This document shows, one piece after another, positions 1-64,000 of a DNA stretch of 64,000 nucleotides (positions within the stretch are counted from its first letter, which is position 1; every line of letters begins with the position of its first letter). The position numbers were made by a program, and so were the translations under genes. The notes below the pieces were generated by a model. It saw only the letters and a list, made by a program, of their open reading frames with translations, searched no databases and was not told the origin of the DNA. Source of the DNA: Acidobacteriota bacterium (lineage in GTDB: Bacteria > Acidobacteriota > Terriglobia > Bryobacterales > UBA6623); assembly GCA_016125275.1 (NCBI GenBank), contig WGMB01000003.1, positions 1,777,896-1,841,895 on the forward strand, written 5' to 3'.

Positions 1-714
1 AAGCAGTCGATCGGCTACATGTCCCAGAAGTTCTCCCTCTACAACGACTTGACCGTCGAGGAAAACCTGGAGTTCTTCGGCGGCGTCTACGGCGTCCCGC
101 GCCAACGGCTGGAGGACCGCAAAGCCTTCGCGCTGCGAATGGCCGACCTCGAAGACCGTCGCCATTCGACCACCGGCGTGCTCCCGGCCGGCTTCAAGCA
201 GCGCTTGGCGCTGGGCTGCGCCATCCTGCACGAGCCGCCCATCGTCTTCCTCGACGAGCCGACCTCCGGCGTCGACCCCGTCGCCCGGCGGGAGTTCTGG
301 GACCTGATCTATTCGCTCTCCGAGGCCGGCCAAACCATCTTCGTCTCCACCCACTACATGGACGAGGCCGAGTACTGCCACCGCCTGGCGCTGATGCACC
401 GCGGCCGCATGATCGCCCTCGGCGCGCCGGCCGAGCTCAAGCGCAGCCTCACCGACCGCAAGCTGCTCGACCTGGACTGCTCCGACGTCGTCGCCGCCAT
501 GCAGGCTCTGGAGGACGAGCCCGCCATCCTCGATACCGCCGTCTTCGGCGGAGGCCTGCACCTCTCGGTCGCCGACGTCGAGGCCGGCTCGGCCGCCGCC
601 CGCCGCCGTCTGGAGCAGGCCGGCCTGCGCATCGACCGCCTGGAGCCCATCGACCCCTCCATGGAGGACGTCTTCGTGGCGCTCATCGAGCGCGAGGAGG
701 CCAAGGCGCAATGA
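1..714 (+). CDS. ABC-2 exporter ATPase (5' end cut by window edge)
   Basis: This is the C-terminal part of an ABC transporter ATPase; the frame is open through base 1, so Walker A and the true start lie outside the window. The Q-loop region (GYMSQKFSLYNDLTVEEN), a degenerate signature (LPAGFKQRLALG in place of LSGGQ), Walker B with the D-loop (IVFLDEPTSGVD) and the H-switch (STHYMDEAE) appear in the expected order. The chain should power export by the two membrane proteins that follow, with which it is translationally coupled: its stop overlaps the next start as ATGA at 711-714. ATPase plus two ABC-2 permeases matches the YbhF-YbhS-YbhR type of multidrug exporter. The substrate cannot be read from the sequence. 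Confidence 0.93.
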   Translation, partial: KQSIGYMSQKFSLYNDLTVEENLEFFGGVYGVPRQRLEDRKAFALRMADLEDRRHSTTGVLPAGFKQRLALGCAILHEPPIVFLDEPTSGVDPVARREFWDLIYSLSEAGQTIFVSTHYMDEAEYCHRLALMHRGRMIALGAPAELKRSLTDRKLLDLDCSDVVAAMQALEDEPAILDTAVFGGGLHLSVADVEAGSAAARRRLEQAGLRIDRLEPIDPSMEDVFVALIEREEAKAQ

Positions 715-1838
715 GCTTTCGCCGCACCCGCGCCATGGCGCGCAAGGAGCTGCTGCACATCGTCCGCGACCCCCTCAGCCTCGGCATGGCCCTGGCCGTC
801 CCGCTGATGATGCTGCTGCTGTTCGGCTACGCCCTGTCGCTCGACGTGGACCGCATCAAGACCCTCGTCCGCGACGACAGCCGCACGCCCCTCAGCGCCG
901 ACCTGATCTCGCGCTTCGAGGGCTCGCGCTTCTTCCAGATCATCCGCGAGCCCGACGTGGCCATCCAGGACGCCATCGACCGCGGCGACGTGCTGCTGGG
1001 CCTCGAGATCCCCTTCGACTTCGCCGAGCGCCTCGAGCGCGGCGAGACCGCCACCGTGCAGTTGATCGTCGACGGCAGCGACTCCAACACGGCCTCCATC
1101 GCTCTGGGCTACGGCCGCACCGTCGTCAACGCCTTCTCGCTCGAGCGCCGCCTGCGCGCCGTCGAGCAGCGCGGCGCCGGCCGCCCCGCCGCCGCCCTCG
1201 ACGCCCGCATCCGCGTCTGGTACAACCCCGAGCTCAAGTCCCGCAACTACATCGTGCCGGGCCTGATCGCCGTCATCCTGATGATCATCGCCGCCCTGCT
1301 CACCTCGCTCACGATCTCGCGCGAGTACGAGCTGGGCACCCTCGAGCTGCTGCTCTCCACGCCCCTGCGCCCGGCGGAGATCGTGCTCGGTAAGATGACG
1401 GCCTACTTTCTGCTCGGCGCCGTTGACGCCTTGGTCTGCGTGCTCGTCGGCGTGGGGATCTTCGGCGTGCCGTTGCGCGGCAGCATCTTGCAGCTCGCCG
1501 TCGTCACCGCCGTGTTCATGTTCGGCTCGCTGTGCTGGGGGCTGCTGATCTCGGCGGCGGCGCGCTCGCAGATGCTCGCCTACCAGATCGGCATCCTCTC
1601 GTCGTTCCTGCCGGCGTTCCTGCTCTCGGGCTTCGTCTATTCCATCGAGAACATGCCGGTGGTGGTGCAGGCCATCACCCACATCGTCCCGGCGCGCTAC
1701 TTCGTCGCCCTGCTCAAGGGCATCTTCCTCAAAGGCGTCAGCGTCTGGGACCTCTGGCCCGACGTGCTGTTTCTGGTCGCCTACGCGGTCTTGGTATTCG
1801 TCGGCGCGACCCGCCAATTGACGAGGAAGCTGGCATGA
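711..1838 (+). CDS. ABC-2 type permease, first subunit (YbhS-like)
   Basis: A 375-residue inner-membrane subunit of an ABC-2 exporter. It has one hydrophobic segment near residues 24-44, a soluble domain at about 45-175 and five or six membrane segments from about 180 to the C-terminus, which is the ABC2_membrane_3 layout. The soluble domain contains the short motif VDGSDSNTASIA, repeated almost unchanged in the next gene (VDGANSNTASIV), so the two permeases are paralogues that probably form a heterodimer. The start is fixed by the ATGA overlap with the ATPase, and the end overlaps the next start in the same way (1835-1838). The export substrate is unknown. Confidence 0.93.
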   Translation: MSFRRTRAMARKELLHIVRDPLSLGMALAVPLMMLLLFGYALSLDVDRIKTLVRDDSRTPLSADLISRFEGSRFFQIIREPDVAIQDAIDRGDVLLGLEIPFDFAERLERGETATVQLIVDGSDSNTASIALGYGRTVVNAFSLERRLRAVEQRGAGRPAAALDARIRVWYNPELKSRNYIVPGLIAVILMIIAALLTSLTISREYELGTLELLLSTPLRPAEIVLGKMTAYFLLGAVDALVCVLVGVGIFGVPLRGSILQLAVVTAVFMFGSLCWGLLISAAARSQMLAYQIGILSSFLPAFLLSGFVYSIENMPVVVQAITHIVPARYFVALLKGIFLKGVSVWDLWPDVLFLVAYAVLVFVGATRQLTRKLA

Positions 1839-2995
1839 ACTGGCAACGCGTCCGCGAAATCATCCGCAAGGAGCTCTTGCAGGTCTTCCGCGACAAGCGC
1901 ATGCGCTTCGTGCTCTTCGGCCCGCCGATGATCCAGACCATCGTGTTCGGCTTCGCCGTCAACCTCGACGTGCAGCACGTCAGCATCGCTTGGATGGACG
2001 GCGACCGCACCTCCGAATCCCGTGATCTGCTGGAGTCCTTCACGGCCTCGGGCTACTTCGAGGTCGTCGCCACGCCCGAGCGCGACGAGCAGTTGCGCAC
2101 GCTCCTCGATCGCGGCGAGGTGATGGGAGCCGTGACCGTGCTGCCGGGCTTCGCCAGGGCTCTCGAGCGCGGCGAGTCCGCGCCGGTCCAAGTGATCGTC
2201 GACGGCGCCAACTCCAACACGGCCTCCATCGTCCGGGCCTACGCCGCCCAGACGCTCTCGCTGTTCGCCGACCGCCAGGAGGCCCGCCGCCAGAACCGCC
2301 TGCAACTGGCCCGCGGCCAAGGCGGGGGCTCTCCCGTCCCCAGCGAGCTGCCCGGGGTGGCCCTGCGCAGCCGCGTCTGGTTCAACCCCAACCTGCTCAG
2401 CCGCAACTACTTCATCCCAGGCGTCATTGCCAACATCCTGGCCCTGGTCACGCTGATGCTCACCGCCATGGGCATCGTGCGCGAAAAGGAGATCGGCACC
2501 ATGGAGCAGCTCATGGTCACCCCGATCCGTCCTCTCGAGCTCATCATCGGCAAAACGCTGCCGTTCGCGCTGGTCGGGCTGGCGGACGTGTTGGCGATGA
2601 CCGGGCTGGCCTACCTCGTCTTCGGCATCGAGCTGCGCGGCAGCGTGGCGGTGCTGTTGCTCGCCAGCTCGCTCTACCTGCTCACCACCCTGGGCGTGGG
2701 CGTGTTCATCTCCACCGTCACCAGCACCCAGCAGCAGGCCATGATGTCCACCTTCTTCGTCTTCATGCCCCTGTTCATGCTCAGCGGCTTCGCCTTTCCC
2801 ATCAGCAGCATGCCGACCGCTGTGCAGTACCTGACGCTGCTCAACCCGGTGCGCCACTTCATGAGCTGCGTGCGGGCGTTGTTCCTCAAAGGCGTCGGCG
2901 TCGACGCCATTTGGCCCCAACTGCTGGCCCTGCTGGCGATCGGGCTCACCGTCATGGTGCTCAGCGCCGCCCGCTTCCACAAACGGCTCGACTAG
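1835..2995 (+). CDS. ABC-2 type permease, second subunit (YbhR-like)
   Basis: A 386-residue paralogue of the preceding permease: an N-terminal membrane segment (about residues 24-42), an extracytoplasmic soluble domain, then a C-terminal block of membrane helices beginning at about residue 190. The reading frame extends further upstream, but the ATG at 1835 was chosen because it forms an ATGA overlap with the previous stop and begins with the family-typical MNWQRVREIIRKEL. It should pair with the first permease and the ATPase to make one exporter. An HlyD-like periplasmic adaptor, if present, would lie upstream of the window. Confidence 0.93.
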   Translation: MNWQRVREIIRKELLQVFRDKRMRFVLFGPPMIQTIVFGFAVNLDVQHVSIAWMDGDRTSESRDLLESFTASGYFEVVATPERDEQLRTLLDRGEVMGAVTVLPGFARALERGESAPVQVIVDGANSNTASIVRAYAAQTLSLFADRQEARRQNRLQLARGQGGGSPVPSELPGVALRSRVWFNPNLLSRNYFIPGVIANILALVTLMLTAMGIVREKEIGTMEQLMVTPIRPLELIIGKTLPFALVGLADVLAMTGLAYLVFGIELRGSVAVLLLASSLYLLTTLGVGVFISTVTSTQQQAMMSTFFVFMPLFMLSGFAFPISSMPTAVQYLTLLNPVRHFMSCVRALFLKGVGVDAIWPQLLALLAIGLTVMVLSAARFHKRLD

Positions 2996-3036
2996 CGGCC
3001 GCCGCGCCGCCTGCGGGCGTCTGATACTCTGGCGGC

Positions 3037-3753
3037 ATGTTCGAGCTCACCGATCGCATCGCCGTCGTCACCGGCGCCGCCGGCAACCTGGGCCGCGCCG
3101 TCGCCAAGCTCTTCGTCAGCGCCGGCGCCCGGGTCGTCTTCGTGGACCGCTCCCAGCAGCGCCTGGAGGAGAAGTGCGGCGATCTGGCCGCCGACGGAGG
3201 CCACCTCCTCGCCGGCGACGTGGACCTCACCGACGAAGCCTCGGTAGCGGCCCTGTTCGACAGGATCGACGCCGCCTACGGTCGGCTCGACATCCTCGTC
3301 AACACCGTCGGCGGCTTTCGCGGCGGCGACGCCGTTGCGGCCTCTGACCCCGCCGATTGGGACTTTCTGTTCCGCATCAACGTGCGGCCCACCCTGCTGA
3401 TGTGTCGTGAAGCCGTGCCCCGCATGGCCCGCCAGGGCCGCGGCCGCATCATCAACGTCGGCAGCGAAGCCGCCCTCCGTGGCGCCGCCAACATCGCCGC
3501 CTACAGCGCCTCCAAAGCGGCCGTGGTGCGGCTCACCGAAGGCTTGGCCGCCGAGGGCAAGGCCGACGGCGTCACCGCCAACAGCGTCCTGCCCGGCACG
3601 ATGGACACGCCCGTCAACCGCCAAGCCATGCCCGACGCCGACTTCACCAAGTGGGTGCGGCTCGAACAGGTCGCCGCCGCCATCCTCTTCCTCGCCTCCG
3701 ACGCCGCCGGCGGCGTCACCGGTGCTTCCCTGCCCGTCACCGGCAAGGGCTAG
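3037..3753 (+). CDS. Short-chain dehydrogenase/reductase
   Basis: A 238-residue classical SDR oxidoreductase. The NAD(P)-binding motif TGAAGNLG lies at residues 12-19, the structural NTVGG element (NNAG equivalent) at 89-93, and the catalytic triad fits Ser143, Tyr156 and Lys160 (YSASK). The acidic residue after the second strand (FVD, Asp37) suggests NAD(H) rather than NADP(H). It is cytoplasmic; the substrate is not predictable from sequence. It stands alone on the plus strand, 41 bp after the exporter operon, and converges with the giant gene downstream with only 8 bp between the two stops. Confidence 0.9.
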   Translation: MFELTDRIAVVTGAAGNLGRAVAKLFVSAGARVVFVDRSQQRLEEKCGDLAADGGHLLAGDVDLTDEASVAALFDRIDAAYGRLDILVNTVGGFRGGDAVAASDPADWDFLFRINVRPTLLMCREAVPRMARQGRGRIINVGSEAALRGAANIAAYSASKAAVVRLTEGLAAEGKADGVTANSVLPGTMDTPVNRQAMPDADFTKWVRLEQVAAAILFLASDAAGGVTGASLPVTGKG

Positions 3754-3761
3754 CCGGGCTA

Positions 3762-6700
3762 CTACGGCGCGCCGAAGGCCACGTAGGCGACGCGTTCGGC
3801 CGCGTGCAGCCGCTCGGCGTCGCGCAGTTGGTCCTCGTCCACAAAGAGCTCGAGGCTGCCCCCGGCGATCGCCGCGGGGTCCGCCAAAACCGGCCACCCT
3901 CCGTCAGGCCCCGCCATGCCGGCCGACGAGACCACCGCCGCGAACGCCCCCGTCAAGCTCAGGGCGTAGCTGTACGGCGGCGCGTTGTCTCGGCCCTGCA
4001 CCTTGGCCGCGCCCACGGCCGCTTCGTAGCTGAAGCCGTCGAGCGTCCCCGAGCCCGACTCCAGCACGATGTAGCCGACCGTCTCGGCGGCCCTCGCCCG
4101 GTTGGGGTCCTCGGCCAGATGCTTGCCCACCCGCAGCGCCGAAGCGTTCGGCGGCGCGACGGCCAAGCCGCCCGAGGCCCAGAAGACGGACCAGTTGGCG
4201 TCATTGGCGGTCATCACCTGCCCCACCACCACCGGATTCTGATACGCGCCCTCGTAGCTGCGGGCCTCCCCGGCCCAGCTCGCATTGGAGCTCGTCACGG
4301 TTGACTCGTAGCGCACGGCTTCCATCGTCACGCCGTCCTGCTCCGCCGAGTAGACGCCCTCTTCCACGGCCAGGCACGTCGCCGTCAGCCCGACGATCGG
4401 GCCCGTTCCGTTGTCCAGCCGCGCCGCGCGCACCTCGAAGCCGCCCGCGGTGACGTTCCGCATCCGCACCACCGCGCCCGGGTCCCCGGGTCCGTAGACC
4501 GGCGAGCAGACCACCACCGGCGAGACGAAGGCCTTGGTCAGCGCCGCCGCGGTCCACTGCTCGGAGCCGATGTCGCCCACCGTCAGCACTTCGGCGCGCA
4601 CTGTGCCGGACTCTTGCGCCGCCACCGTGACGCCTACCGTGGCTTGGTCCACGCCTCCTCGGCCGTCGCTGACGCCGAACACGAAGCCGTCCTCGCCCGC
4701 AAAACCCGCCGCCGGCGTGTAGATCACCGCTGGCGCGGTCCCGCTCAGGGTTCCGTGGGCAGGCGGAGTCACGATCGAGAAGCTCAAGGCGTCCAGGTCC
4801 GGGTCGGAACCCGTCAGCGTGATCGCCAGCGGCGTCTCATACGCGGTCGCGAGATTCTGGGACCCGGCGGTCGGCGGCAGGTTCGGCGGCGGCCCGATCG
4901 TCACCGACACCGTCGCCTGCGCGGAGCCCCCGCGGCCGTCGTCCACGCGGAACACGAAGCTGTCCGCGCCGGTCGCCCCCGCGTTGGGCGCATAGGTCAG
5001 GTTCGGCGCCGTCCCGCTGAGCTGACCCTTGGCCGGCGGCGTGGCGATGGCGAAGGTGAGCGGGTCGGAATCCGGGTCTGAGCCCGTCAGCGCCAGCGCC
5101 AGCGGCGCGCCGTAAGGCGTCGTCAGCGCCTGCGGATCGGCCGTCGGCGGCTGATTGGCAGGCGCTGAGCCGGTCCAGGCCACATACGCCGCCTGTTCGG
5201 CGGTGTGCCCGCGCTCGGTATCGTGCAACTGGTCCTCGTCGACGGCCGCCTGCAACCTCGACGCCGTCAGCGCGCCCGGCCCGTAGAGGATCGGCCAAGC
5301 GCCGTCGCCGCCGGCCATTCCGGCCGCCGAGAGCGTCGCTCCGGTCGCAGCGGCCCCGAGCGTGACCGGGTAGGGCGGCGTGTTGCCGTAGCCTTGCACG
5401 CCCGTGGCGCGGCCCGCTTCCACAGCCAGGCCCGCCAGCGAGCTCGTCCCGGCCTCCAACACGATGTAGCCGATCGTCTCGTCCGCCCGCGTCGTCGTCG
5501 GATCTTCTCCCACCCCCTTGCCGACGAACAGCTTCGTCGCATTGGGCGGACTGCTGCTCGAACCCGCTCGCGCCCAGAAGTACGACGGAGCCGCATCGTT
5601 CGCCGTCATCACCTGCCCCACGACGATCGGGCTGGAGTAAGCGTTGGCGTACGTCCTCTGCTCGCCGACCCAGGACCCTTTGCGGTCGGTAACCGTCGAG
5701 GTCATCCGCACCGCCTCGAGCTTGGCCCCGTCCGCCGCTTCGCCGTAGACGCCTTCTTCCACCACCAGGCAGTAGGTCGGCGTGGCGCTCAGGGGTTCGG
5801 TCAGCCCGTCGAAGCGAGCCGCCCGCAGCTCGAAGCTCGAAGCTCCCGCCGCCCGCACCCGCGCCACCCGCGGCGCTTCGCCCGGGCCGTACTCCGGCGT
5901 GCAGACGACCACCGGCGAGACGTAGGTCTTGCTCAACGCCACCGTCTGCCACTGGTCCGTAACCGCCGGCGCAAACACGCCTTCCGCCGTGAGGCTCGAC
6001 CCTCCGGCCGGCGGCGCCCCCACCGTAATCGACACCGAAGCCGCATCCAACCCTCCGTTGCCGTCATCCACTGAGAAGCCGAAGCCGTCCGCACCCGAGA
6101 AGCCCGCCGCCGGCGTGTACGTCAGGTTCGGCGCCGTCCCGCTCAGCGAGCCGTGCGTCGGCGGCGTGGTGACGGCATACGTCAGCGCGTTCAGGTCCGG
6201 GTCCGAGCCGCTCAGCGTGATCGTCAGCGGCGTCTCATACGGCGTCGTCAGCGTCTGCGACCCCGCCGTCGGCGGCTGGTTGGGCCGTGCGCCCACGTTG
6301 ATGGCCACCGTCGCCGTGCTCACGCCCCCCTTGCCGTCGTCCACCGAGAAGCCGAACGCGTCCGCGCCCGCAAAGCCCGTCGCCGGCGTATACGTCAGGT
6401 TCGGCGCCGTGCCGCTGAGCGAGCCGTTCGCCGGCGGCGTCGTGATCGCAAAAGTCAGCGCATCGAGGTCCGGGTCCGAGCCGCTCAGCGTAATCGTCAC
6501 CGGCGTCTCATACGGCGTCGTCAGCGTCTGCGGCTGCGCCGTCGGCGGCTGATTGCCGCCGGTCGTCGCATAGACCTCCACCTCGGCCAGTTGCAGGAAG
6601 TTCGATCCGCTCAACTGCACCCGCACGAACCGCCCCGTGCGGCCGATCGCGATCCGCGTCTCCCGGCCCGCCGATCCCGGGTAGTGGAAGTCCGCCACGC

Positions 6701-9700
6701 CCGCCTGCTGGATCGTCGCCTGCAAGCCCTGGCTCACGAACGGCGCGTCGGAGACCAGCACGTGGAAGTCCGTCAGCCGCTCCTGGCAGCAGTCGGTGCG
6801 GTTCCACAGCACGATCTCCTGGATCGCAACAACCTGCTGCAAGTCCGCCTGCCACCAGGCTTCGGCGTTGTTCTGGGTGTGGCTCACCTGCTGCTCCTCG
6901 CCGGCCAGCGAGCCGTCGACGGCGTTCTGCGGCCCCAGATTGTCCCAGGCCGAAGACTGCTCCGCCGGCTTGCCGATGGCGACGTTCGTCGCCCCGCCCG
7001 TCGCCGGAGCCTCCACCGTGATCGCCACCGTCGCCTGCGCCGCGCCGCCCCGCCCGTCATCGACGGAGAAGCTGAACCCGTCGGCCCCAAAGAATCCCGT
7101 CGCCGGGGTGTAGGTCAGCGCCGGAGCCGTCCCCGACAGTGCGCCATGCGCCGGAGCCGTCGCCACGGCGAAGCTCAGCGCATCCTGGTCCGGATCGGAG
7201 CCGGTCAGCGCGATCGCCAGCGGCGTCTCATACGGCGTCGTCAACGCCTGCGCGTCGGCCGTCGGCTGCTGATTCCCCGCCGCCGTCACGGTCCACGAGA
7301 AGGCGATATCGGCGATCTCCAGGCCGTCGCTGGCGCTCACCGTGGCGCTGTAGGGGCTCCCCGCCGCCGCTCCCGGCGCGATCGCACCGCTGATCAGCCC
7401 GCTGATCGGGTCGATCCCCAGCCCCGGCGGCAGTCCCCCGGCGCTGAACACCAGCGGGTCGTCGTCCGCGTCCGTGGCGACGATCTGCAACGCCGCCGCT
7501 CCGCCCTCCACGCCGGACTGCGGCCCCGGATTGACGGCTTGCGGCGCGTGGTTGCCCGTGCTCGTCGCCGTATACGTCGCCGTGTAGGTCGTGGCCGAGG
7601 CCGGCGCCGGGACCGAGTGGACCCGGGCCCCTCCGTCCGACCAGGACTCGAAGCTGTAGCCGTCGGTCCCCAGCGTCTGGTCGATCGGCGCGATCATCGC
7701 CGCCGTCGAGCCGATGATGAACTCCTTGGTGAACGGCGTCGTCGCCAAATTGGAGCTCTCGCCGGCGATCAACTGCAGCCCGCTCGGCGAGCTCTCGAAG
7801 CTCAGCACGACCGTCTGCGGCTGCAACGTCAGCGAGGCGCTGGCCGAGCCCCCCGTATCCGGATCAGTCGCCGTCAGCCGCAGCTCCACCGAGGCCGGAT
7901 AGCCGTGGTCCGGGCCCAGCACCGAGCCCGTCGCCCCGTCGATCGCCTCGATCTGGTGCTGGTGGCAGGTCGAGATCGACCCGATACAGTGGTTCAGCAG
8001 CACCGCCCATTGCAGCGCCGACGACGGCAACGGAACCCCCGCGGCGCTGACCGCCGAGCCCGAAAACGCGATCGGCGAACCGGTCACCCACTGGAAGCCG
8101 GCCGTCGGCGAGTCGATCGACACCGTCGGCGGCTGCCCCGCCCCGGTCGGCGTGTCGTACACCTCCACCTCGGCCAGTTGCAGAAAGTTCGTGCCGCTCA
8201 ACTGCACCCGCACGTAGCGGCCCGAGCGCTGGATCTCGAACCGCGTCTCCCGGTCGGCCGTCCCCGCGTGGAAGTAGTCCGTCACGCCGGGCTGGTTGAT
8301 CGTCGCCTGCAGGTCCGTGCTCGTGAACGGATCGTCGGAGACCAGCACGTGGAAGTCCGCCAGCCGCTCCTGGCAGCAGTCCGTCCGGTTCCACAGCACG
8401 ACTTCGCTGATCTCGGTCGCCTGCTCCAGGTCCACCTGCCACCAGGCCTGCGCCTCCTGCAGAGTGTGGCTGACCTGCTGCTCCGCGCCCGCCAGGCTGC
8501 CGTCCACGGCATTCTGCGGTCCCAGGTCGTCCCACGCCGAGGACTGTTGCGCCGGCTTGCCCAGCGCCACGTTCACGGCGTCGGTTTCCGGCGGTGGTGG
8601 CTGCGTCGAGCCGGCCTGGATGCGTCGGATCGTGCCGCCGGCGACGTCCGAGTAGAACAGGTCGCCGTTGGGGCCCGCCGCAAAGTCCACCGGCCCGGCG
8701 GCGTTCTCGAACACCGTCACCATGTTCGACGGGTCCGGCGCGCCTGAGGCGTCCGGCAACATCGCCCACACGCAGTTGCGCGAAAAATCCCCCAGGAACA
8801 GCGCGCCGACGTACTCCGCCGGATAGTTCCCGCCCGTGTAGAAGCCCACCGCACTGATCGACGAACCGTTCTGGCCCGGCGAGCAAGCGTCCCCCGCAAA
8901 CGTCGGCGAGCCGTGGTCGTACTGGAACACCGGAGGCGTCTGGGTCACCCCGCCGCACACCGAGGGGTTCGCCGCCTGGCCCGGCGCGAACTCCCCCACG
9001 CCCTCATAGCAGGGCCAGCCGAAGTTCTCCACCACGTCGTCGTTGATGTCGGCGATGCGGTCCACCTCTTCAAACGTCGACTCGCCCACGTCGCCCATCC
9101 ACAGCTCCTCGGTCCCGGGCCGGATCGCCATGCGGAAGGGGTTGCGCAACCCGTCCGCGATCACGTACCGCAAATCCGAATCCGCCGCCGTCTCAAACGG
9201 ATTGCCGGGCATCGGCAAGCCCGTGGCCGGATCGATGCGAATCACCGCGCCGTTGTTGTCCTGTGGGTCGCCGGGCGTCTGGCGGTCCTGGCTGCGAAAC
9301 ACCCCGCCTTCGCCGATCGGGTCCGGACACACCCCCGAGCCGGTCAGGTCGCCGATGTCGGCCCAGTCGCCGGCCGACACGTACAACGCCCCGTCAGGCC
9401 CGAACACCACGTCGTTGATGTTGTGGATGCTGTCCTCGGCCGTCCGTCGGCACCAGCCCTCCAGCAGCGTGATGCGCGCGCCCGGAACCTCCAGGTTCGT
9501 CGCCGGGTCGATCGTCATCCGCAGCAGCCGTCCGGCCGGGTCGCGGCCGCCGCCGATGGCGTGCGAAATGTAGAGGTAGGGTTGCGCCGGAAAATCCGGG
9601 TGCACCGCCAGCCCGTGCATCCCCGAATCCACGATCGGCTGCACGTCGGCCGTCAGGTCCGCCACCACGATCGGCGTCGTTGCATTGAGCGAGGGAAAGA

Positions 9701-9890
9701 CCTTGACCTTGCCGGCCTGCTCCACGAAGAACAGCCGGCCGTCCGGCGAGAATTCCAGGTCCGAAGGCCTCGTCAGCCCGCTGGCGAATACCTTGTCTTC
9801 CAGGCGCGCATCCTGGGCGAACGCCGGAACCGTTAGTACAAAAACAACAAGGGCGCCCAGCGCCGAAATTTGTTTCAAAGCCGCTTGCAT
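3762..9890 (-). CDS. Giant secreted mosaic protein: glucose/sorbosone dehydrogenase, discoidin, cadherin-like repeats
   Basis: A 2042-residue exported protein. A Sec signal peptide (about 1-25, ending PAFAQ) is followed by a PQQ-type glucose/sorbosone dehydrogenase propeller (about 30-430; segments such as HNINDVVFGPDGALYVSAGD). Next come a discoidin (F5/8 type C-like) domain (about 437-580), an Ig-like/InlB-like stretch, a putative-Ig repeat, and a cadherin-like 'tandem-95' repeat. A second discoidin copy, two more repeats, a roughly 270-residue unrecognised module, two more repeats and a second copy of that module end the chain. The propeller would oxidise sugars or aldehydes in the periplasm or outside the cell if it binds PQQ; the rest looks adhesive or carbohydrate-binding. 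There is no sortase, PEP-CTERM or lipid anchor. Enzymatic activity is inferred from family only. Confidence 0.9.
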   Translation of the reverse strand: MQAALKQISALGALVVFVLTVPAFAQDARLEDKVFASGLTRPSDLEFSPDGRLFFVEQAGKVKVFPSLNATTPIVVADLTADVQPIVDSGMHGLAVHPDFPAQPYLYISHAIGGGRDPAGRLLRMTIDPATNLEVPGARITLLEGWCRRTAEDSIHNINDVVFGPDGALYVSAGDWADIGDLTGSGVCPDPIGEGGVFRSQDRQTPGDPQDNNGAVIRIDPATGLPMPGNPFETAADSDLRYVIADGLRNPFRMAIRPGTEELWMGDVGESTFEEVDRIADINDDVVENFGWPCYEGVGEFAPGQAANPSVCGGVTQTPPVFQYDHGSPTFAGDACSPGQNGSSISAVGFYTGGNYPAEYVGALFLGDFSRNCVWAMLPDASGAPDPSNMVTVFENAAGPVDFAAGPNGDLFYSDVAGGTIRRIQAGSTQPPPPETDAVNVALGKPAQQSSAWDDLGPQNAVDGSLAGAEQQVSHTLQEAQAWWQVDLEQATEISEVVLWNRTDCCQERLADFHVLVSDDPFTSTDLQATINQPGVTDYFHAGTADRETRFEIQRSGRYVRVQLSGTNFLQLAEVEVYDTPTGAGQPPTVSIDSPTAGFQWVTGSPIAFSGSAVSAAGVPLPSSALQWAVLLNHCIGSISTCHQHQIEAIDGATGSVLGPDHGYPASVELRLTATDPDTGGSASASLTLQPQTVVLSFESSPSGLQLIAGESSNLATTPFTKEFIIGSTAAMIAPIDQTLGTDGYSFESWSDGGARVHSVPAPASATTYTATYTATSTGNHAPQAVNPGPQSGVEGGAAALQIVATDADDDPLVFSAGGLPPGLGIDPISGLISGAIAPGAAAGSPYSATVSASDGLEIADIAFSWTVTAAGNQQPTADAQALTTPYETPLAIALTGSDPDQDALSFAVATAPAHGALSGTAPALTYTPATGFFGADGFSFSVDDGRGGAAQATVAITVEAPATGGATNVAIGKPAEQSSAWDNLGPQNAVDGSLAGEEQQVSHTQNNAEAWWQADLQQVVAIQEIVLWNRTDCCQERLTDFHVLVSDAPFVSQGLQATIQQAGVADFHYPGSAGRETRIAIGRTGRFVRVQLSGSNFLQLAEVEVYATTGGNQPPTAQPQTLTTPYETPVTITLSGSDPDLDALTFAITTPPANGSLSGTAPNLTYTPATGFAGADAFGFSVDDGKGGVSTATVAINVGARPNQPPTAGSQTLTTPYETPLTITLSGSDPDLNALTYAVTTPPTHGSLSGTAPNLTYTPAAGFSGADGFGFSVDDGNGGLDAASVSITVGAPPAGGSSLTAEGVFAPAVTDQWQTVALSKTYVSPVVVCTPEYGPGEAPRVARVRAAGASSFELRAARFDGLTEPLSATPTYCLVVEEGVYGEAADGAKLEAVRMTSTVTDRKGSWVGEQRTYANAYSSPIVVGQVMTANDAAPSYFWARAGSSSSPPNATKLFVGKGVGEDPTTTRADETIGYIVLEAGTSSLAGLAVEAGRATGVQGYGNTPPYPVTLGAAATGATLSAAGMAGGDGAWPILYGPGALTASRLQAAVDEDQLHDTERGHTAEQAAYVAWTGSAPANQPPTADPQALTTPYGAPLALALTGSDPDSDPLTFAIATPPAKGQLSGTAPNLTYAPNAGATGADSFVFRVDDGRGGSAQATVSVTIGPPPNLPPTAGSQNLATAYETPLAITLTGSDPDLDALSFSIVTPPAHGTLSGTAPAVIYTPAAGFAGEDGFVFGVSDGRGGVDQATVGVTVAAQESGTVRAEVLTVGDIGSEQWTAAALTKAFVSPVVVCSPVYGPGDPGAVVRMRNVTAGGFEVRAARLDNGTGPIVGLTATCLAVEEGVYSAEQDGVTMEAVRYESTVTSSNASWAGEARSYEGAYQNPVVVGQVMTANDANWSVFWASGGLAVAPPNASALRVGKHLAEDPNRARAAETVGYIVLESGSGTLDGFSYEAAVGAAKVQGRDNAPPYSYALSLTGAFAAVVSSAGMAGPDGGWPVLADPAAIAGGSLELFVDEDQLRDAERLHAAERVAYVAFGAP
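6013..6555 (-). repeat. Two adjacent cadherin-like repeat units of about 276 bp inside the giant gene
   Basis: Two head-to-tail DNA units that are near-identical by eye encode the middle tandem-95 repeats (core motifs TLTTPYETP, SGSDPDL, GSLSGTAPNLTYTPA). Three more diverged copies lie at about 7005-7275, 4880-5155 and 4605-4872. The similarity at DNA level implies recent duplication or gene conversion and makes this stretch prone to copy-number change or misassembly. Confidence 0.85.
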
Positions 9891-10115
9891 GTCCTGTCCG
9901 TCACCCCGCCTTCGGATGACGCACTGACCCGGATCAATACCAGCGGGCGGCCCGTATCGAGGCGAGGAACCTCAACGCCAACACTACCAGCTCCATCAGG
10001 CGTGCAACAGAGAGACAATCGGTTCAATTTCCTAGACGAAAACCAGTACTTTCGTCCTGGTTCCAGGGCCCTTCTAGGCCTCCGATTTGCACCCAGGGGA
10101 TGGTCCGAAAGGGCT

Positions 10116-10144
10116 TTGTGCAAGGCGTCGGCGGCTGGTAAACT
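10116..10144 (+). promoter_or_regulatory. Candidate promoter of the PEP-CTERM gene
   Basis: A weak -35 hexamer TTGTGC (10116-10121) and a -10 hexamer TAAACT (10139-10144) are separated by exactly 17 bp. TG at 10136-10137 gives an extended -10. Transcription would start near 10151, leaving a short leader with a GAGGGGGGAGA ribosome-binding site before the GTG start at 10173. The rest of the 9891-10172 interval shows nothing else I can name. Confidence 0.45.
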
Positions 10145-10172
10145 CTAGTTTTCCCTGAGGGGGGAGATCCCA

Positions 10173-10769
10173 GTGAAATTCGTCTTGCGCTTGGCTGGTT
10201 GTCTGGTCGCAGCGGGTTGTATCTCTGTATCCGGCGCAACCATGGTCGGATTCAATACGTGGTACCAGTTCGGCATCGACTCGACCGGCGGCTCGGCCAG
10301 GGGCTGCGTCAACACGGCCCAGCGCTGTCTCGACGTTCCGAACACCACGCCGGTGGCGGCTCCCACCTGGGACCTTCCGGTCGCCTTCGACTTCGCCGTC
10401 ACGCTGACGGTGACCGACGCCTTCGAGGTGATCGACCTGTTCGAGATCCTCAACAACGGCCAGCCCGTGCCCGCCAGCTCGCTGCCGGTCGCCGCCAGCT
10501 CCCTGGCGCCCGCCGCGGTCTGCAATCCGCTCGACCTGATGAGCTGCGTCAACGACCCGGCCTACGCCAGCCTCACTACGACGTTCGCGCCGGGTACGCC
10601 GATCTCGCTGAACTTCCTCATCACGCAGCGCGGCGCACCGATCGACGGCTCCGCCTTCTTCATCCTCACCGGCGTGCCTGACACGCAGCTCGTGCCCGAG
10701 CCCTCCACCTGGCTGCTGCTGGCCGGGGGCCTCGTCGCCGCGGGCGCTCTGCGCCGCCGCTCCCGCTAA
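10173..10769 (+). CDS. PEP-CTERM sorting-domain protein
   Basis: A 198-residue exported protein. It starts at a GTG preceded by a strong purine-rich ribosome-binding site. An N-terminal signal peptide (about 1-22) leads into a domain without recognisable family. The C-terminus has the diagnostic PEP-CTERM tripartite signal: VPEPSTW, a hydrophobic helix (LLLAGGLVAAGAL) and a basic tail (RRRSR). Such proteins are processed by an exosortase (EpsH/XrtA type) and delivered to the cell surface or biofilm matrix. No exosortase is in this window, so the enzyme must be encoded elsewhere. The gene appears monocistronic, with its own promoter and a hairpin terminator. Confidence 0.85.
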   Translation: MKFVLRLAGCLVAAGCISVSGATMVGFNTWYQFGIDSTGGSARGCVNTAQRCLDVPNTTPVAAPTWDLPVAFDFAVTLTVTDAFEVIDLFEILNNGQPVPASSLPVAASSLAPAAVCNPLDLMSCVNDPAYASLTTTFAPGTPISLNFLITQRGAPIDGSAFFILTGVPDTQLVPEPSTWLLLAGGLVAAGALRRRSR

Positions 10770-10774
10770 GCCAA

Positions 10775-10813
10775 AACACGAGAGCCCGAGACTTTCGCCT
10801 CGGGCTCTGTGTT
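10775..10813. terminator. Bidirectional hairpin terminator between convergent genes
   Basis: A 10-bp perfect stem (AGAGCCCGAG at 10781-10790 with CTCGGGCTCT at 10799-10808, 8-nt loop) is extended by a further 5 bp (AACAC/GTGTT) across one bulged G. It lies between the PEP-CTERM gene and the convergent amidohydrolase gene. On the minus strand the stem is followed by TTTT, so it should stop the amidohydrolase transcript best. Confidence 0.8.
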
Positions 10814-10831
10814 CCTTTCCGCTCCCGCGGG

Positions 10832-12178
10832 CTAGTGCTCGCGGCGCCGGCGGCGGCGGTTCAAAATGCCGTCCCAGCGCGGATCGCCCTGCCGGCCGTA
10901 GTCCAGCGGCAGCTCCGTCCAGTCCTGCCGCGTGCGCCCGTTCAGGTCGAACGCCAACAGGCCATCCTTGAAGGTCATCTCGCACTCCAGCATCTGCTTG
11001 CCCTTCTGGCGCGCCCCGAAGCTGTCCACAAAGCCGAAGTCGCCGGTGCGCATGCCGAAGACGCCGATGTCGGCGATGGCGCCCACGCTCAGGTGCCCCA
11101 GCTCCTCGCGCTTGATCTCCCGCGCCGGGTTCCAGGTCGACTGCTTCACCACATCGTCCAGGCTCTCGCCCAGCGCCAGGAACTTGCTCATCGTCAGCAA
11201 CTGGCTCTGCATGCCCGAGTTCATCGAACCCGTATGCAGGTCGGTCGAGATTGAGTCCGGCGGGAAGCCCGCCTCCAGGCACTTGGCCGCCACGGCCCAC
11301 TTGAAGCTGCCGCCGCCGTGGCCCACGTCAAAGTACACGCCGCGCTTGCGGCCGGCGAACAGGCCCGGGTTCGGCGTGCCGTCCTCCAGCATCTCCCGGC
11401 GGTTGCCGGCGAAGCAGTGCGTGTAGATGTCTCCCGGACGCAGCTTCTCGCCCAGCAACACCTCGATCGGCCGCTCCGGCAGGTTCGAACCGAAGTCCAC
11501 CATCACCGGTATGCCGCCGGCCAGCTCGCCGGCCTTCACGGCCTCTTCCACCGGATGCCACTCCGGGCCGCTGTAGTGCGCCGTCTTCACGCCCACCACG
11601 ATCTCGGGATACTTCTTGGCCAGCTCCGCGGTGGGCTCGGCCTGCATGTCTTCGAGGACGTTCTCGAACTTGCCGCCGCGCATGCCGTTGCCGACGATGT
11701 TGGCCAGCGCCAGAATGCGCGTCTGCGACCGGTCGATCACCGTCTCTTTGAAGGTGTCGAAATTGCGCCACCCCGCGCAGCCGGCGTCCACCACCGTCGT
11801 CACGCCGACGCGGAAGGTGTAGCCGTCCGGGTAGAGGCTGTTGTCGCCGGCATAGGAGCCGCGCTCGTTGGTGCCCGCGAACACGTGCACGTGAATGTCG
11901 ATCAGGCCCGGCGTGATGTAGAGCCCGGAGCAGTCCACCACCTTGAACCCCTTGCCGGGGTCGATCGATTCGGCGACGGCGGCCACCTTGCCTTGGTGCA
12001 CGGCCACGTCACGCACGGCGCTGATGCCGTTCTTGGGGTCGATCAGGTGGCCGCCCTTGAGCAGCAGGTCGTATTCGGGCTCGCCCTGGGCCCTCCCGGA
12101 ACAGGAGAGCGCGAAGGCGGCTGCGGCGCCGGCGAGGATCTCGCGGCGAGTGAAAATGCGGGGCTTGGGGTCGCTCAT
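10832..12178 (-). CDS. Tat-exported amidohydrolase (deacetylase-family metallohydrolase)
   Basis: A 448-residue amidohydrolase-superfamily protein, close to the 'amidohydrolase/deacetylase family metallohydrolase' group related to dihydroorotase. The N-terminus FTRREILAGAAAAFAL is a Tat signal, so the enzyme is probably exported already folded with its metals. Metal ligands fit H96 and H98 (IDIHVH), K198 as the likely carbamylated lysine (VGVKTAHYSG) and the later THCFAG and STDLHTG motifs. The frame continues upstream without a start-like context; the ATG at 12178 is chosen because the Tat signal begins there. The tail is basic (RRRRRREH). Substrate unknown; hydrolysis of a cyclic amide or N-acyl compound is likely for the family. 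Confidence 0.88.
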   Translation of the reverse strand: MSDPKPRIFTRREILAGAAAAFALSCSGRAQGEPEYDLLLKGGHLIDPKNGISAVRDVAVHQGKVAAVAESIDPGKGFKVVDCSGLYITPGLIDIHVHVFAGTNERGSYAGDNSLYPDGYTFRVGVTTVVDAGCAGWRNFDTFKETVIDRSQTRILALANIVGNGMRGGKFENVLEDMQAEPTAELAKKYPEIVVGVKTAHYSGPEWHPVEEAVKAGELAGGIPVMVDFGSNLPERPIEVLLGEKLRPGDIYTHCFAGNRREMLEDGTPNPGLFAGRKRGVYFDVGHGGGSFKWAVAAKCLEAGFPPDSISTDLHTGSMNSGMQSQLLTMSKFLALGESLDDVVKQSTWNPAREIKREELGHLSVGAIADIGVFGMRTGDFGFVDSFGARQKGKQMLECEMTFKDGLLAFDLNGRTRQDWTELPLDYGRQGDPRWDGILNRRRRRREH

Positions 12179-12248
12179 GGTGGGTGCGGGGTATCGATTC
12201 CCGCTCCAGTCTAACGCCGCGAGAGAAGCACGGGCTAGTGAACAAACC

Positions 12249-13268
12249 CTATTTCTGCGCGCACGCGGGCGTGAACCCGGCCGGGTCAGCCACCCACAGC
12301 GTCGGCGTGGCCGGTTGACCGTCGCTCCACAGGCCCATGAAGGTCTGCTCCGGCGCGCCGTTGCCGAGCGCCGTCGCGCAATTCCAGCCATACCAGCCGC
12401 ACTGGAAGGCGGCCGTGGAATAGCGGTAGGTCCCGTAGTAGTCCAACGGGTCCACGCCCAGCAGTGGGTTCGGAAACGGTAGAGACAGCGGAAACAGATG
12501 GCCCGCCACCATACCGCCCGGCGTCCGCTCGTCCGACCGGACCACCAGGTAGTCCCGGTTGGCGTCCGGCAAATGCGCTGTCTTTTCCCACAGGATCTTG
12601 GCCCCGCCGTCGCAGACCAACCCGTCGTCATCTCCCACCACCACCAACAGCTTGGTCGACCAATCCATCCATTGCATGGGGTCCGCCGCCACGAAGCCGC
12701 TGGGCTCGAAGGCGACCACCGCCTGCGGACGCGGCATCGTCGATCCCGGCATGTTGGCGCGCCCCGCCAGAATCGCAGCCAACCAAGCCCCCGCGGAATG
12801 TCCAGTCATCGCGGTCAGCGGCCGGCCCAGCCAATCCTTCGCCATCGGGACGTGCCCATCGGACTTCTTGGCAATCCGTCGCAAAGCGTCGCGATAGGAG
12901 TTTTCCGCCTGCTCGGTGAACTTGTCGATCGTGATCAGCCCTTGATCCCAGCGCGCCCAAACGACCGTGTGCCCTTTGCGCACCAGATGCGTGATCCAAC
13001 CCGCGTAGAAAGCTTCCGACGGGACCTGAAAGCCGGGCAGCAGCAACACCACCGGAGCGCTGGCCGGCGTCGGATCGGCAGGCTCGTAGATGTAGTAGTT
13101 GTAGCTCGCGTCGCCGGCGTACTCCGGCGCGATGTATGGCCCCTTGGTCAAGACCGTGGCGTGCCGGTAGTTCAGCCCGCCCGGCCCAATCCAAGGCTGC
13201 CCGGGCGGCAGTTGCGCGGACAACGTCGTCCCGAACAGGGCTAGCAGAGCGAAGAGTCCTGGGCGCAT
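12249..13268 (-). CDS. Secreted alpha/beta hydrolase
   Basis: A 339-residue exported hydrolase with a short Sec signal peptide (about 1-18, ending TLSAQ). The nucleophile elbow is GHSAG with Ser158, preceded by a strand-loop VVLLLPGF that forms the oxyanion region. The downstream GDDDG segment may supply the acid. It resembles chlorophyllase- or dienelactone-hydrolase-like esterases, but I cannot assign a substrate. It lies 70 bp upstream of the amidohydrolase on the same strand, so the two may be co-transcribed. Confidence 0.85.
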   Translation of the reverse strand: MRPGLFALLALFGTTLSAQLPPGQPWIGPGGLNYRHATVLTKGPYIAPEYAGDASYNYYIYEPADPTPASAPVVLLLPGFQVPSEAFYAGWITHLVRKGHTVVWARWDQGLITIDKFTEQAENSYRDALRRIAKKSDGHVPMAKDWLGRPLTAMTGHSAGAWLAAILAGRANMPGSTMPRPQAVVAFEPSGFVAADPMQWMDWSTKLLVVVGDDDGLVCDGGAKILWEKTAHLPDANRDYLVVRSDERTPGGMVAGHLFPLSLPFPNPLLGVDPLDYYGTYRYSTAAFQCGWYGWNCATALGNGAPEQTFMGLWSDGQPATPTLWVADPAGFTPACAQK

Positions 13269-13319
13269 CTCAGCATGCTAGCCGCCGTCTCCGGCCAGGC
13301 AGAAAATCCTGAACAATCC

Positions 13320-14183
13320 CTACGCCGACTCCGGGCTCCAGAACGGCTCGCGCGTCGCCACCAGCCCCACCGGCAGGTCGCCCAAGAACGTCCGCAACCA
13401 CTCGGCGCAATATTTCATGCCGGCCTGCTCGGAGGCCACATGGCCGATCACGATCAGCCCCTTCTTGCGCCCGGCGGCGACCGCGTCCACGGCGTACTCC
13501 ACCGCCTCCCATTCGCGCGACTCCCCGCACAGCAGCACGTCCGTCTCCGAGTCCGCCAGCGCCGCAATGCCGCGTTCCTGGCTCAAATAGCCCCAGTTCG
13601 CCCGCACCCGCCGCACCGGCAGCGCGGCGTCTCCCACCACTCGCACGGTCGACGCCTTCAGCTTCGTCTCCACATGGCGCGCCAGCGCCCCCAACGTCGT
13701 CGCCGGCAGCTCGAACCGCCGCTGGTCCTGCGAATAGGCTTCCCACCCCAGCTCCCGCGTCATCCCGTAGGCGATGCCGTCCGGCCGCCGCCGGTGCCAA
13801 TGGTCGTGGAAGCGAAAGACGACCATGCGGTTGTCCTGCAGAATCTTGACCTTGTCGCGGTAGACGGGATCGTCGCCGAGCTTGTCGGTCGCGTCCTGGT
13901 GTGAGTAGAACGTCGGCTCGTGGGTAATCACGAGGTTCTTGCCCTCGGCCGCCGCCCGCCGCACCACATCGAGCGTAGCCATCATCGTCGTGGCGACGCC
14001 GGTCACAGGCGTCTCGGCCGAGCCGGCAATGATGCGGTCTACGGTCTCCGCGGCCCAAGGCACGCCCACGTTGTCCTTGATGAGGTCTATGACGGCCCCG
14101 GCGGTCAGCTTCGGGGACTGGGACAGGGCCGGAGCCGCCGCCAAAGCCGCCAGGAACATCCGCCGCGTGGAAGAATCGCCCAT
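13320..14183 (-). CDS. Exported Nif3-like dinuclear-metal protein, copy 1
   Basis: A 287-residue member of the Nif3/NGG1p-interacting-factor-3 family (DUF34, GTP cyclohydrolase I type 2-like), whose members bind two metals in a toroidal hexamer. Metal-binding elements are visible as ITHEPTFYSHQD (about residues 86-97) and IGHVASEQ near the C-terminus. Unusually, the chain begins with a Tat-like signal, STRRMFLAALAAAPAL, whereas Nif3 proteins are normally cytoplasmic. It is the downstream member of a tandem duplication with the next gene, and most residues are identical. Function is unproven; the family is often called metal-dependent hydrolase or metal chaperone. Confidence 0.87.
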   Translation of the reverse strand: MGDSSTRRMFLAALAAAPALSQSPKLTAGAVIDLIKDNVGVPWAAETVDRIIAGSAETPVTGVATTMMATLDVVRRAAAEGKNLVITHEPTFYSHQDATDKLGDDPVYRDKVKILQDNRMVVFRFHDHWHRRRPDGIAYGMTRELGWEAYSQDQRRFELPATTLGALARHVETKLKASTVRVVGDAALPVRRVRANWGYLSQERGIAALADSETDVLLCGESREWEAVEYAVDAVAAGRKKGLIVIGHVASEQAGMKYCAEWLRTFLGDLPVGLVATREPFWSPESA

Positions 14184-14210
14184 ACCGCGGCGAATTCTAG
14201 CACGCCCCGC

Positions 14211-15080
14211 CTACGCCGCTCCCGGGCTCCAAAACGGCTCCCGCGTCGCAATGAGCTCCACCGGCATTGCTGGCAGGAACGTCCGCAGCCACTCCGCGCA
14301 ATACTTCATCCCGGCCTGCTCGGAGGCCACATGGCCGATCACGATCAGCCCCTTCTTGCGGCCCGCCGTCGCCTGATCCGCGGCGTACTCCACCGCTTCC
14401 CACTCGCGCGTCTCGCCGCAGACGAACACGTCCACATCAGGATTGGCCAGGATGGGAATCGCCGGGAACTGGCTCGAATAGCCCCAACTAGCGGCCACCC
14501 GCCTCACTTCGAGCTTCGGGTCGCCCACCACCCGCACCGTCGACGCCCCCAGCTTCGCCCGTACGTGCTCGGCCACCGCGCGCAGCGGCGTCGGCGGCAG
14601 CGTGAACCGCCGCTGGTTTTCCGGGTCCACATAGCGCTCCCAGCCGAGCTCCCGCATCATCCCGTAGGCGATGCCGTCCGGCTTACGGCGATGCCAATGG
14701 TCGTGGAAGTGGAACACCACCATGTGGTTATCGTTCAGAAAGGCGAGCTTTTCTTGGTAGAGAGCGTCGTCGTGGAGCTTCTCGACGTCATCCTGGTGCG
14801 AGTAGAAGGTCGGCTCGTGGGTGACGACAAGATTCAAGCCCGCCTTTGAAGCCCGCCGCACCACGTCGTAGGTCGCCATCATCGTGGTGGCGACGCCGGT
14901 CACGGGTGTCTCAGCCAAGCCGGCGATGATCCGGTCGACGGTCTTCTCCGCCCAAGGCACGCCCACGTTGGCCTTGATGAGGTCGATGACAGCGCCGGCC
15001 GTGAGCTTGGGGGACTGGGGCAGGGCCGGAGCCGCCGCCAAGGCTGCCAGGAACATCCGCCGCGTGGAAGAATCGCCCAT
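14211..15080 (-). CDS. Exported Nif3-like dinuclear-metal protein, copy 2
   Basis: A 289-residue paralogue of the neighbouring Nif3-like protein, with the same Tat-like leader (STRRMFLAALAAAPAL), the same THEPTFYSHQD metal motif and the same GHVASEQAG motif. The frame runs upstream for another 100 codons, but the ATG at 15080 is chosen because it matches the start of copy 1 exactly and the bases just before it are also duplicated. The two genes are 27 bp apart and probably form one operon. Their substitutions are scattered over the whole chain, and every metal-ligand motif I can see is kept in both, which suggests both are functional. Confidence 0.87.
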   Translation of the reverse strand: MGDSSTRRMFLAALAAAPALPQSPKLTAGAVIDLIKANVGVPWAEKTVDRIIAGLAETPVTGVATTMMATYDVVRRASKAGLNLVVTHEPTFYSHQDDVEKLHDDALYQEKLAFLNDNHMVVFHFHDHWHRRKPDGIAYGMMRELGWERYVDPENQRRFTLPPTPLRAVAEHVRAKLGASTVRVVGDPKLEVRRVAASWGYSSQFPAIPILANPDVDVFVCGETREWEAVEYAADQATAGRKKGLIVIGHVASEQAGMKYCAEWLRTFLPAMPVELIATREPFWSPGAA

Positions 15081-15148
15081 ACCGCGGCGGATTCTAGCAC
15101 GCCGAGGCGAACGATCCGCGCGACCCGCCCCGGCGGGAGCGTCTTTGA

Positions 15149-15194
15149 GCCCCGAAGGGGCGGCATTCCAATAGCCCCGGCCGTGAGGCCGGGG
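15149..15194. repeat. Two-hairpin intergenic element (REP/PERE-like)
   Basis: Two GC-rich hairpins lie 13 bp apart: GCCCC-GAA-GGGGC at 15149-15161 and CCCCGGCC-GTGA-GGCCGGGG at 15175-15194. The spacing and the AATAGCCC-type linker resemble the palindromic dispersed elements found between genes in acidobacteria and planctomycetes. I see only one copy in the window, so its repeat status rests on resemblance. Confidence 0.5.
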
Positions 15195-15327
15195 ATTGAC
15201 ACGAGGCGAGCCCATCCTTCTTGCGCTTATGATCGATCGGAGGCGCCAGCCGAGGATCGACCGTAAGCGCATCCGTCCCGCGCCGCTTGCACCCCGCCAG
15301 CCACCGAGCGCAAACTCATCCTCAGCC

Positions 15328-15780
15328 ATGCGCGAAACCTGCAGCGGCTGCGGCGAAACCTTCCTCGACGAAAACATCACCGAATGCGGCGCCTGCGGAC
15401 GGACGCTCTGCTACCACTGCCTCGGCCCGCACCAGCAACAAACCGGCCACCGCGAACCCGACCCGCGCAGCCTACGCGGCCGCTTCAACGCCGACGTCCG
15501 CCAGCGCCTGGAAACCTATCTGCGCCTGCAATTCGGCCCCGGCTTGAACTTCCTGACGGCCACGACCGAAGGCGAAGGCGTCACCTTCTACTTCGACCTG
15601 AAGCGCGTCCGCCCGGAGCGCAAAGCCTGCTCCGTACGAATCCCAACGGAAGCCCTGCTGGAAGGCCCCTGGGCGGAGCTAACCGGCTGGCCCCTCGGCG
15701 ACGTCCTGGGCGAGGCCCTGACGCGGTATTTGGTGGAGGAGGTGGGATTGGCGGCTTCGGGGGAGAGGATAGGGTGGTAA
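15328..15780 (+). CDS. Small protein with N-terminal FYVE/RING-like zinc finger
   Basis: A 150-residue protein. I chose the ATG at 15328 rather than earlier in-frame starts because the conserved-looking part begins there. Residues 5-35 carry C5-x2-C8, C20-x2-C23 and C28-x2-C31 plus H30 and H35, enough ligands for two zinc ions in a cross-brace or treble-clef fold. The CxxCG-x3-CxxC part resembles a FYVE or B-box finger. The remaining 115 residues (starting RSLRGRFNADVRQRLETYLRLQFG) are soluble, with no family I recognise. A role in binding protein, RNA or membrane cannot be distinguished. It lies 247 bp from the Nif3 pair, divergently oriented. Confidence 0.7.
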   Translation: MRETCSGCGETFLDENITECGACGRTLCYHCLGPHQQQTGHREPDPRSLRGRFNADVRQRLETYLRLQFGPGLNFLTATTEGEGVTFYFDLKRVRPERKACSVRIPTEALLEGPWAELTGWPLGDVLGEALTRYLVEEVGLAASGERIGW

Positions 15781-15851
15781 CGGCCGAGACCCGGACGAGT
15801 TTTGGGCTTAGGGCCCCCAGAGTTGCCCCGCGAGGTTTGAACCGGGAAGGT

Positions 15852-16535
15852 TTAGTACCCTCTCAAGGCCACGGCCGTTTTCAGAACCTGCCATGTCTTT
15901 GGCTCCCACTCTGAGATCCACGCTTCAGACTTCTGAAGTTGTTCCTCAGTGAGAAGCAACTTCAGTTCCTCGCTTTTTTCTCGCCAACTCGCCAGCGCGC
16001 GACTGATGGTCGCGGCCGAGTCGAACATGCCGGGCACGGATGCAAACTGGAAACTCTCCTTTGTCGACTTCGATGCTAGCCTCATCCACCTGTATGCCTT
16101 GGAGAGGTCCGGCTCCTCGCCAAATCCTTCCGCATAGCAAAGCCCCAGCGCCGCCTGTGCCTCGGGTAACCCCTGTTCCGCCGCAAAGTACCACCAGGTC
16201 AATGCCTTTGACTTGTCCTCTTCGTTGCGGCCAGCGCGAGAATATAGATCTGCCAATAGTGATTGAGCCTGGGGCAATCCCTGTTGAGCGGCAGACCAGA
16301 GATGTGGGAGCGCTGCTGCGTCATTGCCTTCGGTTTGAAGCTCAATTCCGAGAATGTACTGAGCACCCGCATCACCCTTTTCGGCCCCGGATTCCAAGGC
16401 CATGCGATGAAGCTCCCTAGCCGCTGGAGAGTCTGCCTGACGTACAAGCGCAGCGATATTCCAGGCGCGGAACACGAGAAATCCAATAATCACCGTCCCA
16501 ATGATGACCGCTATTAGTATTAATGAGTCACTCAT
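15852..16535 (-). CDS. Membrane-anchored Sel1-repeat protein
   Basis: A 227-residue protein with one N-terminal membrane helix (about residues 4-24) and at least three Sel1-type TPR repeats (about 45-160), seen as GDAGAQYILG, GLPQAQSLLADLYSRA and GLPEAQAALGLCYAEG. Sel1 repeats mediate protein-protein contacts, so this is probably a scaffold facing the cytoplasm or periplasm. Base composition is visibly less GC-rich than neighbouring genes, as in the next small gene. The pair may be a more recent acquisition. No partner is identifiable. Confidence 0.8.
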   Translation of the reverse strand: MSDSLILIAVIIGTVIIGFLVFRAWNIAALVRQADSPAARELHRMALESGAEKGDAGAQYILGIELQTEGNDAAALPHLWSAAQQGLPQAQSLLADLYSRAGRNEEDKSKALTWWYFAAEQGLPEAQAALGLCYAEGFGEEPDLSKAYRWMRLASKSTKESFQFASVPGMFDSAATISRALASWREKSEELKLLLTEEQLQKSEAWISEWEPKTWQVLKTAVALRGY

Positions 16536-16607
16536 GACTTATGCCCCACTTTTCCAAAATGGCAGAGGAGCTCCAAGACCAGCGTTGGAGAGCGTAAATT
16601 CCGTGAA

Positions 16608-16913
16608 TCATAGGTCATCGGCATTGCGCGCCATCAACCCCCAGAACTCTCGGCCGTCCGGTGAAACGAAACGAACAGCCCCCGCTCGGACGAGGAGTCT
16701 CCGCAATTGGTCATCATCGAACCCGCCCAACCGCTTCCGGATCTCTTCGAAACTTCTTTTTTGCCAATCCGCTCGTTTGAGCAACGCACTCACGGCCGCT
16801 ACTGCCATGAATTCAGTACGTAGTTCGGTCCGTAGCTTTCGTTCTTGGAGGAGAAACGTGATCAGACTGGTTGCAGCCGCCGTCACGATCGATGTGATGA
16901 TTGTTTCGACCAC
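16608..16913 (-). CDS. Small membrane-anchored protein with winged-helix-like tail
   Basis: A 101-residue protein with an N-terminal hydrophobic helix (about 5-22) and a basic/acidic linker (QERKLRTELRTEF). The C-terminal stretch of roughly 55 residues (SFEEIRKRLGGFDDDQLRRLLVRAGAV) looks like a small winged helix, possibly one that senses or binds protein. No family is recognised with confidence. Base composition is lower in GC than the window average. It lies 72 bp upstream of the Sel1 gene on the same strand and may be co-transcribed with it. Confidence 0.6.
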   Translation of the reverse strand: MVETIITSIVTAAATSLITFLLQERKLRTELRTEFMAVAAVSALLKRADWQKRSFEEIRKRLGGFDDDQLRRLLVRAGAVRFVSPDGREFWGLMARNADDL

Positions 16914-17037
16914 TCGACATCCTCAAGGCTAGGTTCCGGTGTCGACCTTGCTGGGGGATAGCATAGCGGTGTGGGTTGCCCCGCGCAACGACCGTTGATC
17001 TGAGCTGTGTCATTGGCTCGCCCATCAACCGTTGCCC

Positions 17038-17844
17038 TCACCCTCGCTGGCACTTCCCGCAATAATGCGTAGTCCGCCCCCCAATCGCCGTCCGGCTAAT
17101 CCGCCCCCCACAAACCTTACAACTCTCCCCGGTCTTCCCATAAACAAACGTCTTCAACTGAAAGTACCCCTGGGTCCCCTCGCTGTTGACGTAGTTCATC
17201 ACGGTCGTACCGCCCTGCTCGATGGCATCCCGCAGCACTTCCTGGATCGCCTGGTGCAGCCGCGCGGCCCGCTTCGGCCCGATCCGCGCCGTGTTCGCCC
17301 GCGGGTGGATGCCTGACCGGAACAGCGCCTCGTCGCAATAGATATTGCCCAGCCCGCGCAGAAACTCCTGGTCCAGCAGCACCGCCTTCACCTGCGCCGA
17401 CCGCGCCTTCAACCGCTGCCGAAACTCTTCCAGCCCCACCTCCAGCGGTTCCGGCCCCAGCTCCCGCAGCCGCGGCGGAATCTCCGGCGCCCACTCGAAC
17501 CGCCCGAACTTGCGGATGTCATGAAAGACCAGTGACACGCCGCCGTCCAGCGTCAGGATCGCCCGCGTCCAAGGCCCCGGCTCCCCGTTGATCAGGAAAT
17601 TTCCGGTCATCCGCAGGTGGACCACCAGCACCGACGCCGCTCCCTCGCGCTCCAGGTCGAAGACGATGTACTTGCCCCAGCGCCGCAGCGCCGTGATGCG
17701 CTGCCCAAGCAGTCCCGCCGTCGTTAGGTCCGCATCGCCCTTCGCCGTCCGCGCCCAGCGGAACTCCGCGTTCTCGATGCGCCGGCCCACCACCCGGGGC
17801 CGCAGCCCCCGCACGATCGTTTCGACCTCCGGCAGCTCCGGCAT
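17038..17844 (-). CDS. mutM: Formamidopyrimidine-DNA glycosylase
   Basis: A 268-residue Fpg/MutM. It excises 8-oxoguanine and ring-opened purines and cleaves the abasic site. The diagnostic N-terminus MPELPEVETI supplies the catalytic Pro (position 2 before Met removal) and Glu. The C-terminal zinc finger has Cys pairs CKVC and CGKC, and length is normal for the family. The helix-two-turn-helix part contains FLRGLGNIYCDEALF. The gene seems to stand alone on the minus strand, downstream of guaA and separated from it by a 232-bp gap that holds a short tandem repeat. Confidence 0.97.
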   Translation of the reverse strand: MPELPEVETIVRGLRPRVVGRRIENAEFRWARTAKGDADLTTAGLLGQRITALRRWGKYIVFDLEREGAASVLVVHLRMTGNFLINGEPGPWTRAILTLDGGVSLVFHDIRKFGRFEWAPEIPPRLRELGPEPLEVGLEEFRQRLKARSAQVKAVLLDQEFLRGLGNIYCDEALFRSGIHPRANTARIGPKRAARLHQAIQEVLRDAIEQGGTTVMNYVNSEGTQGYFQLKTFVYGKTGESCKVCGGRISRTAIGGRTTHYCGKCQRG

Positions 17845-17958
17845 TCGCTAGCCCTCGCGACCCGCCTCTTGACAGGCCAAGTTATTCTGAACAAGGGAGT
17901 TCGCCCACGCGCCGGCCGACCCGGCCGGAAAAATCACGCGAGCGGAAAAAGTCTCAGG

Positions 17959-17987
17959 TTGGCTCACTTTGGCTCACTTTGGCTCAC
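17959..17987. repeat. Three-copy 10-bp tandem repeat (GGCTCACTTT)
   Basis: The 9-mer TTGGCTCAC occurs three times at exact 10-bp intervals between mutM and guaA. The period equals about one DNA turn, so the copies would face the same side of the helix. The rest of 17845-18076 contains one GC palindrome (17912-17928) and nothing else I can name. Confidence 0.75.
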
Positions 17988-18076
17988 CCCGTGACAGCCC
18001 TGAATCGCGGTAAGCCATTCACTATCAATCACTTACGGGCCTGACCCAACGCAGCCGAAAAAAGAATTTCCGCCCG

Positions 18077-19870
18077 CTACTCCCATTCGATGGTCGAAGG
18101 AGGCTTGTGGGACAGGTCATACATCACCGAATCCACGCCGTCGAGCGCCACAATCCGCGCAGCCAACGCCTGCACCTTCTCCGGCGCCAGCTCGGCGACC
18201 TCGGCCGTCATGCCGTCCACCGAGGTGATCGGCCGTAGCGCCACCGTCTCCCCCGCCCCGCGCGAGAACGGCAGCAGCACCACCGGGCACTGCCAGATCC
18301 GGTCGTACAGCCCTTCTTCGTGCAGAAAGTCCGTCACGATGCGGTCCGCCTGTTGCAGCAGCTCCACCCGCGGCCGAGTGAGAGTCGCGCGGTGGATCTT
18401 CCAGTCCTCCGGCTCGATCGTCTCCGGCGTCAGCGCCAGCACGATGCGGTTCGTCCGCCGAAAGCGGTTGGTCAGCTCGGTCGCCAGCGGCAGCGCCTTG
18501 GCGTAGTCCAGCCCGGCGCCCCACAGCACCGTCAGTTGCGCGTAGCTGCGGGCGTCGCCCTGCACGCCCACGCTGCGCAGCGGCAGCAGAAACCCTCGGT
18601 ACCCCGAGCGACCGGCCAAGGCGTCGATCTCCGCGTCAGCCAGCGGCGCGGAATCCGTCTCCGAGCAGATACAGCGAATCGCCAGCGCCGGCCCCGGGAA
18701 GGGGTGCCGCCACAGCAGCGAGTCCGCCAGCCCGAGCGTCTTGCCCAACGCCCGCACTTCGTCCTTGTAGAACTCCGCCAGCGGCTCCAGCACGCGCCCC
18801 TGCGCAATCAGCTCCTGGATGTGCGGCACCCGGTTGTGGTGCGTCTTGATGACCGCCGCCTGCGACGTGCCGCCGGACTCGATCGTGTCCGGGTAGATCG
18901 TGCCCTGCCCCAGCAGCCAGTCGTGGCCGGCGTGCTCCTCGCGCTCCAGCAGCTCGTCCTGGATGTCCACGAACGCCTTGCCGATGATGGCGCGCTTGGT
19001 CTCGGGGTCGGTCACGCCTTCCAGCCGGCCGAAGAACGTATCCGAGGCGTCCACCGTCTCGAGCTTGCCCAGGTTCAGCTCCCCAAAAGCCTTCTCGATG
19101 GCGTCGGTCTCGCCGTGCCTCATGAAGCCCGTGTCCACGTACATGCCGTGGACGGCCTCGGTCCCCAGCGCCTGCACCGTCAGCGCGTAGGCCACGGTCG
19201 AGTCCACGCCGCCGCTCAAGAAGAACAGCACCCGCCGCTCGCCGACCTTCGCGCGAATGGCGGCCACCAGAGACTCCACCCGGTCTTCGGGATGCCAGTC
19301 CTGCGAGCAGCCGCAGACGTTGACGATGAAGTTCTTCAGGATCTCCGACCCGTGCGGCGTATGCACGACCTCGGGGTGGAACTGGAAGCCGAAGTAGCCC
19401 CGCTTCAGGTCGCCCATCGCGGCCGTCGGGCAGTCCGGCGTGGTCGCCAGCGCCTCGAAGCCGGTCGGCATCTTCGCCACCGAATCGCCGTGGCTCATCC
19501 ACACCCGCTGCGTCGCCGGCAGCCCGGTAAACAGCGGCTCGGCCTTCTGCACGTGGATGTTCGCCTGCCCGAACTCCTGCGTCGTTCCAGGCTCCACCAC
19601 GCCGTCCAGGCCCACGGCCAGCAACTGGTGGCCGTAGCAGATGCCCAGGATGGGGCGTTCCAGCTCGAACAGGCCCGCCTGGGGCTTGGGAGCCCCGGGC
19701 GTCGACACGCTCGACGGCCCGCCCGACAGAATCACGCCCCGGTACGCGGCCAGCTCGGCCGGGTCCACGTCAATCGGCAGGATCTCGGCGTACACCCCGA
19801 GCTCGCGCACTTTGCGGGCGATCAGATGACAATACTGGCCGCCGGAGTCCAGAACGGCGATCTTTTCCAT
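18077..19870 (-). CDS. guaA: GMP synthetase, long form with eukaryote-like insertion
   Basis: A 597-residue glutamine-hydrolysing GMP synthetase, converting XMP to GMP. The class-I amidotransferase domain (about 1-195) has the nucleophile Cys in GICYGHQ and the His/Glu of FHPEV. The ATP pyrophosphatase P-loop is SGGVDST, and the chain ends in the universal KPPSTIEWE. It is about 70 residues longer than typical bacterial GuaA. The C-terminal dimerisation region carries an extra subdomain around LLPLRSVGVQGDARSY and a later partial repeat, as in human GMPS. The frame extends upstream, but the ATG at 19870 begins the conserved MEKIAVLDSGGQ. Confidence 0.96.
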   Translation of the reverse strand: MEKIAVLDSGGQYCHLIARKVRELGVYAEILPIDVDPAELAAYRGVILSGGPSSVSTPGAPKPQAGLFELERPILGICYGHQLLAVGLDGVVEPGTTQEFGQANIHVQKAEPLFTGLPATQRVWMSHGDSVAKMPTGFEALATTPDCPTAAMGDLKRGYFGFQFHPEVVHTPHGSEILKNFIVNVCGCSQDWHPEDRVESLVAAIRAKVGERRVLFFLSGGVDSTVAYALTVQALGTEAVHGMYVDTGFMRHGETDAIEKAFGELNLGKLETVDASDTFFGRLEGVTDPETKRAIIGKAFVDIQDELLEREEHAGHDWLLGQGTIYPDTIESGGTSQAAVIKTHHNRVPHIQELIAQGRVLEPLAEFYKDEVRALGKTLGLADSLLWRHPFPGPALAIRCICSETDSAPLADAEIDALAGRSGYRGFLLPLRSVGVQGDARSYAQLTVLWGAGLDYAKALPLATELTNRFRRTNRIVLALTPETIEPEDWKIHRATLTRPRVELLQQADRIVTDFLHEEGLYDRIWQCPVVLLPFSRGAGETVALRPITSVDGMTAEVAELAPEKVQALAARIVALDGVDSVMYDLSHKPPSTIEWE

Positions 19871-19930
19871 AGGTTTCGATTTGAAGGCGGAGGAGGAATC
19901 GGCCCCAAACCATAAGATATCATTCAGGTT

Positions 19931-21364
19931 GTGATCGCTCCGGAAGTCATCGCCCGAATGCGGGCCATCGTCGGCCCGAAAGCCGTTCTCGACGCCCCGC
20001 AGGACCTGCTGCTGTACGAGTACGACGGCTCCATCGAGAAGGGCCGCCCGGAGGTCGTCGCCTTTCCGCGCTCCACCGAGCAGGTGGTGGAGTTGGTGAA
20101 GCTGGCCGCCCGCGCCCGCATTCCGCTCGTCGGCCGCGGCGCCGGCACCGGCCTCAGCGGCGGCGTGATCCCCACCGAAGGCGGCCTCATGATCGGCTTC
20201 GCCCGCATGAATCGCATTCTCGAGATCGACTACGACAACGAGTGCGCCGTGGTTGAGCCCGGCGTCGTCAACCTCGACATCACCCTGGCCGTGCAGGGCG
20301 CCGGCTACTACTACGCGCCCGACCCCTCCAGCCAGAAGGCCTGCACCATCGGCGGCAACGTCGCCGAGAACGCAGGCGGCCCGCACACTCTGGCCTACGG
20401 CGTCACCACCAACCACGTGCTCGGAGTGGAGGCCGTGCTGCCCGACGGAACCGTGATCGAAGTCGGCGGCAAGGAGTCCGACCTGCCCGGCTACGACCTG
20501 CGCGGCCTGCTCACCGGCTCCGAAGGCACCATGGCGCTGATCACCAAGGTCATCGTCCGGCTGATGAAGGCGCCCGAGCAGATCGAGACGCTGCTGGCGA
20601 TCTACGACGAGCCGGCCCACGCCGCCGACACCGTCGCCGGCCTCACCGCCCGCGCCATCATCCCCGCCGCGGTCGAGATGCTCGACGGCGTGATGCTGCG
20701 GATGGTGGAAGAGGCCACCCACGCCGGCTACCCGATGGACGCCGGCGCGGTGCTGCTGATCGAGCTCGAAGGGCTGTCGGAAGCCGTCGTGGAGCAGCTC
20801 GAGCAAGTGCGCGGCGTCTGCCTAGAGAATCACGCCCGCGAGGTCCGCGTCGCCAAGTCCGCCGAGGAGCGCGCGCTGCTGTGGAAGGGCCGAAAGAACG
20901 CCTTCGGCGCCGTCGGCCGCATCAGCCCGACTTACTACGTGCAAGACGGCGTGGTGCCGCGCACCCGCATCGCGGACACGCTCAAGCACATCTATCACGT
21001 CGCCGAGAAGTACAACCTGATCATCTCGAACATCTTCCACGCCGGCGACGGCAACATGCACCCGATCATCCTGTTCAACCCGCGCAAGCCGGAAGAGCTG
21101 GAGCGCACGAAGCAGGCCGGCGCGGAGATCCTGACCTACTGCATCCAGGCGGGCGGCTCGATCACCGGCGAGCACGGCGTGGGCATGGAGAAGAACGACC
21201 TGATGCCGCTGGTCTTCCAGCCCGACAGCCTGAAGATGATGGAGCGGCTGATCACAGTCTTCAACCCAGACCGCAGGTTGAACCCAGGCAAGCTCCTGCC
21301 CACCGGCAAGGGCTGCCTGGAAATCCGCCCCATGACCGAGAGCCAAAAAGCCACAACGTGGTAA
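19931..21364 (+). CDS. glcD: FAD-linked oxidase, GlcD/D-lactate dehydrogenase family
   Basis: A 477-residue flavoprotein of the VAO/PCMH superfamily. The FAD-binding part contains VGRGAGTGLSGG (about residues 68-79) and IGGNVAENAGGP (about 139-150). The C-terminal FAD-oxidase domain has the metal-ligand motifs HAGDGNMHP and GEHGVG seen in glycolate oxidase GlcD and D-lactate dehydrogenase. It oxidises a 2-hydroxy acid at the membrane face, usually with GlcE and GlcF partners; none is nearby, so a stand-alone D-lactate or glycolate dehydrogenase is equally possible. The start is a GTG, divergent from guaA with only 60 bp between the two. Confidence 0.9.
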   Translation: MIAPEVIARMRAIVGPKAVLDAPQDLLLYEYDGSIEKGRPEVVAFPRSTEQVVELVKLAARARIPLVGRGAGTGLSGGVIPTEGGLMIGFARMNRILEIDYDNECAVVEPGVVNLDITLAVQGAGYYYAPDPSSQKACTIGGNVAENAGGPHTLAYGVTTNHVLGVEAVLPDGTVIEVGGKESDLPGYDLRGLLTGSEGTMALITKVIVRLMKAPEQIETLLAIYDEPAHAADTVAGLTARAIIPAAVEMLDGVMLRMVEEATHAGYPMDAGAVLLIELEGLSEAVVEQLEQVRGVCLENHAREVRVAKSAEERALLWKGRKNAFGAVGRISPTYYVQDGVVPRTRIADTLKHIYHVAEKYNLIISNIFHAGDGNMHPIILFNPRKPEELERTKQAGAEILTYCIQAGGSITGEHGVGMEKNDLMPLVFQPDSLKMMERLITVFNPDRRLNPGKLLPTGKGCLEIRPMTESQKATTW

Positions 21365-21665
21365 CTGAGCGCCCGGCTTGAGCTGGGTGCTGGGAGGCCC
21401 CGGCCGCCCCTCTTACGCTGGTGGGCCACCGGCGTTCACGCAGCGGGCCGGTGGATCTGTCGGGAAGCGGGCGGGGCCTGGTGGTGGAACGTCTTCATCT
21501 CGGAATCACCTCCAGAGCGTCTATCTATCGTTGCTTGGCTGTTGCGGCTTCGCTACTCTACACATGCTGAAAGGTGCATGATCGGAATTTCAACGTCCAG
21601 ATGTGGTCGGCGGCTGGTTGCAATCGGCAATTGACACGACGGCGGGGCCGTCTGAGGTTTGACGA
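21365..21665. other. 301-bp intergenic stretch
   Basis: Between glcD and the next plus-strand gene. Apart from the minus-strand micro-ORF with a near-perfect ribosome-binding site described at 21436-21498, I see no gene, terminator or repeat here. GC content falls from left to right across the interval. Confidence 0.6.
21436..21498 (-). CDS. Candidate 20-residue micro-ORF with near-perfect Shine-Dalgarno
   Basis: On the minus strand an ATG at 21498 opens a 20-codon frame (MKTFHHQAPPASRQIHRPAA). It is preceded, at a 7-nt spacing, by GGAGGTGA (complement of 21506-21513), an uninterrupted 8-nt match to the anti-Shine-Dalgarno sequence. No other start in this window has so good a site. The peptide is basic and His/Pro-rich, has no cysteines, and matches no leader or RiPP precursor I know. 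It may be a small protein, a regulatory leader or chance. Confidence 0.35.
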   Translation of the reverse strand: MKTFHHQAPPASRQIHRPAA

Positions 21666-22142
21666 ATGGATGGACTCGACTCAGTGTGGAGAAATAAAAC
21701 AGATGACGAGGTTTTGCTGGCCGCACAATCACTCGATGAATATACTGAGTCTGGCCAACGGGCAATCCTGAAGGAGTTCGAGAATCGGCGCGAAAGAATC
21801 GCAGAACGGCACGCGTTATACGAAGTGGCAAGCGGCATGATCGAGAGCCACGGCGACGAAGTTGAGGGAGCCCTGGTCGAGATGGGCCTCAATCCGATTG
21901 AAGCATCATCTGCCGTAGCAGATGTTCATTCGGCAGCGACCGCCGATGCAAGGGCTAAGATTCAGCGGGGCGGACTATCAGTACTACTGGGCATTCTAGC
22001 TTCCCTAGTTCTTTCCGCCTTCGGCGCCCAATTAGGGTTTGCGGTTGTATGCTGGGGATTAGTTGCATACGGCCTCATACTTAGCATCGATGGATGGTCA
22101 TCCCTTAGGCATATCGAACGCCGATTACGAGTAAAGCGATAG
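21666..22142 (+). CDS. Hypothetical protein with two C-terminal membrane helices
   Basis: A 158-residue protein of no recognised family. The first 95 residues are soluble, charged and probably helical (TESGQRAILKEFENRRERI). Residues about 103-145 form two closely spaced membrane helices (VLLGILASLVLSAFGAQLGFAVV and a second), and the C-terminus is basic. The N-terminal WRNKTDDEVLLAA resembles short helical segments in other hypothetical acidobacterial membrane proteins. Codon use is noticeably less GC-rich than that of flanking genes. Isolated, with no operon partner. Confidence 0.7.
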   Translation: MDGLDSVWRNKTDDEVLLAAQSLDEYTESGQRAILKEFENRRERIAERHALYEVASGMIESHGDEVEGALVEMGLNPIEASSAVADVHSAATADARAKIQRGGLSVLLGILASLVLSAFGAQLGFAVVCWGLVAYGLILSIDGWSSLRHIERRLRVKR

Positions 22143-22335
22143 CCGCGGGAAGCGGTTCGGTGACGCCCAGACAGGAGCCTGTCAGAGAGTCCCATCCGCC
22201 CCTGAGCGCTTCCAAACTGATTCGCCGACCCGCCGGGTGAACACCGGCGGGTCCCTCCGACGCCGGCCGGTCCGGCCCCCCCACATTTCCCGCTTGCGCC
22301 TCATCCCGCCCGGTCTGAAAATACAGGCGAACCGC

Positions 22336-23076
22336 ATGAGCCCCTTCCCCAGCCTCGCCGCCAAGACCTTCGCCGCAGGCTTGGCCGTCTGCTGCCTGGC
22401 GATCGCGCAGGACGCTCCCTTCCAGTCCTTCACCGCGAGCGGCACGATCGTGATGTACTCCGCATCCGGGGCGCCCGCGCAGACCCGTACGCAGGATTAT
22501 GCCGTCCGCAGCGACGGCAGCCAAGCCCTGTCGCTGCACCAGATCGACCTTCGGGGAGAGCGCAAGACGCACAAGACCGTCTATGACGTTCCGGGCGCCG
22601 CCCGGCTCACCACCGACGACCTGACGGAGAGCTCCATCCTCTTCCCGATGAAGGATCTGGCGGGAACGACGGCCCGCCGCGCTCGGGAGTGCCTGCGCCG
22701 ACCCCTCGCCGACGCCACGATCCTGGATTACGCCGTGCGGGTCGAGGAGGCGGTTCCGACCCCGTCCGGCGGCGTCTTCCGCACGGTGCGGTACCTGGCG
22801 CCCGCCCTCAACTGCTACGCGCTCAGGGAGGAGGCCTATCGCTCCGCCGGAGACGAGACCCCCATCCTGATAGAGGTCAAGCAAGCCACGTCCGTCATCG
22901 AGGGCGAGCCCCCCGACGAGGCCTTCGCCACGCCCACGAGCTATACCGCCCGGACGCCCACGGAGATGCTGCGGGAGTACGGACGGCGCTACCCGGACCG
23001 CGCCCTGTCCGAAGACAAGATCGACCGGCTCAGCCACCTGGACCGCGCGCACCGGATCGCCAACGCCGGACGATAG
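22336..23076 (+). CDS. Secreted hypothetical protein
   Basis: A 246-residue exported protein of unknown function. An in-frame start exists 99 bp earlier, but the ATG at 22336 was chosen because a clean Sec signal peptide starts there (MSPFPSLAAKTFAAGLAVCCLAIAQ). The mature part begins with a beta-rich segment (FTASGTIVMYSASGAP) that resembles outer-membrane lipoprotein-sorting or DUF4412-like domains seen in acidobacterial exported proteins, but the match is loose. Three cysteines occur, C87 included only if numbering starts here. No neighbours suggest a role. Confidence 0.65.
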   Translation: MSPFPSLAAKTFAAGLAVCCLAIAQDAPFQSFTASGTIVMYSASGAPAQTRTQDYAVRSDGSQALSLHQIDLRGERKTHKTVYDVPGAARLTTDDLTESSILFPMKDLAGTTARRARECLRRPLADATILDYAVRVEEAVPTPSGGVFRTVRYLAPALNCYALREEAYRSAGDETPILIEVKQATSVIEGEPPDEAFATPTSYTARTPTEMLREYGRRYPDRALSEDKIDRLSHLDRAHRIANAGR

Positions 23077-23166
23077 CGCTTTGTCGGCGCCTGTCCCGCC
23101 GCCCGCCGTCCCCCCGCGAACATTCCCCCGCCCGCCCGCCGGCCCGAATGCTGTAGCCTGGGCGCG

Positions 23167-23361
23167 ATGAAAACGACCTACGCCAACCTCGCCGTCAAGC
23201 TGTTGCGCGACGCAGCCGTGTTCTTCCGCAACGTCGGAGAGCAGAACGACCACCTGCGCGAGCAGATGCTCGACAACGCCGGCGTCTACGAGCAAGTCGC
23301 CGACCTGCTCGAAGTCGATCCGCTGGGAGAAATGGATCTCGAGCAGCAGCGGCCGAACTGA
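23167..23361 (+). CDS. Small helical hypothetical protein
   Basis: A 64-residue, acidic, Cys-free protein predicted to be mostly helical (LAVKLLRDAAVFFRNVGEQN, then EQMLDNAGVYEQVADLLE). It has no signal peptide or membrane segment. Composition and codon use look coding, with a third-position GC preference like its neighbours. It sits between an exported hypothetical and the convergent acetamidase gene, 15 bp from the latter's end. No family recognised. Confidence 0.6.
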   Translation: MKTTYANLAVKLLRDAAVFFRNVGEQNDHLREQMLDNAGVYEQVADLLEVDPLGEMDLEQQRPN

Positions 23362-23376
23362 CCGCCGCCCGGGGGC

Positions 23377-24354
23377 CTACCGCTTCGGCAGATAGTCCTT
23401 GCGGATCTTGGCGACCACGGTGAAGTGCGGATCGACCACGTTCGCCACGTCGTACTCGAGCGCATGCCCCAGCAGCAGCGACGAGCCGCGCTCGTCGAAC
23501 CCGAAATCGCTCATCAGCCAGCGCTGCAGCTCGGTGGTGGCGTGCTGCAGGGCCTGCAGCAGCGGCCGGGCGCTGCCGATCGTCATCACGTAATCGTCGT
23601 TCTCCAGGCGCGGCCAGCCGATGGCGCGCTTCTTGATCAGGTTGACCGTGAATTCCACGTCCATCGCGATTTCCAGCGCATTGCCCACCACCTCGCCGTC
23701 GCCTTGGCGGGCGTGCCCGTCGCCGAAGAACAGCAGCGCGCCGGGCTCGGAGACGGGCAGCATCAGGGTCGCGCCGGCGACCATGCCGTTGTAGTCCATG
23801 TTGCCGCCGAACTCGCCCGGCGTGCTCGTGGCAATGGCCTCCTTGCGGGCCGGAGCCACGGCCACGCAGCCCAGCATGGGCCGCAGCGGGACTTCGATGG
23901 TCCCGGGCCGTATCTTGTCCGAGACGATCCGCGCCACGCCGGCCGCCTTGTCGATCTGCCAGGTCTCCGTGGTCTGCTCGCGCTCGCCCTCGGAGCGCAG
24001 AAACGCCGGGTCGGCGACGTAGGGCGCCAGCAAGCTGCTGGACCAGGCCGTGGGGCGGTCCGGCTCGATCTTGTCGAAGTGGATCACCAGCACGTCGCCT
24101 GGCTCGGCCCCCTCCACGTAGAACGGCCCGGTCTGGGGATTGGGCCGCTCGCCCACCTTCTGGTTCGACGCGTCAAAGCCCCGCGCGTCGATCGTCTTGG
24201 TCACGATCGTGTCGCCGGGCTTGATCCGCAGAACCGGCTCATGCGCGAACGAAAACGTGTTGTAGTAGCGGCTCGGCTCGAACCGATGGGTCTCCCCGGG
24301 GGCGCCGGCGACGACGATCATCGCGGCGGCAAAGGTGCATTTCGACAGCGTCAT
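23377..24354 (-). CDS. Exported acetamidase/formamidase family protein, copy 1
   Basis: A 325-residue member of the acetamidase/formamidase (FmdA/AmdA) family. Family landmarks are IKPGDTIVTKTIDARGFD, TGPFYVEGAEPGDVL, the MLGCVAVAPA segment, FGGNMDYN and FGDGHARQGDGEV. Members hydrolyse short-chain amides such as formamide to ammonia and the acid. The N-terminus has a signal-peptide-like stretch (MTLSKCTFAAAMIVVAGAPG), so this copy is probably exported, unlike most family members. The ATG at 24354 was preferred to an upstream in-frame start because it begins that signal. A paralogue lies at 34302-35330. Role: nitrogen scavenging is plausible but not shown. Confidence 0.87.
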   Translation of the reverse strand: MTLSKCTFAAAMIVVAGAPGETHRFEPSRYYNTFSFAHEPVLRIKPGDTIVTKTIDARGFDASNQKVGERPNPQTGPFYVEGAEPGDVLVIHFDKIEPDRPTAWSSSLLAPYVADPAFLRSEGEREQTTETWQIDKAAGVARIVSDKIRPGTIEVPLRPMLGCVAVAPARKEAIATSTPGEFGGNMDYNGMVAGATLMLPVSEPGALLFFGDGHARQGDGEVVGNALEIAMDVEFTVNLIKKRAIGWPRLENDDYVMTIGSARPLLQALQHATTELQRWLMSDFGFDERGSSLLLGHALEYDVANVVDPHFTVVAKIRKDYLPKR

Positions 24355-24435
24355 CGCAATAGGCTCCGGTGGGGCTAGGTTAGCCCAGCCCGAGCCGCCC
24401 TGCAATGCGCCGGCCCGCGTGTGCGTTCGGCGAGG

Positions 24436-24921
24436 TCAGGGTTTCGGAGCCTCGTAGAGCGTAATGCTCTTGCGGCTCTCGAACGCCCAGCCGATCAGGT
24501 AGCCCAAGCCGGCGCTGACCGGAATCACGGCCGCGCGCTCGGCGCCGCCGCCATCGCCAACCATCGCCGCCGGCACTGCCAGCCCGCCCAGGATGGCCAT
24601 GCCGGTAACGCGGCCCGCCGTGCTCTTCTCTTGCGACCGGAGCCGCAGACGCTGCACATCCGCTCGATCCACAGTCACCGTGTCGGACTTCCGCTGGACG
24701 ACCACCCCGTCGCTGGAAACGCTCGCGACTTCGCCGCGGACCAGCCCGCCGCCGGAGAAGCGCTTGACGTCGACCTGCGCGCCCGGAGGCAGCGCCTCAG
24801 CCAGCGCCCAGTCGCCGGTTTGCGCGCAGAGCGCGATGGCTGACAGCATGACGGCGCGAAACATGCGCCGCCAGCCCGCGATTCTCACGACGTGACCCTC
24901 GACGATCGCTTGCAGGCTCAT
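24436..24921 (-). CDS. Exported glycine-rich small protein
   Basis: A 161-residue protein with a hydrophobic export segment at residues about 20-40 (MFRAVMLSAIALCAQ) after a 19-residue N-region. I chose the ATG at 24921 because GGGAGG stands 6 nt upstream, while the internal ATG that would give a shorter signal peptide lacks any ribosome-binding site. The mature part has a small beta domain (QVDVKRFSGGGLVRGEVASVSSDGVV), similar to the LSm-like fold seen in many exported acidobacterial proteins. A glycine/alanine-rich hydrophobic stretch follows (AILGGLAVPAAMVG). It probably inserts into or lies on a membrane. No partner known. Confidence 0.65.
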   Translation of the reverse strand: MSLQAIVEGHVVRIAGWRRMFRAVMLSAIALCAQTGDWALAEALPPGAQVDVKRFSGGGLVRGEVASVSSDGVVVQRKSDTVTVDRADVQRLRLRSQEKSTAGRVTGMAILGGLAVPAAMVGDGGGAERAAVIPVSAGLGYLIGWAFESRKSITLYEAPKP

Positions 24922-25019
24922 CTCGAACCTCCCGTAGCGTGAGTGTACGGCAAACAAGCCGGCCTCGCAGCCCAGAAATGCGGCCATTCCGATCCGGATC
25001 GAAGCGCAGCGCGCCCCGC

Positions 25020-26195
25020 TCACCGGCCCCCAAAGCCGATCGTCACGAGCGCCTGCACCTGATTCCGGCGGGTCATCCCGGGCGCATTGTCCGCGGGGGC
25101 GTCCTGGGCCCAGCGCACGTAGCGCAACGACGGCGTCACGAAGAAGCGGCCCCGCCGAAGCTCGACGCCCGCCCCCGCCACGACCCCGACCGTGGAAGGC
25201 CTGCTGCTGTTGCGGTTGCCCGACAGCCGAAACGTCGGCCCCGCAAACGCAATCGGCCGCGTCGGGCCCAGCTCGAAGCGGCGCTTCGCCAGCACCGGAG
25301 TCTCCCAGGTCAACACGGTCGCCCGGGCGCGCTCGCTCAGAATCAACGGGTGGTAGAGCGCGTCCGCCTCCACGCTCCATCGCGGGGAGACCCTGTACTC
25401 CACCGCGACGCCCGCCATTCGGGTGGTGAGCCCTGCGAAGCCGTTCTTCTCCGGAAAGCCCGCCGTGAGGGTCGTCCCTCCGATGAAGCCGACCGAGAAC
25501 GCCTCTGACGGAGGCTCCTTGGCGCCCAGCGACGCCGCAGGGAGATCCACGCCGAGCAGCACGCTGATCCTGTCGCGCCGGAACGGATAGGGGCTGCCGC
25601 CGGACGCCTCCTCCGGCGAGGCCGACCAGCGGGTGTACCGAACCGTGGGCTGCAATCGCAGCGGCCCCGCGCCGAACACCGTCCCCACGCCGCCGACGAT
25701 GCCGACCTTGCCGGGGTTGTCGTATCCGCCAAACGGCAGCAAGGCCGGCCCGCCCTCCAGAATCAGGTTGGCGCCGCCCAGCCGGAAGCGGCGCTTGGCG
25801 AGGATGGGGATCTCGATCATCAGCTCATCGAACCGGTCGACGAACTCCGAGACCAGCGGACCACCTGGCCGGCTCTCGATCGGCGGATCATAGCGGGCTG
25901 TATAGGTCCAGACCGGGCGGTGGAAGAGCACATCGGCTTCCAGCGCCCAGCGCTGCCCGAAATCCACCTGCACCTTGGGTCCGATCCGCGGCGTGAAGGA
26001 GCTCGACTCGCGGGAAATAGACACCGATCGCAGCGGCTCGGTCGATTCAAAGAACTGGTCGGGGCGAGACCGGAAGTCGTCGTTCAGGTACAGGCCGCCG
26101 ATCACGCCGAGGGAGAGCTCCTGGGCGGCGCCCGCGGAGCCCAAGACCAGGCAGGCTGACAGGGCGAAAGCCCGTGCGACCGAGGCGGTTGGCAT
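25020..26195 (-). CDS. Outer-membrane beta-barrel protein with duplicated halves
   Basis: A 391-residue exported protein. After a Sec signal (about 1-24, ending GSAGAAQ) the chain contains two homologous halves, about 25-215 and 225-391. Each has a GGL/GGT start, WALEADVLFH or WSVEADALYH, a PILAKRRFRLG or PVLAKRRFELG strand, a VGIVGGVGTVFG or VGVVAGAGVELR strand and a TVRYTRW or SLRYVRW strand. Alternating aromatic and polar residues and the OmpA/OMP_b-brl-type strand pattern suggest two 8-stranded barrels, or one 16-stranded barrel. The start at 26195 is the only one that gives a signal peptide. Confidence 0.78.
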   Translation of the reverse strand: MPTASVARAFALSACLVLGSAGAAQELSLGVIGGLYLNDDFRSRPDQFFESTEPLRSVSISRESSSFTPRIGPKVQVDFGQRWALEADVLFHRPVWTYTARYDPPIESRPGGPLVSEFVDRFDELMIEIPILAKRRFRLGGANLILEGGPALLPFGGYDNPGKVGIVGGVGTVFGAGPLRLQPTVRYTRWSASPEEASGGSPYPFRRDRISVLLGVDLPAASLGAKEPPSEAFSVGFIGGTTLTAGFPEKNGFAGLTTRMAGVAVEYRVSPRWSVEADALYHPLILSERARATVLTWETPVLAKRRFELGPTRPIAFAGPTFRLSGNRNSSRPSTVGVVAGAGVELRRGRFFVTPSLRYVRWAQDAPADNAPGMTRRNQVQALVTIGFGGR

Positions 26196-26269
26196 TGTCA
26201 GCCAACAACGCCTGGCCGGCCGAGATGGTTTCGGGACCGAACGATTCGGAGACCGGAACAGGCCGGCGC

Positions 26270-27748
26270 TCAGGCGCTCTTGCGGCGGAAGAACGGCGAC
26301 GCCAGCGAGACGACCGTGGCCAGCAGGAAGAACAGCACGATCGGCCGCGTCAGCGGGACCGTCCAGTCTCCCCGGCTCAAGATCAGCGCCCGCCGCAGGT
26401 TCGCCTCCATCATCGGCCCCAGAATCAGCCCCAGCACCAGCGGCCCCAGCGGAACGGTCGCCCTGCGCAGCAGAAAGCCGATCACGCCGGCGACGTACAT
26501 CGCCCACACGTCCACCACGGCGTTGTTGAGCGCATACGCCCCGACCGTGCCGAACAGCACGATGCCGGCCCACAGCCAGGGGTTGGGCACGCGCAGAACC
26601 CTCGCCAGCGGCCGAGCCCCCAGCAGTCCCAACAGGAACACCAGCACCGCCGCCAGGACCATCAGCAGCACCAGCGTGAAGACGAACGGCCGATTGTTCT
26701 GGAACAGCAGCGGACCGGGCTGAATGCCGTGGATCAGTAGCGCGCCGATCAGAATCGCCGACACGGCGTCGCCCGGAATGCCCAGCGTGAGCATCGTCGT
26801 CATGGCTCCGCCGATGGCCGCGTTGGCGGCGGCGACCGCCGACGACAGGCCTTCCAGCGAGCCCTTGCCGTAGATCTCCTTGTCGCGGGCCAGCCGGCGC
26901 GTCTGCTCCCAAGCGATCACCGAACCCACGTCGCCGCCGGCGGCCGGGATGGCGCCGACCAGCGTGCCGATGGCGGCGCCGGTGAACGCGGCCGGCGCGA
27001 TGCGGCGCGCCTCCTCGCCGGTGGGCGTGGTGCGGCCGAGCTTGGCGTCGGCCTGCGCGGTCTGCGTCCGGCCGGCCCCTTCGGAGATCTGCGTGAGGAC
27101 CTCGCTCAGGCCGAACAGGCCGATCATCACCGGGACGAAGGAGATGCCGTCGAGAAAGTCCGCAATGCCGAAGTTGAAGCGCGGATAGGCCGTCATGGGG
27201 TCCAGCCCGACGGTCGCCAGCGCCAGCCCCAGGCAGCCGGCCAGCAGCCCCTTCAGGACGTGCTTGCCGGATACGCCCGCCATCAGGCTGATGCCGAACA
27301 GCGCCAGTCCAAAGTACTCCGCCGGCCCGAAGCTGAGCGCGAAGGTGGCGATCGGAAACGCCGCCACGGCCAGAAACACGATGCTGACGAGTTGCCCGGC
27401 CAGGGACATCCAGGCGTTGAGGCCGAGCGCCAAGCCGGCCTGCCCCCGCTGCGAGAGCGCGTAGCCGTCCCAGGAGGTGGCGATCGAAGCCGGCGTGCCG
27501 GGGACGTTGATCAGGATGGCCGGAATGCCTCCGGCCGGGATGGCGCCGGCGTAGATGCCCAGCAGCATCGCCAGCCCCTGCTCGGCGGAGACCCAGAACG
27601 TCAGCGGCGTGAGCACCGCCACGCCCATCGTGGCGGTCAGGCCCGGCAAGGCCCCGAAGATTGCGCCCAGAACCACGCCGACGGCGAGAAAGCCGAGCGT
27701 CTGCAGCTCGAAGACGGCCCGCAGGGCTACCAGCAAATCCGGGGTCAT
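26270..27748 (-). CDS. tctA: Tripartite tricarboxylate transporter, large permease TctA
   Basis: A 492-residue polytopic permease of the TctA family with about 11-12 membrane segments. Family motifs are GALPGLTATMGVAVLTPLTFW near the N-terminus, IYAGAIPAGGIPAILINVPGTPASIATSWDG at about 65-95, and the second-half counterpart GAIPAAGGDVGSVIAWE. With TctB and the binding protein TctC it takes up carboxylates using the ion gradient. The ATG at 27748 overlaps the end of tctB as ATGA. This gene ends the HAD-enolase-tctCBA operon and is followed by a 74-bp gap before the barrel gene. Confidence 0.95.
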   Translation of the reverse strand: MTPDLLVALRAVFELQTLGFLAVGVVLGAIFGALPGLTATMGVAVLTPLTFWVSAEQGLAMLLGIYAGAIPAGGIPAILINVPGTPASIATSWDGYALSQRGQAGLALGLNAWMSLAGQLVSIVFLAVAAFPIATFALSFGPAEYFGLALFGISLMAGVSGKHVLKGLLAGCLGLALATVGLDPMTAYPRFNFGIADFLDGISFVPVMIGLFGLSEVLTQISEGAGRTQTAQADAKLGRTTPTGEEARRIAPAAFTGAAIGTLVGAIPAAGGDVGSVIAWEQTRRLARDKEIYGKGSLEGLSSAVAAANAAIGGAMTTMLTLGIPGDAVSAILIGALLIHGIQPGPLLFQNNRPFVFTLVLLMVLAAVLVFLLGLLGARPLARVLRVPNPWLWAGIVLFGTVGAYALNNAVVDVWAMYVAGVIGFLLRRATVPLGPLVLGLILGPMMEANLRRALILSRGDWTVPLTRPIVLFFLLATVVSLASPFFRRKSA

Positions 27749-28155
27749 TCCAAAGACACTCGCAGCCCGTATTGGAAGGCCAGCACCACGGCCGCCGTCA
27801 GCGTGGCGGAAACGCCCAGCCCGGCCCGCCAGCTCTCGCCCAGCAGCCGCAGCAGCAGCGCCAGGAAGACGACCGTCCGCAGCGCGAACCAGCCCGAGCC
27901 CCACAGCAGCAGGTAGACCAGGGTCAGCCCGGCGACCAGCGCCGGACGGCTCCAGCGGATGGGTTCCTTGGCCTTCTCCGGGGATGTTTTCAGGATCAGG
28001 GGAGCGGCCAGCAGCAGCATCGCAACGCCGATCCAGAACGGGAAGAAACCCGCCCCGGGCTGCTTGCCGATGCCGGCCGGCAACGCCTTGGCGCCCGCCA
28101 TCAGAGCGGCGGCGAAGGCGGCGAAGACGAGCCCGACGATGCGGTCCGCGCTCAT
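27745..28155 (-). CDS. tctB: Tripartite tricarboxylate transporter, small permease TctB
   Basis: A 136-residue, four-helix membrane protein, the small subunit of the tripartite tricarboxylate transporter. Typical features are the N-terminal RIVGLVFAAFAAALM helix, the short GAGFFPFWIGVAML segment and two C-terminal helices. Its start was set at the ATG at 28155, which overlaps the stop of tctC (28152-28155), while its own stop overlaps the tctA start. The complete chain of overlaps supports translational coupling of tctC, tctB and tctA. Confidence 0.93.
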   Translation of the reverse strand: MSADRIVGLVFAAFAAALMAGAKALPAGIGKQPGAGFFPFWIGVAMLLLAAPLILKTSPEKAKEPIRWSRPALVAGLTLVYLLLWGSGWFALRTVVFLALLLRLLGESWRAGLGVSATLTAAVVLAFQYGLRVSLE

Positions 28156-29102
28156 CGCTCCATCCTCAGCAATTGCGGCAGCTCCCCCGCGAAGAAGTCG
28201 CTTTGCTCGAGCGCGAAGGTCCGGAAGGCGTCGCGGTCCAGATAGACCGGCGTCATGCCGCGTTCGAGGCAGAGCTCCTTCCACTCCTCGCTGTCAAAGG
28301 CCTGCTTGAAGGCGCCGGCCAGCTTGGCCACGCGGTCGTCCGGCACGCCCTTGGGCCCGAAGAAGCCGCTCCACGCCGGCGCGCCGAACTCGTAGCCCAG
28401 CTCATGCGTGGTGGGCGTATCGGGGAACACCGAGCTGCGCGCCTCGTCGAACACAGCCAGCGGGCGCAGCTTGCCCGACTGCACGTGGGCGACCACCTCG
28501 CCGACCCCCGCGATGGCCGCATCGACGTGCCCGCCCAGCAGCGAGACCAGCGCGGGCGAGCTGCCGCCGTAGGGCAGGTGCGTAAAGCGTACGCCCGTGC
28601 GCTGCTCCAGCAGAAGGGTATTGAAGTGCCAGATCGAACCGGTGCCGGAGTTCGAGAAGATCAGCCCGCCGGGGTCCTTGCGCGCGGCGTCGAGCAGCTC
28701 GTCGAGCGACTGCCAGGGGGCGTCGGTGCGAACGACCAGCGCGGGCGGCGTCTTGGAGACCATGCAGATCAGAGCCATGTCGTCGGGGCCCACGTCGGCA
28801 AAGCCCAGCGAGCGAACGGTGGCGATCTCCACCGGAGCGTGCCCGATGGTGTAGCCGTCAGGAGGCCGCCGCACGGTGAAGGCGAAAGCAAGCGCGCCGC
28901 TTGCGCCGGGCTTGTTCTCGCAGACCACGGGAACGCCCAGAGGCCCTTCGGCCAGACTGGCCATCACCCGCGAGACCGTGTCCGAGGTGCCGCCCGGCGC
29001 GGCTTGCACGATCAGGCGAATCTCTTTGGAAGGGTACGGCCCGTCGGCGGTGGAACAGCCGGCGAGCAACAGGAGCGCCGGCAGCAGGGCCCGGGCGAAC
29101 AT
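28152..29102 (-). CDS. tctC: Tripartite tricarboxylate transporter, binding lipoprotein TctC
   Basis: A 316-residue extracytoplasmic solute receptor of the Bug/TctC family. The N-terminus MFARALLPALLLLAGCS has a lipobox with Cys16, so the receptor is membrane-tethered, whereas many Bug proteins are free in the periplasm. Family motifs are YPSKEIRLIVQAAPGGTSD, then ENKPGASGALA and LPYGGSSPALVSLLGGHVD. The ligand is a small carboxylate, and the neighbouring enolase-superfamily enzyme suggests a sugar acid or hydroxy acid. It is 46 bp downstream of that gene, in the same operon. The frame extends upstream, but the lipoprotein start at 29102 fits best. Confidence 0.93.
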   Translation of the reverse strand: MFARALLPALLLLAGCSTADGPYPSKEIRLIVQAAPGGTSDTVSRVMASLAEGPLGVPVVCENKPGASGALAFAFTVRRPPDGYTIGHAPVEIATVRSLGFADVGPDDMALICMVSKTPPALVVRTDAPWQSLDELLDAARKDPGGLIFSNSGTGSIWHFNTLLLEQRTGVRFTHLPYGGSSPALVSLLGGHVDAAIAGVGEVVAHVQSGKLRPLAVFDEARSSVFPDTPTTHELGYEFGAPAWSGFFGPKGVPDDRVAKLAGAFKQAFDSEEWKELCLERGMTPVYLDRDAFRTFALEQSDFFAGELPQLLRMER

Positions 29103-29148
29103 TCTCGATAGGATAGCGCGGCGGCGCGGGCGCGTGAGCCGAGCCGCC

Positions 29149-30237
29149 CTAAGCTCCCAGCGCCTCCAGCTTCGCCCAGTCCAGGCGCACGCCGTGCCCC
29201 GGCCGTTCCGGCGCCACGGCCTGCCCGTCCTCAATCGTCAGCGGCCCGTCGAGCAGAAACCGCTCCAACCCAAAGCCGTGCCATTCCAGGTACGACGCGT
29301 TGGGCGAGGCCGCCAGCAGGTGCACGTGCAGGTCGTGTACGCCGTGCGTCGTCACCGGGCGCTTGTAGTCGTAGGCCATCCGCTGGACCTGCCGCCAGGC
29401 GGTCACGCCGCCCATCGTCGCCAAGTCCGGCTGGGGATAGTCCGCGGCGCCGAAGCCCAGAAGCCGCGAGAACTCTTCCACGCTGTGCAGGTTCTCGCCG
29501 GTCGCAATCGCCGGCCCGTCCTCGCACACCAGCTCGGCGTGGCCCTCGAAGTCGCCAGGGTCGAGCGGCTCCTCCAGCCACACCAGGTCAAACTCCGCAA
29601 ACGCCTGCGAACGCCGGATCGCCTCGTCCAGCTCCCAGGCCATGTTCGCGTCGACCATCAGCGGAAACCCCTCGCCCAGCAGCTCCCGCATCGCCCGGAT
29701 GCGCTCGACGTCTTCCGCCAAACGCTCCCGGCCGACCTTCATCTTGATCGCCCGAAAGCCCGCGTCGAGCGTCTGCCGCGCCTGCTCCAGCAGCTCCTCC
29801 AGCGGCAGATCCAAATCGATGCCGCCGGCGTAGACGTCCACCCGGGGGTCCTTGCCGCCCAGAAAACGCCACAGCGGCTGCTCGGCGCGCCGGGCGGCCA
29901 AGTCCCACAACGCCACATCGACGGCCGCGATGGCGAACGACGCCGCGCCGCCGCGCCCCACCCAGTGCAGCCGATGCTGCATGGCTTCCCACACGGCCTC
30001 GATGTCGGAGCAGTCGCTGCCCAGCAGCGCCGGCGCCAGGTCGTCGCGCACCATCGCGTGGACGGCGGTCCCGCCCCGACCCACCGTGTAGGTGTAGCCC
30101 AGGCCTTCCAGCCCCTTGTCGTCGCGCAGCCGGCAGACGACGAGCTCGAAGTCCGTCATCGCGCCGTGCGTCGCGTCCGAGACGGGCGCGGGCAAGGGCA
30201 CGCGGTAGTAGGCGGCGTCCGCCGACTCGATGTACAT
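29149..30237 (-). CDS. Mandelate racemase/muconate-lactonising enzyme family (enolase superfamily)
   Basis: A 362-residue enolase-superfamily enzyme. The active-site pattern of the mandelate-racemase subgroup is complete: the KxK base K165/K167 (IKMKVG), metal ligands D196 (VDAN), E222 (LEEP) and E248 (GENL), the Asp271-His298 dyad (QPDLATMGG and THGVHD) and E318 (LEWH). Such enzymes abstract the proton alpha to a carboxylate, typically dehydrating sugar acids (galactarate, gluconate, rhamnonate) or racemising. Context with a tripartite carboxylate transporter and HAD hydrolase supports a carboxylic-acid catabolic operon. Exact substrate unknown. Confidence 0.93.
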   Translation of the reverse strand: MYIESADAAYYRVPLPAPVSDATHGAMTDFELVVCRLRDDKGLEGLGYTYTVGRGGTAVHAMVRDDLAPALLGSDCSDIEAVWEAMQHRLHWVGRGGAASFAIAAVDVALWDLAARRAEQPLWRFLGGKDPRVDVYAGGIDLDLPLEELLEQARQTLDAGFRAIKMKVGRERLAEDVERIRAMRELLGEGFPLMVDANMAWELDEAIRRSQAFAEFDLVWLEEPLDPGDFEGHAELVCEDGPAIATGENLHSVEEFSRLLGFGAADYPQPDLATMGGVTAWRQVQRMAYDYKRPVTTHGVHDLHVHLLAASPNASYLEWHGFGLERFLLDGPLTIEDGQAVAPERPGHGVRLDWAKLEALGA

Positions 30238-30246
30238 GAATCTCCT

Positions 30247-30915
30247 CTACGGGCGGTCCGTGCGGAGGATCGCTTCGGCCACCTCGATGAGGTCGCGGCC
30301 CACGATGTCCACCGGCTCGTCCAGCTTTCCCAAAATTCTGTGCGGACGCGCCACGAAGGCCGCCCGGCAACCGGCGCGGACGGCTCCGGTGGTGTCCCAG
30401 TTGTGGGCGGCGATCAGCCGCAGCTCGCCCGGCTCCACACCCAGCCGGCCGGCGGCCATGCGGTAGACCTCCGGGTGCGGCTTGAACTTGCGCACCTCGT
30501 CCACGGACAAGGCCGCCTCGAAGAAGCCTCGGATGCCGGCATGCGCCAACTGGGCGTGCAGCGTGCGGTAGGGCGAGTTGGTGAGCGCGACCAGCCGAAA
30601 CCCGGCTTCGCGCAGCATCTCGAGCGCCGGCTCGACGTCCGGGTGGGGCTCGAGCTCGCGCATCTGGCCCAGCGTCGCCACGGCGTCTTCCTCGCTCAGT
30701 TCCACGTCGTGCCGACGGGCCGTCAGCTCGAGCGCTTCCCGCGCCAGGGTCGAGAAGTCCTGATAGCGGTCGGTGACGGTGGCGACCATCGCCGACTGCA
30801 ACAGTTGCGAGAACCACTCGCTCAGCACCGCGGCGTCATCGAAGATGCGCTCGAAGTGCGGATCGAGGCTCGACAAGTCGAGCATGGTTTCGTTCACGTC
30901 GAAAGCGAGGATCAT
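30247..30915 (-). CDS. HAD-superfamily hydrolase, haloacid-dehalogenase type II-like
   Basis: A 222-residue HAD hydrolase. Motif I is FDVNETMLD with nucleophile Asp6 and Thr10, motif II is LTNSP, motif III Lys is in KFKPHPEVY, and motif IV is AAHNWDTTG. Overall it follows the L-2-haloacid dehalogenase (type II) group. However, the position that aligns with the halide/substrate-binding Arg of L-DEX (WRxKQL) reads WFSQLL, so Arg is replaced by Phe. True dehalogenase activity is therefore doubtful, and a different phosphatase-like or dehalogenase-like substrate is likely. First gene of the operon, 9 bp before the enolase-family gene. Confidence 0.88.
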   Translation of the reverse strand: MILAFDVNETMLDLSSLDPHFERIFDDAAVLSEWFSQLLQSAMVATVTDRYQDFSTLAREALELTARRHDVELSEEDAVATLGQMRELEPHPDVEPALEMLREAGFRLVALTNSPYRTLHAQLAHAGIRGFFEAALSVDEVRKFKPHPEVYRMAAGRLGVEPGELRLIAAHNWDTTGAVRAGCRAAFVARPHRILGKLDEPVDIVGRDLIEVAEAILRTDRP

Positions 30916-31006
30916 CGCCGCGCTCGCACGGCCCGCTCGCCGCCGGTTCCCCAACGCGACGACGCGGGCGCTGCCGCGCCCGCGATTGTACCGAATCGGC
31001 TGGATG

Positions 31007-31909
31007 CTAGAGAGTCTTCGGGAAGGGGTCCAGGCCTTCTTGGCGGAGGCGGCTGGACCAGGCGTCGAGCTGGTGACGGTCCGCCGCCGGTCCTACCAGC
31101 ACCCGCACCAGGTTGTCGTCGCCGGGCTCGCGCAGCCGGACGGGAAAACCTTCGCTCTCCAGCCGGCGGCTCAGCTCGTCCGCGGCTCTGCGCGACCGCA
31201 AGGCGGAAACCTGCAGGTGCAACCCGGAGGCCGGCCCGGCTTGGGCGACCGCCGGGGCCTCGACCGCCGGCCCCTCGACCGCCGGCTTCGGCTCGGCCGG
31301 AAGCTGCGGCGCGGGCGCCGGCTCCGCAGCGGCGACCGGCGTCGTTTCGATTGCGGGCTCCGCGACCTGGGCCGTGCGCTCGGAGGCCTCCGCTACGCCG
31401 AATCCCGGCGCTTCCATCGAGCCCGAACCCACGGAATGGCCGGTGCTGTAGCCGATGATGAGCGCCCCAATCAGCGCCAGAAACACGCCCGAGGCCAGCA
31501 GAGGCGGGGCGGCCACGCGCCAGCCGCCGTCAGACATGTGGACCGCCTCGGCCGCGACGGCGGGCTTGGGAGCCGCCGCCAAGGGGGCGAGAAGCGGCGC
31601 CGCGGGCTCCGGAGCAAAGGAGGGCGTTACCGGAGCGGGCGGCGCCGCGAGGGAGAGGTCGTCGCTGGGATCCTTCAACGCGCCCTCGAGCTGATCCACG
31701 GCCTGTTCGAGCTTGACGACGGCCGACTGCGCCCGGATCGACGACTTCGCAACCGGTCTGCGTCGGCGCGGCTTCGGGGCGGCCAGAGCCGTCGCGTCCT
31801 TGGGTTCGGCGGCCGCCTTGGTCCTGCGGCGGGGCGCTTTGGGCTTCGCTGCGGGGGCTTCCGGGGTCGCCGTGACTTCCTCGACGGGGGCGGGTTTCTT
31901 CTGCGGCAT
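31007..31909 (-). CDS. Membrane protein with C-terminal SPOR domain
   Basis: A 300-residue bitopic protein. The cytoplasmic part is Ala/Pro/Lys-rich and basic (KAPRRRTKAAAEP), followed by one transmembrane helix at about residues 133-153 (LLASGVFLALIGALIIGY). A long Pro/Ala/Glu-rich periplasmic spacer leads to a SPOR domain in the last 75 residues (LHLQVSALRSRRAADELSRRLESEG, then VRVLVGPAADRHQ). SPOR domains bind denuded septal peptidoglycan, so a cell-division or envelope role is likely. An earlier GTG-initiated frame (31990) and an ATG at 31924 are alternatives, but none has a good ribosome-binding site. Confidence 0.82.
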   Translation of the reverse strand: MPQKKPAPVEEVTATPEAPAAKPKAPRRRTKAAAEPKDATALAAPKPRRRRPVAKSSIRAQSAVVKLEQAVDQLEGALKDPSDDLSLAAPPAPVTPSFAPEPAAPLLAPLAAAPKPAVAAEAVHMSDGGWRVAAPPLLASGVFLALIGALIIGYSTGHSVGSGSMEAPGFGVAEASERTAQVAEPAIETTPVAAAEPAPAPQLPAEPKPAVEGPAVEAPAVAQAGPASGLHLQVSALRSRRAADELSRRLESEGFPVRLREPGDDNLVRVLVGPAADRHQLDAWSSRLRQEGLDPFPKTL

Positions 31910-32047
31910 ATATCTGCACGCCATGCAGGCGTATGCCAATCGTACGGGCGTGGGGAAAGGGCATCCATCCGAGGATTGCTCGATTTCCACAGGCCGCTCG
32001 CCTGCCGATCCCCGTAAAGGTACTAAGGTGTTGGGCGGAGGGAGTCG

Positions 32048-33253
32048 TCAGCCCCGCAACGGAATTCTGAGGGTCACGGTGGAGCCCTCGCCGGGCTGAC
32101 TCTCGATCTCGATCGAGCCGCCGTGCTCGTCGAGCACCTGCTTGACGATCGCCATGCCCAGGCCTGCGCCCACGCGAACGCCCTTGGTGGTAAAGCCCGG
32201 GTCGAAGACCCTCTGGCGCAGTGCCTCGTCGATGCCGACGCCCGTGTCGGTGACGCTCACCACGGCAACGCCGTCCTCGGCCCGGGCCGCCACCCGCAAG
32301 GCGCCTTCGCCTTCGATCGCCTCCACGGCGTTGAGCAGAACGTTCATGAAGACCTGATTGAGGTCTCCGTGGCGCGCACGAACCGGCGGCAGCGGCGCGA
32401 AGTCGGTCTCCACCCGGACCCGCTGGGCGGTCTGCGGTTCGATCAGCGCCAGCGCCGAGCGCAATCCGTCGAGCAGATCGGCCTCGCCCTCGGCCCCGAA
32501 ATCGACGCGGCTGAAGGTCCGTAAGCTGCCGATGGTGCGAGAAAGCTGTTCCACAGCCTGCTCGCTGGCGCGGGTGACGTCGTCGAGCACAGCGCCCAGG
32601 CGCTCGGCAGCCTCGCTGTCGGCGGCCAACCGCCGAGCCAGGCTCAGCGCCGTCTGGTTGGCGCTGCGCAGCGCTCCCAGCGGGGTATTGATCTGGTGCA
32701 CGACGCCGGCGGTGAGTTGCGCGAGCGCGGCAACTTTGGCGGCCTGCAGCAGTTCGGCCTGCTTGCGCTCGATCTCCGCGGTCCGCTCGCGCACCTGCTG
32801 CTCGAGCGTGCGGTTGTACTCCTTCAGGCGCGCCCGCAGCTTGCGGGCCTCGGTCACATCGCGCATCACCGCCAGCGCAAAGGAGCCGTCGGCGATCTCG
32901 ATCGGCCCGACGCTGATCTCGACCGGAAACTCCTCGCCGCTCTTGCGCCGGGCCGTCAGCTCCAGCTCCTCGCCGTGCCGAAAGCGGCTCGGTCCCAGCA
33001 CCACCTGCGGCGACGCGAAATACTGCTGCACCAGCCGGGGGTGATCCGGCCGGTAGCGCTGCGGCATCAGGTCTTCCACGGGCCGCCCCTGCAGCTCGCC
33101 TTCGGACCAGCCGAAGACGCGCTCGGCGACCTCGTTGGAGGCCGCAATCCGGCCGGACCGGTCGACCAGAATCACGGCGTCAGGGATCGTTTCGAGCACC
33201 GCCCGAAACGTCCTGTCCTCGAGATGCAGATCGGAGAGCGGCAAAGCGGCCAT
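32048..33253 (-). CDS. Soluble PAS-domain sensor histidine kinase
   Basis: A 401-residue orphan kinase without membrane segments. One PAS domain (about 15-140) has the hallmark PDAVILVDRSGRI and the RKSGEEFPVEISVG loop, with no obvious haem or flavin cysteine. A coiled coil (about 140-175) leads to a dimerisation/H-box with phospho-accepting His186 (VVHQINTPLGAL). The catalytic ATPase domain has an N-box (NVLLNAVEAIEG), G1 (DTGVGID) and G2 (GAGLGMAIVKQVLDEHGG). The H-box with QINTPLG is typical of the NtrB/HWE-like 'PAS-HisKA-HATPase' group. No response regulator is adjacent. A GTG three bases earlier could also serve as start. Confidence 0.92.
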   Translation of the reverse strand: MAALPLSDLHLEDRTFRAVLETIPDAVILVDRSGRIAASNEVAERVFGWSEGELQGRPVEDLMPQRYRPDHPRLVQQYFASPQVVLGPSRFRHGEELELTARRKSGEEFPVEISVGPIEIADGSFALAVMRDVTEARKLRARLKEYNRTLEQQVRERTAEIERKQAELLQAAKVAALAQLTAGVVHQINTPLGALRSANQTALSLARRLAADSEAAERLGAVLDDVTRASEQAVEQLSRTIGSLRTFSRVDFGAEGEADLLDGLRSALALIEPQTAQRVRVETDFAPLPPVRARHGDLNQVFMNVLLNAVEAIEGEGALRVAARAEDGVAVVSVTDTGVGIDEALRQRVFDPGFTTKGVRVGAGLGMAIVKQVLDEHGGSIEIESQPGEGSTVTLRIPLRG

Positions 33254-33347
33254 CACGAAATCTTCAGAGAAGATCCCGACAGTCTAGCAGCAGAATACGG
33301 CTCCGATCGCATGCGAAATGCACGCCGCGGCCGAGGGAGGAGAACAG

Positions 33348-34235
33348 CTACAAAACGCCGGTCTCCTTCAAAAACGCCCGAATCTCGCGGAAGGCGTTCT
33401 CGTCCTGTTCCCGGTTGAAGCCGCCGTGCTTGCCGCCCGGCACCGTGATCAGCTTGTTCTTGACCTTGGCCTTGTCGAGAGCCTTGTGCAGATCCACGGC
33501 GTGCTGGTACGGCACGGTCGGGTCCGCGTTGCCGTGGATCGACAGGATCGGCGGCAGCCCGGCCCGCACATAGTGGATCGGCGAGGCGCGCTTGGCCACT
33601 TCTTCGCGGTTGGGCAGCGCGCCCAGCCAGCGTACCGCGTAGCTCTTCTGGTTGGGGCCGCTGAGCAGGTCGACCACGTCGGTGATGCCGTACCAGTTCA
33701 CCACCGCCGCCACCTTCAGCTCGGTATCCGGGTTGCCCGCGGTGCACTCGTAGTCGAAGCCGGCCGACTTGGGCATCGTGCCCGTGGTCAGGGCCAGGTG
33801 GCCGCCGGCGGAGTTGCCGGTGACCACGAGCTTCGAGGTGTCGAAGCCGTACTGCTTGGCATTGGCATAGATCCAGCGCAGCGCACAGCGGCAGTCCGCC
33901 ACCGCCGCCGGCGCCAGCGAGAAGCGCGCCAGCCGGTACTCCACGTTCACCACCGCCATGCCCATCTGGAGGTACGGCATCAGCATCAGCGTGGAGCCTT
34001 CCTTCGAGCCGCCCACCCAGCCGCCGCCGTGGATGTAGATCAGCGTCGGCCAGGGGCCGTCGCCCTGGCGCGGCAGGTAGAGGTCGAGCTCGGCGTCGTA
34101 GCCGTTGGCGGTCGAGTACACCACGTCGGGCGTAATGCGGTACTCGTTGTTCAGATGGGCCGTCCAGTCGGCCGAGTCCTGGGCGGGCAGGGCCGGGGCG
34201 AGCAGGAGCGTGAGCAGCAGGAGTCCTCGGAGCAT
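33348..34235 (-). CDS. Secreted alpha/beta hydrolase, hormone-sensitive-lipase-like
   Basis: A 295-residue exported esterase or lipase. The Sec signal peptide (about 1-19, ending PALPAQ) is followed by the oxyanion motif HGGG at residues 69-72 and a GNSAG nucleophile elbow with Ser142. The later HGNADPTVPY (Asp) and KHGGFN (His) complete the triad. This is the family-IV/BD-FAE layout, known for carboxylic ester and feruloyl-type esters. The ATG at 34235 was chosen since it begins the signal peptide. It lies 66 bp downstream of the acetamidase-like gene on the same strand and may share its transcript. Confidence 0.9.
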   Translation of the reverse strand: MLRGLLLLTLLLAPALPAQDSADWTAHLNNEYRITPDVVYSTANGYDAELDLYLPRQGDGPWPTLIYIHGGGWVGGSKEGSTLMLMPYLQMGMAVVNVEYRLARFSLAPAAVADCRCALRWIYANAKQYGFDTSKLVVTGNSAGGHLALTTGTMPKSAGFDYECTAGNPDTELKVAAVVNWYGITDVVDLLSGPNQKSYAVRWLGALPNREEVAKRASPIHYVRAGLPPILSIHGNADPTVPYQHAVDLHKALDKAKVKNKLITVPGGKHGGFNREQDENAFREIRAFLKETGVL

Positions 34236-34301
34236 GGACGGCAGTGTACACGGTCGGGCGGCGGCCCCGCCACGCAACCGCCGCCGGCTGCGTGATCCCG
34301 G

Positions 34302-35330
34302 CTACGGCTTGCGCGCCAGGGCCGCCTTGGGGATCTTGCAGCCGATGGTGCCGGCGATGGCCGCCACATCGTACTCACCCTGAAAGCCGATCAACTGGTG
34401 GGCGGCGAAGGGCTCCAGCCCGTACTCCTCTTCGAGCCACCGCACCATGTCGCTGGTGGCGATCTTGAGCGCTTCGTTGAGGGTGTCGCCGGACTTGTTG
34501 CCGATGCTAATCAGGTAGGTCTCGTTCTCGACCCGCAGCGTCGTCAGGCCGGCCTTCTTGCGAAGGTCCACCGTCGCCTCCACGTCCAACGACGTCTCCA
34601 CGCCGGAGCCCACCGCCTCGCCGTCGCCCTGAATGGCGTGGCCGTCGCCGAACATCAGGTAGCCGCCCTCATGGTAGACGGGGATGTAGACCGTCGCGCC
34701 TTCGCGAATCTCCTTGTAGTCCATGTTGCCGCCCCAGTTGCCGGTCGGGCCGGAGCGCGGCGCCTCGTCGCCCGCGGGCGGCACGCCGATGCAGCCCAGC
34801 ATCGGCCGGGCCGGAAACTCGAGCTTGATCTTTTGGCTGACAGGCTCCCGCATGTGCACGGTGTTGCGAGCCAGGTCAATGACCCACGGGACCAGATCAG
34901 TCCGCCCCTCTAGGACGTTGTTCGGCCCGCCCAGGATCTGAGCCTTGTCATACAGCGGCGGGTAGGGGTGCGCCGCGATGTGCTCCGGGGTCAAAGCGCT
35001 TGCGCCGATTCCGGCGGCCGTGTAGCCCCACTCCCGATTCAGCCGAACCTTCGTCAGGCGCACCACCAGCGCGTCGCCCGGTTCGGCGCCCTCCACATAG
35101 AAGGGTCCGGTCAGTGGATTGCCGTGCGTCCTGGTCCGGCGAACGCCCTGGAAATCCCAGCCCGCCGAGTCGACCGTCTTGGTCACGATCGTGTCGCCGG
35201 GTTGCAGACGGGCCTCCACCGGATGGCGGCGGTCGAAGGTGTGGTGGTTGCGCTCGTTGAGGACCTGGTGGACCTCCGCCCGGGCGAAGGCCAGACAGAG
35301 CAGGAGCAGAGCGGCGTAGCGAGAGGGCAT
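34302..35330 (-). CDS. Exported acetamidase/formamidase family protein, copy 2
   Basis: A 342-residue paralogue of the protein at 23377-24354. It has the same landmarks: LQPGDTIVTKTVDSAGWD, TGPFYVEGAEPGDAL, MLGCIGVPPAGDEAP, GGNMDYK and MFGDGHAIQGDGEAVG. A Sec signal peptide (MPSRYAALLLLCLAFARAE) starts at the ATG at 35330; an ATG six codons earlier (35348) is an alternative. The C-terminal half differs more from copy 1 than the N-terminal half. As for copy 1, amide hydrolysis is a family inference; both copies belong to the exported branch rather than the cytoplasmic FmdA branch. Confidence 0.88.
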   Translation of the reverse strand: MPSRYAALLLLCLAFARAEVHQVLNERNHHTFDRRHPVEARLQPGDTIVTKTVDSAGWDFQGVRRTRTHGNPLTGPFYVEGAEPGDALVVRLTKVRLNREWGYTAAGIGASALTPEHIAAHPYPPLYDKAQILGGPNNVLEGRTDLVPWVIDLARNTVHMREPVSQKIKLEFPARPMLGCIGVPPAGDEAPRSGPTGNWGGNMDYKEIREGATVYIPVYHEGGYLMFGDGHAIQGDGEAVGSGVETSLDVEATVDLRKKAGLTTLRVENETYLISIGNKSGDTLNEALKIATSDMVRWLEEEYGLEPFAAHQLIGFQGEYDVAAIAGTIGCKIPKAALARKP

Positions 35331-35573
35331 GCGGTTGTTTTGCAGCATACCCCAAGCCGGGACTCCGGCCCATTCATCCTGCTTCGCCCGTGGCGAGTCG
35401 CGCTGTTGAGGAACCCGCGGCGTCTTGGCCAATGCAGTGGATTGCCTTAGCTTCGCCATCATGCGCCAGCGCCGAATCCGCCGCGCGTTGACCTTCGATC
35501 TCCACTTCCAAGCCGCAGGCTTCGATGTCGTCCCCCCTCCTCCCCGGGGGTGAGAGCGGCCCCCAAAGTGCGC

Positions 35574-35579
35574 TATAAT
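35574..35579 (+). promoter_or_regulatory. -10 element of the gyrA promoter
   Basis: A perfect TATAAT 28 bp before the gyrA start. The -35 position (about 35551-35556) reads TGAGAG and is weak. Transcription would start near 35586 and the leader contains GGGAG ahead of the TTG start codon. The remainder of 35331-35607 shows nothing else. Confidence 0.6.
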
Positions 35580-35607
35580 CAGGAGTTTACTGGGAGATTT
35601 CTGAAAC

Positions 35608-38199
35608 TTGGCTGACGATATTCGCGACCCCCAACTGCCGCTTGGCGACGGAGACGGAGGCGACGACGGATCGGGCGGCGGCCTGATTCCCATCAACATC
35701 GAAGACGAGATGCGCAAGTCGTATCTCGACTATGCGATGAGCGTGATCATCGGGCGCGCTCTACCCGATGTCCGCGACGGCCTCAAGCCCGTGCAGCGGC
35801 GCATCCTGTGGGGCATGCTCGAGGGCGGCTCCCGCGCCAACCGCCCCTTCAAGAAGTCCGCCAAAACGGTCGGCGACGTGATGGGTAAGTACCACCCGCA
35901 CGGCGACTCCTCCATCTACGACACCCTCGTCCGCATGGCCCAAACCTGGACCATGCGCGCCCCGATGGTCGACGGCCAGGGCAACTTCGGCTCGATGGAC
36001 AACGACCCGCCGGCGGCCATGCGCTACACCGAGGCGCGGCTGACGCATTACTCGGAGATGATGCTCGAGGATCTCGACAAAGACACCGTCGATTTCCGCC
36101 CGAACTACGACGAGTCCGCCAAGGAGCCCGAGCACCTTCCGTCCATCGCGCCGAACCTGCTCGTCAACGGCGCCAACGGCATCGCCGTCGGCATGGCGAC
36201 CAGCATCCCGCCCCACAACCTCAACGAGGTGGTCGACGCGGCGATCCTGCTGATCAACAAGCCCGACGCGGACTTCCATGAAGTCACCTCGATCGTCAAA
36301 GGCCCCGACTTCCCGACCGGCGCCGAGCTGTGCGGCCGCGAGGGAATCCTGCGCGCCTACCAGACCGGCCGCGGCCACACCACCGTCCGCGCCAAAGCCG
36401 ACACCGAGCTGATCAGCAAGGACAAGTACGCCATCATCGTCACCGAGCTGCCCTACCAGACCAACAAGGGCCGGCTGATCGCGCACGCCGCCAGCCTGGT
36501 GAACGACAAGAAGATCGAAGGCATCTCCGACATTCGCGACGAGAGCGACCGCCACGGCATGCGCATCGTCTTCGAGCTCAAGCGCGGCGAAGAGCCCGAG
36601 GTCATTCTCAACAACCTCTACAAGCACACCCAGCTCCAGCAGGGCTCCGGCGTCATCATGCTCGCCATCGTCGACGGCCAGCCGCGCGAGCTGCCGCTGA
36701 TCGACTACCTCAAGCTGTTCATCCGGCACCGCCAGGACGTCGTCCGGCGCCGCACGAACTACTTGTTGAACAAGGCCCGCGAGCGCGAGCACATCTTGCT
36801 CGGCTTCCAGAAGGCCCTGGAGCGGATTGACGAGGTGATCGCGCTGATCCGTGCGTCGGAGAACCCGGCCATGGCGCGCGAAGGTCTGACCGGCGCGCGT
36901 GTGATCGAGTTCGACCGCTTCCTGCGCGCCGGCGCCGAAGCCAGCGGCATCCCGTTCGACTTCACCGAGCGCCAGGCCCAGGCCATCATCGAGCTCCAGC
37001 TCCAGCGCCTCACCGGCATGGAGCGGCAGAAGATCATGGACGAGCTCGCCGAGCTGCAGCTCAAGATCAACGGCTACCTGGAGATCCTGGGCTCCGACGC
37101 GCGCCTCAACGAGGTCGTCATCGAGGAGCTCGAAGAGGTCAAGAAGAAGTTCGGCGACGAGCGCCGGACGCTCATCGGACCGCCCATCGGCGACCTCACC
37201 ATCGAGGATCTGATCGCCGACGAGCCGATGGTGGTGACTGTCAGCCACACCGGCTACCTCAAGCGCACCGCCCTGGACACCTACCGCAAGCAGGCTCGCG
37301 GCGGCCGTGGCCGCACGGGCATGGGCACGCGCCAGGACGACTTCATCGAGCACCTGTTCATCGGCTCGACGCACTCCTACATCCTGATCTTCACCAACCT
37401 CGGCCGGCTCTACTGGCTGAAGGTCTACAACATCCCGGACTCGGGCGCGGCCGGCAAGGGCAAGCACATCGCCAACCTGATCAACCTGATGCCGGAGGAG
37501 ACCGTGCAGGGCTTCATGCCCGTCAAGGACTTCCCCGAAGACGAGTTCATCGTCATGGCCACCAAGCAGGGCGTGATCAAGAAGTGCGCCTTGACCGAGT
37601 TCAGCCGGCCGCTGTCGCGCGGCATCATCGCGCTGAGCCTGGATGAGGGCGACGAGCTGGTGCGGGCCCGGCTGCTGCAGAGCGGCGACTCGGAGATCTT
37701 CCTCGCCACCGCGCAGGGCAAGGCCATCCGCTTCGAGCACGAGCACGTCCGCCCGATGGGCCGCCCGGCCCGCGGCGTGCGCGGCATCCGCCTCGACGAA
37801 GACGACTCCGTGATCGGCCTGCTTTGCATGGCGCCGACGGACTGGGTGCTGTCAGTGGCCGAGGAAGGCCGCGGCAAGCGCACCCAGCTCGAGGAATACC
37901 GCCTGACGGCGCGCGGCGGCAAGGGCGTGATCAACATGAAGATCACCAAGGCGACCGGCGACGTCGTGGCGGTGATGAAGGTGACCGACGAAGAGGACGT
38001 GATGCTGATCACCCGCCAGGGCAAGATCATCCGCATGGACGCCTCGACGATCCGCAAGACCGGCCGTTCGGCCTCGGGCGTCAAGCTGGTGAACCTGGAG
38101 CAGGGCGATTCCATCGCTGCCGCCACCATCACCGATCGCGCTCCGGAAGCCGACGAGCCCGAAGACGGCGAGAACGGCCAGGGCGTGCTGATCCAGTAG
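35608..38199 (+). CDS. gyrA: DNA gyrase subunit A
   Basis: An 863-residue GyrA. The catalytic tyrosine is Tyr140 ([10 protein letters not shown]), 18 residues later than in E. coli because of an N-terminal Gly/Asp-rich extension (residues 1-25, [13 protein letters not shown]). The quinolone-resistance region reads [13 protein letters not shown], with Ser101 and Asp105 at the E. coli Ser83 and Asp87 positions, so no classical resistance substitution is present. The GyrA box QARGGRG (about 561-567) marks it as gyrase and not topoisomerase IV; six beta-pinwheel repeats follow. It starts at TTG with a ribosome-binding site. gyrB is not adjacent, so the usual gyrB-gyrA pairing is absent in this window. 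Confidence 0.98.
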
Positions 38200-38225
38200 G
38201 CCCCTGGTTCGGTCATCCGGGCAAG

Positions 38226-38267
38226 CGAAACCGAGCCCCCGACGTGAGTCGGGGGTTCTTCGTTTTT
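38226..38267 (+). terminator. Rho-independent terminator of gyrA
   Basis: An 8-bp perfect stem CCCCCGAC (38236-38243) / GTCGGGGG (38248-38255) with a GTGA loop, extended by CGAA/TTCG pairs, is followed by CGTTTTT. It sits 36 bp after the gyrA stop. Confidence 0.85.
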
Positions 38268-38338
38268 GTGCGGCAGGGGGGCGGCGGGCGGACAAGGAGG
38301 TCGTCGAGACCGGCGACCCGGCTCGCCGGAGGCGCGCG

Positions 38339-39283
38339 CTACAGGAAGCGCCGGCGCACGAAGTCGACGTTGGCGCGCGTGTCGTCGACGAAGCGGCCTT
38401 CGAGGCCGCTGAGCTCGAGCACGAACCAGCGGTCGAAGCCGATGTCGCGCACGGCGGCCGCCACGGCGTCGAAGTCCACCCCGTGGCGGGCGGGCCCGCC
38501 CAGCAGGCCCTTCTTCGGGTCGTCGAGGCCCAACGTCTCCTTGATGTGGATCTCGGAGATGCGCTCCTTGCCCAGCCGCCGAATCTCGCCAGGCACGTCA
38601 TAGCCGTAGGACGTCGAATTGCCCACGTCGTAGTAGATCTTCACCCAGGGCGAGCCGACGCGGTCGAGAATCTCGAGGTTCTGCTCGGCCGTCAGGGTGT
38701 TCTCGAGACCCAGAAAGACGTTGTGATCGCGAGCGCGCGGGGCGATCTGCTTCAGCGCGGCGATCACGCGCTCCACGCCCGCCGAGTCCCACTCATAGGA
38801 GGCGAAAGGGCCCCGGCTACGGTTGATGTACTCGCCGTCGGCGTTGCGCAGCCGCAGGTCTCCGTTGCTGAAGAAGGCAATCAGCGTATTGCGGGCGCCC
38901 AGGGCGTCGGCGGTCTCGACGGCGTCAATCACATAGACGGCCGATTGCGGCTCGGACTTCAGCGGAATCCGGTTGAGGATGCTGCCGGCGGCCACTGAAG
39001 GGAAAGCGACGCCGTAGCGCTTGCCGAGCTCCACGTAGCGGCGGCGCAGCGCCGGGTCGCGCAGCGGAATCGAGTCCGGCCGGGCGCCGATGCTCACCTG
39101 AACGCCGGTGAGCCCGGCCTGCGCCGCCAGCTCCAGCCGGGTTGGGTCGCAGACCGGGCCCAGGTTCCAGTCGGTCATGCCGATCCGGTAGTCGCGGTCG
39201 TCGGCCCGGCCGGGTTGCCGGGCGGCGCCGGCCAGGCCCAGGGCGGATGCGGTCAAGAGGGTGCGGCGGCTGAGCGAGCGCAT
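38339..39283 (-). CDS. Tat-exported sugar-phosphate-isomerase/epimerase-like TIM barrel
   Basis: A 314-residue xylose-isomerase-like TIM-barrel protein (AP endonuclease family 2 fold). The Tat signal is LSRRTLLTASALGLAGAA. The barrel carries strand-end acidic and His residues that bind a divalent metal: VFLGLENT (Glu), KIYYDVGNS (Asp), SEIHIKET (His) and FVLELSG (Glu). Family members are isomerases or epimerases of sugars and inositol derivatives. A Tat-exported copy is common in acidobacteria and planctomycetes but biochemically uncharacterised. It converges with gyrA across the terminator. Confidence 0.88.
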   Translation of the reverse strand: MRSLSRRTLLTASALGLAGAARQPGRADDRDYRIGMTDWNLGPVCDPTRLELAAQAGLTGVQVSIGARPDSIPLRDPALRRRYVELGKRYGVAFPSVAAGSILNRIPLKSEPQSAVYVIDAVETADALGARNTLIAFFSNGDLRLRNADGEYINRSRGPFASYEWDSAGVERVIAALKQIAPRARDHNVFLGLENTLTAEQNLEILDRVGSPWVKIYYDVGNSTSYGYDVPGEIRRLGKERISEIHIKETLGLDDPKKGLLGGPARHGVDFDAVAAAVRDIGFDRWFVLELSGLEGRFVDDTRANVDFVRRRFL

Positions 39284-39319
39284 GGCGAAGTCCGCCTGAT
39301 TATCGCATCGCCGCCGCGC

Positions 39320-39709
39320 TCAACGCCGGACCGGAATGAGCCCCTGAATCGTGCGGTCGCGCAGAAACAGCGCCGCCCACAGCAGGATTCCGAACACGAT
39401 CGGAAAGTAGAAGGGCTGCCCGACGCTGGCGTGCACGAACGTCGCGCCGCCCAGGTAGCCCGTCAACAAGATGGCCCCCAGCACGGAGGTCCGCGGAATG
39501 GCGTAGAGCAGCGTGCAGCACAGCAGCGTCACGCCGATCTTGGCGAGGAAGGCTGCGTCGATTCCCATGGCGGCGCTCAGCTCCAGCACCGACTGGGGCG
39601 GCATCAGCTTGATGCCGCCGTCAAAGACCAGGAACACGATGAGCAGGCCGCCGAGGATCTGGCCGGCGCGGCGACTCGCCTTGGAAACAGGGGTGGCGGG
39701 AGTTGGCAT
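39320..39709 (-). CDS. DoxX-family membrane protein
   Basis: A 129-residue, four-helix inner-membrane protein of the DoxX family. The first helix is ILGGLLIVFLVFDGGIKLMPP, the second contains FLAKIGVTLLCCTLLY, and the third LGAILLTGYLGGATFVHASVGQP contains the family-typical GYLGG and the conserved His. DoxX proteins are associated with membrane redox or quinone-linked stress. A start at 39709 has GGAG 10 nt upstream. It follows the NmrA-like gene after 87 bp, both opposite to an AraC regulator. Confidence 0.88.
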   Translation of the reverse strand: MPTPATPVSKASRRAGQILGGLLIVFLVFDGGIKLMPPQSVLELSAAMGIDAAFLAKIGVTLLCCTLLYAIPRTSVLGAILLTGYLGGATFVHASVGQPFYFPIVFGILLWAALFLRDRTIQGLIPVRR

Positions 39710-39796
39710 GGGTCTTCGTTCTCCAGGAGTGATGTCTCTTCCAAGCAGACGTCGTTCGGCGCCGCACCGGATCGACACCCCCCGTCGACTTTCGCG

Positions 39797-40645
39797 TCAG
39801 GCGGCCCACGCCGAGGCGTGCTCCTTGGCATAAGCCCGGAGCGTGGTCGCGGCCCGCCCCGTAATCTCTTCGACGGACGGCGACACGGGGGCCGCCGCGC
39901 CCTGCCTGGCGAACCCGAACAGGACCGCCAAATAGCGCGAGAGGTCCGCGGGGACGCCCGCATCGCTCAACGACCGGACGAAGCTCTCGTCGTCCACCGA
40001 TTCGTAACGGATCGGGCGTCCAGCCGCCTCGGAGAGCACGGCCGCGGCTTCGGAATAGGTCAGCGCTTCCGGCCCCGTCAAGTTGAAGGACCGGCCGTCG
40101 AACCGGTCGACCCGTAGAGCCGCCGCCGCGGAGGCGGCGATGTCACGAGAATCGATGAGCGACGTCCTCGAATCGGCGGCCGGCAGCGGGATCACCCCGC
40201 CTTGCTGGATGGGGGACAGCCACATGGTGTGGAAGTTGTCCATGAACCAGTTCGGACGCAGGATCACATAAGGCGACCCCGAACCCTCCAGCGCCGTCTC
40301 GACGCGGCGTAGCGAGCCGCCTTCATCGGCGTCCGCGCCCAAAGCGGTCATCAGTACAATCTTGCGGTTCTCGCGAGCCGCCTGCTCCAGGAAAGGCAAC
40401 ATCACAACGTGGGGCTCGGGACTGGGCGGCCCGATCATGAAGACGCTGTCAACGCCTTCCAGGGCGGGCCCGAACGTCGTCGGATCGTCGTAATCGAAGC
40501 GCACCGGATCGACTCCGTCCTTGGCGACAAGGCCGGTCGGATTGCGGCTGGCGGGTCGAACGGCGACATCGCCGCTCCAGGACAACTCTCGAGTGAGAGC
40601 GCGGCCCACATTGCCGGAGCCGCCGATGATGAGTACTTGTTGCAT
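39797..40645 (-). CDS. NmrA-like NAD(P)-binding protein
   Basis: A 282-residue atypical SDR of the NmrA/azoreductase type. The nucleotide-binding motif GGSGNVG lies at residues 8-14, and the family segments PPSPEPHVVMLPFLEQA and YVILRPNWFMDNF follow. Lacking the classical YxxxK catalytic pair, it may sense the NAD(P)H redox state or reduce quinones. It is the first gene of a NmrA-DoxX unit and diverges from an AraC-type gene 96 bp away, the usual arrangement of a locally regulated detoxification pair. Confidence 0.88.
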   Translation of the reverse strand: MQQVLIIGGSGNVGRALTRELSWSGDVAVRPASRNPTGLVAKDGVDPVRFDYDDPTTFGPALEGVDSVFMIGPPSPEPHVVMLPFLEQAARENRKIVLMTALGADADEGGSLRRVETALEGSGSPYVILRPNWFMDNFHTMWLSPIQQGGVIPLPAADSRTSLIDSRDIAASAAAALRVDRFDGRSFNLTGPEALTYSEAAAVLSEAAGRPIRYESVDDESFVRSLSDAGVPADLSRYLAVLFGFARQGAAAPVSPSVEEITGRAATTLRAYAKEHASAWAA

Positions 40646-40741
40646 GCCCTCAGACTAGGGCTGAACGCCGATACGGTCCATGCCGCCGGCTCTCGCTTCC
40701 ATTGCCGATCGTCTTTCCGGCGCCTACAGTAAGGGGAGCCC

Positions 40742-41668
40742 ATGATCGACGTGCTCACCGACTGGCTGCGCGCCGTCGGCTCCAACGCCGCGGTGCTGTG
40801 CCGCAGCCGCATGTCCGCGCCCTGGGGCATGCACATTGAGCAGCGCGACGAGGTGATGTTCCACATCGTCACCGAAGGCGCCTGCTGGCTGCGGCGTCCG
40901 GGCGAGCCGCCGCTGCGGCTGCTCGAAGGCGACCTGGCGGTGGTTCCCCAGGGCTTGCAGCACGACCTGGCGGACGATCCCGCGAGCCCGGCCGAGCCGC
41001 TCGAGGAGTTTCTCAGCAAGCCGTCGCGCCTACTTGCAGCGACCCCGCGAACGACGCTGGTGTGCGGCGTCTACGGCTCCGACGCCCAACTGGCGCACCC
41101 CATGCTGCGCGCGCTGCCGCCGCTGGTGCACTTTCCAGCCGCCGTGGTGGACCGCCAGCAGCCGCTGGCCTCCACGCTGGCGCTGCTGCGGGCCGAGCTC
41201 GAAGCGCCGTCGCTGGGGGGCGAAGCGCTGATCCAGCACTTGTTCGATGCGCTGTTCGTCTACGTCATCCGCGCCTGGGCCGAGCAGTCCGAGCCCGAGC
41301 GCGCGACCTGGTTCTCCGCCCTCAAGGATCCTTGGCTGTCGAAAGCCTTGGCCCGGATGCACGCCGAGCCGGCCGAAGCCTGGACGGTGCAGGGGCTGGC
41401 GCGGGAGGCCGGACTCTCGCGAGCGGCGTTCGCGCGGCGCTTCTCCGAGCAGGTCGGCGAGCCCCCGTTGGCCTACCTCACGCGTTGGCGGATGGGCTTG
41501 GCGGCCCGCCTTCTGCACAGCAGCGAGGCTTCGGTCGCCGAGATCGCCGACCAGGTGGGTTATGAGTCGGAGTTCGCCTTCAGCCGCGCCTTCAAACGCC
41601 ATCGCGGCCTGGCGCCGATTCGCTTTCGCCACGAAGCGCCGTCTCAGGCCGGCGCGCCGCTGCGATAG
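40742..41668 (+). CDS. AraC-family transcriptional regulator
   Basis: A 308-residue regulator. An N-terminal cupin domain of the AraC_binding_2/Cupin_6 type (MHIEQRDEVMFHIVTEGACWLRRPGE, about residues 26-75) probably binds a small ligand. The C-terminal pair of helix-turn-helices (about 205-295) includes GLAREAGLSRAAFARRFSEQVG and SVAEIADQVGYESEFAFSRAFKR. AGGGGAG lies 6-10 nt before the ATG. Divergent placement suggests that it controls the NmrA-DoxX unit, and possibly itself. Its stop is only 4 bp from the convergent FGE-like gene. Confidence 0.92.
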   Translation: MIDVLTDWLRAVGSNAAVLCRSRMSAPWGMHIEQRDEVMFHIVTEGACWLRRPGEPPLRLLEGDLAVVPQGLQHDLADDPASPAEPLEEFLSKPSRLLAATPRTTLVCGVYGSDAQLAHPMLRALPPLVHFPAAVVDRQQPLASTLALLRAELEAPSLGGEALIQHLFDALFVYVIRAWAEQSEPERATWFSALKDPWLSKALARMHAEPAEAWTVQGLAREAGLSRAAFARRFSEQVGEPPLAYLTRWRMGLAARLLHSSEASVAEIADQVGYESEFAFSRAFKRHRGLAPIRFRHEAPSQAGAPLR

Positions 41669-41672
41669 CGCT

Positions 41673-42458
41673 CTACTTCGCCGCCTTGGCGCAGCGGAAG
41701 CCCACGTTGGGGCTGCGCTCGGCGGGGCGGGCCCAACTGCGGTAGGAGCAAGTGAGGAACATGGAGGCCGGCTTGTCGTACCAGGAGCCGCCGCGCAGAG
41801 CCTTGTACTGGCCCGTCTGCGGCCCCGGCGGATTGCTCTCCGGCGCCTCAGCGTAGTAGTCGCGCCCGTACCAGTCCGCGGTCCACTCCCAGGCGTTGCC
41901 GATCATGTCGCACAAGCCGTAGCCGTTGCGGGCCTTGGAGCAGACGGGGATGGGGCCGCCTTCCTGCGAGCCGAAGTGGGCGAGCTCGGCGGTGGGCTCC
42001 TCGTCGCCCCAGGAGTAGGTGTGGTCGTCGGTCCCGCCGCGGCAGGCCTTCTCCCACTCGGCCTCGGTCGGCAGCCGCTTGCCGTCCCACTCGCAGAAGG
42101 CCTTGGCGTCCTCCCAGGCGACGTTGATTGCCGGCGCCTGCGCAGCGGCGGGGGGCTCGCCGTGTTTCCAATCGTAGGGCGCGCGATGGCCGGTGGCCTC
42201 CACGAAAGCGGCGTAACGCTCGACGGTCACCTCGGCCTCGTCGAGCAGAAAGGCGTCGAGCGCGATCGAGCGGACCGGCAGATCGTCCTTGAGCGGGTTG
42301 GGATACCAGGCCAGCGCCTGATCGGTCCACTCGTGGGTGCGACCGCGGTGGAACTCGCCGGCCGGAATCAGCTTCATGCCCGGCTCCTGCGCCAGGATCG
42401 AGCCCGCCAGCAACAGCCCCAGCGCGAACCGGCTAACCGTAGATGCCGCTGAGCTCAT
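41673..42458 (-). CDS. Exported FGE-sulfatase-domain protein lacking catalytic cysteines
   Basis: A 261-residue protein with a Sec signal (about 1-23, ending SILAQ) and an FGE-sulfatase (SUMF1/EgtB-like) domain. Family landmarks are the MKLIPAGEFHRG start, RLPTEAEWEKACRGG, GNAWEWTADWY, LRGGSW and GFRCA. In true formylglycine-generating enzymes the segment after GGS contains the two copper-binding Cys residues; here it reads GGSWYDKPASMFLTCSYRSW, with Asp and Met at those positions. It is therefore probably a structural or ligand-binding relative. It overlaps the preceding DUF1501 gene by 26 bp and so belongs to that operon. Confidence 0.88.
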   Translation of the reverse strand: MSSAASTVSRFALGLLLAGSILAQEPGMKLIPAGEFHRGRTHEWTDQALAWYPNPLKDDLPVRSIALDAFLLDEAEVTVERYAAFVEATGHRAPYDWKHGEPPAAAQAPAINVAWEDAKAFCEWDGKRLPTEAEWEKACRGGTDDHTYSWGDEEPTAELAHFGSQEGGPIPVCSKARNGYGLCDMIGNAWEWTADWYGRDYYAEAPESNPPGPQTGQYKALRGGSWYDKPASMFLTCSYRSWARPAERSPNVGFRCAKAAK

Positions 42459-43842
42459 CGGTCGGAATATAGCCGTTCGCGCCCAGCGGGTCGACGTACA
42501 CGTAGGTGCGGCCCGAAGACAGCCCGTGCACCTTCTTGGTCCAGTCGATGCCCAGCGCGGAGTAGATGGTCGCCACCACGTTCTCGATGTGCGGCTGCTC
42601 CTTGTGGTCCCAGCCGGTGTCGGCGCAGTAGGCGCCCTCGGCGTCGCTGGCGCCTAAAACCAAGCCGCCCTGCACGCCGCCGCCGGCGAACAGCGCCGGG
42701 AAGACATGCTTGTGGTGGTCGCGGCCGTCCATGTGATTGAGCGGACCCGGCGTCCGGCCGAACTCGCTCATCAGCACCACCAAGGTCTCGTCGAGCAGCG
42801 TCTTCGAGGCGTCGGTCTTGCCCGGCAGGCTCGCCAGGTCTTCGATCAGGCTCGCCGCCGCCGGGTCGAAGTCGCGGATCAGCGTGTAGTGGTTGTCCTT
42901 CTTGGACTTGTCCCAGATGTAGCGGTGGTGGTCCCAGCCGTGCTGGCAGATGTGGATGTAGCGCGTGCCGCCGTCTTGTTCGAGCACGTTGCGCGCCAGC
43001 GCGCAGGATAGGCCGACGGCCGAGTTGCCGTAGCGCTCGCGGTCCTGGTCGGTCAGCCGGAAGGCCGCCGGCCAGCGCGGATCGGTCAGCAGCTCCTTGC
43101 CGGTGCGGCTGAAGTCGGCGAAGGCGTCCACCTTTTCGCCGTAGCTGCTCATGCGCTCGCCTTCGAGCTCCCGCAACTGGCTCAGCAGCTTCCAGCGCTG
43201 TTCGAGCAGCTCGATCGCCTTCTGGTCCAGCGCCATGCCTTCGAGCGCCTGCTTCGGGTTCATGTCGAACACCGAGTAGCGCGCCGGCAGGAAGCCGGTC
43301 GAGAGGGCGCCGACCTGGTTGGTCTCCAGGTTGAAGGAGACGTAGGTCGGGAACGTGTCGGTCTCGCGGCGCTGCGACTCCAGCTCCGCCGCCACCACCG
43401 AGCCCACCGAAGGGATCTCGCGAGCGAAGGCCACGTTTAGCGGCCGGCCCGCCTGCACGTAGTACTGCCCGCGCAGGTGCACCTCTTCATGGCTCTGGAA
43501 CGAGCGCAGAATCGCCACCCGGTCCATCACCTGCTCCATGCGCGGGAACAGCGCGTGCGGCAGGTAGATGCCGGTCGGGATCTTGCGGACGTCGAAGTCC
43601 TGCTGCGTGGCGACGTTCTCTTTGAAGTCGAACGAGTCCACGTGGCTGATCGCGCCCGAGATCTCAAAAAAGATCACGTTACGGACCGAGCCGCGCGGAC
43701 CAGTGGACGCCCCTTGCGTCGAGCTTGCCCTCAGCGGCAACGGCCACAGCGACTCCACCGAGGCGCCCAGCAGGCCGGCGCCGCCGAACTTCAGCAACTC
43801 CCGGCGCGAGGGCAACAACTGTCCGACTGTCTTCGATGCCAT
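42433..43842 (-). CDS. Tat-exported DUF1501 protein, cassette B
   Basis: A 469-residue DUF1501 protein of the alkaline-phosphatase-like superfamily. The Tat signal is SRRELLKFGGAGLLGA. Landmarks include FEISGAISHVDSFD near the N-terminus, HICQHGWDHHRY, VVLMSEFGRTPG and GRDHHKHVFPALFAGGG. The alkaline-phosphatase fold suggests metal-dependent hydrolysis, but no activity is known for the family, and its members are nearly always next to a DUF1549/DUF1553 gene, as here. It is 19 bp downstream of that gene. The GEFGRTP-type motif is conserved with the cassette A copy. Confidence 0.92.
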   Translation of the reverse strand: MASKTVGQLLPSRRELLKFGGAGLLGASVESLWPLPLRASSTQGASTGPRGSVRNVIFFEISGAISHVDSFDFKENVATQQDFDVRKIPTGIYLPHALFPRMEQVMDRVAILRSFQSHEEVHLRGQYYVQAGRPLNVAFAREIPSVGSVVAAELESQRRETDTFPTYVSFNLETNQVGALSTGFLPARYSVFDMNPKQALEGMALDQKAIELLEQRWKLLSQLRELEGERMSSYGEKVDAFADFSRTGKELLTDPRWPAAFRLTDQDRERYGNSAVGLSCALARNVLEQDGGTRYIHICQHGWDHHRYIWDKSKKDNHYTLIRDFDPAAASLIEDLASLPGKTDASKTLLDETLVVLMSEFGRTPGPLNHMDGRDHHKHVFPALFAGGGVQGGLVLGASDAEGAYCADTGWDHKEQPHIENVVATIYSALGIDWTKKVHGLSSGRTYVYVDPLGANGYIPTDELSGIYG

Positions 43843-43861
43843 CTGTGTCGCTCTCCGCAGG

Positions 43862-45676
43862 CTAGAAGTTGTAGAGGAACTCCGCCAGGTTCAGCAAAGC
43901 CCACTGCAGGTTTTCCGCGCCCTGGCGGCGGTCTTGGCCCAGCGCCGTCAGCGCCACATCCTTCTCGGCGGCGGTCGGCTCGCGGCCGATCGAGGCCATG
44001 AACAGCTCGTCCACCACCGGCGCGTCCTTGTCGAAGTCGGCCAGCAGCTTTTCGACCCGGCTGCCGTCCTTGGCCGCCACACGGTCGTTGACCACCGACG
44101 ACTGCATCATCATGATCGGCTGCAGCGGCGAAGCCACCGGCGGCCGCGCCACGGTGCCGCGGTTGGACTGCCCGAACGCCTGCAAGAAACTCTTGAGCTC
44201 GCCCGACGGACGCGGCACGCTCACCTGCATCGCCATCGGCACCTCGCGCTCGCCGTCCTTGAGCGAGCCTGGCCGACCGGTCGCCGTCACGATCGCGTCG
44301 TGCAGCTCTTCGGCCGTCAGCATCCGCACGTACTTGCGCGCGTAGTAGCTGGTGTAGGCGTCGCTCCACTCGCCGGGGAAGCGCGCCGAGAGCTGATAGG
44401 CGCTCGACTCGCAAATCGTGCGGAACAGCCAGTGCAGGCTGTAGCCGCTCTGCTCGAACCGGGCGGCCAGCTCTTCCAGCAGCTCCGGATGGGAGGGCTG
44501 CACGTCCCAGCCTTCGGGCAGGTTGTTGGGGTCGAGCCGGGCCAGGTCGAAGCCATCGTACGGTTCCACGAACCCAAAGCCCATCAGCTTGCCCCAGAAC
44601 AGATTCACCGTCGCGCGGGCGAACTGGCGGTCCGCCGTCAGCATCCGCGCCAACTCGTCGCGCGGGTCCGCCTCCGCGGCGGCCAACTCGTCGGTGAGCA
44701 GGAACTTCGGTCCCTCGGGGCCGCCCAGCCGCGCCATGCGCAGCATGCTCGACCCCTTGGTGTCGTAGCCCCCGCCCAGGTCGTCGACGATGAAGTGCCC
44801 CATGATCGCTTCGGTGCGCTCCACGTGCGGGATGTAGCGCGTCCGGCCCAGGAAGGCGGCCTGTTGGAAGAAATCCGCCCGCGACTTCTCACTCAGGTAG
44901 ACGTTCACCTTCTCAAGGTGCCCGGCCCCGTCATGGCAAGAAATGCAGGACAGGTTCACGCCGAGGAAGACCTTGCCGAACTGGATGGTCAGCTCGTCGT
45001 GCGTGTCGAGCTGGTGTACCTTGCGCAGATCGTCGCCGTTCTCCACCTGGCCGGGCTTGCCCTCCACGTGCTCGCGCACGATCGGGTTGACGGCCGCGAT
45101 CACGTTGCTGCTCTTGGCCGAGGCCGCCAGGATGTCGCGCACCAGGTCGTCATACGGCCGATCCGCCGCCAAGCTCTGGTCGAGCATGTAGTGGAACAAC
45201 TGATAACCGGACATCTTGCCGTTGGCGCGGAAGGTGTCCATCAGGAAGTAGGACCACTTGTCGACGAACTCGTCCGATCCCACCAGCTCGGCAATCAAGG
45301 CCGCGCGCTTATCCGGCGCGGAGTCGTCCAGAAAAGCCCGCATCTCTTCCGGCGTCGGGATGCGGCCCGTGAGGTCCAACCGGACGCGGCGGAGAAATTC
45401 GCGATCGCTCGACAACGGCGCGTGCGGAATGCCGTCGCGCTCCATCTTGCCGAAGACTTTTGTGTCAATGAAGTTACGCGAAACGACGGGACCGGCTTCC
45501 GCCTCGAGCCCGGCGGTAAGCTGCTCGGTGCGCAGGGCGACGCGTTCGGATTCAGGCGCGTCGAACAGCGCCGAATGGGCCCCCGGCGCGCCCGCGGGCG
45601 CTTCGACCTCGGCGACCTGCGCTCCCAAGGTCGAGCCCAGCAAGAGCAGGGCGAGGCTCACTCCGTATCGCGTCAT
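43862..45676 (-). CDS. DUF1549/DUF1553 cytochrome-like protein, cassette B
   Basis: A 604-residue exported protein with a signal peptide (about 1-20, ending LGAQ). A DUF1549 domain (about 65-280) holds the haem-attachment-type motif CISCH at 244-248, and a DUF1553 domain makes up the C-terminal half (FWGKLMGFGFVEPYD, SSAYQLSARFPGEW, MMMQSSVVNDRV). These proteins form the PSCyt2/PSD1 group described first in planctomycetes. A haem and electron-transfer role is inferred from the motif only. It leads the operon with the DUF1501 and FGE-like genes. The chosen ATG at 45676 lies three codons after an in-frame GTG. Confidence 0.9.
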   Translation of the reverse strand: MTRYGVSLALLLLGSTLGAQVAEVEAPAGAPGAHSALFDAPESERVALRTEQLTAGLEAEAGPVVSRNFIDTKVFGKMERDGIPHAPLSSDREFLRRVRLDLTGRIPTPEEMRAFLDDSAPDKRAALIAELVGSDEFVDKWSYFLMDTFRANGKMSGYQLFHYMLDQSLAADRPYDDLVRDILAASAKSSNVIAAVNPIVREHVEGKPGQVENGDDLRKVHQLDTHDELTIQFGKVFLGVNLSCISCHDGAGHLEKVNVYLSEKSRADFFQQAAFLGRTRYIPHVERTEAIMGHFIVDDLGGGYDTKGSSMLRMARLGGPEGPKFLLTDELAAAEADPRDELARMLTADRQFARATVNLFWGKLMGFGFVEPYDGFDLARLDPNNLPEGWDVQPSHPELLEELAARFEQSGYSLHWLFRTICESSAYQLSARFPGEWSDAYTSYYARKYVRMLTAEELHDAIVTATGRPGSLKDGEREVPMAMQVSVPRPSGELKSFLQAFGQSNRGTVARPPVASPLQPIMMMQSSVVNDRVAAKDGSRVEKLLADFDKDAPVVDELFMASIGREPTAAEKDVALTALGQDRRQGAENLQWALLNLAEFLYNF

Positions 45677-45804
45677 ACAGATCACCGGCTGACTCGTCGC
45701 CTAAGATTATCGAGATCCTATCGGCGGCTGTCAAAGCCTATTTCCAGGTATCGGCCGAACGGCGGCGATCCATGCCGCAGCGCTCCGCGGTGGCCCGACG
45801 CCGC

Positions 45805-47244
45805 TCAGGCCAGGATGTCTTTCACCACGTTGCCGTGCACGTCGGTCAGCCGGAAATCGCGGCCGGCATAGCGGTAGGTCAGCCGCTTGTGATCCAGCCC
45901 CAGCAGGTACAGGATCGTGGCGTGCAGGTCGTGGAAGTGCACCTTGTTCTCCACCGAGTAGTAGCCGTAGTCGTCGGTGGCGCCGTATTGCAGGCCGGGC
46001 TTCACGCCGCCGCCCGCGAGCCAGTAGGTGAACGCCTCGGGGTTGTGGTCGCGGCCGTCGGAGCCTTGCGCCGTGGGCGTGCGGCCGAACTCTCCGCCCC
46101 ACACCACGAGCGTGTCCTCGAGCAGCCCGCGGGACTTGAGATCCCGCAGCAGCGCCGCGATCGGCTTGTCCACCTCATGCGCGTTCTGGGTATGGTCGCG
46201 GAACAGCCGTGCGTGCTGGTCCCACTTGTAGGTGTGGCTGCACTGCACAAAGCGCACGCCGCGCTCGGAGAAGCGCCGCGCCATCAGGCATTGCCGCCCG
46301 AAATCCTCGGTGATCGGGTCGTCGATGCCGTACATCTTCAGCGTCGCTTCCGACTCGCCGGAGATGTCTTGCAGCTCCGGCGCCTCGGCCTGCATCCGGA
46401 ACGCCAGCTCGAACGATTCGATGCGTCCTTCCAGGTCGTGATCGGGGCCGGTGTGCGCCAACTGCTCGCGGTTCATTTCCTGGAGGTAGTCGATCTCCAG
46501 GCGCTGGATGTCGCGCGGCGTCTCGGAGTTGGCAATGAACGGAATGGCGGCGTCCTTGGCCGGAATGCCCACCGAGCCCATCGCGGTGCCGGCGTACGGC
46601 GCCGGCAGAAAGGCCGAGGCGTAGTTGTTGGCCCCGCCGTGGCTCTGCGTCGGGCTGATGGTGAGGAACCCGGGCATGTTCTGGTTCTCGGTGCCCAGTC
46701 CGTAGGTGATCCAGGAGCCCATACTCGGCCGCACGAAGGTGTCCGAGCCGGTGTGCATCTCGAGCAAGGCGCCGCCGTGCCGCGAGTTCGAGCCATGCAT
46801 CGACTTGATGAAGCAGATGTCGTCGACCATCTTGGCGACTTCGGGGAACAGCTCGCTGACCCACATGCCGCTCTGGCCGTACTGCTTGAAGTCCCAGGGA
46901 GACTTGAGCAGGTTGAAGGTTTCGCTCGAAACGACCTTGGGCCGCTCGAACGGCAACGGCTTGCCGTGGTCGCGCTGCAGAAGTGGCTTGTAGTCGAAGG
47001 TGTCGACCTGCGACGGCCCGCCGTGCATGAACAGATAGATCACGCGCTTGGCTCGCGGCGCAAAGTGTGGAGGCTTCTCGGCCAGAGGATTCAGGGCGGC
47101 GCCGCCGTCCACCACCGGAGCGGCGGCGCGAGCTTCATCGCCCAGCAGAGCGGCCAGAGCGAGACCGCCGAAGCCTGCGCCGGCCTGGCGCAGCATCTCC
47201 CGGCGGGAAAGCGGGCGGCGACGGGGATTCCAATGACCGTTCAT
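45805..47244 (-). CDS. Tat-exported DUF1501 protein, cassette A
   Basis: A 479-residue DUF1501 protein with the Tat signal LSRREMLRQAGAGFGGLALA. Landmarks are YLFMHGGPSQVDTFDYKP, SPTQSHGGANNY, QCLMARRFSERGVRFVQ and VVWGGEFGRTPTAQGSDGRDH. It belongs to the alkaline-phosphatase-like superfamily, and its biochemical role is unknown. The start at 47244 is 8 bp after the stop of the large PSD1-type gene, so the two are translationally coupled. A reading frame continues upstream into that gene but lacks a start context. It differs from the cassette B copy mainly in the central region. Confidence 0.92.
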   Translation of the reverse strand: MNGHWNPRRRPLSRREMLRQAGAGFGGLALAALLGDEARAAAPVVDGGAALNPLAEKPPHFAPRAKRVIYLFMHGGPSQVDTFDYKPLLQRDHGKPLPFERPKVVSSETFNLLKSPWDFKQYGQSGMWVSELFPEVAKMVDDICFIKSMHGSNSRHGGALLEMHTGSDTFVRPSMGSWITYGLGTENQNMPGFLTISPTQSHGGANNYASAFLPAPYAGTAMGSVGIPAKDAAIPFIANSETPRDIQRLEIDYLQEMNREQLAHTGPDHDLEGRIESFELAFRMQAEAPELQDISGESEATLKMYGIDDPITEDFGRQCLMARRFSERGVRFVQCSHTYKWDQHARLFRDHTQNAHEVDKPIAALLRDLKSRGLLEDTLVVWGGEFGRTPTAQGSDGRDHNPEAFTYWLAGGGVKPGLQYGATDDYGYYSVENKVHFHDLHATILYLLGLDHKRLTYRYAGRDFRLTDVHGNVVKDILA

Positions 47245-47252
47245 AGCGTCCT

Positions 47253-50543
<3,291 letters not shown>

Positions 50544-50613
50544 TAGCTGTAGACTTTACAGCACCGCCGGCCTGCTTGGCGGCGATCGGTGCGATTTTTA
50601 GACCCTGAGTCGG

Positions 50614-51054
50614 CTAGACCCGAACCTTGAACAGGTTCAGCAGGAGCAGGGCCGCGCTGGGCTCGCGCTGGAAGAAGTCGGAGTCGAAGGAGCGCTCCAG
50701 GTAGTCGCTCAGGCCCGGCACGTCGGGCGGCGAGAGGGAGTCGAGATCCTCGAAGCCCATCGACCAGCTCTCGAACTCCCGTTTCTCGGCGAGCTCGCTC
50801 AGCAGGACCCGGCAGGACGTGTGCCGCGGGTCGGCCTCGATGCGGTCATAGAGCGACTCCACGTTGTCTCGCGGCCCCTCGAGCAGTTGCATGAAGCGCT
50901 GCCGGCGGTACAGCAACATGCCCGTGACGTCGAGCGCAGCGTTGTTGCGGCGGGCGACGTCGAGCAGGTCCAGCAGCTCCTGTCGGCCGAAGGGATGAAC
51001 GGCGACGCTGCTGTAGACGATCCGGAGAAGGGGATGGGACTGCATGCCCTCCAT
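50614..51054 (-). CDS. Stand-alone BLUF blue-light sensor
   Basis: A 146-residue short BLUF protein. The FAD-binding and photocycle residues sit at the same spacings as in AppA: Tyr14 (VYSS), Asn38 (RNNAALDVTG), Gln56 (RFMQLLEG), Trp97 and Met99 (SWSMGF). With all five residues present it is very probably a functional blue-light photoreceptor. The tail (about 105-146) has no output domain, so it must act through a protein partner, as PixD or YcgF-type short BLUFs do. The ATG at 51054 was used; the one at 51045 is possible. No partner gene is adjacent: it lies between a PSD1 cassette and an ABC-permease gene. Confidence 0.93.
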   Translation of the reverse strand: MEGMQSHPLLRIVYSSVAVHPFGRQELLDLLDVARRNNAALDVTGMLLYRRQRFMQLLEGPRDNVESLYDRIEADPRHTSCRVLLSELAEKREFESWSMGFEDLDSLSPPDVPGLSDYLERSFDSDFFQREPSAALLLLNLFKVRV

Positions 51055-51092
51055 ATCGACGATCTAACGCCCGATCGAGACGTTTGTTGGTC

Positions 51093-53705
51093 TCACTCCG
51101 TCCGCATCGCCGCCATCGGCGAGATGCGGGACGCTCTCGAGGCCGGCAGAAGGCCCGCCGCGAAGGCCACCAGCAGCAGGACGGCCGCCGCCGCCGCGAA
51201 GGTCCAGGGGTCCATCGGCGAGACGCCGAAGAGCAGCGACGTCATCAGCGACGACAGAGCCACCGCCGCCGGGAGCCCGATCGCCACACCCAGCAGGGCC
51301 AGCCGCAAGGTGTCCGAGACCACGCCGGCGCGGACGCGACCGGCCGAGGCCCCCAGCGCCATCCGGATGCCGATCTCCGGCGTACGGCGGGCGACCGAGT
51401 AGGAGATGACGCCGTAGATGCCGATCGCGGCCAGCCCCAAAGCCGCCGCCGCAAAGGCCATCAGTAGGTTCAAGAAAAAGCGCCGCGGCGACATCGCACG
51501 CTCGACGAGCTGATCGATCGGCCGGAAGGTTCCGGTCGGCAGATCGGGGACGACCTGCGTGAGAGCGGTGCGCAGCGCCGGCGCGACGTCAGCAAAGGGC
51601 CTCGTCGTGCGGACGACGAGGCTGGGCGACCCCGACCCATTCTGCAGCAGAGCGATGTAGAACTCCGGCCCGGCGGGCTCCTCCACGCTGAGGTGGCGCA
51701 CGTCGGCCACCACGCCCACGACCCGACGCTGGAAGTCGCCGCTCATCAGGATCTTGCCGACGGCCTCCTCGTTGGGCCACAGGCGCCGGGCCAGGGTTTC
51801 GTTGATGAGGGTGACGTCTTCCCGCTGGTAGTCGTCGCCGTCGGTGAACTCGCGGCCGGCGAGAATCGGCGTCCGCATCGTCTCCATCAGCCCGGGCCCG
51901 ATGACCTTGACCAGGGCGCCGATGTGCTCCTCGTTGGTCTGGTCTTGGCGGCGCACTCCCCAGGAGCGGTTGCTGTCGAGCGGGACGGCGTCAGTGACCG
52001 AGGCGGTGATCCCTGGGACGCTCTCGGCGGCCGTGATGAGCTGCCGGATGTAGGCGGCGAACTTCTCCCTCGAGTTGATGTCGTTGCCGGCGTCGATGCG
52101 CAACGCGTAGGTGCGCTCGGGCTCGAAGCCGAGGTTGACGTCGAGCAAGTGGCTGAAGCTGCGCAGCAGCAAGCCGGCGCCGATGAGCAGCAGGCAGGCG
52201 AGGGCGACCTCGGAGACCACCAGCGAGGCGCGCAGCAAACGGTGGTCGCGGCCCTCGCCGGCGCTGCGTCCGTTGTCTTTGAGGGCGTCGTTGATGTCGC
52301 CGCGGAGGACCGAGAACGCCGGGGCCAAGCCGAACAGGACAGCCGTCAGGACGGTGACTCCGACCGCCACGCCGAGCGCCTCGGCGTTGATCGCCACACT
52401 GTGCAGCAGCGGAATCGAGAGCCCCTCGATGCGCCGGATCGAGCCGACCAGGAAGTAGGCCAGCGCCACCCCGAGCCCGCCTCCGAGCAGGGAAAGCGCC
52501 AAGCTCTCGGTGAGCGTTTGGCGCGCCAGGCGGAGGCGTCCTGCTCCGATCGCGCAGCGCAGGGCCATCTCTTTGCGCCTCGTGGCGGCGCGCGCCAGCA
52601 ACAGGTTCGACAGGTTCACGCAGACGATCAGCAACACCAGTCCGACCGCCGCCCACAGAATCAGCATCGGCTCGCGAATCTTACCCACCACGGACTCGCG
52701 AAACGGTTGGAGGATCGCGTGGTAGGAGCCGGGACCGCCGCCGAGGTCGGGCCGATCGAGCTGCTGACGCTCGATCAGAGCCGTCGCTTCGGCCTGCGCG
52801 GCGGCCAGGGTCATGCCGGGCTGCAAGCGCCCCAGAATGGCCATGGTGTTGCCCCAGTCGCGCAGCTCCTCGAAAGGCGCCGGCATGAAGACCTCGATGT
52901 TCACGCCTGGAGCGAAGACTTCGCCGAAGTCGAAGCTTTCCGGCAGGACGCCGACGATCGTCACGGCGCGGTCATTCACCCGCATCGCGCTGCCCACGAC
53001 GCCGGGGTCGGAGGAGTAGCGCCGCTCCCACAACCCGTGGCTGAGCATCACGGCGCCCGGACCGCTGAGACTCATCTCCTCCGGCAGGAACGTGCGGCCC
53101 AGCATCGGCTCCACGCCCAGAAATGAGAAGAAATTGGCCGGAACCATCACGCCGGCCACGCGATCGGGCTCGAGATCGCCGGTGAGCTTGTAGCTGGAGC
53201 GGGCGAAGAAGGCCTCGTAAGTGGTGATGTCTTCGAGCGAGCGCATCGGCTCGAGGGCCTCGTAGGTGGAGACCCTATGCGTGCGGCCGGACAAGCCGGG
53301 AGTGTCGGAGTTGATGATCCACACCAGCCGCTCGGCGTCCCGAAACGGCAGCGGCTTCAACACGAGCGTGTCGACCACGCTGAACACGGCGACGTTGGCG
53401 CCGATGCCGACCGCCAGGATCAGGACGGCGATGACGGCGAACGAGGGTTGCAGCCGTAGTTGGCGCAAGGCGTAGCGCAGGTCGAACAGAAAACTCTCGA
53501 AGGCGGCCCAGTGCCAAGCCTCGCGGCTGGACTCCTCCAGTGCGGTGACGTTGCCGAACTCGCGGCGGGCCTGGGCGGCGGCGTCCTCCGGGGTCAGCCC
53601 CTCGCCGACGAGCTCGTCGGCGCGCTCGGCCAGGTGCTGCCGAATCTCCTCGGAGGCCTCGTCGGCCAGCCGGTGTCGACGGAACCACTGTTGCAGGCGG
53701 TTCAT
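51093..53705 (-). CDS. MacB/FtsX-type permease, acidobacterial 'duplicated orphan permease' family
   Basis: An 870-residue membrane protein. Residues 1-85 form the short N-terminal domain found in this family (EASEEIRQHLAERADELVGEG). Two MacB_PCD-FtsX modules follow, each with a hydrophobic helix, a large periplasmic domain and three membrane helices (about 95-510 and 515-870; ending PASRASRISPMAAMRTE). No ATPase is encoded next to it, which is why the family is called orphan. A role in exporting or sensing a small molecule with a shared ATPase is inferred. The gene overlaps the stop of a PadR repressor (ATGA, 53702-53705), the standard pairing for this family in acidobacteria. Confidence 0.93.
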   Translation of the reverse strand: MNRLQQWFRRHRLADEASEEIRQHLAERADELVGEGLTPEDAAAQARREFGNVTALEESSREAWHWAAFESFLFDLRYALRQLRLQPSFAVIAVLILAVGIGANVAVFSVVDTLVLKPLPFRDAERLVWIINSDTPGLSGRTHRVSTYEALEPMRSLEDITTYEAFFARSSYKLTGDLEPDRVAGVMVPANFFSFLGVEPMLGRTFLPEEMSLSGPGAVMLSHGLWERRYSSDPGVVGSAMRVNDRAVTIVGVLPESFDFGEVFAPGVNIEVFMPAPFEELRDWGNTMAILGRLQPGMTLAAAQAEATALIERQQLDRPDLGGGPGSYHAILQPFRESVVGKIREPMLILWAAVGLVLLIVCVNLSNLLLARAATRRKEMALRCAIGAGRLRLARQTLTESLALSLLGGGLGVALAYFLVGSIRRIEGLSIPLLHSVAINAEALGVAVGVTVLTAVLFGLAPAFSVLRGDINDALKDNGRSAGEGRDHRLLRASLVVSEVALACLLLIGAGLLLRSFSHLLDVNLGFEPERTYALRIDAGNDINSREKFAAYIRQLITAAESVPGITASVTDAVPLDSNRSWGVRRQDQTNEEHIGALVKVIGPGLMETMRTPILAGREFTDGDDYQREDVTLINETLARRLWPNEEAVGKILMSGDFQRRVVGVVADVRHLSVEEPAGPEFYIALLQNGSGSPSLVVRTTRPFADVAPALRTALTQVVPDLPTGTFRPIDQLVERAMSPRRFFLNLLMAFAAAALGLAAIGIYGVISYSVARRTPEIGIRMALGASAGRVRAGVVSDTLRLALLGVAIGLPAAVALSSLMTSLLFGVSPMDPWTFAAAAAVLLLVAFAAGLLPASRASRISPMAAMRTE

Positions 53706-54046
53706 GGCTTCACCGGGGAGAGCACGAGGCGAACGCCTTCGAGCATCTGCTCGAAACGGGAAACTTCGGTTTCCAGGTGGCGCGCCCCGTCCGGGGTCAG
53801 AGTGTAGACCCGCACCCGGCGATTCGTCACCGAAACGCCCCACTCAGCGCTGACCCAGCCGTCCTTGAGCATCCGCTGCAAAGCCGGGTAGAGCGAACCT
53901 TCCTCCACCTGCAAGAGCTCTTGGGAGGCGGCCTTGATGTGCTGCGCCAACGCGTAGCCGTGCATCGGCTGCCGCTTGAGCGTGCGCAGAATCATCATTT
54001 CGAGGGCGCCGGGGAAGAGGTTGCGCGGGGTCTGGTCCTTGGGCAT
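53702..54046 (-). CDS. PadR-family transcriptional repressor
   Basis: A 114-residue PadR-like winged-helix regulator (PadR-s1 type, no C-terminal PadR_C domain). Helix-turn-helix and wing residues are visible as MMILRTLKRQPMHGYALAQHI, VEEGSLYPALQRMLKDGWV and NRRVRVYTLTPDGARHL. It probably represses its own operon with the following permease until an inducing ligand binds. The start codon lies inside a strong inverted repeat that is a plausible autoregulatory operator. Coupled to the permease gene by ATGA overlap. Confidence 0.94.
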   Translation of the reverse strand: MPKDQTPRNLFPGALEMMILRTLKRQPMHGYALAQHIKAASQELLQVEEGSLYPALQRMLKDGWVSAEWGVSVTNRRVRVYTLTPDGARHLETEVSRFEQMLEGVRLVLSPVKP

Positions 54047-54076
54047 AGAGCGATTCACCGTGTGTCGATCTATGCC
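54042..54076. promoter_or_regulatory. Candidate PadR operator palindrome
   Basis: An interrupted dyad GGCATAGA-g-CGA ... TCG-a-TCTATGCC: arms at 54042-54053 and 54065-54076 with 11 of 12 positions complementary, spaced by 11 bp. It covers the padR start codon and the predicted transcription start, so a dimeric repressor bound here would block both transcription and leader access. Confidence 0.55.
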
Positions 54077-54077
54077 T

Positions 54078-54106
54078 AGAGTAAAACAGGGTTCAGGCGC
54101 AGGCAA
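54078..54106 (-). promoter_or_regulatory. Candidate promoter of the padR-permease operon
   Basis: On the minus strand TTGCCT (54106-54101) and TACTCT (54083-54078) are separated by 17 bp. The expected transcription start near 54071 falls within the palindrome. Confidence 0.4.
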
Positions 54107-54165
54107 GCGCCAAGACGGCCGGACACGAATGTCCGGCCCTACCGAAGGCGGCCCTTTGGGAAGCT

Positions 54166-55617
54166 TCAGCCGATGCCGAGCTTGCGGCAGATGCCGTCGA
54201 CGCGTTGCTTGACGGCCGAATCCATCTCGATGACGTCGGGCCAGGGCCGCTGAAAGCCCTCCGACGGCCACTTGCGCGTGGCGTCGATGCCCATCTTCGA
54301 GCCGTAGTTCGGCAAGCGGCTGGAGTGGTCGAGCGAGTCGATCGGGCCGAAGGTGAACTGGATGTCGCGCTCGGGGTCGATGTTGTTGAAGGCCTTCCAG
54401 GCGACCTCGGAGTAGTTGTGGACGTCCACGTCCTCGTCTACCACCACGATGCACTTGGTGAACATCGCCTGCCCCAGGCCCCAGATCGCGCTCATCACCT
54501 TGCGGGCGTGGCCGGGGTAGCTCTTGCGGATCGAAAGGATCATCAGGTTGTGGAAGATGCCCTCGGCCGGCATCGACATGTCGCGGACTTCCGGAATCTG
54601 CAAACGCATCAGCGGCAGGAAGACGCGCTCGATGGTCTTGCCCATGAAGTAGTCCTCCATCGGCGGCGGCCCGACGATGGTGGTGGCGTACATCGGCTTG
54701 TGCCGCTGCGTCACGGTGGTGACGTGGAAGACCGGGTACTCGTCCGACAGCGAGTAGTAGCCGGTGTGGTCTCCAAAGGGGCCTTCGGTGCGGGTCTCGC
54801 CGAGGGTCACGTAGCCTTCGAGCACGATCTCGGCGTTGGCGGGAACTTCCAGGTCCACCGACTTGCACTTGACCATCTCGACCGGGTCGCGGCGCAGGAA
54901 GCCGGCGAACATCATCTCGTCGATATCGGGCGGCAGCGGCAAGATGGCGGCCAGCATGACGGTCGGGTCGGCGCCGATGGCCACGGCGACCTCCATGCGG
55001 GTCTGCTTGCCCTCGGCCAGCAGACGGCGATAGTGCTCGGCCCCTTGCTTGTGCGTTTGCCAGTGCATGCCCGTGGTGCGCTCGTCGAAGATCTGCATGC
55101 GGTACATGCCGCAGTTGCGCTTGCCGGTTTCGGGGTTGCGGGAGAACACCAGCGGCAGGGTGATGAAGCGACCGGCGTCTTGCGGCCAGCATTGCAGCAC
55201 GGGGTAGTCGAACAGGGAGAAGTTGTCAGTCTTGACGACTTCCTGACAGGGGCCGGAGCGGACTTCCTTGGGCATGAAGTTGCCGACTTCGGCGAGCTTG
55301 GGCAGCATCTTGAGCTTGCTGACCAGCCCCTGGGGCGTCTTCATCTGGAGGTATTCGGAGATGCGGCCGGCGACGGTGTCCAAGGAATCGACCTCGAGCG
55401 CGAGCTGCATGCGCTCCATCGAGGCCATCGAATTGATGACGACGGGGATGTCGTAGCCCTTGGGCCGCTCGAACAGCAGCGCCGGACCGCCGGACTTGAC
55501 CGAGCGGTCGGCGATCTCGGTGATCTCGAGGATCGGGTCGACTTCGTCCCGGACTCTCTTGAGCTCGCCCCGCTTCTCGAGGGCGGCGACGAACTCCCGC
55601 AGGTCGCGATAAGCCAT
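54166..55617 (-). CDS. UbiD-family decarboxylase
   Basis: A 483-residue member of the UbiD family, prenylated-FMN-dependent (de)carboxylases of aromatic or alpha,beta-unsaturated acids. Landmarks include the N-terminal RDLREFVAALEKRGELKRV, the AIGADPTVMLAAILPLP segment and the EIVLEGYV segment with active-site Glu. Similar to UbiD/VdcC types in length. The cofactor-synthesising partner UbiX is not in this window. The gene is 6 bp downstream of a YwiC-like membrane gene in a three-gene unit, so it may act on a quinone or lipid precursor. Substrate unknown. Confidence 0.94.
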   Translation of the reverse strand: MAYRDLREFVAALEKRGELKRVRDEVDPILEITEIADRSVKSGGPALLFERPKGYDIPVVINSMASMERMQLALEVDSLDTVAGRISEYLQMKTPQGLVSKLKMLPKLAEVGNFMPKEVRSGPCQEVVKTDNFSLFDYPVLQCWPQDAGRFITLPLVFSRNPETGKRNCGMYRMQIFDERTTGMHWQTHKQGAEHYRRLLAEGKQTRMEVAVAIGADPTVMLAAILPLPPDIDEMMFAGFLRRDPVEMVKCKSVDLEVPANAEIVLEGYVTLGETRTEGPFGDHTGYYSLSDEYPVFHVTTVTQRHKPMYATTIVGPPPMEDYFMGKTIERVFLPLMRLQIPEVRDMSMPAEGIFHNLMILSIRKSYPGHARKVMSAIWGLGQAMFTKCIVVVDEDVDVHNYSEVAWKAFNNIDPERDIQFTFGPIDSLDHSSRLPNYGSKMGIDATRKWPSEGFQRPWPDVIEMDSAVKQRVDGICRKLGIG

Positions 55618-55623
55618 AAATTC

Positions 55624-56454
55624 CTATTGTGGAACAGGGCCTCCGCTTGTGGACCAAAGGCCGACCACAGCGGAGGCGCTTTGCAAGGCGCTGAGGGAAA
55701 GCTCCCGCAGCCCCACCCGGCGGAGCGGCTGGGCCAGCAGGCGCGAGTCGTCGAGCCGCAGCAGGTCCGCCGCATGAGCGACGGCCGGAAGCGCCAACCC
55801 GGCGGCCAGCCAGCCGCCCAAACCAATGGCGGCGACCGCCTGCACGGGCTGCCAGGCCCAGGCCAAGCGCCGCTCCACACGCTCGGGCTGTGCGCTCTTG
55901 CGGCCTCGCAGGGTCTCGAGCCGAGCGTGCACGGTCAACACGCCGCCCGTGCTGTGGACCGTGTGGGCCAGGATGAGCAGCCAGACCGTCGCGGCGAAGG
56001 GTTCGCGGCCCGAGGCCAGCCACGGCAACAGCGCCGCCGCGCTCAGGCCGGCAGCGCCGAGCAGTTGGACTGCCGGCGAGCGCTGCTTACCTCGCACGGC
56101 CGCGTAGGTCGCCACCCCGCCCAGGACCAGTCCGCCGAGTAAGAGCCCGGCCAGCCAAGCGACAGGAACGACCGACGCCAGGGCCAGGCCGCTGAGCAAC
56201 AGAACGAAGGCGGCGAGCGGCAGGGTGCGGCGCGCCGCGTCGGCTTCCGGGCGAGGCTGTCGCCAGACCCAGCGCTGTCGGGCCAGGATCACCAAGGCTT
56301 CGCGCGCCACGAAGGCCGCCAAGGCCGCCCCGAACGCGGCCGCATGCAATGGCGTCGCCGTCCGAGTCAGCAGCGCGGAGGCGGCCATCGGGAACAGCAG
56401 CATCCCCCAGGCGCCGTGCTCCCGCGGAATCGCGTAGCGGGTCGTTGCGCTCAC
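55624..56454 (-). CDS. YwiC-like polytopic membrane protein
   Basis: A 276-residue protein with about eight membrane helices. The N-terminus TTRYAIPREHGAWGMLLFP carries the PREHGAW signature of the YwiC-like family, which is uncharacterised and has a weak UbiA-like pattern. Basic/polar segments REALVILARQRWVWRQPRPE and HARLETLRGRKSAQPE lie between helices. A GTG at 56454 was chosen, since GTGA overlaps the DUF885 stop at 56451-56454. Located between DUF885 and UbiD genes, it could deliver or modify a lipid or quinone, but no reaction is known. Confidence 0.8.
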   Translation of the reverse strand: MSATTRYAIPREHGAWGMLLFPMAASALLTRTATPLHAAAFGAALAAFVAREALVILARQRWVWRQPRPEADAARRTLPLAAFVLLLSGLALASVVPVAWLAGLLLGGLVLGGVATYAAVRGKQRSPAVQLLGAAGLSAAALLPWLASGREPFAATVWLLILAHTVHSTGGVLTVHARLETLRGRKSAQPERVERRLAWAWQPVQAVAAIGLGGWLAAGLALPAVAHAADLLRLDDSRLLAQPLRRVGLRELSLSALQSASAVVGLWSTSGGPVPQ

Positions 56455-58181
56455 AGGCCCATCAAGCGTTTGACGAACTTCGCCGGCGGCGAGCCGTAGG
56501 AGAGCAACTGGTCGTGGAAGGCCTGCATGTCCTGAATCGGGCCGTACTTGGCCTCCCACGCCGAGCGGATCTCGTTCACTTCCGTGGCCCCGACAAAATA
56601 GGTCGACAGTTGCGCCGAGGTCAGACAGGCCCGGCGCCATTTGCCGGCGGCTTCGCCGTCTTCTTGGAAGCCCTCGTCCAGCATCAGCCGCATGGCTTCC
56701 TCCTCGGTCATCGAGCCGGCGTGGATCTTCTGATCGAGGATCGAGTTCAGGATGGCCCGGGTGAGCATTTTGAGCTGCTGCATCTTCACTTCCGGTCCGC
56801 CGTAGCCGTGCTCCACCATCAACTGCTCGGCGTAGACGGCGTAGCCTTCGACGAAGGAGCCTGAGTAGAAGATGGCCCGTAGCCTGGTGGAGCCCTGGTA
56901 GCGGTTCGAGTGCGCCAGTTGCAGGTAGTGGCCCGGCATCGCCTCGTGGACGGTGAGGTCCTCGAGCATGTAGTCGTTGTACTCCTTGTAGAATGACTCG
57001 GCCCGCTCGGCGCTCCAGTCCTTGGGTGTGGGCGAGATGGCGTAGAACGTCTTGCCGTTCTTCTCGAGCGGCCCGGGGGAGTCGCAGTAGGCGGTCGAAA
57101 CGCCGCGCTGAAACTCCGGCATGACGATGATTTCGACGGGTTCGTCGGGCAGGCTCACCAGGCGCTTCTCGGCGACGAAGGCCGTGGCCGTCGCCAGGGT
57201 CTGCTTGGCGTCGTCGACGATGGTGTCGTTGGTGGGCCGATCCTGGGCGAGGCGGTCGAGCACGGCCTTGATGACCTTCTTGCGGTCGTCGGTCGGTCGG
57301 CCGGGGAAGTACTCCTCGTGCAGCGGAACGGCCGTTTCATACAGCGCCGTTTGCGTCTCGGCCAGGCGCTTCTCGGCCTGGGACAGGATCTCCTCCATCG
57401 AGAGGTCCGAGTGCAACGCGAAAGCCAGCTTGCGCCGGAACTTCCGCTCGCCCAGCCGAAAGTCGCCGTTCGAGCGCGGCAACAGGTCCTGTTCGAGCCA
57501 GCGGCCGTACTCCTCCAGAGCCGCCACGGCGGCTTCGCGGGCCGGCTGCAACTGGTCCTTCATCCCCGGGGCCTGTTCGAGAAAGGCGTCGAGCTCATCC
57601 TGGATCAGGACGATGGTCCCTGGATTCTGCAGGATGGCGGTCTCGGTGTGGACGCGCGGAGGGTTCTGCAAATTGGCCTTGGCGGCCTCGAGCGCTGCGG
57701 GAATGGCCTGCAGCCGGCCGCCGAGGCTGCGTAGGCGTTCGTCGAGCGGCGCGAAGTCGCGCGCCAGCAGGCCGTAGATGGCGCCGCCGACGTTGTAGAC
57801 CAGCGGATTCCACTCCTGCTCGCGAATCTCCTCGCCCTCGAAGATGGCCGACTCGATCTGGTTGCGCAGGATCTCGTAGTCGACCGCGTCGGCGGCGTCG
57901 AGGCGAGCGGGGTCGATGGCCTGGAGCTGGGTCAGCCAGCGCTTCTCAGCTTCGAGCGAGCGCTGGAAGCTCTCGGCCGAGTAGTCGTTGAGGCGATCGT
58001 CGTAGCGGTGGTCGCCGAGGTAGGTAGCGAACTCGGGGCTGCGCTCGAGCAGATCCTGCAGGTAGCCGTCGGCCAGCTCGACGAGCTCGTCGCCGGCGGA
58101 CGACTCGGGCTCGGACCCTGCGCCGCACGCGGTCAGCAGCAAGACCGTTCCCAGCAAAAGGATTGTCCACGAAGCCTGCAT
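56451..58181 (-). CDS. DUF885 lipoprotein, predicted zinc metallopeptidase
   Basis: A 576-residue exported lipoprotein with lipobox LTAC (Cys19). The DUF885 domain contains the zinc motif HEAMPGH at residues 412-418 within LTVHEAMPGHYLQ, plus MPEFQRGVSTAY upstream. Several family members are peptidases acting on short peptides, and the fold resembles M3/M32 enzymes. It starts the operon DUF885-YwiC-UbiD and is divergent from the sigma factor gene, from which 72 bp separate it. Cell location: periplasm, anchored to a membrane. Confidence 0.92.
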   Translation of the reverse strand: MQASWTILLLGTVLLLTACGAGSEPESSAGDELVELADGYLQDLLERSPEFATYLGDHRYDDRLNDYSAESFQRSLEAEKRWLTQLQAIDPARLDAADAVDYEILRNQIESAIFEGEEIREQEWNPLVYNVGGAIYGLLARDFAPLDERLRSLGGRLQAIPAALEAAKANLQNPPRVHTETAILQNPGTIVLIQDELDAFLEQAPGMKDQLQPAREAAVAALEEYGRWLEQDLLPRSNGDFRLGERKFRRKLAFALHSDLSMEEILSQAEKRLAETQTALYETAVPLHEEYFPGRPTDDRKKVIKAVLDRLAQDRPTNDTIVDDAKQTLATATAFVAEKRLVSLPDEPVEIIVMPEFQRGVSTAYCDSPGPLEKNGKTFYAISPTPKDWSAERAESFYKEYNDYMLEDLTVHEAMPGHYLQLAHSNRYQGSTRLRAIFYSGSFVEGYAVYAEQLMVEHGYGGPEVKMQQLKMLTRAILNSILDQKIHAGSMTEEEAMRLMLDEGFQEDGEAAGKWRRACLTSAQLSTYFVGATEVNEIRSAWEAKYGPIQDMQAFHDQLLSYGSPPAKFVKRLMGL

Positions 58182-58253
58182 GCGCCCCAGAATATCGCAG
58201 CGGCGGCAAAGGGTTTGCTTCGGCGGAGGCGCCGGTCCGACAATGAAGACCGG

Positions 58254-58886
58254 ATGGCGGAAGCGGAACTAGCAGTTGCGCAGCAAGTCGACGACGAAGC
58301 GGAGCTGGTCGAGCGGACCAGAGCCGGCGATCGCGACGCATTCAATCGCCTGGTCGAGCGGAACGCCCAGAAGGTGTTCCGCATGGCGCGCCACATGACG
58401 CGCAACGACCAGGACGCCGAAGACGTGCTGCAGGAGGCCTTCTTGAAGGCCTACCGGCGGCTGGACCAATTCCAGGGCGACGCCAAGTTTTCCACTTGGC
58501 TGACCCGCATCGCCGTCAACGAAGCGTTGATGCGCCTGCGCAAGCGGCGCAATGACAAGACGGTCTCGCTCGATGAAGAGCTGACGCTGGGCGACTCGCC
58601 GATGCAGCGGGATGTGGCCGACGATGGCGATGACCCGGAAGAGAGCTACGAGCGCGCCGAGATGCGCGAGATTCTCGAAGACGCCATCGATGCGCTCGCC
58701 GAAGGCTACCGCACCGTCTTCGTGCTACGGGACGTGGAGGGTTTCTCCACTGAAGAAACCGCCGAGATGCTCGACCTGTCGATCTCGGCCGTGAAATCCA
58801 GACTGTTGCGCGCTCGACTGCAGTTGCGCGACAAGCTTCGCCGCAGGTTGAAGGGGCATGGGCGTGAAAAAGAAAATCACGTGTAA
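58254..58886 (+). CDS. ECF-type (sigma-24/RpoE-like) sigma factor
   Basis: A 210-residue extracytoplasmic-function sigma factor. Region 2 lies at about 30-95 (VFRMARHMTRNDQDAEDVLQEAFLKAYRRLDQF, FSTWLTRIAVNEALMRLRKR). An acidic linker follows (DDGDDPEESYERAE). Region 4 lies at about 145-205 (GYRTVFVLRDVEGFSTEETAEMLDLSISAVKSRL). It recruits RNA polymerase to stress-type promoters. An in-frame extension upstream is not conserved-looking and overlaps the DUF885 gene, so the ATG at 58254 is preferred. It overlaps the anti-sigma gene by 29 bp. Confidence 0.94.
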   Translation: MAEAELAVAQQVDDEAELVERTRAGDRDAFNRLVERNAQKVFRMARHMTRNDQDAEDVLQEAFLKAYRRLDQFQGDAKFSTWLTRIAVNEALMRLRKRRNDKTVSLDEELTLGDSPMQRDVADDGDDPEESYERAEMREILEDAIDALAEGYRTVFVLRDVEGFSTEETAEMLDLSISAVKSRLLRARLQLRDKLRRRLKGHGREKENHV

Positions 58887-59115
58887 GTCGTTCCTGGACG
58901 ACATGTCGAACTACATCGACGGCGACATCCCGCAGGAGCTGCGGGCGTCGCTGGAAGCTCATCTCGCCAAGTGCCCGGAGTGCTGGGTGCTGTTCGACGA
59001 GACCAAGCAGACGGTGGAGATCTTCCAGAGCTACAACTGCCATCCGCTGCCGGTCGACGTGAAGGACCGGCTGCTGGGCGCGCTGCAGAACCAGTGGGGC
59101 GAGCCAAAAAAATAG
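58858..59115 (+). CDS. Zinc-finger anti-sigma factor
   Basis: An 85-residue soluble ZAS-type anti-sigma factor. The zinc motif is H-x3-C-x2-C in AHLAKCPECW, with an upstream Cys (ITCKSF) and a downstream Cys-His (NCHPLP) as further possible ligands. Without a membrane segment it is cytoplasmic, like RsrA or ChrR, and probably releases the sigma factor on oxidative or other cytoplasmic stress. The 29-bp overlap with the sigma gene in another frame keeps the two proteins close to stoichiometric. Confidence 0.88.
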   Translation: MGVKKKITCKSFLDDMSNYIDGDIPQELRASLEAHLAKCPECWVLFDETKQTVEIFQSYNCHPLPVDVKDRLLGALQNQWGEPKK

Positions 59116-59145
59116 CGCATTCCGGCAAGTTGTGTAACTTCGTGA

Positions 59146-59174
59146 GAAACCGGATTCGCCGCAAGCGAGTCTAA
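59146..59174 (+). promoter_or_regulatory. ECF-like promoter motif before the Crp/Fnr gene
   Basis: GAAACC (59146-59151) and GTCTAA (59169-59174) are separated by 17 bp. The GAAC/GTC pattern resembles promoters of group-4 sigma factors, such as the one encoded just upstream, so this could be a target of that sigma. Distance to the start at 59288 is 113 bp. Confidence 0.3.
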
Positions 59175-59287
59175 TCGCACAGGGGAGGCGGGTCGAGTCA
59201 GGCCCGTGGCGGTTAGATTGGCGTCCTCGCCTGTCTCCACGGGGGAGATAGTGTGGGGCGCGCAGGAGTTCAAGGAGTCTCGCGAAT

Positions 59288-59965
59288 ATGGCGACGGCGT
59301 TCACACAACCAATCCCCACGACAGCCCTTTGGGAAGATCCACTCGCACTACTGCCCCGACGCAAACCCCAATCGTTTGAAAAAGATCAGTCGATCTTCGC
59401 TCCGGAGGACCCGGCGGACAGCCTGTTTCTCGTCGTGAACGGGGCGATCAAGATCAGCCGCTTCTCCGACAACGGCCGGGAAACCGTGCTGGATGTGGAG
59501 TGCTGCGAATCCTTCTTCGGCATCACCAGCCTGCTGGGCGAGGCCGAGCGAGGAGAGATGGCCACGGCCCTGGAACCGAGCCAGGTGATGGAGTGGAGCA
59601 TCATGGAGCTCCGCGACCTGATGGCCCGCACCCCGGACCTCGGGCCGGCGCTGATGCGGATGGTCGCGCGCAAGCTCAATGAGGCCGACGAGCGGATCGA
59701 GAGCTTCGCGGTGGACCACATTCCGCGGCGCCTGCTCAAGGCTTTGCTGCGCCTGGGCGAGCGCTTCGGCGAGACCCAGTCCGACTCCGAGGTGCACCTA
59801 ATGCCGCTGACGCACGAGCTGTTGGCCAAGCATGTGGGTACGTCGCGCGAGATCGTGACGCAGCACATGAGCCAGCTCCGCCGCCGCGGCGTGATCGACT
59901 ACTCGCGTTCCGGGCTCGACTTCAACCCACAGAGGTTGCGGCGCGAGCTGCTGCAAACCAAGTAG
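59288..59965 (+). CDS. Crp/Fnr-family transcriptional regulator
   Basis: A 225-residue regulator. An N-terminal cyclic-nucleotide-type domain (about 25-140: DSLFLVVNGAIKISRFSDNGRE) is followed by a long dimerisation helix and a C-terminal winged helix (about 165-225: LTHELLAKHVGTSREIVTQHMSQLRRRG). The usual Fnr cysteine cluster at the N-terminus is absent, and the cAMP-binding Arg/Ser pair of CRP is not evident, so ligand or signal is unknown. The only adjacent cysteines (CCES, about 75) could be redox-active. AAGGAG precedes the ATG by 10 nt. Convergent with the CDF transporter gene. Confidence 0.93.
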   Translation: MATAFTQPIPTTALWEDPLALLPRRKPQSFEKDQSIFAPEDPADSLFLVVNGAIKISRFSDNGRETVLDVECCESFFGITSLLGEAERGEMATALEPSQVMEWSIMELRDLMARTPDLGPALMRMVARKLNEADERIESFAVDHIPRRLLKALLRLGERFGETQSDSEVHLMPLTHELLAKHVGTSREIVTQHMSQLRRRGVIDYSRSGLDFNPQRLRRELLQTK

Positions 59966-59976
59966 ACGGATCCGCG

Positions 59977-60900
59977 CTAGCAACAAGGGCGCTTGTTGTC
60001 GCCGCTGTCTCCCGTGCAGATGGCATGGGAGGCTGCGCACTCGGCGCTCTCGAACTGCACGGTGGCATGCTGAATGCGGAACTTCTCGTCGAGAACGTGA
60101 TGGATGCGCCCCAGAATGACCCGGCTCTCGGAAGGCGGCATGTCTCCGATGACGGCGTGGCAACTGAGGGCGTGCGAGTTCGACGAAAGGCTCCAAATAT
60201 GAAGGTCGTGGACGTCAGAGACTCCGTCGATCGACCGTAGCGCAGCCTGGACGCTCCCCCACTCCAGGCCGCGCGGCGAGCCTTCGAGCAGAATATTGAG
60301 CGACTCGCCGATGACGCCCCAGGCGCTCCACAGGATGAGTGCGCCGATCAGGGCCGACAGCGCCGGGTCGATCCACAGCGCCGGGGTGTAGCTCATCACG
60401 ATGGCGCCGATGATGATGCCCACCGACGAGAGGGCGTCGCCGAGCATGTGCAGAAAGGCGCCGCGGATGTTCAAGTCATTCTTGGAGTCGGCGTGCAGCG
60501 CCCGCATGACGATCACGTTCACCGCCAGACCGGCCGCCGCCACTACGATCATCACCATCTCCTCGACCGGCGTCGGGTTCAGGAGGCGCTGATAGCTCTC
60601 CCAGAAGATGTAGAGCGACAAGACCACCAGGACGAGGGCGTTGACGAAGGCCGCCAGCACGCCCGCCCTGTGGTAGCCGTAGGTCTTGGTCTTGTTGGGA
60701 GGCCGTTGCTGCCAGCGATAGGCGAACCAGGCCAGCAGCAGCGAGAGCGTATCGGTGAAGTTGTGTCCGGCGTCGGAGAGCAGCGCCAGCGAGTCCGCCT
60801 GGACGCCGGCGAGGAGCTCGACGACGATGAAGGCCGCAGTCAACCACAGCGAGAACTGGAGGTTTCGCCCCGTCGACGGGCTGTGGCTATGGGTATGCAC
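59977..60900 (-). CDS. Cation diffusion facilitator (Zn/Cd/Co efflux)
   Basis: A 307-residue CDF transporter with six membrane helices and a C-terminal cytoplasmic domain, the CzcD/ZitB layout. The first metal site is in LLSDAGHNFTDTLS (Asp, His, Asp) and the second half of the site is in FLHMLGDALSSVG. The N-terminus is His-rich (MHTHSHSPS). The C-terminus ends in CTGDSGDNKRPCC, whose Cys pair may bind metal. It exports Zn(II), Cd(II) or Co(II) by proton antiport. It converges with the Crp/Fnr gene 11 bp away. Confidence 0.95.
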   Translation of the reverse strand: MHTHSHSPSTGRNLQFSLWLTAAFIVVELLAGVQADSLALLSDAGHNFTDTLSLLLAWFAYRWQQRPPNKTKTYGYHRAGVLAAFVNALVLVVLSLYIFWESYQRLLNPTPVEEMVMIVVAAAGLAVNVIVMRALHADSKNDLNIRGAFLHMLGDALSSVGIIIGAIVMSYTPALWIDPALSALIGALILWSAWGVIGESLNILLEGSPRGLEWGSVQAALRSIDGVSDVHDLHIWSLSSNSHALSCHAVIGDMPPSESRVILGRIHHVLDEKFRIQHATVQFESAECAASHAICTGDSGDNKRPCC

Positions 60901-60956
60901 GGCTGAGCTGCTCCCTCATCGGCTGCCCTCAATCTAGGAGACTCCCCCGGAGAGGG

Positions 60957-62372
60957 TCAACCGGCTCGACGGGGCCGCCGCTTGGAGGCCTTGGCCGATT
61001 GGGCGTCCGAACGCCGCGCGGGACCGCCGGCGGGAACCGGGACAGGCTCCGCGGGATCGACAGGCGGCGAGGGCGGAGAAGCCGCCGCGAACCAGAGTCC
61101 CCAGGCCAGCGCCGCCGTCAGCAGGGCCAGGGGCGCCATTTGCGACAGGAGCCGGTCGGCGGAGGTCTCCAGCCACCACTGGATCTCGTTGCGTCCGGTG
61201 GCATAGGCCAGCAAGGCGCCCAGAAACTGCGCGCCGGCCAACGCCGGAGCCGCCCAGAACCACCACGGCGCCCGCAGGCTCGCGCCGGCGGCCGCGCCGG
61301 CCAGCAGCAGCGGAAACGTCAACTGAAAGCCCGACACGCTGAAGGCTCGGCGCAACAGCGAGCGCAACGCCACGGCGAACAGGTCGCCATGAAAGTCGAG
61401 CAGCAGCGAAAAGCCGGCGGCCTCCACGCCGTGCGAAGAGCGCACGGCCGACCAGGCGCCCAACAGCACGACCGGCGGCGCCAGCAGCCAGGCCCACTCG
61501 GCCGCGGGCCGCTTGCCGCGCAGCAGGCCGACGGCGGCCAGCGCGACGAACGCCAGCAGGAAGAGCTGGCCCTCGTTCTTGGTCCAAGCTGCGGCGGTGG
61601 CCGCCAAGGAGGCCGCGATCCAGTCCCAGCGGGCGCCGTCGCGCAACGCCAGGATCAAGAAGCCGGCGGCCAGCGCGAAGTAGGCCGACAGCGCGGTGTC
61701 GGCGTAGCCGGCCAGCTCGAAGGCCACCCGCTGCACCACCGGAACCAGCGCCAGCAGGGCCGTCACGATCCCGGCCGTCAAGGGATTGGCCGCGCGCCGC
61801 GCCACGTAATGGAAAGAGCCCAGCAGCGCGAGGTAAAAGCAAGGGCTCAGCAGCTTGGCCGACTGGTCGGCGGCTTCGCCGGCGAGCCCATAGAGAAAGG
61901 TGGCGTAGAGGGGCGTCAGCAGCGGATAGCCCGGCTGCCCCACGAACTCCCGGGTGCGGTCGAGGTAGCCGCTCAGCGAGCCGTCGAGATAGAACGCCTT
62001 GGCCTTGAACAGCCAGATGGCCCAGGCGTCCCAGCTCTGGCTGGTCAGCGGCATGGCCCGCTCATAGGGCGCCCACACGGCCAGGGCCAGAGCCGCCGCG
62101 CCGACCGCCGCCGCTTGGGCCGGGTGAAAGCCCAGGCGTAGCGCCGGGCGCTCGCGCGTGAGCTTCCAGGCGGCCAGCGCCAGCAGGGGCGCCAACGCGA
62201 GCCAGGCATTGAGAGGGAGCCTCGCCGCGCCGGCGAAGAACAGTTCCACGGAAAGCGCGAACGCCCCCAGGCAAAAGCCCATGGAGAGGCCCTCGGCGGG
62301 GCCCGCCTCGAGCTTTCGGGGCAGCAGCAGCCATCCCAGCAGGGCGGTCAGGATCAGTCCGGCGTGCACCAT
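60957..62372 (-). CDS. Polytopic glycosyltransferase-like membrane protein
   Basis: A 471-residue protein with about 11-13 membrane helices, an early extracytoplasmic loop with acidic and aromatic residues (TSQSWDAWAIWLFKAKAFYLDGSL), and a basic, Pro/Lys-rich cytoplasmic tail (PARRSDAQSAKASKRRPRRAG). The pattern suits a GT-C glycosyltransferase or a polyprenol-phosphate-sugar-dependent enzyme, but no family assignment is secure. Start at 62372 shares its A with the stop of the preceding gene (TGATG), so the two are co-expressed. Confidence 0.75.
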   Translation of the reverse strand: MVHAGLILTALLGWLLLPRKLEAGPAEGLSMGFCLGAFALSVELFFAGAARLPLNAWLALAPLLALAAWKLTRERPALRLGFHPAQAAAVGAAALALAVWAPYERAMPLTSQSWDAWAIWLFKAKAFYLDGSLSGYLDRTREFVGQPGYPLLTPLYATFLYGLAGEAADQSAKLLSPCFYLALLGSFHYVARRAANPLTAGIVTALLALVPVVQRVAFELAGYADTALSAYFALAAGFLILALRDGARWDWIAASLAATAAAWTKNEGQLFLLAFVALAAVGLLRGKRPAAEWAWLLAPPVVLLGAWSAVRSSHGVEAAGFSLLLDFHGDLFAVALRSLLRRAFSVSGFQLTFPLLLAGAAAGASLRAPWWFWAAPALAGAQFLGALLAYATGRNEIQWWLETSADRLLSQMAPLALLTAALAWGLWFAAASPPSPPVDPAEPVPVPAGGPARRSDAQSAKASKRRPRRAG

Positions 62373-62857
62373 CACCGCAGCTTGAAGACGGACACCACCG
62401 AATCGCCGCCCAACCGCTCGGCGCCTTCCGTGCGGGCGGCCAGGACGGCTTCGTCCCAATTTTCGGCAAAGGGCTCGGCGGCCAGGTTCTGGGGCGTGTC
62501 CCGAAAGACCGCCAAGTAGCCGCAGCCATCCGCCGGAGCCGACACGTCGGCCGTCACGGAGACCTTGCGGGGATAGAGAAGGTAGTCGAAGCGCGCGTTG
62601 TAGTAGTCGACGGCGGCGGGCCCGGCGTAGGCCAGCGTCTGGACGCAAGCGTCGGGGGGAACCTTCTCGGCGATGGCGTGCGCCACCGCAAACGCGGGGT
62701 TGTCGAGCAGCGCGGCGCGCTCGGCGAGGCTCTTGCTGTCCAAGGCGGCGAGCATCCGGCTCTGCCGCTCCCACTGGGTGCTGAGCGCCGGCGCGGCCAG
62801 GGCGGCCGACAGCGCCAGCACGCCGTAGAGAGCCAGGGCCGGAGTCGCTCGCGTCAA
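62372..62857 (-). CDS. Hypothetical membrane-anchored protein
   Basis: A 161-residue protein with an N-terminal hydrophobic segment (about 6-26: PALALYGVLALSAALAAPAL) that works as a signal anchor. The rest is soluble and extracytoplasmic, with cysteines in DACVQTL and DGCGYL. It overlaps the glycosyltransferase-like gene by one base, so it may be an accessory subunit, for example substrate presentation or a periplasmic cap. No family recognised. Confidence 0.72.
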   Translation of the reverse strand: MTRATPALALYGVLALSAALAAPALSTQWERQSRMLAALDSKSLAERAALLDNPAFAVAHAIAEKVPPDACVQTLAYAGPAAVDYYNARFDYLLYPRKVSVTADVSAPADGCGYLAVFRDTPQNLAAEPFAENWDEAVLAARTEGAERLGGDSVVSVFKLR

Positions 62858-62892
62858 CTCAGGATGGTATCACGCGCCTTTGGGCCCCAGGC

Positions 62893-63996
62893 TCAGGGCT
62901 CGGGCTCGGTCGGGGGCTCGTCGGGCAGCGGCTGCACGTCGTCGATCTCGGCGAACGAGATGGAGGCCTCGGCGGAGAACTTGCGGTAGAGCCGGAACTC
63001 CACATTGTTGCGGCTGATCTCGCGGCCGGCGCGCATCCGCACCTCGGCCTTGAGCGGCAACAGGAACTCGCTGCCGTTGATGTCGATGTAGTCGTAGTCG
63101 AGCCGCGTGGTGGCCCGGTGGATCGGGAAGCTCGGCGGAATGTCCTGCGCCTCCATGGCGATGCGCAGGGTCCGCTCGGTCTCCTTGTCGACATAGATGA
63201 GGCCGCCGTAGGCGGTGACGATCTCTTGGCGGGCGGGATCGTTGGGCCCGTCGCCGTAGGTCAGCCGCCAGCGGGAGCCGCTGCGCGTGACCCGAAAACT
63301 GAAGACGTAGACCGGTCGCGCCCGGAGCAGCGAGTGCCGCGCCCAGACGAACTGCGCGCCCGAGCGAGGCTCGAAAAGCTCCCGCAGCATGCTGCCGAAC
63401 TCGCCGGTGCTGGTCGCCCCGCCGACCTCGTCGATCTTGCGCTCGCTGACCTGGTTGTTCACGCTGACGAGCTCGTAGTTCTCCGAGCCGTCGATGTAGC
63501 TGACCCGGGTCTTGAGCTCATCCATCTTGAGCCAGTCCATCTCGAGGCCGCTGGGGTCGAGATAGCGCCGGGTGATCTGCAGGCACAGAAAGTCCGGCAG
63601 GCGCTCGGTATATTCCAGCGCGGCGCGCCGGGCTTCTTCGATGATGCGCTTCTGCTCCTCTTCCGAGGGAGGCGGAGGCCCCGCCGGCTGCTCCTGCACG
63701 ACCGCCTGCTGGGGCGGAGGCAGCGCCTGGCTCTCCTGCTGCAGGCGGCGCAGCTCGGCGACGGTCCGCGGTCCCACGCCCAGGCCCACAAACTCCTCGA
63801 CCGTGCGGTCATCGAGCGAGAAGGCGAGTTGCTGCCCCTTGAGGTACTTGGCGACGTCTTTGTCGCTGAGACCCTGCGTGATCGAGGAGCGCAGCAAGTC
63901 TCGCAGTTGATCGAAGCGCAGGCCCGCCTGCGCCGACAGTCCGAACGCAAAAAGAACGGCTATTGCGAGGAGCTTGCGCACGATCACCCCACTCAT
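62893..63996 (-). CDS. Exported hypothetical protein typical of acidobacteria
   Basis: A 367-residue exported protein. The signal peptide (about 1-24) ends GLSAQA. A helical N-terminal segment (LRFDQLRDLLRSSITQGLSDKDVAKYLKGQ) is followed by a Pro/Gln-rich linker (SQALPPPQQAVVQEQPAGPPPP). A beta-rich domain (about 130-350) contains LPDFLCLQITRRY, the start of a repeated-looking segment in many acidobacterial exported proteins. The tail is acidic and Pro-rich (LPDEPPTEPEP). No catalytic motif seen. It may be co-transcribed with the two following genes (35-bp gap). Confidence 0.72.
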   Translation of the reverse strand: MSGVIVRKLLAIAVLFAFGLSAQAGLRFDQLRDLLRSSITQGLSDKDVAKYLKGQQLAFSLDDRTVEEFVGLGVGPRTVAELRRLQQESQALPPPQQAVVQEQPAGPPPPSEEEQKRIIEEARRAALEYTERLPDFLCLQITRRYLDPSGLEMDWLKMDELKTRVSYIDGSENYELVSVNNQVSERKIDEVGGATSTGEFGSMLRELFEPRSGAQFVWARHSLLRARPVYVFSFRVTRSGSRWRLTYGDGPNDPARQEIVTAYGGLIYVDKETERTLRIAMEAQDIPPSFPIHRATTRLDYDYIDINGSEFLLPLKAEVRMRAGREISRNNVEFRLYRKFSAEASISFAEIDDVQPLPDEPPTEPEP

Positions 63997-64000
63997 TGTA

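Follow-up and report, generated by a model that had tools for sequence, protein, structure and literature searches.

The canonical DUF34/NIF3 proteins, such as YbgI of E. coli (1nmo), SA1388 of S. aureus and HcgD, are described as mainly cytoplasmic. Members of this family form a homohexameric toroid with two metals, which are bound by the residues of the conserved motifs (PMC8469502). According to the main-text sections of the same source, Tat signals are the commonest "fusion" of bacterial DUF34 proteins, and the exported state is therefore not new in itself. These sections describe a DUF34 domain joined to a Tat signal, as found at the locus reported here, with no mention of a pair architecture, of site loss or of switching between Tat and Sec. 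What is new here is the generality of export in one branch of the family and, in relatives of our locus, tandem pairs having one leader and one intact site each. PMC8469502 also lists XynX, from Geobacillus proteiniphilus T-6, as a negative regulator of xynA, a secreted xylanase gene, and not as an enzyme. A literature search found no paper on the XynX structure (9G9U) and none since 2022 that joins XynX and NIF3. The XynX gene presumably lies within a xylan gene cluster.

The locus belongs to a soil bacterium of the Acidobacteriota and was analysed in a window of 64,000 nucleotides, i.e. the whole stretch of DNA under study. It comprises two adjoining DUF34/NIF3 genes on the minus strand, copy B then copy A (Table 1). 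They are indeed the tandem Nif3-like pair proposed by the sequence-only reading, as both ORFs are intact and score above the Pfam cut-off of PF01784 (23.4 bits). In contrast, they reach only 39.9 and 51 bits with TIGR00486, the YbgI/SA1388 equivalog, far under its cut-off of 130.55. The AlphaFold2 model of copy B (pTM 0.88) matches XynX (9g9u) with a Z-score of 33.9 and an rmsd of 1.7 A over 261 residues (36% identity), YbgI with a Z-score of 23.4, ten other NIF3 entries, YbgI, SA1388 and HcgD included, with Z-scores of 21.2–25.5, and 3rxy with 13.4. The sequence match to 9g9u extends over 252 residues, the runner-up having an E-value of 1.3e-5. XynX is the nearest solved structure to the branch of copies A and B; it shares their set of THE, HDxWH and GHxxSE motifs but its solved chain carries no leader. 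The canonical proteins resemble both copies in fold (Z 21–25.5) and in the position of the metal site but use THHP and HxxxD ligands.

THEPTFYSHQD and GHVASEQ, as had been noticed from the sequence, and HDHWH are intact in both copies, all the site residues being kept despite the divergence. The THE and GHVASEQ motifs named at that stage are conserved in both copies but do not represent the canonical set, since THE replaces THH and HxxxH replaces HxxxD. A profile alignment to canonical acidobacterial NIF3 proteins (13 ORFs, several of them with a short stretch replacing motif 1 after trimming) places THEP on THHP, HDHWH on HTNLD and GHVASE on GHFHTE. Relative to canonical NIF3, the second His of motif 1 is thus exchanged for Glu and the Asp of motif 2 for His, and the HxxxE of the last motif is retained. 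We take the metal ligands of YbgI as the guide for calling these residues metal-binding. The idea of two specialised hydrolases found no support: no site residue is lost from either copy, and no feature was seen that would set their roles apart. A canonical NIF3 with a stray leader was rejected because of both the scores far under the TIGR00486 cut-off and the ligand exchange. Three deep relatives (L048, L066 and L081) keep THE and have HxxxD as second motif, a ligand set that reads as intermediate between the canonical and XynX-type ones. More generally, DUF34 is bimodal in Acidobacteriota. Canonical forms (E-value of 2e-43 or lower) occur in 44 of the 72 matching genomes, out of 297 searched, all of them outside the window's class, and the host genome and the 11 other matching members of this class carry only weak, divergent-type matches.

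Table 1. Features of the tandem pair and of the genes downstream of it (positions in the window)
Feature	Position	Strand	Basis
Copy B, exported DUF34/NIF3 protein, 289 aa, transcribed first	14211..15080	-	PF01784, 74.2 bits; 9g9u, E 2.8e-53; AF2 pLDDT 94.8
Tat-type leader, copy B, residues 1-26, STRRMFLAALAAAPAL	15003..15080	-	sequence; relatives
Metal motif 1, copy B, THEPTFYSHQD	14790..14822	-	sequence, profile alignment
Metal motif 2, copy B, HDHWH	14691..14705	-	sequence, profile alignment
Last metal motif, copy B, GHVASE	14319..14336	-	sequence, profile alignment
Duplicated block, 5' part, copy B	15081..15103	-	22/23 bases identical to copy A
Copy A, exported DUF34/NIF3 protein, 287 aa	13320..14183	-	PF01784, 60.9 bits
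Tat-type leader, copy A, residues 1-26	14106..14183	-	sequence; residues 1-20 identical to copy B
Metal motif 1, copy A	13893..13925	-	sequence
Metal motif 2, copy A	13794..13808	-	sequence
Last metal motif, copy A	13428..13445	-	sequence
Duplicated block, 5' part, copy A	14184..14206	-	22/23 bases identical to copy B
Alpha/beta hydrolase, Sec-like leader by eye, 51 nt downstream of copy A	12249..13268	-	PF03959, 23.3 bits (cut-off 21)
Amidohydrolase, Tat-leadered, 70 nt past the alpha/beta hydrolase	10832..12178	-	PF01979

The two proteins are 76% identical overall and fully identical over residues 1–20, and 27 nt separate the stop codon of copy B from the start codon of copy A. The window contains direct repeats of 300 nt with 77–78% identity, 891–897 nt apart. 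Taken in 30-base bins, the identity between the copies is 30/30 at the beginning of the coding sequence and 25/30 (83%) across the 30 bases upstream of the start, then drops to 40% at -60 to -31 and to 30–37% past the stop, the short end bins of the alignment deviating from the flank value of about 40% or less. As identity falls beyond about -23 and past the stop, the duplicated unit extends from about -23 to the stop. The duplication is therefore at DNA level and includes upstream bases, as the sequence-only reading held, the end that it gave, 15102, taking in the upstream part of the repeat. The ratio dN/dS of about 0.29 (dN 0.163, dS 0.569, NG86) indicates that both copies are under purifying selection; in 62 relatives, 64 columns are conserved at 90% or above, and copy A agrees with all of them and copy B with all but one, which shows a conservative change of Ile to Val. 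No DUF34 gene besides these two turned up when the genome (7.55 Mb, 97.6% complete) was searched. The sequence TGCTAGAAT, which resembles an extended -10 box, is retained 10 nt ahead of the ATG in the 5' part of each duplicated block; this placement may suit a near-leaderless transcript, and copies A and B may each have their own promoter. Inspection of the sequence found no obvious Shine-Dalgarno upstream of either copy.

The common Tat-type leader is confirmed: the N-terminus of both copies has STRRMFLAALAAAPAL and fits the consensus S/T-R-R-x-F-L (as given in PMC3383694), followed by a hydrophobic segment. TatC is present in the host genome (PF00902, E 2.0e-59), one of 15 genomes examined, all of which have it. 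Translation beginning at Met9 instead would leave out the RR, and neither copy has a start codon near residue 27, so that a later start there cannot remove the leader. Export of copies A and B is well supported by the leaders of their relatives, and Tat is its probable route.

The search for relatives matched at least 593 stretches, with relatives encoded in at least 557, from which the 80 best loci were taken. With 34 loci from additional genomes and 40 from a survey of the order (matches in 91 of 250 genomes), 154 loci were examined in all. A family ORF was found in 152, L067 and L080 being excluded for having none by profile, and eight duplicate solitary loci were also removed. Among the matches listed, there are 102 distinct solitary genes. 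The strict motif [STN]RRx[FLVIMWA] occurs in 40 of them and a looser RR in 16, whereas 45 have no RR and one is cut at its start; these counts derive from motif counts and a start-site table, and part of the looser class looks Sec-type. Far from uniformly lacking the N-terminal segment, 100 of the 101 readable solitary relatives listed carry an RR or hydrophobic leader, and the further Tat-leadered homologues that had been called for include the 40 of 101 with the strict motif. The view that the family is normally cytoplasmic holds for canonical NIF3 but not for the XynX-type branch. The single leaderless-looking gene (L091, Anaerolineae) was so judged by eye, its hydrophobic stretch lying ahead of the likely start codon; by a hydrophobicity rule, all 102 genes except the start-cut one would have a leader. 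A separate reading of 65 single-gene loci, partly overlapping this set, gave 35 with strict RR, 10 with loose RR and 20 without RR, the latter looking Sec-led by eye, with KR in a Tat-like setting in L214 and with the fusion L347, described below, included in the 20.

Leader type switches within the branch between Tat, Sec and a probable lipobox, and, judged by these leaders, export is the rule there. The occurrence of Sec leaders among the relatives suggests that proteins with a NIF3-type fold need not be folded before they are exported. Two natural fusions were also observed. One (L347:517-1965, plus strand) joins a Sec-leadered 3-keto-disaccharide hydrolase domain to a NIF3 domain, the leader being on the upstream hydrolase, and the other (L076:3939-5831, minus strand) joins an exported NIF3 domain to a serine hydrolase domain of beta-lactamase type (PF00144). 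In Bacteroidota, 66 of 247 genomes gave a match, which was strong (E under 1e-60) in 13, and no tandem pair was found among the matches listed. Three members from this phylum (L115, L142 and L160) look lipoprotein-like by eye, with a Cys after a short hydrophobic leader, and could possibly represent a third export route in the branch. A survey of Alphaproteobacteria gave 2 of 289 genomes, both already in the set.

Our preferred reading, to which we give a probability of about 0.55, is that the pair is a locally duplicated, Tat-exported XynX-type NIF3, whose products would work in the periplasm as dinuclear-metal hydrolases on compounds from the breakdown of plant polymers or carbohydrates. Local duplication of a single exported gene gave rise to copies A and B. 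Both proteins would be made with a Tat leader and would fold in the cytoplasm, probably with uptake of two metals, before passing the Tat pore. In the periplasm, they would form the NIF3 toroid, either as homohexamers or as mixed hexamers, and their most likely activity there would be to hydrolyse a small molecule from plant-polymer or carbohydrate breakdown, beside the two exported hydrolases encoded downstream. The two copies would now serve dosage or slight divergence, and the tandem pairs of the relatives would be further along, with one leader and one intact site each.

Both downstream hydrolases are leadered and lie on the same strand, which, with copies A and B, makes four leadered proteins in a row. 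Around the relatives' loci, neighbours are mixed: among those scanned (93 of 102 upstream and 96 of 103 downstream, picked on GC3, the omissions being mostly near-duplicate loci), each Pfam family occurs in at most 4 of the 93 upstream and at most 4 of the 96 downstream proteins. Outer-membrane beta-barrels, FG-GAP/ASPIC proteins and aldo/keto reductases recur, 3-keto-disaccharide hydrolases account for 2 of the 96 downstream neighbours, and a glucuronyl-esterase-like cluster, one representative of which was Pfam-checked, adjoins 7 of 108 loci, among which two come from near-identical species. No conserved operon pointing to a substrate was found among these neighbours. Because the neighbourhoods are so mixed, the substrate class is a guess, which the xylanase link of XynX and the recurrent neighbours tilt weakly towards plant-polymer breakdown; the L347 fusion and the 3-keto-disaccharide hydrolase neighbours add further weak ties to carbohydrates.

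Amidohydrolases are often metal-dependent, and the one encoded downstream of the pair could be the client in an alternative that we consider rather unlikely, namely a periplasmic metal chaperone or insertase that hands a divalent metal to exported metalloenzymes. Such a role has been proposed for DUF34, with iron, zinc and magnesium seen in structures (PMC8469502). However, a constant client neighbour would then be expected, whereas neighbours vary; furthermore, 45 of the 101 readable solitary relatives among the matches listed have no RR and look Sec-leadered, so that metal pre-loading in the cytoplasm is not general. It is even more doubtful that the exported protein acts as a sensor or regulator, binding a sugar or metal and signalling as reported for XynX. 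This closest solved relative is reported to regulate negatively a secreted xylanase gene, but no regulator family occurs in more than two neighbours of the exported forms and, since the solved XynX chain is leaderless (the alignment begins at its residue 1), XynX probably acts in another compartment. Lastly, a mis-called start, which would leave the leader untranslated and both proteins cytoplasmic, would fit the lack of an obvious upstream Shine-Dalgarno-like sequence but is highly improbable and was rejected, given that the leaders are identical over residues 1–20 in copies only 76% identical overall, that nearly all the relatives read have leaders, of changing type, and that the domain start has no start codon nearby.

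Besides the window pair, at least 40 distinct divergent tandem pairs (adjacent family genes, among the matches listed) were found in 35 genomes, leaving out L232 (the same locus as L147) and L251 (one gene split by a frameshift). Some are incompletely readable: gene 1 is frameshifted in L227 and a fragment with its leader unseen in L243, the active gene is cut by the contig end in L245, L250 and L253, and the pseudo-subunit is cut at its start in L247 and frameshifted in L249. In each of the 33 fully readable pairs among the matches listed (26 of type I and 7 of type II), a single member is leadered and a single member has an intact site. The site-losing member has lost at least two of the six ligand positions; Asp97, replaced by Glu in the intact member of L239, is not counted as a ligand. 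In the 29 type I pairs, all from Acidobacteriota, gene 1 is leadered and has a broken site, with His250 changed to Arg in 29/29, and gene 2 has the intact site. The start codon of gene 2 lies 1–4 residues ahead of the mature domain. In 21 of 28 pairs, gene 2 overlaps the stop of gene 1 by 4 or 1 nt, the spacing being -13 to 0 nt in the 7 others (L227 aside); some of these genes could also start in frame further upstream, at most 17 residues ahead of the domain, by which no hydrophobic leader is gained. In the 11 type II pairs (9 in the window's order and 2 in Alphaproteobacteria), it is the intact gene that has the leader, and its degenerate partner has none. The leadered members with a readable start (39 of 40 pairs) all have RR, strict in 37 and looser in L236 and L096. 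The comparison with the strict RR of solitary genes (40/101) gives a Fisher p of 6e-10, which overstates the case because the pairs are mutually related and were fetched because they were pairs.

In the tree, the active rows of type I form one clade of 28 rows (98) and the pseudo-subunit rows a clade of 25 out of 26 (99), L061 falling outside on a long branch. Distances among active and among pseudo-subunits of type I are correlated (r 0.876, 25 pairs; none of 2000 permutations as high), which could be explained by shared species history alone. The model of the L147 pseudo-subunit (type II) keeps the NIF3 fold (pLDDT 90.3, Z 32.7 to 9g9u), with confidence of 62–66 at residues 71–90, just past the lost first motif, and of 61 at 141–150. 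The tree places the pair types apart. When confined to 103 of the 179 rows (those on long branches, the canonical outgroup, many of the solitary rows and part of type I being omitted), AU tests reject neither one clade for all pseudo-subunits (p 0.118), nor one for those of type II (p 0.103), nor type I active and pseudo-subunits as one clade (p 0.226). As a single origin of pseudo-subunits is left standing, we do not claim three origins or repeated evolution; the presence of the leader on either partner (pseudo-subunit in type I, active one in type II) possibly reflects separate duplications.

We put at even odds that the relatives' pairs are Tat hitchhiker heteromers, i.e. a pseudo-subunit and an active subunit that share one RR leader, assemble in the cytoplasm and cross the membrane jointly, the window pair being at an undivided stage. 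It is established that a folded partner can be transported by Tat and not by Sec (PMC10924467, PMC4273604). Hitchhiking is suggested by this property together with the finding that leaderless genes occur almost only beside an RR-leadered mate; indeed, solitary leaderless members amount to one (L091) of 101 readable solitary genes among the matches listed and none of the 65 read separately. The partner's leader is always of RR type in pairs, even though many members of the branch have Sec leaders. However, the pair types all sit among Tat-leadered relatives, and the Tat leader may therefore be an inheritance and not a need. The leaderless partner might instead be a plain cytoplasmic enzyme that stays in the cytoplasm, against which stands the near confinement of leaderless members to the side of leadered ones, with L091 and the XynX chain as exceptions.

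With its two leaders and two intact sites, the window pair was itself rejected as a hitchhiker pair. It is the only two-leader, two-site tandem of the 41 tandem pairs read among the matches listed, and forms its own clade (99) within a starred set of 33 rows, which includes solitary genes and the alphaproteobacterial pairs. It may represent an earlier stage, that of a more recent, undivided duplication, and perhaps already forms mixed hexamers. The hitchhiking reading of the one-leader, one-site pairs predicts that the two proteins co-purify and that the leaderless partner is exported only with its mate. The exported branch of NIF3 is also easier to handle experimentally, since its substrate, metal and partner are accessible outside the cytoplasm.

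No paired or pseudo-subunit NIF3 was found in print among the top-ranked matches in open-licence PMC, supplements aside. The subunits of the metformin hydrolase MetCaCb are homologous to each other. This enzyme (PMC11271267) provides a precedent for a heterohexameric metal-dependent hydrolase but, unlike the NIF3 pairs, belongs to the ureohydrolase superfamily. The Tat hitchhikers compared here (hydrogenases, formate dehydrogenases and PaoABC) resemble the relatives' pairs in carrying the signal on one partner only; they are redox enzymes, whereas the relatives' pairs, with the window pair outside this comparison, consist of two homologues, one of which has lost its site. If true, the hitchhiking reading would thus extend this mode of transport from redox complexes to a toroid built of a pseudoenzyme and a homologous enzyme.
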